IMG/VR virus record: IMGVR_UViG_3300034283_000468
Coordinates: 1-32,195 of that record
From: a virus
Length of the DNA: 32,195 nucleotides
Reading direction: 5' to 3' (one strand)
The position numbers and the translations under genes were made by a program. Numbering within the stretch: position 1 is the first letter of the stretch; the number at the start of each line of letters is the position of its first letter. Below, piece after piece: positions 1 through 32,195 of the stretch. The notes beneath the pieces are model-generated. The model did no database searches, was not told the DNA's origin, and was given only the letters and a program-made list of their open reading frames with translations.

Positions 1-262
1 TATGGATGCCTGTCAAACAGAAAACCATATAAAAGTGTTTGATGCATTAGTAGATCAGTTATACATTCTTCTTGGTACAGCTCATGTGTTTGGTATGGCA
101 GATGCTTTAGTAGAAGGGTTTAATGAAGTACATAAATCTAACATGACTAAATTAGGAGAAGATGGTAATCCTATTTATCGTGAAGATGGTAAAGTCTTAA
201 AATCTCCTTCTTATAAAGGTCCTGATTTACACACTGTACTTACAGATATTTATTCTAAATAG
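1..262 (+). CDS. MazG/PRA-PH-like NTP pyrophosphohydrolase, C-terminal part (partial)
   Basis: The visible 86 residues match the C-terminal half of small phage all-alpha NTP pyrophosphohydrolases (MazG / phosphoribosyl-ATP pyrophosphohydrolase-like superfamily), which hydrolyse nucleoside triphosphates to monophosphate plus pyrophosphate. The diagnostic parts are the helix with DALVDQLYILLGTA (about residues 14-27 from the first visible Met), whose Asp residues belong to the metal-binding ExxD motif, and the conserved tail EVHKSNMTKLGEDGNPIYRE. The first EExxE metal-binding helix is absent because the window starts inside the gene. The ATG at base 2 is therefore probably an internal methionine, and base 1 is the end of the preceding codon. 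The gene ends in TAG at 260-262, and the next gene starts 6 bases later on the same strand. A role in nucleotide-pool housekeeping during replication is inferred from the family. Confidence 0.75.
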   Translation, partial: MDACQTENHIKVFDALVDQLYILLGTAHVFGMADALVEGFNEVHKSNMTKLGEDGNPIYREDGKVLKSPSYKGPDLHTVLTDIYSK

Positions 263-268
263 TAGGTT

Positions 269-847
269 ATGAGGAAGACTAGATTTGAGCCTAAGGAAAA
301 AAACAAGTCTTATATTTTTCTTCCTCCTATGTTAGAAATAGATCCTGTATTTATACAGCTTCATCTTTTGTTAAATACTTATTTAATAAATGATGATTTA
401 CCAGATGTAAAAAATAGTATATTTCTGCATTATGAGTATCAGGATTTAGATGGTAGCTTTGCAAGATTAGAAAATAATCTAAAAAGAAGTGCATACTTTA
501 GAGGTATGTATGAGCCAGATAAATATACTACAATGTTCTATTTTCATGTTCCGGATAAATATTATCAGGACTATCTTTTGTTTATGAATTCAAAATATAG
601 TCATTTATCTGAAACCTTGAAAAAGAAAATACTAAAATTTTACAGTTTAGGTATAAGTTCACAAGTGTATAAAGTACTTTACAGAGATGTGCAAAGACGT
701 AGAGAGTTGGAAGAAGAACTAGACGTAGAATTACCAGTTGATGCAGAAGTAGCCAGTGCAATAGATTTTAGTAAAGAAACTTATACAGAAGCTCACAAAA
801 TTATCAGCCTCCAAAAATCAAACAAAGAACTCTGGGAAATATTATAA
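269..847 (+). CDS. Conserved-looking phage protein of unknown function, 192 aa
   Basis: I do not recognise this protein. It is an intact 192-residue reading frame, 6 bases downstream of the pyrophosphohydrolase-like gene and on the same strand, so the two are probably co-transcribed. It has no signal peptide or membrane segment. The N-terminal third is rich in Leu and aromatics (LPPMLEIDPVFIQLHLLLNT), the centre is Tyr/Phe-rich, and the C-terminal 60 residues are charged and helical, with a basic-acidic stretch (QRRRELEEELDVEL) that could be a short coiled coil. The ATG at 269 has a weak AGG two bases upstream. Ending just before a large palindrome, it sits in what appears to be the replication or nucleotide-metabolism side of the genome. 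That is its only functional hint. Confidence 0.7.
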   Translation: MRKTRFEPKEKNKSYIFLPPMLEIDPVFIQLHLLLNTYLINDDLPDVKNSIFLHYEYQDLDGSFARLENNLKRSAYFRGMYEPDKYTTMFYFHVPDKYYQDYLLFMNSKYSHLSETLKKKILKFYSLGISSQVYKVLYRDVQRRRELEEELDVELPVDAEVASAIDFSKETYTEAHKIISLQKSNKELWEIL

Positions 848-854
848 TACTAAC

Positions 855-912
855 TATATCTTATCAGGTATAATTTAATCTTATAAGATTATTTTATACT
901 TGATAAGGTATA
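855..912. repeat. 58-base near-perfect palindrome between two rightward genes
   Basis: The whole segment reads as an inverted repeat centred between bases 883 and 884, with arms of 29 bases. The central AATCTTATAAGATT (877-890) is perfect. Outside it only 874/893 and 875/892 fail to pair, and 867/900 and 859/908 become G-U pairs in RNA. Each arm carries a version of TTATCAGGTATA or TTATCAAGTATA. It fills most of the only sizeable intergenic gap (848-925) in the window. It lacks the GC-rich stem and trailing U run of a typical intrinsic terminator. It could be an operator for a dimeric DNA-binding protein (the next gene encodes an HTH protein), an RNA hairpin controlling processing or termination, or part of an origin. 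Confidence 0.8.
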
Positions 913-925
913 AAACAAACAGGAT

Positions 926-1447
926 ATGAGTGAAATATACATACCAGAAGCAGCTTTAAAAAATGAAGCAGAGTTTAAAAAGTTTATTTTAACCTTACAT
1001 GCTCATTTATTTAGAGGTGCTCCCTGGAAACAGTTTAAACCTGAGTTACCTGTAAATGATACAGAAGTTTTAAAGTTTATAGAAGATATTATGGAGATTG
1101 TAAATTTCCATATAACAGGTAGATATGGAGTGCCTAACTATAAAAACAGGTTAAGAAAAAGTTCAAGAAATATAACAGATGTATTGGTAATTACTAATAA
1201 TATACTTCAGGATCATTATGATATACGGCCTATTAGAATAGCAAAAATATTAGGATTTAATCATAGCAGTATAAACTATTGGTCTAAACGATTTGATGAA
1301 ATGCTGATATATAAAACATTTAAATACAGTTATGTAAGAATAGTTATAGATTTAGCAAGCCATAATTTAATACCCGAAGTAAAATTACCTTCAAGAGAAT
1401 TACGAGCTATAAGAGAATCAATCCAAATGGCAAAAATTAACTTGTAA
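926..1447 (+). CDS. DnaA domain IV-like helix-turn-helix protein, 173 aa
   Basis: Residues about 80-135 resemble the C-terminal DNA-binding domain (domain IV) of DnaA. A helix leading into IRPIRIAKILGFNHSSINYW is followed by a basic-aromatic helix, with N112-H113-S114-S115-I116 at the place of the DnaA signature GxRDHSTV. There is no AAA+ ATPase domain and the protein is only 173 residues, so this is a stand-alone DNA binder rather than an initiator ATPase. The first 75 residues are not recognised. The start is fixed by an in-frame TAA at 911-913, which leaves the ATG at 926 as the first available start. The 58-base palindrome directly upstream could be its own operator or binding site (inference). 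It is the last gene of the rightward set and ends 29 bases from the converging leftward block. Confidence 0.6.
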   Translation: MSEIYIPEAALKNEAEFKKFILTLHAHLFRGAPWKQFKPELPVNDTEVLKFIEDIMEIVNFHITGRYGVPNYKNRLRKSSRNITDVLVITNNILQDHYDIRPIRIAKILGFNHSSINYWSKRFDEMLIYKTFKYSYVRIVIDLASHNLIPEVKLPSRELRAIRESIQMAKINL

Positions 1448-1451
1448 TAAA

Positions 1452-1472
1452 AAGGGGCCCGTAAGCCCCCTT
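1452..1472. terminator. Bidirectional intrinsic terminator between convergent gene blocks
   Basis: AAGGGG (1452-1457) pairs with CCCCTT (1467-1472) around a 9-base loop. It lies in the 29-base gap between the stop of the DnaA-like gene (TAA 1445-1447) and the stop of the leftward block (TAA 1477-1479 on the minus strand). Pairing continues loosely outward after one mismatch. U-rich sequence follows on the plus-strand transcript (TTATTCTTAATC) and on the minus-strand transcript (TTTTTATTA), so it can serve both directions. Confidence 0.7.
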
Positions 1473-1476
1473 ATTC

Positions 1477-4400
1477 TTAATCTTCTTTTTCTTTCATTTT
1501 AGTTTTGTCTCCAAACCAATTCCACATTGTAGTACCTCCAGGGACAAAAGCTCTCATAAATGACCAAAGTGGTTTACTATTATGTACTTCTACTTCATCA
1601 TTAAAGACTTGTCCTTTAGTTTCTCCGAACAAGTCTCCAAAGAATCTACCCATATCAGTAAATAATCCTACTGCTGGTACAGTTCCACGAGTAATAGCTT
1701 GAAAAGAATTAGGATTAAGATAAAAACCTATTTCATCGCTAAATCTATTTAATGTTTTAAGAGTTTCAGATTTAAACCTTTTATCCTCATCATCGTCATC
1801 CCAACCTTCTTTTAACCCTCCTATTAAAATCATTAAAGCAAGGTATAAAGAAATCTCCATTAAACCAGCTTTAACATTAGCTACATGCATATCATAAAAC
1901 ATTTCTCGAGTTACTTCATCTCTGGAAAGATGAGGATTTTCCTCCATAAACTCATTGTATAAAGTATCTACTATATTGTCAGTATTTACTCCAAATTGTC
2001 CAGTTACTGCGCCTTTAAGCATTTCTCCTATTAAAGGAATCATTCTTTTATTACCAATCTGATTCCACAAAGAAACAAACCTACCTTTTTCTACTGCATC
2101 TAGCTCAGCATCAAACTTAGCTCCACCAAACCTAGCTTCTAAAGTACGTGGTATCCAGCCTCTAAACTGCATTAAAGCTTGTCCAGCCATACTAAGCCTC
2201 CACCCTGACATATTATCTCTGGTAGACATACCTGTAATTTTTTCTCCTAGAGCTTGTACTTTATTTCTAAACTTACGGTATTCTTCTTCATTAAATAAAG
2301 TAGTAAGATTGGATTTACCATCCTTATCTATTGTAAGTTGTTCTAAAATAGACTTAGAACCTTCCGGTAATTTAGAAAGAAGCTTGATTTTACCATTTGC
2401 ATCTATACCATGACTCTGAATCATAGATACAGCAAGAGTTTTAAAAAGCATTTGGTCTCCATATTCATATAAAAAGAAAGCTTTTTCAAGATTAGCTTGA
2501 CGCATAGTATCATTTACACTAAGTTTGTCAGCTCTTTTAAAAATCTCATTGTCTCCTCTTATATCCAGTACTTGTAAAAACTGATATACTTCAGGATTAA
2601 AATTACCTGAAGTTACAAGAGTTTTAGCTTTTACCCAATCTTTTACTTTAAAAAATTGTCCTCCCGAAGCAAGGACAAGACTATTTACATTGTTACCAAA
2701 TATTTGAGCACCTCCTGATATTAAGTTAAGACCTAAGGCTTTAGTTGCAAAAGTTCTAAGAACAGCTTTACCTATCTTGTTCTTAGAATATTCCACATCT
2801 ACTATTTCTTCCTCACCTGTTTTAGGATTAACTACTTTCTTTTGTTTAGTAAAATAACCATAATCTTCTGACTCTTTTACGCCATATACATAATAGTTTA
2901 CAAAAGAATCAAATGTATCAAGAGTAGTAGCAGACACTATTTTATTAGATCCTAATAAATTCTTAATGACTTTACCATTACCGTCTACTAAAGCTTCGCT
3001 ACTATCTGCTAAAGCATTTCTAAGATTTCTGGCAGAGCCTTCAATTTGAGACATATATTTATAGTTGTAAGCTTTATTACCAAACAACATAAGTACACGT
3101 CCTAAATCATAGGACTTTTCTTTAGGGTCAATTTCCTTGGTATAATATACAGGTACTTGTCTTTCATACTCTCCGGTAAACTCATTAATTTGACCAAGGC
3201 GCATTTCTTCATCATACCTTAAATCAAACATATCTGAAAAGTCTTCTCCTAGTCCTGATATAGCTGCACTGCCTCCCAAGGTAGTAGCTTTTTCTATTAA
3301 ATCAGCACGAAGATTAGGAATAAACCTGTCAGGATCTGTCCACTTCTCATCTTTTCTAAAAGGCATAAACTCATTAAACTCACGCATCTTGCTTGTAAAC
3401 AAGGTGTAAAAGTCAAATGCAGGTTTAGTATTACGAAGAGTTTTATATCCTTCAGATAACCATTTTTCAGAAGGCTTTAAAAACTTTTTCATAAAGTCCA
3501 TTTGTGACGCATAAGCTTTAGGATTATTAAATACGTCATAGTTGTCATGAAGTTCTTTTATTTTAGCCTCCTGAATCTTTTTATTGTAGTCAACATTACT
3601 TGAGAATGTAGTATTTTTTATATAAGCTTCTTGATCTTTTATAAATTTTTTCAGGCTTGCTTCATCCAATACTGTATTTTCTTTCATCCACCTCCAGTCT
3701 CCATCTGCAATTTTTTGTTTACGAGTTTTATAAAACTCTGCAGAAAACTTACTGATTAACCTGCCTGTTTTTTTATCAAGCATCAGGTTAAATATATCAG
3801 TACCTTTTAATCCTTGAGACTTTCCCCACTCCTTAAGTGCCCCTAGTTTCTCTTCTATTTGAGCTTGTAAAGCATCAGAGTCACGTTTAGTATCTGTTTT
3901 AGCTTTATTTACCAGATTCCAAAAAGTTCTGAATATAGGATGATCTATTCTGCTTAATGCTCTTGAAAATTTACCTACAAGTCCTATAGGTTTAGCACCT
4001 TTTTCTTTGTACAATTGCAAAGCTTCATCTGAAAGACCAGCTTTATTAGCAGCATTCTTAAAGTAAGTAGCAAGCTCATTATTAATTTTTACAGCAAGTC
4101 GGCTAGCCTTTCCTGATATTTCATCAAACTGCTTTATATGCTTATCAGGTATCTTATTAGCTTCATAAAGAGGTGCAAATTTTCTACCTAAGTCAGTATA
4201 TACTTCAAGCTCTTCTTGCATATCTACAAGTTCAGCTTCAGAAAGAGGAATTTTAGTATCAGCAAGACGAGCTTCAATACTTTTAAATTGGACTGCTGCA
4301 GTTTCTGCGAATAACCCTAAATTCTTGTTAAGCTGTAAATCACGAATAGCTTTATTTAAAGATATGATTTTTTGAGTCTTTTTAGCTTGTTCTACAGCAC

Positions 4401-6009
4401 CAACTGCAGTTTTAGTACGAGCTTCTTTTTGTAAGGCTAAAAGCTGTGATATTAACTTATCAATAGTTTCATCTCCTGTTTTTTCATTACTTACAGGCAC
4501 TGGATTAAGATAAGGTTTTTCTCCTGTTCTACTACCAGGTATATTAATATTAATATCTACAAATTTAGTAGCCCCAGTATCTTTATCTTTTCTAAATACA
4601 TTCTCTATAGGAATGTAACGCCTTTTTCCAAAATCTTTTACTCCGCTTTTTTCTATAATGTCTTTGTAACTATTAAGCTGATATTCATATTTAATAGTTT
4701 TATAATAAGAAGGTTCTCCAAACTCTTCCTTTTCTCTCTTATTTAACATCATAGTTTTCCAGTCATAGATATGAACCTTACCATCTTTATCTATGACTAT
4801 TAAATCTACAGTACCTGGAGTATCTGTTGAAGGGTCATATACTATTTGTTCAGAAAGGTACACTGCATCTTCACCATGCACCTTCATTAAACCTTTTGCA
4901 AAATTCTCAAGTTTAGCATAAATAGTAGGATTAGTTTTAACTACTTTAGCAATACTACCATCTCTAGATAATATTCTTTTTGAAACATTATCCATATCAT
5001 CGTGGACTAAACTACCTATTCTACCTGACTCTTTCATTTGAGCTTCAGCTTTAGGAGTTCTTACAGCGTTTTTAAATCTTACATCAAACTTTTCATCACG
5101 TCTGGTAGTTACAGACTTGCCTAGCTTTTTACCACCTTTATAATAACCACGAGTTTCATCTGTACCTTCTCGACTAATTCCTTGACTTATAGCTTGTATT
5201 TTTTCAAGTACAACTTTTTGTTTTTCATTAGGAGCATTATTAAGCTGATAGTAAGTATGAGTATCTGTAATCTCTTGATTGAATAAAGACAAATCTTGTT
5301 GAGCTATCTTGTAAGCTAATTCTTTGAAAGGGCTATATTCTTGTACAGCATTTTCAAACTTAGCTTTGTCAAAAGAATTAAACATCTGCTTAACTTTGGA
5401 CAATAGCATGTTCCACCAGTTAGATGCTACTTTTTGTTGCTGAGGAGTAAGTCTTGATTGTTCATCTAAGTTAATTACTTCTCTAGTAATCAGCTTAGCC
5501 ATAGCTTCTCTACGAAGTCTTTCTTCATTATAGCCAGGTAGATTACCATATTCTTTTACTACTTCTTGAAACACAGGATATTTTGTAATAGCCTCAAACA
5601 TGCTTTGATATACATGGCTATTAGTATCAAGCATAGCTACTAAGAAGTGTACAACTTCTTCAGTCAAAGTAGTCTTATCTGCACGACCTTCTACAACTTG
5701 AATTACTTTATTAAGAAGATCAGCTTGAGCAATAGGTCCTAACTTTTGACCAGCAGCACCTGTTATCTCTTGAACTGCTTCATACTTTACACCTATCTGA
5801 GCAAGTATGTTGCGAAGCTTACTCTCAAGACTAGCATTAGCTTCTTGTAAACCTTTATCTGCTTCCATAGAAGTTTTACCTAATACTTCATCTATTGCAG
5901 ATTGAGGTACATTACCATTATATTTATCCCATAAGTCATATGCTGTGTGAGTATTTACTTGAGATGTAAGCTTTTGCCACTCTGGGCTATTTATGTTAGG
6001 ACAAATCAT
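1477..6009 (-). CDS. Giant virion/cargo protein with PD-(D/E)XK nuclease motifs, 1510 aa
   Basis: This is the last gene of the leftward block; its ATG lies 2 bases after the polymerase stop. Residues about 330-450 carry a RecB/Cas4-type PD-(D/E)XK signature: a conserved Glu strand (SEQIVY), D402 in GTVDLIV, D416-W-K418 in YDWKTM, and the trailing Q444xxxY448. These are the residues that bind metal and cleave DNA in that superfamily. Near the N-terminus, LTEEVVHFLVAML (H121) resembles the helix of the HEALH zincin in the preceding giant protein, but the first His is replaced by Glu, so it is probably inactive. The rest is largely helical, with a hydrophobic segment at about 1386-1400 followed by an acidic DDDDED run. 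No complete polymerase motif was seen. Position beside the polymerase suggests a co-packaged partner ejected with DNA (inference). The nuclease could trim or protect DNA; its target is unknown. Confidence 0.7.
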   Translation of the reverse strand: MICPNINSPEWQKLTSQVNTHTAYDLWDKYNGNVPQSAIDEVLGKTSMEADKGLQEANASLESKLRNILAQIGVKYEAVQEITGAAGQKLGPIAQADLLNKVIQVVEGRADKTTLTEEVVHFLVAMLDTNSHVYQSMFEAITKYPVFQEVVKEYGNLPGYNEERLRREAMAKLITREVINLDEQSRLTPQQQKVASNWWNMLLSKVKQMFNSFDKAKFENAVQEYSPFKELAYKIAQQDLSLFNQEITDTHTYYQLNNAPNEKQKVVLEKIQAISQGISREGTDETRGYYKGGKKLGKSVTTRRDEKFDVRFKNAVRTPKAEAQMKESGRIGSLVHDDMDNVSKRILSRDGSIAKVVKTNPTIYAKLENFAKGLMKVHGEDAVYLSEQIVYDPSTDTPGTVDLIVIDKDGKVHIYDWKTMMLNKREKEEFGEPSYYKTIKYEYQLNSYKDIIEKSGVKDFGKRRYIPIENVFRKDKDTGATKFVDININIPGSRTGEKPYLNPVPVSNEKTGDETIDKLISQLLALQKEARTKTAVGAVEQAKKTQKIISLNKAIRDLQLNKNLGLFAETAAVQFKSIEARLADTKIPLSEAELVDMQEELEVYTDLGRKFAPLYEANKIPDKHIKQFDEISGKASRLAVKINNELATYFKNAANKAGLSDEALQLYKEKGAKPIGLVGKFSRALSRIDHPIFRTFWNLVNKAKTDTKRDSDALQAQIEEKLGALKEWGKSQGLKGTDIFNLMLDKKTGRLISKFSAEFYKTRKQKIADGDWRWMKENTVLDEASLKKFIKDQEAYIKNTTFSSNVDYNKKIQEAKIKELHDNYDVFNNPKAYASQMDFMKKFLKPSEKWLSEGYKTLRNTKPAFDFYTLFTSKMREFNEFMPFRKDEKWTDPDRFIPNLRADLIEKATTLGGSAAISGLGEDFSDMFDLRYDEEMRLGQINEFTGEYERQVPVYYTKEIDPKEKSYDLGRVLMLFGNKAYNYKYMSQIEGSARNLRNALADSSEALVDGNGKVIKNLLGSNKIVSATTLDTFDSFVNYYVYGVKESEDYGYFTKQKKVVNPKTGEEEIVDVEYSKNKIGKAVLRTFATKALGLNLISGGAQIFGNNVNSLVLASGGQFFKVKDWVKAKTLVTSGNFNPEVYQFLQVLDIRGDNEIFKRADKLSVNDTMRQANLEKAFFLYEYGDQMLFKTLAVSMIQSHGIDANGKIKLLSKLPEGSKSILEQLTIDKDGKSNLTTLFNEEEYRKFRNKVQALGEKITGMSTRDNMSGWRLSMAGQALMQFRGWIPRTLEARFGGAKFDAELDAVEKGRFVSLWNQIGNKRMIPLIGEMLKGAVTGQFGVNTDNIVDTLYNEFMEENPHLSRDEVTREMFYDMHVANVKAGLMEISLYLALMILIGGLKEGWDDDDEDKRFKSETLKTLNRFSDEIGFYLNPNSFQAITRGTVPAVGLFTDMGRFFGDLFGETKGQVFNDEVEVHNSKPLWSFMRAFVPGGTTMWNWFGDKTKMKEKED

Positions 6010-6011
6010 TG

Positions 6012-9000
6012 TTAACAGTTATTTTCTAAAGTTTCTCCTTGTGAAGGTAAAGATTTGTTTTTAGGAAGTGCTAGTAGTAAAGGCTCTGACCACTGAGGAA
6101 ACTTGTCTCTAAATTCTCCAGTATTTACATTATTCTTATTAAGCATAGAGTTCATGTTGGCTTTCTTATATTCTTTAGAAAGTCTATCTCCACGCTTGTT
6201 AATAAGCTTGAATGAACCATCTTCAGTCTTAGCAAGTAACAAATATTCTGCTGTATCTAATCCTGCTGCTTTAGCCAAGGCTGCTTTATCTTTATCTTGG
6301 TATTCAGGATATGTAGCTTTTACTTTAAGGTACAATCTATTACCAAATCTTTTAGGCATTTGCCCTTTAAATGTACCAGTCTTATCTATAGTCAGACGCT
6401 CCAAGCTTCCTAGATAGGGTACTAAACTGCTGTTCATGTAATTATTTCTAATAAACTCTTGTATAAAATGGTCCGTGTCAAAATTACTAAGATTATCTTT
6501 AAATTGCTCAATAGCATTGTTTAATAATCCTGCCATTACATCTACAGGCACTTTATCATACCAAGTCTCTGCAGAATTATCTAAACCTGACTGAAATAAA
6601 ATTAAAGCTGCTAATCTTTTTTGTTCATTTACATCAGTAATTCCGCTAAATCCATTTACTATCTGGTTAAAATCAAATGTTGTAAGTTTTACATTAAACA
6701 TTTTAAGGGCTTTAACATCAGATTTTGGATTTTGGAGCAAAGGTATTAATTGTTTGTAGAAAGGATTTTTTCTTATAACAGGATTAGGACTTTTAAGTTT
6801 AGACGCAATCTCTTCAGGTAATGATTTAATATCTTCTGTACCTAACTGCAATCTTTTTTGTACATCTACCATAAAATCCTTACTTGCAGAGAACATGTAG
6901 ACTATTAAAGCATTTTTAGCTCTATCAAGTATATCATTAGAAGATTGCTCATCTACCTTATTACTTTTAAGATAATCTCTTATTGAATCTAAAGCTGTTT
7001 TAATCTTAGGAGTTTCTGTTACAAATAAATCCCTGTATACATCATGGAGCATTTGAGCCTTTTGAAAACCTCCTACAAGAGTATCATCAAAGATTTTTTG
7101 TATTGATTTAGAGTCAAACATATTAGACTTACGAACTTCATCCATACGCTTGTTATAATTATCCAAAGCATTGAAATTCTTATGTCTAACTGTATCATCA
7201 GAAGTAGCATCCATAAGCATACGCAAATTATTAGATTGCTCCATATATCTAGAAAAATCCTCTAAGACTTGTATCTGAGTTCTTACAAAAGAAATATCTT
7301 TAAGATTTTCAGATAAGTCTTTACCTACATATCCAGACAAGTTATCCTCTGTAAATGATTTAAAAGCTATCTTAGAAGCATCTGTACCTCCAAGATTTTT
7401 AAAAGCAGCTTCTAACAAAGAATAAAGCTCTTGCTTAATTTCACCACTACTTACGTCTGTACCATTCATGACATTAACCATAGACCTACCACCAGCATAC
7501 CTTTTAAAGTATTCTATGATTACAGGTTGAGTCATAAATTTAGAAGCTATTTCAATAGGTACTCCTCTGCGTATTAAATACATGTAAGTATCTGCAGTAT
7601 TGATATTACCATTAAGCCTAAAGATAAAAGGATCTTTTGCTACATCTACAAAAGCTGAAAGAAATTCAGAGATAATATCACCTATTTTATGCTGCTTGTT
7701 ACTATCAGAAATACCACCAAGACTGTAATTATCTTCTGACCCTGCAAAGTTTAATTTAGCAGAAGTCTGCTCATCAAAATTTACTCCACCCATGTATACC
7801 TTATTTATAGTAACTCCGGCTTGTTGAGTAAGAGTATGATGAGTTCTATGTCTGGCGACAATACCTACAGCTGCTTTACCTACAAGATAGTACTCTGCTG
7901 TGTCAAGGTTGTGTCCCCAAGTCAATGATTTAGTCTTACTTACAGGAGTTTCTTTTCCAGCAAGATCTTTTAAAACTACAGGGTCATTAGGCATAAGAAG
8001 GTCAGTATAATTTTCAGGAGCTGCTAAGAAATCCTGGCTAATGCTAACCATTTTATTATGGAGTGCTTGTTCTTTGTCTTTTACATTTAAAGAACCTTCT
8101 TTGGTAAAATGTCTAAAATACACATTCAATTTATCAATGTCAAAGTCACCACCTGACTTAGCTACTAACTCACTAGGTAAGTGAATAGCCTCACCTGCTA
8201 AGGGATCTAGGAATTCTACTATCTCAAGATTTTCAATAGTATTCATACCTTGAGTAGGAATCCTATAGGCTACAAACTGGAATATTTCAGGAGATATATC
8301 TCCAAGTAATTCTTTTACAGCCTCAGGATTATACCTTGTACCTCCTACTACTTTATCATTCTCTATTTCAAGAGACCAAAGCTTTTTAAGAATCTCATTA
8401 GTCTTAGCTATACCTCCTAACTTCTTAATAATTTGTAACATATCAGAGTTAGGAGCTACTTTTACTTGAGCAGGAAGAATCTCCCCATTCTTACCAGGAA
8501 TATAGAACCTAAGGTCAGGATTAGAAGTAAGTACTGCTTTACCAAATTCTGAAGTATAAGTACGTGGGCCACGTTCAAAGCCTGTACTAGCAGCTTGAAT
8601 CCTTGCTCCACCATTATACTTCTGAGTAATAACAGTATTGTTAATCAAAGAGAATAAAAGATTCTCAATCTTATTTCTGCTAGGTACTCCATCAAGAAGA
8701 TATTTAAATCTTATCTCTGTACCTTCTTCAACAGTACCAAGTGAATTTATAAGATTATCAGGAGAATTCCTGTTACGAGCAGCTCTGATTAATTTATTAG
8801 AGAGATTCTTTACATTAGTAATTTTATAGACTCCAGGCTTAACTTCTTTAGCTCCTATTTCAGCAAGAATTTTCTTAGCCTTTTCTTCTGTAATCTGATT
8901 AACTGTTTGATGATACTCTTTAACTAAAGCCTGTGTTTCTTTAGAAGTAAGAGATTTGGGTTTTCCATCTCTATAAACTGTAATAGGTTGGGCTACTCCA

Positions 9001-12000
9001 TTTTCATATCTGTCTGAAACTAAAAGTTTAGCATTCTGACTACCACGAGTTGTATATTCTTTTATTTCATTGTTAGTAGCTACTTGAATACCCATGAATC
9101 TATAATCAAGAGTAAGAGTATTAGCATTAGCTGCTACAGGATTACCTTCATATTGACCTTCTTCTACTATATCATCATACAATGGATAGTAATTTCCATC
9201 AGGTTGCATCAAGGCACCTATCTTTATACCTTGAGGATATACAGCTACACCTTGACCATTAGCCATCATAGACTCAGCTATAGCTTCCATGTTAGTACCT
9301 TTATAAACAGAAGGTATAAGAGGAAGCAAACTGAATTTAAGATATACAGGAACAGAAAGATTATCTATTTTATTTAATCCAAAGTATTGCGCTTTAAGTA
9401 CATTAAATACTTTAGTTATTTTATCTACAGGTATATTATCTCCACGCATTACTTGCTGATAAAGACTTTCTTCTACCCTTCCCCATTCACCTACTCTTAA
9501 TCTAAACTCTCTATATTCTGGTAAAGTAATGTATCCTTGTCCATCAGCTTCTTCCATTGCAGAGTATTTACTTGCAAGAAGGCTACCCTTTTTAACACCA
9601 AACTTTGTCTCAAAAGCTTTTCTTATATCAGATAAATAGGAAGACATAGTTACAGGTTCTTGCATAACTACTACTTCAAAGAATCCATCTTTAACTAGTT
9701 TACCATCTTTGTCAGACTGTGGAAGACTATTAATGAAGTTATTAATACGTGTATCTACTATAGCCATTTTCTTAGTACCTACTGCACCAGCAGTTCTCTT
9801 ATAAAGGTCTACAGCTGATTTGTAAAAAGCAGGGTGTCCAAAGAACAGTTTAGTCTGTTCGATATTACCTATCAAACTATTAGCTGTAAAAGCTTCAATA
9901 AGATTATCAAACTGAGCTACACTCATTTTAACACCTTGTTCAGACTTACTAAATGTAGTCCCAGCTTCTTTCTCAAACTGCTCTGTAATTCCTTTATCTA
10001 AAGCACGAAGAGTTACTGCCATTCCACTTGCTGTAGGAGTATACACAGCAAGATTATTATCAACTAAACGCTGTATAACTTCTTTATTATGAAGTTCTAA
10101 ATAATCTGAAATAGCTTCTCTAATGGCTTTTATATTAGTAGTTACATAATCTTCTACAGATTGAGTAGGAAGAATAGTAGGTACCTTGTCTTTTATAATC
10201 TCTTCAAAGAAATATAAACCATTACCTTTATTCTTACCAAAATTAGCAATTAAACTACCACCTGTTTCTTTACCTACAAGTAGTTCGTCTGCTAAATATC
10301 CTACAAGAGTTTCTATTATCTCACTTCTTTTGCTATTAATATTACCAGGCCTAAAAAGAGGATTACCTTCTCCTTCCCTAGTTATATCTATTGCATACTC
10401 TAATGACTTGTCTGAAGTTCTAAGGATTGGGAAGATTCCTTTAAGGATTGAATTAAAGCTCATCCAAGTCCTATCTTGTTTATCAGACTGAGTATTTACT
10501 TTACCCTCTGCAGCTGTTTGATTAGGACGAGCACCTTCTATAATTGTTATTTTAAAAGGTACATCAGTTCTTACATACCGTCCATTTTCATTTTTCCTAA
10601 ATAAAATCTCATTTAATAATTTTGAATTACTTATATAAGGAGATAATAATCCTGGGAATTTACCAAACCTTCCATATAGTTTATGTATAGGAGTACCTAC
10701 AGGCATACTGTTTATATACTCTGCGAGCATAGAGATGGCATTATGTTCAGATACTCCATAACGAGTTTTACCATCTGGGCCTATATGCTGTAAATCTGTA
10801 ACTTCATAAAGCTTAGAAGCTGCTATCTTAGCAAGATTGAATAGACGTGACTTTGAAGCTTTATTAAAAATATAATCTAAATCTAAATCTTGTCCACTCT
10901 TAGGCTCTTTAGACAACTGAGCTATAAAATATTCAGCATTCTTTGTAAATTCTTCAGCCTCTTCCTTATTATATTCAGAAGGATCTGTAACATCAATAGT
11001 AAAGCCAAGTTTATTTAATGCCTCCATGTAATATTTAAAAGCATCAGTCCTAGGAATTTTTATAGTTTTAAGAATCTCTCTTACTTTCCTATGACTAACC
11101 CTTGGTAAAGAAGCATCTGTGGGTTTTACTATAATAGATTCAGTAGAACCAATATTTTCTACTAGTTTGCTACGCCATGTAGCAACAGTTCTATCCTCAG
11201 CAGTTTCTGCGTTAGGGTCTTGTTTTACTACATCTCCTTCATTTACAAGCCATAGATTATAATTCAATGCAGTCTTATACATAGACTGCTGAAAATTAGT
11301 AACCAAATTATTTGCTTCTAAAGGATCCTTAGCCATATTTGCAGGATCTGTAAGTAAAGCAAGTAAGGTCTTATAATGAGGAATCTCTTCGGAAAGTCTT
11401 TCTAAGACTTTTACCATAGAGTTATTATCACCAGGGTCATTAAAAGTAGTTGAAGTATGTAAAGAAGATAGCAGGTGATTAAACACACTGTTAGGATTTA
11501 CAAGCATTTGTAAACCAAGCATGTCTCCTTTTTCAGGAGTCATTATTCCATCAACTCTTGAGTAAGCAGGTAATGATGCTACCATTAATTTTACAAAGGC
11601 ATTTGTACCTTCTCTAGGGTGAATTGTAGAACTATCTTTACCCCAAGCATTACTATCTCTATCTGTTCTTTCTTGCTCGTTTATATCATCTTCTTTGTAA
11701 AGACCCAGGTCAATAGCTAAGTCATTCTGTATATATTCTTTTACAGCATTTCTTATTTTCTTACGTCCTGTTTCACTGGTATAAAGAGTGTTAAAAGTCT
11801 TTTTAGTATTTATAATTACGCCAGTAGGAGTTTTATAAAGTGTATTATCAGGAAGCTTATCTATTTCTTGCTTAGTCCTTCTTATACCATCATCTATAAA
11901 AGTTTCTAACTCTCCTACAGTCATCTTTGCTAAATCTCCTATACTATTATTAGCATTGAAAAGAGATTTAAACATATTACCAACTACAGAATGAGTTACC

Positions 12001-15000
12001 TCTTTAGTGAACAAAGCAGCTGTTACTTTATCTATAGGCCTTGTAGTACCATCTTTTTTTAAAGTAGACCAAGTTATTAAACTAAACCTACTTGGAACAA
12101 GTATACGTTCTTTTGCTTTAACACGATCATAAGTCCTACTAACATACTTACCGTTGTACAAATTGTAAAACATTGAGTCAATTGCTCCTGAAGGTTTTAC
12201 TTTAAAGATTGCTTTAATAGCATCCCATATAATTTCAAAAATAGTTTTAAGGTTCTTTGTAGGATAAGTCTTACCACCACTTAATGCAAAAGTTCTAAAG
12301 TCTTCTGCAAGCATCTCATCATAGAATACTGTAATAAGCTGCGCTTTATTAAGTTTAGGATATATTTTCTTTAGTTTAGCAAGGTCTTCCTCAGTAGGGT
12401 TGCCGTAAAGCTTTGTAGCTTCTTCGTAAACTTTTGCAAGCTCTTCATCTGTAAGAAGACCTAACATTACTTCATGTAAAGCTTCGTGATATTCAGTACC
12501 TTCTTCTGCAAGTTCAGATAAATAAAGTACAGCATCTCCTGTAACTTTACCTTGGGCTATACTATTAAGAAGCTTTTTAGCTCTTTTAACAGTAACTTGT
12601 GGTAAATTCTTAGCAATCCAGGCTTCAGCTTTAGCAAGATCTATCTTAGGACCTCCTGTTTGCTGTGTTCTACCTAATCCATCTAAATCTTCATCTTCTT
12701 CTTCTGTAATAATAGGGTCTTCCTCAATCTCTTCTTCTGAAATATCAGCTTCTTCTCCTGATTCTACATTATCTGTAACTACAGTTTCACCACTGCCCAT
12801 AAGAGCAGCAAGTTCAGAACTTTCTCCAGCTGCAAACTCTCCTCCTTCTGCAGGAGCTGTAGGAGCAGAAGCTACTAAAGATTCTAGCTTTGTAGCAATC
12901 TTTCTATACGTATCATATATCTCAAAACCTGTAGATTGACCAGCAGCCTTAATCTTATTTGCTAATTCATCATCCTCTAAAGATTCTACTAACTCAGTAG
13001 CTACAAATTCATCAAAAGCTTTTTCTCCAAGTATAGATTTTACTTTTTTAAATATACTATCTAATTCTGTTGATACAACATTTCCTTCCTCGTCTGTGGG
13101 ATAATTAGCATCTGTAAACTGTGCTTCTCCTTTATTTATTATACTTTTAACTTCTTCTAATAAAGAAGCAGCTGAGCTTTTTGCAGGAGGAGGTGTAGTA
13201 GTTCCAGCTTTAGGAGGGGTGTAAGTAGCTTTAGAAGATTCAGGAGTCTCTTTTATAGCTTCAGGATTATCAGAATATTTAAGATAAGTACTCTTGATTA
13301 TAACTTCTCCATTACTATCTGTAACAGCATTAGTAGTAAGAGGTATATCTTCTACAGGACGAGGATTACCATTAGGTTGTTTGTTGCTTATAAGATATGA
13401 GAAGTAGCTATTATGTTTTGTAGTTTCTACATAGAGAGGCTTACCTTCTTCATCAAATACTACTCTGTTAACTTCTAAATGACTACCTGATTTGCCAAGT
13501 TTATCATTACTAATCTGATGGTATTTATTTTCTAAGAAGGTAAGTAAGGCATCTTTATTAGCTTCAAGACTTTCTTGAGTAAAAGGTATTTCTACCCTAG
13601 TACCCTTAGTAAAATCATAGAAAGAAAGTTGACCTTCAGTTAAATAAAGTTGAGTTTGAGGATTAGGACGTGAAGAAAGAAGTGCATCTTCAGCTTTATC
13701 TTGTCTACCAAAATAGACAATTCCACGTAAGTAATCATAGATACTAAGAGTGTCTTGTGTCTTAGACTTACGAGCTGCTTCAGCTTCTTCTTTAGTAAGT
13801 TGTTTCCTTTTGTAGTAACCCCAAGATTGCTTGGCTTTATTCCAAAATAACTTAAATTTAAAGCCTTTAGATTTTTTATTTATAGCTCCTATTTTTTTCT
13901 GAGCCTGTTCTTTATCTTTACCTAAAAGTACAAATTCACTTTTCTTCTTTTTTGTAGTAGTGGCTTTTTGTACAGCTTCTGCTTCTTCAGGTGCAAGAGC
14001 TATCTCAGCACTAGAAGTTAATGCAGTAAGAAGGTCAAATACTACCTGAGTTTCATTAGAACTAAGTTTTCTAGAAAGAAGGGGTACTACTACATCTTCA
14101 TCTGTAATAAAATAAGCCAGACCATTCTTTACCTTGACTTGTTCTTTACCTACAGTAATATAACCCCAACCTTCTGCAGCATCTTCATCATTAGTAGCCT
14201 TGGCTATTTCTATCCTACTCTTACCTAATCTTTCACCTTTCTTATTTTCTGTATTACCAAGAAGGGTATCCCATACAGCAGTAGTTAAATCCCTATCTCC
14301 TGTACGTTTATAAGGAGTAGTTTCAAGAAGTCCTAAAGATTTACCTGTAACAGGTAAGAAAGAATTAATACCAGCTGCAGCTCTTTCAAAAAGCTTATCT
14401 CGTAAAGCCTGGAGTTTCTCCATAGCCTGTGCAGCCTCAATAGGCCTGTCTTTAGCATCATAAAACCTTTCGTAGTTCTCTGTTTGAAGAGTAGGTAATG
14501 GAATAAAATTATATACAAGCTGGTCTTCTCCAGCATTCTCTCCTAAAGGTTGAAGGTTAGCATCTACAGGGGCCCCATTCTTATAAAGAATAACTGCTAA
14601 TGCATCTTTCTGCATTTTTTCAGGTAAAGGCTTACCTTCTGCATCTACAAAAAGATCAGGGCGCTGCTGAGCTGTAACTACACGCAAAGAAAACTTTGCA
14701 TTAGATAGCTTAATTTTAGCTACAGTTTTAGACCATCTTTGCTGAGCTTTATTAGGATTAGGAGTACCGTCAGGTAGAGTATCCATACCTGCAGTTTTAA
14801 ATGCATTATCTATGCTAGGTTTTGGAGATAAATAATTAGTAATTAAAGTATCTTGAGAGTTATCAATCTCTTGGGTATATGTTCTTTTTGCAGCTTGTCT
14901 AGGCGCACTTTCAGCTTGTTTAGCACGACGTTCTGCAAGAACTTGGGCCAAAGTATCTTCAAATAAAGATCTTTCTTTATTTAAAGAGTTAATCATTTTT

Positions 15001-18000
15001 TCCCAGGAGTTTATATAACTTTGGATTTCAGCAAGTTGCTCTAATACAGCATCTAATTGTTTCTCTTCTATACCAAGATTTAAAAAAGCTTGTGTTTGTT
15101 CAGCACGTAATTGTCGTAATAATGGAGTAACATCTGTCTGCCATTTTACCATTAAGTTATTTACAGTAGCTGGGTCTACACCATAGATACTTTTATATAA
15201 AGCTTTGAACCTAGGATAAATAACTTTTACTAAAGCTTTTAGCGCATCTATTACTTCCTGCATTCTTTCTGCAGTAGCCTCAGCTTGATTCTTAGCGTCT
15301 TGTACATCCCTAATTTGCTTTTGTAAAGCAGCTATGTCTTCAGTTATAGCTTTATTAAAAACATCTCTTCTAAATCTATTCTCTTGAACTTCTTTTAACC
15401 CAGCAAGAGCTTTATTATTCTCTTCAAATAATGTAGCTCTTTGCTCATCAAGTTCTGCAATCTTTGCTCTATATTGTGCAAGTTTATTTTCAAGGTCAAA
15501 GATTTTAAAAGTAGTTTTTATACCATCTATTGTAACCCTAATTCTGCCAGACTTAGTAGCTTTAGCACGTTTTAAAAGTTCTTCAGCCTCAGTTATACTT
15601 TCTTCTATAATTTCTTTTTGTGCTCGTAAATTTTCAGCTAAAGCCATATTAGCTTTAATCTGCTTTTGAAGAGTTTGAACACGTACATTATTATATATTT
15701 CCTGACGTTGTTCTTCTCTACTAAAAGAATTAGATGCTAAAAATGAAGGGTCTTTTTCAAGGTCTTCTAAGTTATATACATTACCATCTTTATCGTACAT
15801 AACATTAGGTTGACCTCTTTTAAAGAAAAGGTCAATAGTATCATCTATTGTTTCACGAGATTCTACCGGATTTTTAACTTCTACCTTAACTTCTTTACCA
15901 TCTACAATAACTTTATATGTAGCATATTTATCTCCAGCTTTAGAAGTCCTTACAGCTGCATTACCATCTTCATCTATAAGGTTAGGATTTTCTGTAACAG
16001 GTTGTGCATCTTGAAGTGTAATAGGAGCTCCTGTAGATTTAGAAATACCTGTAACAGTTAACTTATCTTTTTTACCATTGTCTACTTTAAAGACAGTACT
16101 TTCAAACCCAAACTCTGGGTCTTCATTAGTATTAGCTTGGTAAAAATTCTTATACCTTTCTTCTTTAGAAGTCTTATCTAGAAATCTTTCCTGAGCATCT
16201 GTTTCAGCTAAAGCTTGTGCATTTTCTGCATACCTTTTATCAGCCATCTTAAAGTATGCATCATTCATAGTTTGTCTTTGCAAAACTAAACCATATAAAT
16301 CCCTGGCTTTTTCAGCAAACTTAAGTTTAGTTTCAGGGTTACTTTGGTACTCTAAGTACTCATTTACAAGCCTTCTATAATTATCAAGTCCTTTCTTTTT
16401 ACTTAAGAACTGCTCTAGATCTACAGGAGTGGCTAATGCTGAGAAATCTGAAATGTATTGTATCATTTCAGGAGTAAAGTTTTCATTAAGCCCACGAAGA
16501 AACTGAGTACCTGTTTCTGCTTTAATTTCTCCGAGTAAAGAATTAATCCTATCATCTATATCCAAAGTTGCAGCAGCTTTTAAAAGCATATCTTTACGTG
16601 CTCCTTCAGGATAATCTGAAAATCTTACATCAATATCTTCTTTAATCTTTTTTATTTTATCAGCTTGTTTTAAAGCCTTTTCTCCCTTATCTTTAATATA
16701 TTGTTTTACTTGATCATCATCCATACCCTTGAAAAAATCAAGAGTAGTTTCTTTTCCTGTTACAGAAGAAACAACTTTAGAGCTGTACTTAGCTCTAAGT
16801 TCAGCAGCACTAAGTAAATTTTCATCCTGTATTTTACTTTTTAAATCTTCAAACTTACCTATTTCTACAAAAGTATCTACCATGTTAGCAAGTTGCATTG
16901 AGTTGATAGTTTTATGATTCATTCTATCATCTGCTAACAATGCTTCATCAGCCATACTTTTTAAAGCATTGTCTACTACTTGACCTTCATATAATTTTTT
17001 GGTAAGTGTGTCTTGTAAATAACTATTAGCAGCTTCTACATTTCTTTTAAAAGATGCGTCTGCGGCACTTAACTCTTTATATTCTCCATAAATACCACCT
17101 TCAATACCTAATTTTACACCTAACTTAGAACCAGGAGCACGTTTAATTGTAGGTATTCCTAGTCCTCCAATAACTAAACCTGCAAATGCATTTTCCCAAC
17201 CTTCTTCTGTACCATAAGCTTCTTGTAAACCACGTCCTATAGAAGTAATAAAGTTTTGTACATCTGAATTAGCATCTTTATCAAGCCTTAAGTTGTAGTA
17301 ACTTTCTGCAGTTTTTTGAATAGCAAATTGTCCCTGCTCTTCTGTCATCTCCATTAAAGGATCTTTAAGAAGTTTTGCAGTATAGTCTAAACCTTTTTGA
17401 AACTTATTTCTTTTTACAAGTTCATATAAACCTGTATCTTCAGCAACATTAATAGCCTCAGTAGTTAAAACTTTATTAGGTGTATAACCTTTACTAAAGA
17501 TATTTCTAAACTGAGTATAGTTAGATAAAGTAAGTAATCCTACGTTAGCTGTAAATACAGAATTTTGATAATTCTGAGTTTCTTTCTCTAAATTATTTAG
17601 TTCTTGCTCATATTCTTGAGGAGTTATCTCTCCACTTTCAATTTGAGCCCTAAGGCCTTGCATCCTCTGCTCTTTAAAATCTTTACCATTTTGTAAAGCT
17701 TCAAAAGTAGATTCACCTAAAGAACCTACAAAGGAAGATACGACTTGATTCATAGCCGTTTTACTTTTTATAGCTTTAGCTACAGTAGCAAGTTCATCTA
17801 ATACTTGTGTATTTTTTAAAGCAGCCAATTGTTCACCTGTTAAAGTAGCCACTTGTTTCATGGCAGCTTGTTCAGCTGCAGTTAAAGTACGTCCTTCTTG
17901 TAAAGCTTTAGACAATCCTTCTAATACTTTAGAAGTATTCCTAAGTGTAGTAAGTCCAAATAATTCTGCTCCTATACCCCCAGTTACCATACCTGCACCC

Positions 18001-18560
18001 ATTGCACCTACTGCAAATCCAAGGTTTTTAAGGATAGTTTCTCCCCAAAAGTTAGTAGGATTTTTAATGGCGTTAATCCAAAAAGGATTATCCATTTCTT
18101 CTTGAGTACGATAGTTAGGTAAAGCTTCTTCTAATCTTTGTTGAAAATCTACCATTTCTTTGGAAAAAGGATTATCTATAAATCTATTATATAATCCTTG
18201 ATCTTCCTTACCTGTTGCTAAATTAACAAGACCTGCTAATACTCCTATAGTACCTTGAGCAAAAGTAGAACCTGCTATTCCGACAAATTTAGTAGCACTT
18301 CTTCCAAGTTGTTCTGTCCAAGGCTGCAGTTGTGCACGCATTTCCTCATTGTCAGCACCTATCTGGTAACCTGTATGTAAATAATCAAAGTAAGTATTAT
18401 CCTTATCTGAAACACTTACTTGTGGACTTCTTACAACAGTTCCTCCATAAGGAGTCTCAGCATATCTTTGATTAATGCTGTTTAACTCCATTTCTACTAA
18501 CTCAGTAGGAGTATAAGGTTGGTTAGTTCTTGGGTTTATATTAACAAGATTTGGCCGCAT
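6012..18560 (-). CDS. crAss-like virion RNA polymerase polyprotein with zincin motif, 4182 aa
   Basis: The catalytic centre is D3472-F-D-I-D3476 in KSGGDFDIDKLNVYF, preceded at 3433-3436 by RIPT. This matches the beta'-type double-psi barrel of multisubunit and YonO/phi14:2 gp66-type RNA polymerases (RxPT ... ADFDGD). Lysines in QKYNGGARIQ (K3314) and PAQVKV (K3367) are candidates for the partner barrel. In other crAss-like phages such polymerases are packaged and transcribe early genes after ejection. Other parts in order: hydrophobic Gly-rich segments (about 91-116, 176-205) that could enter membranes; a long helical/coiled-coil region (about 950-1210); Pro-rich (about 1790) and acidic (about 1920-1955) linkers; a metallopeptidase-like H2025-E-A-L-H2029 with E2082/E2086 as possible third ligand; then the polymerase from about 2150. 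At 4182 aa it is nearly twice the roughly 2200 aa of phi14:2 gp66. It starts 14 bases after the muramidase stop. Confidence 0.88.
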   Translation of the reverse strand: MRPNLVNINPRTNQPYTPTELVEMELNSINQRYAETPYGGTVVRSPQVSVSDKDNTYFDYLHTGYQIGADNEEMRAQLQPWTEQLGRSATKFVGIAGSTFAQGTIGVLAGLVNLATGKEDQGLYNRFIDNPFSKEMVDFQQRLEEALPNYRTQEEMDNPFWINAIKNPTNFWGETILKNLGFAVGAMGAGMVTGGIGAELFGLTTLRNTSKVLEGLSKALQEGRTLTAAEQAAMKQVATLTGEQLAALKNTQVLDELATVAKAIKSKTAMNQVVSSFVGSLGESTFEALQNGKDFKEQRMQGLRAQIESGEITPQEYEQELNNLEKETQNYQNSVFTANVGLLTLSNYTQFRNIFSKGYTPNKVLTTEAINVAEDTGLYELVKRNKFQKGLDYTAKLLKDPLMEMTEEQGQFAIQKTAESYYNLRLDKDANSDVQNFITSIGRGLQEAYGTEEGWENAFAGLVIGGLGIPTIKRAPGSKLGVKLGIEGGIYGEYKELSAADASFKRNVEAANSYLQDTLTKKLYEGQVVDNALKSMADEALLADDRMNHKTINSMQLANMVDTFVEIGKFEDLKSKIQDENLLSAAELRAKYSSKVVSSVTGKETTLDFFKGMDDDQVKQYIKDKGEKALKQADKIKKIKEDIDVRFSDYPEGARKDMLLKAAATLDIDDRINSLLGEIKAETGTQFLRGLNENFTPEMIQYISDFSALATPVDLEQFLSKKKGLDNYRRLVNEYLEYQSNPETKLKFAEKARDLYGLVLQRQTMNDAYFKMADKRYAENAQALAETDAQERFLDKTSKEERYKNFYQANTNEDPEFGFESTVFKVDNGKKDKLTVTGISKSTGAPITLQDAQPVTENPNLIDEDGNAAVRTSKAGDKYATYKVIVDGKEVKVEVKNPVESRETIDDTIDLFFKRGQPNVMYDKDGNVYNLEDLEKDPSFLASNSFSREEQRQEIYNNVRVQTLQKQIKANMALAENLRAQKEIIEESITEAEELLKRAKATKSGRIRVTIDGIKTTFKIFDLENKLAQYRAKIAELDEQRATLFEENNKALAGLKEVQENRFRRDVFNKAITEDIAALQKQIRDVQDAKNQAEATAERMQEVIDALKALVKVIYPRFKALYKSIYGVDPATVNNLMVKWQTDVTPLLRQLRAEQTQAFLNLGIEEKQLDAVLEQLAEIQSYINSWEKMINSLNKERSLFEDTLAQVLAERRAKQAESAPRQAAKRTYTQEIDNSQDTLITNYLSPKPSIDNAFKTAGMDTLPDGTPNPNKAQQRWSKTVAKIKLSNAKFSLRVVTAQQRPDLFVDAEGKPLPEKMQKDALAVILYKNGAPVDANLQPLGENAGEDQLVYNFIPLPTLQTENYERFYDAKDRPIEAAQAMEKLQALRDKLFERAAAGINSFLPVTGKSLGLLETTPYKRTGDRDLTTAVWDTLLGNTENKKGERLGKSRIEIAKATNDEDAAEGWGYITVGKEQVKVKNGLAYFITDEDVVVPLLSRKLSSNETQVVFDLLTALTSSAEIALAPEEAEAVQKATTTKKKKSEFVLLGKDKEQAQKKIGAINKKSKGFKFKLFWNKAKQSWGYYKRKQLTKEEAEAARKSKTQDTLSIYDYLRGIVYFGRQDKAEDALLSSRPNPQTQLYLTEGQLSFYDFTKGTRVEIPFTQESLEANKDALLTFLENKYHQISNDKLGKSGSHLEVNRVVFDEEGKPLYVETTKHNSYFSYLISNKQPNGNPRPVEDIPLTTNAVTDSNGEVIIKSTYLKYSDNPEAIKETPESSKATYTPPKAGTTTPPPAKSSAASLLEEVKSIINKGEAQFTDANYPTDEEGNVVSTELDSIFKKVKSILGEKAFDEFVATELVESLEDDELANKIKAAGQSTGFEIYDTYRKIATKLESLVASAPTAPAEGGEFAAGESSELAALMGSGETVVTDNVESGEEADISEEEIEEDPIITEEEDEDLDGLGRTQQTGGPKIDLAKAEAWIAKNLPQVTVKRAKKLLNSIAQGKVTGDAVLYLSELAEEGTEYHEALHEVMLGLLTDEELAKVYEEATKLYGNPTEEDLAKLKKIYPKLNKAQLITVFYDEMLAEDFRTFALSGGKTYPTKNLKTIFEIIWDAIKAIFKVKPSGAIDSMFYNLYNGKYVSRTYDRVKAKERILVPSRFSLITWSTLKKDGTTRPIDKVTAALFTKEVTHSVVGNMFKSLFNANNSIGDLAKMTVGELETFIDDGIRRTKQEIDKLPDNTLYKTPTGVIINTKKTFNTLYTSETGRKKIRNAVKEYIQNDLAIDLGLYKEDDINEQERTDRDSNAWGKDSSTIHPREGTNAFVKLMVASLPAYSRVDGIMTPEKGDMLGLQMLVNPNSVFNHLLSSLHTSTTFNDPGDNNSMVKVLERLSEEIPHYKTLLALLTDPANMAKDPLEANNLVTNFQQSMYKTALNYNLWLVNEGDVVKQDPNAETAEDRTVATWRSKLVENIGSTESIIVKPTDASLPRVSHRKVREILKTIKIPRTDAFKYYMEALNKLGFTIDVTDPSEYNKEEAEEFTKNAEYFIAQLSKEPKSGQDLDLDYIFNKASKSRLFNLAKIAASKLYEVTDLQHIGPDGKTRYGVSEHNAISMLAEYINSMPVGTPIHKLYGRFGKFPGLLSPYISNSKLLNEILFRKNENGRYVRTDVPFKITIIEGARPNQTAAEGKVNTQSDKQDRTWMSFNSILKGIFPILRTSDKSLEYAIDITREGEGNPLFRPGNINSKRSEIIETLVGYLADELLVGKETGGSLIANFGKNKGNGLYFFEEIIKDKVPTILPTQSVEDYVTTNIKAIREAISDYLELHNKEVIQRLVDNNLAVYTPTASGMAVTLRALDKGITEQFEKEAGTTFSKSEQGVKMSVAQFDNLIEAFTANSLIGNIEQTKLFFGHPAFYKSAVDLYKRTAGAVGTKKMAIVDTRINNFINSLPQSDKDGKLVKDGFFEVVVMQEPVTMSSYLSDIRKAFETKFGVKKGSLLASKYSAMEEADGQGYITLPEYREFRLRVGEWGRVEESLYQQVMRGDNIPVDKITKVFNVLKAQYFGLNKIDNLSVPVYLKFSLLPLIPSVYKGTNMEAIAESMMANGQGVAVYPQGIKIGALMQPDGNYYPLYDDIVEEGQYEGNPVAANANTLTLDYRFMGIQVATNNEIKEYTTRGSQNAKLLVSDRYENGVAQPITVYRDGKPKSLTSKETQALVKEYHQTVNQITEEKAKKILAEIGAKEVKPGVYKITNVKNLSNKLIRAARNRNSPDNLINSLGTVEEGTEIRFKYLLDGVPSRNKIENLLFSLINNTVITQKYNGGARIQAASTGFERGPRTYTSEFGKAVLTSNPDLRFYIPGKNGEILPAQVKVAPNSDMLQIIKKLGGIAKTNEILKKLWSLEIENDKVVGGTRYNPEAVKELLGDISPEIFQFVAYRIPTQGMNTIENLEIVEFLDPLAGEAIHLPSELVAKSGGDFDIDKLNVYFRHFTKEGSLNVKDKEQALHNKMVSISQDFLAAPENYTDLLMPNDPVVLKDLAGKETPVSKTKSLTWGHNLDTAEYYLVGKAAVGIVARHRTHHTLTQQAGVTINKVYMGGVNFDEQTSAKLNFAGSEDNYSLGGISDSNKQHKIGDIISEFLSAFVDVAKDPFIFRLNGNINTADTYMYLIRRGVPIEIASKFMTQPVIIEYFKRYAGGRSMVNVMNGTDVSSGEIKQELYSLLEAAFKNLGGTDASKIAFKSFTEDNLSGYVGKDLSENLKDISFVRTQIQVLEDFSRYMEQSNNLRMLMDATSDDTVRHKNFNALDNYNKRMDEVRKSNMFDSKSIQKIFDDTLVGGFQKAQMLHDVYRDLFVTETPKIKTALDSIRDYLKSNKVDEQSSNDILDRAKNALIVYMFSASKDFMVDVQKRLQLGTEDIKSLPEEIASKLKSPNPVIRKNPFYKQLIPLLQNPKSDVKALKMFNVKLTTFDFNQIVNGFSGITDVNEQKRLAALILFQSGLDNSAETWYDKVPVDVMAGLLNNAIEQFKDNLSNFDTDHFIQEFIRNNYMNSSLVPYLGSLERLTIDKTGTFKGQMPKRFGNRLYLKVKATYPEYQDKDKAALAKAAGLDTAEYLLLAKTEDGSFKLINKRGDRLSKEYKKANMNSMLNKNNVNTGEFRDKFPQWSEPLLLALPKNKSLPSQGETLENNC

Positions 18561-18574
18561 TTTTATGTATTAAG

Positions 18575-19090
18575 TTAAGATTCAATTAATTTAATAGCTT
18601 CGTCTAATTCTGTATCTGAAACATTATTTAGACCTTCCCACTCATTTCTAAGTTGAGTTCTCTTTTCTGCTAAGGTACCACCTTTTTTCAACCTTTGCTG
18701 TAAAAGGTATATAAACATTTTATCTTGTATTTCAGGTGTAAACATTGTATCATCTGGTAATCCTAAAGCTGTAGCAACATCTTTAAGAGTTTGACCTACT
18801 ATTTGATATTTACCTAAAGGCGTAGCTTTTTTAGTAGATTTTCTAATTTCTTTACTATACTTATCATAAGCTCCTCCAGATTTAGTAAATTCATAAAGCT
18901 CTGCTAAAGTTTTACTAGTTATATCAACGTCTTTAAAACTTTTTGATGTTGTTTCAGCATTGTTGTACAAAGTTTTATAAGAACCAGCTTCTACTTTATT
19001 TAGAAGAGTTAACATTTTATTATAAGAATCATCTAAAGTTCCTGTCTTATTTTCTTCTGATGGAGCAGGACTGGCATCAGAAGGTTCTAC
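18575..19090 (-). CDS. COG4678-like muramidase domain, reached by -1 frameshift from the upstream gene
   Basis: The 146 residues from the ATG at 19015 match the phage/flagellar muramidase pattern: LLNKVEAGSY with the likely catalytic Glu (residue 9), ITSKTLAELYEF in the place of the usual LTSMTLGEVL, TPLGKYQIVGQTL (residues 65-77, the G-x-YQI lysozyme signature), and FTPEIQDKMFIYLL. It would cleave peptidoglycan glycan strands. Upstream of that ATG the frame stays open for 25 more codons, encoding a Ser/Pro/Glu-rich linker, back to the slippery heptamer at 19090-19096. The domain thus looks like the C-terminal extension of the 769-aa protein, giving a 940-aa fusion with the catalytic Glu at residue 803. 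Independent initiation at 19015, preceded by an A/T-rich stretch, cannot be excluded. It ends 14 bases before the polymerase start. Confidence 0.8.
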   Translation of the reverse strand, partial: VEPSDASPAPSEENKTGTLDDSYNKMLTLLNKVEAGSYKTLYNNAETTSKSFKDVDITSKTLAELYEFTKSGGAYDKYSKEIRKSTKKATPLGKYQIVGQTLKDVATALGLPDDTMFTPEIQDKMFIYLLQQRLKKGGTLAEKRTQLRNEWEGLNNVSDTELDEAIKLIES

Positions 19091-19096
19091 TTTTTT
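19040..19096 (-). promoter_or_regulatory. Programmed -1 ribosomal frameshift signal with predicted pseudoknot
   Basis: Read on the minus strand, the 769-aa frame ends AGA AAA AAG TAG, placing the canonical slippery heptamer A_AAA_AAG at 19096-19090 in the correct phase. After a 6-base spacer (19089-19084) comes a perfect 9-bp stem, CTTCTGATG (19083-19075) with CATCAGAAG (19062-19054), and a 12-base loop. Within the loop TCCTG (19070-19066) can pair with CAGGA (19044-19040), forming an H-type pseudoknot with connecting loops of 4, 3 and 9 bases. The stop codon directly after the heptamer ends the unshifted product. Slippage by -1 leads into GTA GAA CCT and on into the muramidase with no stop. 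The heptamer is the one used in E. coli dnaX, though no Shine-Dalgarno-like stimulator is visible. Confidence 0.82.
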
Positions 19097-21396
19097 CTTA
19101 CTACAGGTGGTATATAATTAAATTCATCTACTTCAGGTAAACTAGTCCCTGAAAAATATCTTTCATTTACTTTACCTATTTTACCATTAAAGATAGTAAT
19201 ATTTTGACCAGGATTTGCAAAAAGTTTATCAAGTAAACTTTTTCTTTGCTCAGTAGTTAATCCAGGTCTAGACATAATAGCATTATAACTATCTGTAAAC
19301 CTAGCAAGATCCCAAAAAGATGAAGTTTTTATTACATTGTCTTTGTTTAAACCTGGGACTTTAAATAAATAATCTCCTGAATTAACACCTACTTCAGAAA
19401 TAGCTTGAAAAGCAGATTTAACTTTAGGAGTAGCAGCTATTTCTTGTATAGGAGCACCATTACTATCTACTCCTGCATCTTTATATAAAGTAATTGTACT
19501 AGCTCTTCCATCTGTAGCTGCTAATCTTTGCATAAACAATTGTTGTTTTTCTAAAAACAAAGTATGCATTTGAGGATCTATTTTTTGAACATATTTACCC
19601 AAATCAGCTATACCAGCATTTATTTCATAAGTCTCTCCTCCATAAGTCACATCTGCTACATAGCTATTAGTACTCTCATCAAACCTTACACTATAAACAG
19701 CATCTTTCCACAAAGCTGCATTTTGTTGTAAAGCTGTCATCTCTTCTGCACTTAAATACTGTCCTCTATTTCCAGACTCAGGTCCAAAGTTAGCTCTAGT
19801 AATATTTTTAGGATTAGCAGCAGCACGTATTACAGTACTTCTAAGTTCATTCTCATCTTCACTAGCTACTGTATAACTAAATGCAGGTTTATAAATAGTA
19901 GAATTTAAATAATTAGTAAGTTTGTTATTGTATTCAGCATATTTAGAGTCTAAAGCTGTTACAGTTTTTGAATAAGCTCTATCCCATTCTTCTAAATAAG
20001 CTAAAGCAGCTTGATCTGGTATACCATTAGGAGCTAGATAGTTAAACAACTCTTCTTTGTTGCTAAATGTTTTTAAAACTGACCCTATAGGAGACCTACT
20101 TGAAGAACTATATTCACGCAAATTTAAAGCAGCACTAGCACTAGCAGCAGCTTGTTGAAGTTTACTAAAATCTACTTGACGTTCCATAGGTTGATCAGGA
20201 TCATAACCACTTATACTTTTAAAATGATTTAAAATAGACTGGTGGCTATCTTTTTTAATTTGTGCTTCTACAAGTTGAGCATTTAATTCAGCTGCCCTTG
20301 ATTTTAGCTGAGGATCTTTAATAAGATCTAAATTAATCTCTTCACCATTTATAGTATGATGAAAAGGCGTATCACCTAAATCAGGAAATTCTTGTAAAAC
20401 TTTTCCTTTAACACTAGTTACATTAGCATCTTCTTCTCTAATAAGTCCTTCTAATCCTTCTGTACTAGTAATTCTTCTATTATTTACACCTGTTACATAA
20501 TCTAATGCTGTAGTAACAGGAGTGCCTTTTATAGCAGGAGATTTATCTGTACCTTCTTTTGGTGAATCACCACCACTTATAGGACTTGAACTTTCTTCTA
20601 GATGTTTAAAATAAAAAGGTACACCAGCATTTTTTATTAAAGCTTTTGCAGCTTCTGACTTTTCTTTAGTAGAAAGGTTTTGGTTTTTTGCGTGCCAATA
20701 AGAAAATCCAGGTTTTGCTTCAGGATTTTCCATTAACATTTTATAAGTAGATTCTGCTACAGGGGCTAAAATATCTTCATCTTTGTAAGTTGTTTGAGTT
20801 GCTGTATTATAATATTTTACCTCACCGTCTACAATTTTTGTAGTAAGTCCTAATTCTTTTATTCTAGCTTCTTTTTGAATATTAAATTGTTCTTGAATTT
20901 CTTTTATAGGGTCTCCATAATACGTAATGTTGAACTTATCAGGACCATACCTAAACTTATTTTGTTCAAATTCACCTTTAGAATTTATAATACCAGGAGC
21001 ATTTATAACAGCATTTTTATTTTCAGCATCCCATAAAGTATTAGAATTTTTATCAAACCAGTCTTTAGAAGACACAACTGTTTGTACATTCTGGTCATTT
21101 GCAAAGTTTGAACTTATACTTGTAAGTTCTCTTACAAATTCTCTGGACCCTAGATTATTCTTATGCTTTTCTACAAGATTATTAAGTTGATCATTATATG
21201 TTTTAGTTAATCCTGTAGCTAAGTCTTCATGTCCTGGTGCAGCATTTAGTGCTGCAAATAAACCTTTAGTTTTACCAATTTGTTCATCGGCAAGATCTAA
21301 ACGTTTACTTTGTTTTTCTGCTAGTCCTGTTAAAAACTCAAATGGTATTTGAGGAAATACCATTTCAGGTTGTTTATCCCATACTGAATATGCCAT
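19087..21396 (-). CDS. Putative crAss-like structural or ejected cargo protein, 769 aa (frame-0 product)
   Basis: This is an intact 769-residue protein starting at an ATG 18 bases after the GG-motif gene, with an A-rich upstream stretch. The N-terminus (MAYSVWDKQPEMVFPQIPFE) and the following long helical section (about 30-120) resemble uncharacterised virion proteins I associate with crAss-like genomes, but I cannot name a domain. The middle (about 280-330) has a low-complexity Ser/Gly/Pro linker; residues 400-560 are helical with Ala-rich heptad-like runs; the C-terminal part looks beta-rich. No signal peptide or membrane segment is seen. Its location between tail genes and the polymerase suggests a virion component delivered with the DNA. 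It ends in RKK-TAG on a slippery heptamer, so a fraction of ribosomes is predicted to continue into the muramidase domain, making a 940-aa form. Confidence 0.75.
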   Translation of the reverse strand: MAYSVWDKQPEMVFPQIPFEFLTGLAEKQSKRLDLADEQIGKTKGLFAALNAAPGHEDLATGLTKTYNDQLNNLVEKHKNNLGSREFVRELTSISSNFANDQNVQTVVSSKDWFDKNSNTLWDAENKNAVINAPGIINSKGEFEQNKFRYGPDKFNITYYGDPIKEIQEQFNIQKEARIKELGLTTKIVDGEVKYYNTATQTTYKDEDILAPVAESTYKMLMENPEAKPGFSYWHAKNQNLSTKEKSEAAKALIKNAGVPFYFKHLEESSSPISGGDSPKEGTDKSPAIKGTPVTTALDYVTGVNNRRITSTEGLEGLIREEDANVTSVKGKVLQEFPDLGDTPFHHTINGEEINLDLIKDPQLKSRAAELNAQLVEAQIKKDSHQSILNHFKSISGYDPDQPMERQVDFSKLQQAAASASAALNLREYSSSSRSPIGSVLKTFSNKEELFNYLAPNGIPDQAALAYLEEWDRAYSKTVTALDSKYAEYNNKLTNYLNSTIYKPAFSYTVASEDENELRSTVIRAAANPKNITRANFGPESGNRGQYLSAEEMTALQQNAALWKDAVYSVRFDESTNSYVADVTYGGETYEINAGIADLGKYVQKIDPQMHTLFLEKQQLFMQRLAATDGRASTITLYKDAGVDSNGAPIQEIAATPKVKSAFQAISEVGVNSGDYLFKVPGLNKDNVIKTSSFWDLARFTDSYNAIMSRPGLTTEQRKSLLDKLFANPGQNITIFNGKIGKVNERYFSGTSLPEVDEFNYIPPVVRKK

Positions 21397-21414
21397 AATT
21401 TTTTATCTTAAGTA

Positions 21415-23361
21415 TTAACTAAAAATTCCAAAGTCAAAATTATAATTAGGATATGCAGCTTTTAAAGCCTGCATAGCAATTTGATTAGTCTGTTGATTAT
21501 AAATAGAGGCAGGTAAATTCTTACCAAACTGCTCACGCATTGCATTTCTACGAGCAGCTCTATTCTGTTCATTAAACATTGCTAACTGCATAGCAGTATT
21601 TATATTCTGTCCTTCTATTCCTAAATTAACTTGATCAGCTTGCATTTTTCTTGCAAGATTAGTTTCACGATTAGCTAATTTATTTTTAGCTTCTTGTGCA
21701 GCAAAAGCATTATATAAAGCAGTATATCCTGCAGGACCAGCGTTTCCTACTTGCCGCAAATTATATTTAGTTAGAGCATAAGGTTTATAATCTGTCTGAT
21801 AAGGAGTATCATAAGAAGAAAGTTTACTTTTTATCTTATAGTCTTCAGGACTCATGTTAAAAGGTTTTTGCAGTGCAGCTTCAAGACCCATTGCTAAAGA
21901 AGTAGCCATTGGTAAATATTGTCCCGAATTATTCATACCTTTTCCTGTACCTGTACCTGTACCTGTACCTGTACCTGTACCTGTACCTGTATTTCCTGCC
22001 ATACCACGCCATGTTTCTCCAGCTTCTACTCTATAAGGAACTCTATTAGGATATTGACCTGGGTCAAGTCCTGTTATGTCAGACGCATCAAAAGAATTAA
22101 TAGGTATTGAAGGTGTACGAATTGGAGAACCTGGTCCTGTATAAGGTCCTTGCTTAATAGACATATCTATAGGACTAACTGAAACTTGTGATATACCACG
22201 AGGCTGCATAGGTTGTATACGTGCATTTACTTGTTGAGTAGATGAATAATTACCAAACTCTGTAACAGGATTAGTCGTAGATGCAGGACTACCCCAATCT
22301 TCTCCTTGTTCCATAGCATAAGGAGCTTGGTTAGGATACATTCCACCAGGATACATTTGAGAAAATAGTTGTGGTCCTATTACAGTAGTTCCTTCATCAT
22401 ACTTATTAATTATACCACCTCTAGCCATCATACGTTGAATTGCTCCACCGTACTTAGCCATCATCTTTGAAGCTTCAGCTTCTTCTTTAGCTTCTAATTT
22501 AGCTTTTCTATATGCAGTATTATTCTTTAAAGCATTCATAAGATCTTTATCATTTTCTTTCCAAGCTTTTTTATATCTTTCAGCATAAGGTATACCGCCC
22601 ATTTTATATTTTACAGGTATTACAAACTTACCTTCTTGTGCAGGTACTGTACCCCTTTCATCCATACCATACTCAGGATGAGGTACCATACCTCCTCCTT
22701 TATACTCAGTCAAGATTTTACCAGTCTCAGGATCAACTAACAATTCACCTTTTTCTACATTAATCTCAGTAGGAGCTCCAGTCATTCCACCCATAGCAAA
22801 GATAGGCATATTTCCCATATTCTTTCTAAGACCTTGAGGATAATTTACTTGTCCTCCCATAGCATAGCCCATGTTAGGGAAATTCTTATTGTTCATAATT
22901 CTTCCCCTATTAGGATAAATAGACTGCGTGTTAAGTCTATTTAAAAACTGGCTATCTAATCCCTCATTTTCTATAAACTGATAATTTGTAGGTCCGGCAC
23001 TATTTCTTAAATAAGAAGATCTACGTGCATATATTTCTTTTTGTAATCTAGCGTTTATATTATCCAAATTATTAACATCTAAATCTTCCATAGTGCCATA
23101 ATCAGATGTGCCCTGTTCGGTATCTTGAATACCTATAAGATTTCCTTTCTTATCATACATGCTCTCTACAGGATTAGCAAGCATGCTTTTTTCTTTAAGC
23201 AGTCCTCCCATACCATACATAGAAGGAGTAGGCATGCCCATCAATTGGTACACATCTACCATACCACCATATTCCATCATAAAAGATTGTTGGTCAGGAT
23301 ATTTATTATAGAACTCTTTTTCAGAGAGTCCAGTCATTTCAAGGATTTGTTGCTTTGTCAT
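21415..23361 (-). CDS. GG-motif structural protein with Thr-Gly repeat linker, 648 aa
   Basis: I do not recognise an enzyme domain. The first 320 residues carry at least seven copies of a short motif, aromatic or Ala followed by x-GG-hydrophobic (EYGGMV, GMGGLL, AMGGQV, AMGGMT, KGGGMV, KMGGIP, ARGGII). These surround a compact segment at about 190-250 (EINVEKGELLVDPETGKIL ... GKFVIPVKYKMGG) that looks like a small beta domain. The same GG motif recurs in the 1293-aa neighbour, suggesting a shared docking or assembly role. Residues about 456-473 are a Gly-Thr repeat encoded by a DNA hexamer array. The last 150 residues are helical and Gln/Asn/Ala-rich. It lies in a tightly packed block (4 bases after the previous stop), so it is probably a virion protein. 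Function is unknown. Confidence 0.7.
   Translation of the reverse strand: MTKQQILEMTGLSEKEFYNKYPDQQSFMMEYGGMVDVYQLMGMPTPSMYGMGGLLKEKSMLANPVESMYDKKGNLIGIQDTEQGTSDYGTMEDLDVNNLDNINARLQKEIYARRSSYLRNSAGPTNYQFIENEGLDSQFLNRLNTQSIYPNRGRIMNNKNFPNMGYAMGGQVNYPQGLRKNMGNMPIFAMGGMTGAPTEINVEKGELLVDPETGKILTEYKGGGMVPHPEYGMDERGTVPAQEGKFVIPVKYKMGGIPYAERYKKAWKENDKDLMNALKNNTAYRKAKLEAKEEAEASKMMAKYGGAIQRMMARGGIINKYDEGTTVIGPQLFSQMYPGGMYPNQAPYAMEQGEDWGSPASTTNPVTEFGNYSSTQQVNARIQPMQPRGISQVSVSPIDMSIKQGPYTGPGSPIRTPSIPINSFDASDITGLDPGQYPNRVPYRVEAGETWRGMAGNTGTGTGTGTGTGTGTGKGMNNSGQYLPMATSLAMGLEAALQKPFNMSPEDYKIKSKLSSYDTPYQTDYKPYALTKYNLRQVGNAGPAGYTALYNAFAAQEAKNKLANRETNLARKMQADQVNLGIEGQNINTAMQLAMFNEQNRAARRNAMREQFGKNLPASIYNQQTNQIAMQALKAAYPNYNFDFGIFS
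21944..21991 (-). repeat. Eight perfect tandem copies of a 6-base unit, in frame
   Basis: The plus strand has eight uninterrupted copies of CCTGTA; the coding strand reads ACAGGT, so each unit encodes Thr-Gly. It sits inside the 648-aa structural gene (residues about 456-473), between a Gly/Pro-rich section and the C-terminal helical part. Because the unit is 6 bases, gain or loss by slippage keeps the frame and changes linker length by two residues at a time. Confidence 0.95.
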
Positions 23362-23365
23362 GTTA

Positions 23366-26300
23366 TTATAAATTGTCTAGCCAACCGCCAGATTGTTTTT
23401 TATTATATTGTTTAACTCCTACTCTAGGATAGTTAGGTATCCAGTTGTATATTGGACCTCCTTGTGCTTTTTTCTCAGGTTGTTGTAAACTTTCTTGTAA
23501 TGCTTTTAACCCTATTGCTCCTGGAATTAATCCTTTATATATATTAGGATTAGTCATGTCAAACATTCCATTATTATACATTAATGACTTTGGTCTTGCC
23601 AATTTGCTATTTGACATAAATATATCTGATGGAATTCCATTATAAGAATCTATTGTATTTTTAGATATGCCAATTGGTATATCTTTATCTATCATATAAG
23701 AAGCTATATCATCTGTTTTTACTAAATCTGGATTTTTAGAAAAACCTATTCTATCATTTGCATATTCAGGATTATTATTTTTTAACCATTCTAAAGCTTC
23801 ATCATTCTTTATACTATGCCAATGGTTTCCAGAACCTTCAGCAGTTATTGTTGGTAATCTTTCATCAAGAGCGTATTGATACATTCCAGGATTTACATCT
23901 TCTCCCATACCAGTGTAAATATTTTCAATACTTTCGTCTGGATGAAAGAAACTAGGTTTTTTACCTACATCTTTAAATAAATGATCTAAATTATATCCTC
24001 CATTTGTTGCATAAATTTCTGCTGTAGCTTTATCAGAAGTTCCAAATAATATATGATTATTTGAATTTCCTCTTAAACTTTTTGATAAGGTAGGATCAAA
24101 AGATTGACTTCCTCTATATGAGGAGATATATCCTTCTGGAAAAGCGTTCTTAAAGTTCTGACTATTCTGTTGTACAAACTGTTCTGGTGTTCCTTGATAA
24201 CTAGAACCATCAGAATTCTTCATCCAGGTCCCATTAGCTTTTGTTCGTTTTTCAATAGCATTATACTCCTGCATTAATGCTTTATTTTCTGGTATTTCTT
24301 TATTCCATTTAGCCCAATCTATTTCTGATTTAAAAGGTAAACGCTTAGTAAATAATTTTCTTACATCTGTTAACCCAGCAGTAGCTTCTGAAGCAAGATT
24401 ACCTAAAAACATCCTTGGTACTTGAGTTAACCCATATGCACCTAATCCTACTCCACCTGCTGTAAGAGCTGCAGCCATAGCAATAGGATCAGCTAATACA
24501 TTATTCTCTGCTCCAGGTTCTTTAATACCTTGTTTATAGTCTTCAACAGAATATTTACTAGGGTCTTTAGCTACAATCTTTTCACGTCTTTCTTTCTCTC
24601 TAGATGCAGGAGTAGATACTACTTGACCTAATGTATTAGTAACAGGTTTATCAGCATTAGCTAAAACAGCTTGAACCATTGCTCTGTTAAGATAAGGCTT
24701 ACTAGCATTTTGAACAGCTTGTTGCTTAGCTGCTGCTACAGTAGGTCCAACTTGTCCTTCTTCACCTGTCAATCCACCATCAGCAAAAGTAATACCTCGT
24801 TGTGTAGTAGGTCCTACATACATTCCTGCATCAGATATTCCTGGACTAATAGCGTAAGGTATACCAGCCCTTTTCTTACTAGGTATATAACCACCATTAG
24901 CACCCATGAACATACTCATCATAGACATAGGGTCTCCAAGCATATTACCATATTGGTTATAGCCTTGTCCTATTTTACCAGCTTGTTGAGAGAATTGGCC
25001 AATACCTGATTTTCCAAATGCAGCCATTTTATCTGCATTATTCAAATTACCCATTGACCCTTGACCACCTCCCATAAAACCAGAAGCTGTTTGTGCAAGG
25101 TTAAGACCCATGCCTCCCCATTGCTTTAAATCATCTGAAGCATTAGGACTAGCTTGGAGAATATCATTTGTACCTTCAGCACCTTGACCTATTGCACCAG
25201 CTACATTACCTGATGCTATACCTCCTGCAATAGCTCCTCCTATTTTTCCAGCTCCATGAAGTCTTTTTAATCTTTGACCTTCTTTACCTTCATAGGTAGT
25301 GCTAGCTGCTTGAGCTAAAGCATCATGACCCATATCAGTAAGAGAATCAGTAAGACCTCCTGTAACTGTATCAAGAGTTCCTTCTAAAGCACCAAATGCA
25401 AACTCACCTGCTTGCCTGAAGAATCCTCCTGACTTATACATAGGTACATACCCACCATTTGCAAAGCCATGATTGTATGTGTTCTTTTTACTCAATACAT
25501 CACCATGATGAAAAGGTGCACCTACTGCTCCGCCTAATGCATGCATCCTTCCATAACTACCGGGACTCTTTGAGATAACTGTAGTAGTAGGAGCATGTAA
25601 CCTCATTGTATGATAAGGCTGTATGTCTTTACTATAATCATATGTACCAGCAGCAGGACTTTTATAATCCATACCTGTAGGTATTACATCACCTATTCTA
25701 TATCTACTAGTATTTAAACTTCTGTCATTTCTAAAGTTTTGTGTAGCAGTAGGGGTAGGAGTACCAGCAGCCCAAAGAGGTGTATCTTGTTTAGTCCATA
25801 CTGTAGAACCTGCTGCATACATAGGTGCTTTAGGAGTACCCATTTGATAGTTAGTCAAAGTTCTATCAGGGTATGCAGGATAGTAAGAAGGAGTAGTAGG
25901 AGTAGGGATACTTGAGTCTTGTACCCATGAGCCGTCAGCTTTTTTATCTAATAAAGGATCAACAAGATCAGATTTAGTATCTAATACTTGTGTAGCACTA
26001 TGCCCTATTAATAAGTTATTTACACCTCTTGCTAATTTTTTATTACCAGGTACAGTTGTTTTTAAATTTTTTAAAACTTTATACCCTTTACCAAAAGGAA
26101 CTGCTCCAGCAACTGCTCCTACATAATCTTTATTAATTAAATCCCACCCTGCTCCTACTAAACTAAGAGGATAAAAAAACATACCTCCAGCATCTATCGC
26201 ATACTTTAAAATATTTGGATTAGTGCTTTCTGAAGGTACAGGTTTAAACTTTTCTTGTAATAACTTTGCATCTTCTGGGCTAAAAGGAGGAGTAAATTGT

Positions 26301-27247
26301 TTAGGTAATTCTTTAGCTTTTTCTATAGTAGGTCCTATTGTTTCTCCTCCATCATTATACGCATCAAGCCATCCTCCATCTTCTTTCTTTTGTGCTTTAA
26401 TCTTTCTTTCTTGACGTAGCATCTCTGCGGTAGGTTTACGTCCTGAACCTCTGTTTGCACGGATGTTATCCCATAGACCTCTGCGAGAATAAGAACCATC
26501 TTTACGTTTAATTAAACCACCTTTGTCAAAAAGAGGAGTTCCTACAGCAGCAGCTTGATTTACAGCATTAGCTTTTTGTACAGTAGGTCCAACTCCATAT
26601 AAAGCTGTTTCTATTTGTGCAGGTGTATTATCCCAAATAAAATCTCCTTTAGTTGTAAAAATTGGAATACCTATTTCATTAGGCTGAAATTTTGCAACAG
26701 GCTTAGAAACTTTTTTATCAATAACCTTTGGAGATTTACCATGAACACTTTCCCAATGTTTTATTCTGTCTGCTTTGTCTTTTTCCTTACCAGCCCAATG
26801 ATAGTTAATCCACATTTCTTTAGGCCTATTAGGATCTAAATAAGCGTTAGGATTTCCTTGTTCTCTTTTAGCTCCAGCAGCTCCAACCATATTACTAAGT
26901 ACATAAAAAGCCTGATCATCTTTACTTAGTTTAGTAAAATCTTGGTTATAAGAAGGAAGTTCTATAGTAGGTTGGTTACGTTCTTTTAAAGAAGTATTAA
27001 TATTTATGGCTCTTTTATAAGCATAAGGAGCTGATGTAAGCTCCATTTGATAATAACCTCTACCAGGACCTCCTTCAAGCTGTCTTATATTACTATCCTG
27101 TGTTTCAGCTTTAGCAATTTTATCAAGCATTGAAAAAAATTGGTCCTTAGTATAGTTTTTATACTGAGGGAAAGTAGATAGCAACCTATCTACTAATTCA
27201 CTTGTTTTTGGAAATTCTGAATAAGGATTAGAATTTTTCTTAGCCAT
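23366..27247 (-). CDS. Tail-associated lysozyme-like protein with C-terminal ADP-ribosyltransferase-like domain, 1293 aa
   Basis: Residues about 12-170 look like a phage lysozyme/transglycosylase fold: a helix ending in IAKAETQ (candidate catalytic E48) followed by GGPGRGYYQME (59-69), where such enzymes have a G-x-YQ signature. The middle (about 200-900) is Gly/Pro-rich and carries repeated GG motifs (FANGGYV, YKSGGFF, GANGGYI, FADGGLT) and repeated GPTxxxAK motifs. Residues about 1020-1240 match the ART-PolyVal type of ADP-ribosyltransferase-like domain: YRGS (R1045), FGTSDKATAEIYA (T1070-S1071, E1077), NPGMYQYALDE, a TDDIASYMIDKDIPIGI helix-strand unit, and the ending FDMTNPNIY. It could open the wall and deliver an effector that modifies a host protein; that combination is inference. 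It begins one base after the tail gene stop and is followed by the other GG-motif protein. Confidence 0.7.
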   Translation of the reverse strand: MAKKNSNPYSEFPKTSELVDRLLSTFPQYKNYTKDQFFSMLDKIAKAETQDSNIRQLEGGPGRGYYQMELTSAPYAYKRAININTSLKERNQPTIELPSYNQDFTKLSKDDQAFYVLSNMVGAAGAKREQGNPNAYLDPNRPKEMWINYHWAGKEKDKADRIKHWESVHGKSPKVIDKKVSKPVAKFQPNEIGIPIFTTKGDFIWDNTPAQIETALYGVGPTVQKANAVNQAAAVGTPLFDKGGLIKRKDGSYSRRGLWDNIRANRGSGRKPTAEMLRQERKIKAQKKEDGGWLDAYNDGGETIGPTIEKAKELPKQFTPPFSPEDAKLLQEKFKPVPSESTNPNILKYAIDAGGMFFYPLSLVGAGWDLINKDYVGAVAGAVPFGKGYKVLKNLKTTVPGNKKLARGVNNLLIGHSATQVLDTKSDLVDPLLDKKADGSWVQDSSIPTPTTPSYYPAYPDRTLTNYQMGTPKAPMYAAGSTVWTKQDTPLWAAGTPTPTATQNFRNDRSLNTSRYRIGDVIPTGMDYKSPAAGTYDYSKDIQPYHTMRLHAPTTTVISKSPGSYGRMHALGGAVGAPFHHGDVLSKKNTYNHGFANGGYVPMYKSGGFFRQAGEFAFGALEGTLDTVTGGLTDSLTDMGHDALAQAASTTYEGKEGQRLKRLHGAGKIGGAIAGGIASGNVAGAIGQGAEGTNDILQASPNASDDLKQWGGMGLNLAQTASGFMGGGQGSMGNLNNADKMAAFGKSGIGQFSQQAGKIGQGYNQYGNMLGDPMSMMSMFMGANGGYIPSKKRAGIPYAISPGISDAGMYVGPTTQRGITFADGGLTGEEGQVGPTVAAAKQQAVQNASKPYLNRAMVQAVLANADKPVTNTLGQVVSTPASREKERREKIVAKDPSKYSVEDYKQGIKEPGAENNVLADPIAMAAALTAGGVGLGAYGLTQVPRMFLGNLASEATAGLTDVRKLFTKRLPFKSEIDWAKWNKEIPENKALMQEYNAIEKRTKANGTWMKNSDGSSYQGTPEQFVQQNSQNFKNAFPEGYISSYRGSQSFDPTLSKSLRGNSNNHILFGTSDKATAEIYATNGGYNLDHLFKDVGKKPSFFHPDESIENIYTGMGEDVNPGMYQYALDERLPTITAEGSGNHWHSIKNDEALEWLKNNNPEYANDRIGFSKNPDLVKTDDIASYMIDKDIPIGISKNTIDSYNGIPSDIFMSNSKLARPKSLMYNNGMFDMTNPNIYKGLIPGAIGLKALQESLQQPEKKAQGGPIYNWIPNYPRVGVKQYNKKQSGGWLDNL

Positions 27248-27248
27248 C

Positions 27249-30200
27249 TTATCTTGAATTAATACTGTAAATAGCTTTAGCTGAATGTGCTACTAATTTA
27301 TTTTGTCCTTGAGAAAGTTGATTACTATATGTCAAATCTACTACAAACCATTTATCTTTCATACGTCTTGTAATAGCTGGTCTGATTTGAGAAAGATTGT
27401 TAGAGTCAAATATATTCTGATTTACATCTAATACTCTGTCAGAAGGAACTTTTAAATTCCATATAGTTTTATGTCTTCTTGATAATCCTGTAGTAGATAT
27501 AACATCAGTATTTTGGTAATTATTATATACTCTTAATGTATCAAAAAAATCTGTATAATCTATTGCAGAAAGTGAATCATAGTTTATATCTCCTGTAGTA
27601 TTAGGCCCAAAACTTTCAGCTACTACCTCAAGGTTAGTAAATACTTTTTCTACAGTAGGATTGCTATTTACTACAAAACTAAGTTTCGCATCTGTAAGAA
27701 TTTGAGCATTATAAAATCTTCCATAGTTTCCATAATTATGTATATAAATATTATCAAAACTTCCTCCAATAGGTTTAAAAGGAGAAAAAATATTTAATTT
27801 ATCATTTATATAAACTTTAGGATAGTGCGTATAACTTCCTACAAATCCATCAAACATATCAGTGTACACAAGAGTATCTGTAAATAAAGATTCCTCATTG
27901 TTATCTTTATTTACAAAGGTCATATAAAATTCATTATGCCTAAAATCATATGTACTATGAATTCCTTTACCTATATAAGGATTATCAAATACTTGTAAAT
28001 CTCCTCCAGTGTGTTTATATATATAAGCTCCATAACCTTTAATATCACTTAAAGGTTCAAGACCTCCAGGTTTATATCTATATATCTTTCTGGCAAGTGT
28101 ATCAAACCATAACATGCTGTAATCTGATACAGACATACTAAACTGATGTTTTGTACCAGTTTTAGTAGATATATAATCATACCTTTCAAGAATACCAGAT
28201 GAACCTAATACAAGTTCAGATGTATCATTATCTGCTGCTGTAAGAAGTTTTTGAGCTGCTACTTGCAGTACTCCAAAACCTCTATCTTGAAAAAAGAATA
28301 GTTTATCCTGAAACACAATTAAATTGTTTATAGGACCATAAGCTGACTCTACATCAAGATATGCACCAGGTTTAAATATACTCCAGGATTCTACTAACTC
28401 TCCATCTATTTTAGGCTCAGATCTCCATACTCTACAGTCATAAATTTCCTGAGGATCTGTCAGAGCAGGTTTTGGAAAATATCTATATACAGTTTTATCA
28501 GTATGATTAAATACAGGATCTACATTAAAAGTCTCCCGTACCATTATACTACTACTAGTACTCCAATTATTATCAGTAATATTATAAGCACATACTAAAC
28601 CAGAAGCAGCTCTATTAGGAACTCCTGCATTATGATCAACATTTAAAGTATTATTAGCACTTCTTCTGTAATCTACTGCTATAGAAGTTTCTACAGGAAA
28701 GTATACTTCATGATAAAATACATCTAATGTACTTGAACCAAATGCAGCAGCTTCAGCTCTATCAGGAAACTGGATAATAGTATCCATTACAGATACTGCT
28801 GTATCTCCTCCATACACTTTAGTTGTAATAGGAGTACTTTTATTAGATATGTCTATAAGATTATTACATCCTATATACTCACTGTTTGCACGTGCAAAAT
28901 AACCTAAACCTCCAAAAGGAGAAGGTACATTTCTTTTATAATTAGCTGTGTAAAATTTAAATTCAGGGTCTGATAAAGTACCAGTAGTTTTCCATTGATC
29001 TACTGTTAAATAATCTGCTGCTGGTGATTCAAACCAATCTTGATAAGACGGACTATCTGATAATTGTATAAATAATGATTTGTTATTATACGAAAACCCA
29101 GGATTAGGAGGAAATGCTAAACCACCTCCTGGCGGAGTATTTAAATTTTTAGGTGTACAATTATGTACAGTACGAGCAGTACTAAATCCTCCTTGAGTTA
29201 ATGTTGTAATGCCTGTAAAATACCGTCTATCAGTTCCTCCACGAGATATTGATCTACTTAATAAAACAGGGTATGGGTTATTAGCAGATATTTTTATAGA
29301 AGAAGGAGTAGTAGATGTTTCTAGTCTTTCATAACTTTTTGTCCTGTAAGCAGTTAAAAGTTTTGTAGGGTCATTAGACCATTGTGCTCGCAATCCTGTA
29401 GCAAAAGTATTATTTGTTATTTCAACTCGTAAATAATTAGTTTCTACCTGAAAATTTAAAAGTCCTAATACATCTATACTATCCTGACCTGATGAATCAA
29501 AATCTTGAAATAAAAACTCAGGACTATTCATTGTCCAGCAATCATACCAAGCGTCATTATATGCCCCATAAGCTTGATTATACCGAGCAGGGTTATTTAC
29601 AAACACTGTATTACTGTCATTGTAAGAACCTGCTACAGCATCTGATTTATAAGTAGGTTTAAATAAACCTTGCCCAAGAATATGCTTGTCTGTACTTTTT
29701 AAAGGTACACGTACAATCATAGCTTTTTTATACTTACTAGCTACTGAACTAAAATCTATTGTAAATTTTACACCTAAAGGTTTACCATATAAATCTGTAG
29801 TAGGCGTATCATAATAACTAATGTCTGAACAAAAAGAAGTATTTAATCCATAACCTATTCTACTTCTCGTAGAAGCTGGAAATAATGCATTAGCAGTAGT
29901 ACCAGGCATAAAGATATGAGGCATCCTAATATCTCCAATCCAATTTACAAATGTTGGATTATCTACTTCATCAAAAAATACAATTCCAAATCTATATAAC
30001 TCATCTCTTCTATATCCTACATATAAGTCATATACATACGGAGAACCATTATTAGATAAAGAAGAACCTGCAGATACATAACTTCTATCTATAGAATTAA
30101 ATGAGATAATAGCATTAGTATCTGGAGTCATATGAGGAGCAGTAACTCCTCCACTAGAAGGATTATCAAATTTATTATCAAGCTTTACATTATCTGTAAA

Positions 30201-32195
30201 GAATTCATATTTTACATTAGGACCTTGTCCTCCTAAAATATTAGTATTAGGTTGGTATAAATAGTTTTGATCTGAGACAGGACTTTGATCATCATAAGAT
30301 TGTATACAGTCATGAGTATCAGGAACAGGATTATTAGATATACCGTTATAATTAAATTGTCCTGTAGGCGTATCGTAAGTTACTGTATTTGAATTTCCTG
30401 TACTTTCAGTTGTTATATTAGTAATTAAACTATTAATAGGAAATCTGTAAGTTCGTGCATCAAAAATTATTTCCTGATCTGAAGTAGTTATATTACCTAA
30501 AAATAAAGTCTGCTTTTTAGCAGCAAGAGTTTTAACTCTTTTTATAAAAGTATTAAATGCAGTAAATTCATCTACTGTTACAGGAATTTGTTCTTCAGCA
30601 CCTGTAATAATTACTTCTACTGAACCTGTATTAGGAATAAAAGCCTCCTTAACTATATTAATTTCAGGTTCACTAAACTCATCAAAATAATATATAGTTA
30701 CAAATTCTATTGTATCATAACTTGTATTTATATTATTTACAACAACTTTTAAACTTTTACCTGCATTATCTTTTATATCTTCTACAGGATAATATGTAAT
30801 AATTGAAGAATTCTGTATATCTCTGTCTATAACAGGTATTAAAGCACTTGTTCTGCTAAATCTTGTTTCAGAACCATTTGTATTTTTTAATCTATAAGCT
30901 ACCTGATATACACCTACAAGTAATTCACCTCCGTCTATAACTTCTGTAACTAAAGGTAAATCCATAGACAGGCTAGGCTGAAGATTCAAATCTTCTACAG
31001 TAAGTGTAGAGACATTAGGGTCTGCTACATTTATTTGCCTAGGTACATTATAATTATCTGTCCAGTAAATTTTTTGAATCTGGTTATTTTCATACCTGGA
31101 TTCTATCATACCAGGATTAGCAATAGGTCTATAAACAGTAAAATTTAAATTTGGATTACTGTAAATAAGAATAAGAGAATAGTTATTAGGGTCTCCATAG
31201 TCCCCTGCTTTATTATAAGTAAACTTCCATATTTGTCCTGTAGAGGTAAAAGGTCCTGTAGAAGGATCATCAGGATTAAAGGTACCATCTGTTGTAAATA
31301 AATAAATATCATCACGTAATGATACCCATCCTATAATATCTCCTGATAAATTTGAAGGTGTTATGTTTGTAAAATTTACAAGACTTGCAAAATTTAATAC
31401 AGGTCCTGTTACTTTTAAACTATCTAAATAAAAAGTAGTACTAAATGTAGGGGGTCCTATATTATCATCCGCATCAAATTTTACATATAAATCAAAAGAA
31501 TATGTACCTAATGCAGTAGCATTTCCTAAATTTCCAAATAAGTTAGCTCCGGCAGACCAAGTAAATGTGTGAAGGTTACCTGTAGAACTTAAATAATCTA
31601 CATCTGTAGAACCTGAACTAAAAGAAATTTGATCTAATTGTACATAAGTTATACCATTAATTGTTACAAAAGTCAAAGAAGGATCAAAAGTAGTATCTAC
31701 AGTAGTGCCAAGTTGGAGTAAAAATGTGACAGTTCCTGCTGTATCTGAAGTTTTGGCAATGTAAAAACTAGCTTCAAAATTATAAGGACCTGTAGGAAAA
31801 TAAAGAAAAGTATCTTGTGCTATAAGAGATGTGTAAATACCTGAATTATCATAGTTATTAGTAGCAGCGTTTAATCCTAGAAATCCTTCAGATACTGTAG
31901 TTACATTAGAAGCACTAAGTTTTACACATGTCGCATTAGGGTCTACAATAGTACCTGCTTGATTTAATATTCCTGTAACCATACTACTTGTAGTAGTTCC
32001 TCCAGAACTAGCAAGAGTTTCTCTGGACCACAAAGGACCTCCAGTATAACCATCAAGATTTGTATAATCAACAGATAAATTAGGATATGTATTATATTGA
32101 CATTCAGGATCAAATACTGCGTAAGGAAAAGTAGATGTAGTGCTACCTCCTGTAAATGTAAAGGAACCTACAGAAATAGTAGAGCAGTCAGGAAT
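27249..32195 (-). CDS. P22 gp10-like tail stabilisation / crAss muzzle-type protein, N-terminus off the window
   Basis: The reading frame runs without a stop to the window edge, giving 1648 visible residues. A TTG at 32033 (Leu in GGPLWSRETLAS) could be called as a start, but coding continues upstream (PDCSTISVG..., FDPECQYNTYPN), so the true start lies beyond 32195. The sequence is beta-rich throughout, with few Lys/Glu helices. The C-terminal half has propeller-like repeats typical of tail accessory factors (SAYGPINNLIVFQDKLFFFQ, SVSDYSMLWFDTLARKIYRY, HSTYDFRHNEFYMTFVNKD). Such proteins form the lower tail tube or exit below the portal; in crAss-like virions the equivalent is called the muzzle. 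It is the first gene of the leftward block in this window, one base before the lysozyme-ART gene. Identity rests on pattern and context, so a different large tail protein remains possible. Confidence 0.7.
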   Translation of the reverse strand: MPDCSTISVGSFTFTGGSTTSTFPYAVFDPECQYNTYPNLSVDYTNLDGYTGGPLWSRETLASSGGTTTSSMVTGILNQAGTIVDPNATCVKLSASNVTTVSEGFLGLNAATNNYDNSGIYTSLIAQDTFLYFPTGPYNFEASFYIAKTSDTAGTVTFLLQLGTTVDTTFDPSLTFVTINGITYVQLDQISFSSGSTDVDYLSSTGNLHTFTWSAGANLFGNLGNATALGTYSFDLYVKFDADDNIGPPTFSTTFYLDSLKVTGPVLNFASLVNFTNITPSNLSGDIIGWVSLRDDIYLFTTDGTFNPDDPSTGPFTSTGQIWKFTYNKAGDYGDPNNYSLILIYSNPNLNFTVYRPIANPGMIESRYENNQIQKIYWTDNYNVPRQINVADPNVSTLTVEDLNLQPSLSMDLPLVTEVIDGGELLVGVYQVAYRLKNTNGSETRFSRTSALIPVIDRDIQNSSIITYYPVEDIKDNAGKSLKVVVNNINTSYDTIEFVTIYYFDEFSEPEINIVKEAFIPNTGSVEVIITGAEEQIPVTVDEFTAFNTFIKRVKTLAAKKQTLFLGNITTSDQEIIFDARTYRFPINSLITNITTESTGNSNTVTYDTPTGQFNYNGISNNPVPDTHDCIQSYDDQSPVSDQNYLYQPNTNILGGQGPNVKYEFFTDNVKLDNKFDNPSSGGVTAPHMTPDTNAIISFNSIDRSYVSAGSSLSNNGSPYVYDLYVGYRRDELYRFGIVFFDEVDNPTFVNWIGDIRMPHIFMPGTTANALFPASTRSRIGYGLNTSFCSDISYYDTPTTDLYGKPLGVKFTIDFSSVASKYKKAMIVRVPLKSTDKHILGQGLFKPTYKSDAVAGSYNDSNTVFVNNPARYNQAYGAYNDAWYDCWTMNSPEFLFQDFDSSGQDSIDVLGLLNFQVETNYLRVEITNNTFATGLRAQWSNDPTKLLTAYRTKSYERLETSTTPSSIKISANNPYPVLLSRSISRGGTDRRYFTGITTLTQGGFSTARTVHNCTPKNLNTPPGGGLAFPPNPGFSYNNKSLFIQLSDSPSYQDWFESPAADYLTVDQWKTTGTLSDPEFKFYTANYKRNVPSPFGGLGYFARANSEYIGCNNLIDISNKSTPITTKVYGGDTAVSVMDTIIQFPDRAEAAAFGSSTLDVFYHEVYFPVETSIAVDYRRSANNTLNVDHNAGVPNRAASGLVCAYNITDNNWSTSSSIMVRETFNVDPVFNHTDKTVYRYFPKPALTDPQEIYDCRVWRSEPKIDGELVESWSIFKPGAYLDVESAYGPINNLIVFQDKLFFFQDRGFGVLQVAAQKLLTAADNDTSELVLGSSGILERYDYISTKTGTKHQFSMSVSDYSMLWFDTLARKIYRYKPGGLEPLSDIKGYGAYIYKHTGGDLQVFDNPYIGKGIHSTYDFRHNEFYMTFVNKDNNEESLFTDTLVYTDMFDGFVGSYTHYPKVYINDKLNIFSPFKPIGGSFDNIYIHNYGNYGRFYNAQILTDAKLSFVVNSNPTVEKVFTNLEVVAESFGPNTTGDINYDSLSAIDYTDFFDTLRVYNNYQNTDVISTTGLSRRHKTIWNLKVPSDRVLDVNQNIFDSNNLSQIRPAITRRMKDKWFVVDLTYSNQLSQGQNKLVAHSAKAIYSINSR

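Follow-up and report, generated by a model that had tools for sequence, protein, structure and literature searches.

The locus at positions 855-912 raises a simple question: what is a long palindrome doing between two genes of a phage operon? A sequence-only reading had left three answers possible: an operator, a replication initiation site and an RNA hairpin. The window, meaning the whole 32,195-base viral contig that was analysed, is a fragment of a Crassvirales phage. It was classed as crAss-like because the matches listed for its 1510-aa protein among named phages are all to crAss-like phages; the best of these is uncultured phage cr108_1 (Crassvirales, Steigviridae), with 24% identity over 95%. 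This protein also shows a weak PD-(D/E)XK exonuclease match at about residues 270-480. Genes occupy the + strand from 1 to 1447 and the - strand beyond, the - strand block including one open reading frame of 4182 aa (6012-18560). In the + strand block, the end of a MazG-type pyrophosphohydrolase gene is followed by the gene of a 192-aa protein and then by that of a 173-aa protein, and the palindrome occupies the 78-nt gap separating the last two. The features are as follows.

2-262, + strand: 3' part of a MazG-type nucleotide pyrophosphohydrolase gene (phrog_671, E 8e-26)
269-847, + strand: gene of the 192-aa protein; its stop codon precedes the stem by 7 nt
855-912, + strand: intercistronic hairpin of 58 bases; in the sense RNA, a 19-bp outer stem, U-U/U-U internal loop, 6-bp inner stem and 4-nt loop
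855-872, no strand assigned: left arm, imperfect 18-bp dyad TATATC-N6-GGTATA
895-912, no strand assigned: right arm, likewise an imperfect 18-bp dyad (TATACT-N6-GGTATA), at a distance of 40 bp from the left arm
926-1447, + strand: gene of the 173-aa protein with a predicted DnaA-domain-IV-like fold, start 13 nt past the stem
1454-1469, + strand: terminator-like hairpin at the meeting point of the + and - gene blocks, from the terminator scan
1477-6009, - strand: gene of the 1510-aa protein

The 29 potential pairs of 855-912 comprise 25 Watson-Crick pairs, two G-U pairs (pairs 5 and 13, counted inwards from the ends) and two T-T oppositions (pairs 20 and 21), exactly as counted earlier for a near-perfect palindrome with two of 29 pairs unpaired and two G-U. 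It is the top palindrome of the window in the repeat search. The hairpin score of the window is 20.0; when the whole window was shuffled 100 times with its dinucleotides preserved, the maximum was 18.0 and the mean 11.9. The RNA of + strand 848-925 folds at -28.3 kcal/mol (z -9.8), a value that none of 200 shuffles equalled. The palindrome is real and is not a product of chance. Known elements were not recognized in it: all eight Rfam matches in 700-1600 were weak and under the gathering score, those spanning 854-915 being far under theirs, no tRNA or tmRNA was found in the window, and no sigma-70-type promoter is listed within the palindrome. A match of the latter type in the related contig L124 (5574-5601) overlaps the TATAAT of an arm; L125 is without it. 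As to the surroundings, a nucleotide-metabolism gene had been said to precede the palindrome; the MazG-type gene does lie upstream, but the immediate neighbour is the 192-aa gene. Relatives of the latter in named phages are weak only (Cellulophaga phage phi14:2 and cr4_1). In cr4_1 the layout is convergent as in the window, the slot after this gene holds no gene, and the gap carries another terminator-like hairpin.

The gene downstream had been called DnaA domain IV-like, and the predicted fold bears this out. An AlphaFold2 model (pLDDT 79.5) was built from an alignment of five of the seven DnaA-like proteins found, the cut ones of L123 and L126 being omitted. In VIA-align the top six entries are all DnaA, with Z from 11.2 to 8.9 and the next row at 5.5 (3pvp_B: Z 11.2, 93 aligned, rmsd 2.4; 1j1v_A: Z 10.4, 91 aligned, rmsd 2.3). 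Foldseek also ranked DnaA domain IV first, with E-values of 0.18 and worse. Searches of sequence libraries with the 173-aa protein gave weak matches and no significant DnaA family, and tblastn revealed no relatives in named phages. The 173-aa protein is thus DnaA-domain-IV-like as a statement on its modelled fold, which covers about residues 50-147; unlike domain IV of DnaA itself, the domain is free-standing in a 173-aa protein and has 11-14% identity in the structural alignments. The gene probably encodes a regulator. Between the window and L124 the DnaA-IV-like protein is 43% identical and its 192-aa neighbour 85%, so that the former evolves far faster.

Contigs with the 192-aa gene and readable DNA downstream of it, found by scans with this gene, allowed the slot to be compared in nine cases: the window, L123, L124, L125, L126, L127, L128, L162 and L163. 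The hairpin is present in four of them (the window, L123, L124 and L125), as three distinct sequences, since L123 equals L124. The DnaA-like gene is present in seven, although L123 and L126 have it incomplete because the contig ends within it. Absence of the palindrome from relatives keeping the gene had been named as what would refute the earlier reading, and the picture is divided: L126, L127 and L128 keep the gene, beginning 8 nt past the stop, without a palindrome, and L123/L124 and L125 have both. The hairpin is therefore dispensable. The 192-aa genes pair by identity as L125 with L127 (83%) and the window with L124 (85%), so a single loss of the hairpin in the line of L126-L128 would be the simplest history. 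A search with a degenerate hairpin pattern gave no contigs beyond the three known, and no relative was found in the genome contigs. The palindrome scan covered G000, G001, G002, G003, G005, 40,000 of the 40,610 bases of G006 and stretches of cr108_1, phi14:2 and cr4_1; it left out G004 and ran in separate pieces, so that a palindrome spanning two pieces would have escaped it.

The slot is filled differently in L162 and L163: 5 nt past the stop stands a short, G+C-rich hairpin that has a T-run, and after it a sigma-70/ECF-like gene in place of the DnaA-IV-like one, to which it is unrelated (TIGR02937, E 6e-8, in L162; Sigma70_r4_2, E 1e-5, in L163; both below the curated cut-off). This replacement suggests that the last gene of the operon may be a transcription regulator of an interchangeable type. 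The exchange of one hairpin for a terminator-like one makes the slot itself seem to be a punctuation point. In a blastn comparison with the L002/L124 contig, the window is 79% identical over 1-847 and 95% identical over 1464-15994, with no alignment in between, where L124 carries the homologous hairpin and the homologous DnaA-like gene. The step from 79% to 95% against the L002 contig thus falls across the hairpin and this gene, and looks like a recombination border of the replication and late blocks.

Comparison of the three distinct hairpins indicates the level at which the palindrome is maintained. Their stems have 25, 23 and 24 pairs, about two helical turns and nearly continuous. They begin 7, 5 and 3 nt after the stop codon and end 13, 13 and 12 nt before the ATG, the window giving the values of 7 and 13. 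In the stem, 88.9% of cells are paired and both partners have changed in 6 of 27 pairs. This covariation was matched by 11 of 500 shuffles, in a control that ignores relatedness. Sliding the stem partners abolishes the covariation, and the dyads inside the arms show none beyond shuffles (304 of 500 reach it). Where the arm-internal symmetry conflicts with the long pairing, the long pairing prevails (pair 8/11 in the window; pairs 8 and 9 in L125). The imperfections of the stems in the sense RNA are seven G-U against no A-C, at seven different positions (5 and 13 in the window; 11 and 12 in L124; 7, 8 and 18 in L125), a count that omits pair 28 of L125, which is a G-U in the loop, and the unpaired ends (pairs 1-3 of L124, pair 1 of L125). 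The remaining mismatches inside the stems are U-U.

A ratio of 7:0 has a probability of 0.5^7 = 0.008. Strand mutation bias is not its cause, since fourfold sites of the surrounding genes have a G+T of 0.47-0.53 in four phages with balanced transitions; G/(G+C) alone spans 0.36 to 0.62 at the same sites. A DNA palindrome gives no ground for preferring G-U over A-C, and pairing in the sense RNA explains the pattern simply. The sense strand also folds better than the antisense strand (-27.3 vs -17.1 kcal/mol in the window; -35.7 vs -30.3 and -36.6 vs -27.1 in the others), which restates the G-U asymmetry as energy. In comparisons with L125, the hairpin is more alike than the fourfold sites of the neighbouring gene (41/58 vs 15/35; 42/59 vs 15/36); between the window and L124 it is no more alike than these sites (40/58 vs 25/41, p 0.52). 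The covarying stem and the G-U-only imperfections, with no strand bias at fourfold sites, point to selection on the fold of the sense RNA, as far as three sequences of shared ancestry can indicate. Among the three initial possibilities the RNA hairpin is hence the best supported.

The palindrome would accordingly be read as the DNA image of a long hairpin in the sense transcript, serving as a punctuation or processing signal of the mRNA; this reading is given slightly better than even chances. Upstream of the hairpin is the 192-aa gene, with which the + strand replication and nucleotide block ends, and downstream of it is the DnaA-domain-IV-like gene. Cleavage of the double strand, or a stable or protected 3' end, would split the message of the regulator from that of the operon. 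The stem might be cut by a double-strand-specific ribonuclease such as the RNase III of the host. Stems of 23-25 pairs have a length fitting for enzymes of this kind, and phage T7 mRNAs carry intercistronic RNase III processing hairpins; it is this length and this precedent for which RNase III is proposed. The T7 elements are likewise long intercistronic hairpins of a phage operon whose ends lie near stop and start codons. They differ in that 855-912 has conserved TATACC hexamers and belongs to another phage group and host, and cleavage here is putative. With the stem ending 12-13 nt before the AUG, the downstream start region would stay open, and the stem may insulate the start of the 173-aa gene from ribosomes finishing the 192-aa gene.

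The hexamers are the feature that a plain nuclease site leaves unexplained, because their conservation exceeds the needs of a sequence-blind nuclease. Each arm is an imperfect TATACC-N6-GGTATA, giving four TATACC-like hexamers per hairpin, and invariant columns make up 17 of 24 in the hexamers but 2 of 12 in the middles of the arms, with columns grouped after the data were seen. The half-sites proposed earlier, TTATCAGGTATA and TTATCAAGTATA, are not conserved as such, the former occurring once in the whole 32,195-base record; what is conserved is the TATACC/GGTATA hexamer at both arm ends. Room is left for a sequence-specific binder, perhaps the 173-aa protein. Such a protein could repress its own gene by binding the four hexamers, either as DNA dyads 40-41 bp apart or in the RNA hairpin. 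Paired operators of HTH dimers are used by phage repressors, and the duplicate TATACC-N6-GGTATA dyads beside a gene with a DNA-binding fold resemble them. The hexamers are kept while the arm middles vary, and a dyad pair about 40 bp apart was found only here in seven records searched (up to two mismatches per dyad), single weaker dyad matches elsewhere being about as frequent as those of a reversed control pattern. An operator on DNA, however, leaves unexplained the complementarity of arm middles and spacer with G-U and without A-C, and has no need of the covariation seen between the two N6 parts. Moreover, L126-L128 have the gene but lack the site, and the hexamers are retained even where identity of the protein falls to 43% and 28%. 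The operator is therefore retained as a candidate secondary to the RNA hairpin, tentative and rather unlikely.

Another possibility is a transcription terminator or attenuator with a weak or lost U-tract. Terminator-like hairpins do occur in these phages: one stands in L124, L125 and L127 at the place matching 1454-1469 of the window. Those of the window (1454-1469), L124 (6176-6195), L127 (6130-6153) and L162 (3438-3459) share a GGC-CCGTAA-GCC core, which with at most one mismatch is found once each in six of nine records, always near this operon end. The hairpins with the GGCCCGTAAGCC core take the same slot in L162 and L163, and the tail of the L124 hairpin is U-rich (TTATTATTTG). In the window, the tail after 912 (AAACAAACAGGAT) has no T-run, so the usual pattern of an intrinsic terminator, a G+C-rich stem followed by a T-run, is lacking there. 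The stem of 855-912 is long and A+T-rich, unlike the G+C-rich terminator-like hairpins, and has another loop. The terminator scan lists only 1454-1469 in the window and leaves out this hairpin there as well as in L124 and L125; its silence is weak evidence, because the hairpin of L162 is also unlisted. Termination is considered quite unlikely.

A functionless origin was also weighed, in which the palindrome is a quasipalindrome whose arms are kept complementary by template switching during replication. RNA hairpins can arise and be maintained through template switching, which may also account for asymmetry in the frequencies of pairs in RNA stems (PMC8794818), so the G-U asymmetry is not clean evidence against it. 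If one arm were simply repaired from the other, no preference for G-U over A-C would nevertheless be expected, against the 7 to 0 observed, and the hairpin keeps its position and its distance to the AUG although its flanks change, which makes this explanation very unlikely. A replication origin or a site of a DnaA-like initiator, suggested by the adjoining DnaA-IV-like gene, is hardly credible and was rejected: the GC skew passes from + to - where the genes converge, a terminus-type switch that tracks the coding strand and recurs in the hairpin-less record G005, and there is one dyad pair here in place of a site array. Protelomerase sites are palindromes of similar length, and the strand-asymmetric G-U pattern argues against one.

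The locus at 855-912 is a conserved RNA element; its general type is already familiar, and the phage group that carries it has been little studied. Within the search words used, no description of a regulatory RNA hairpin in crAss-like phages was found in the open-licence literature. The dnaA passages of PMC7963479 concern the dnaA of the host, and the words DnaA, promoter, hairpin and terminator are absent from the main text of PMC7886860. The DnaA-domain-IV protein and the covarying hairpin might together form an autogenous switch, in which the element is read both as a DNA operator and as an RNA hairpin and times the end of the replication operon; this is considered unlikely. If the DnaA-IV-like protein does read the hairpin, it would be an unusual use of the DnaA domain IV fold. 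The hairpin at the operon end, replaced by a terminator-like one in sister contigs and absent in others, would offer a simple entry to how crAss-like phages separate their replication and regulatory messages.
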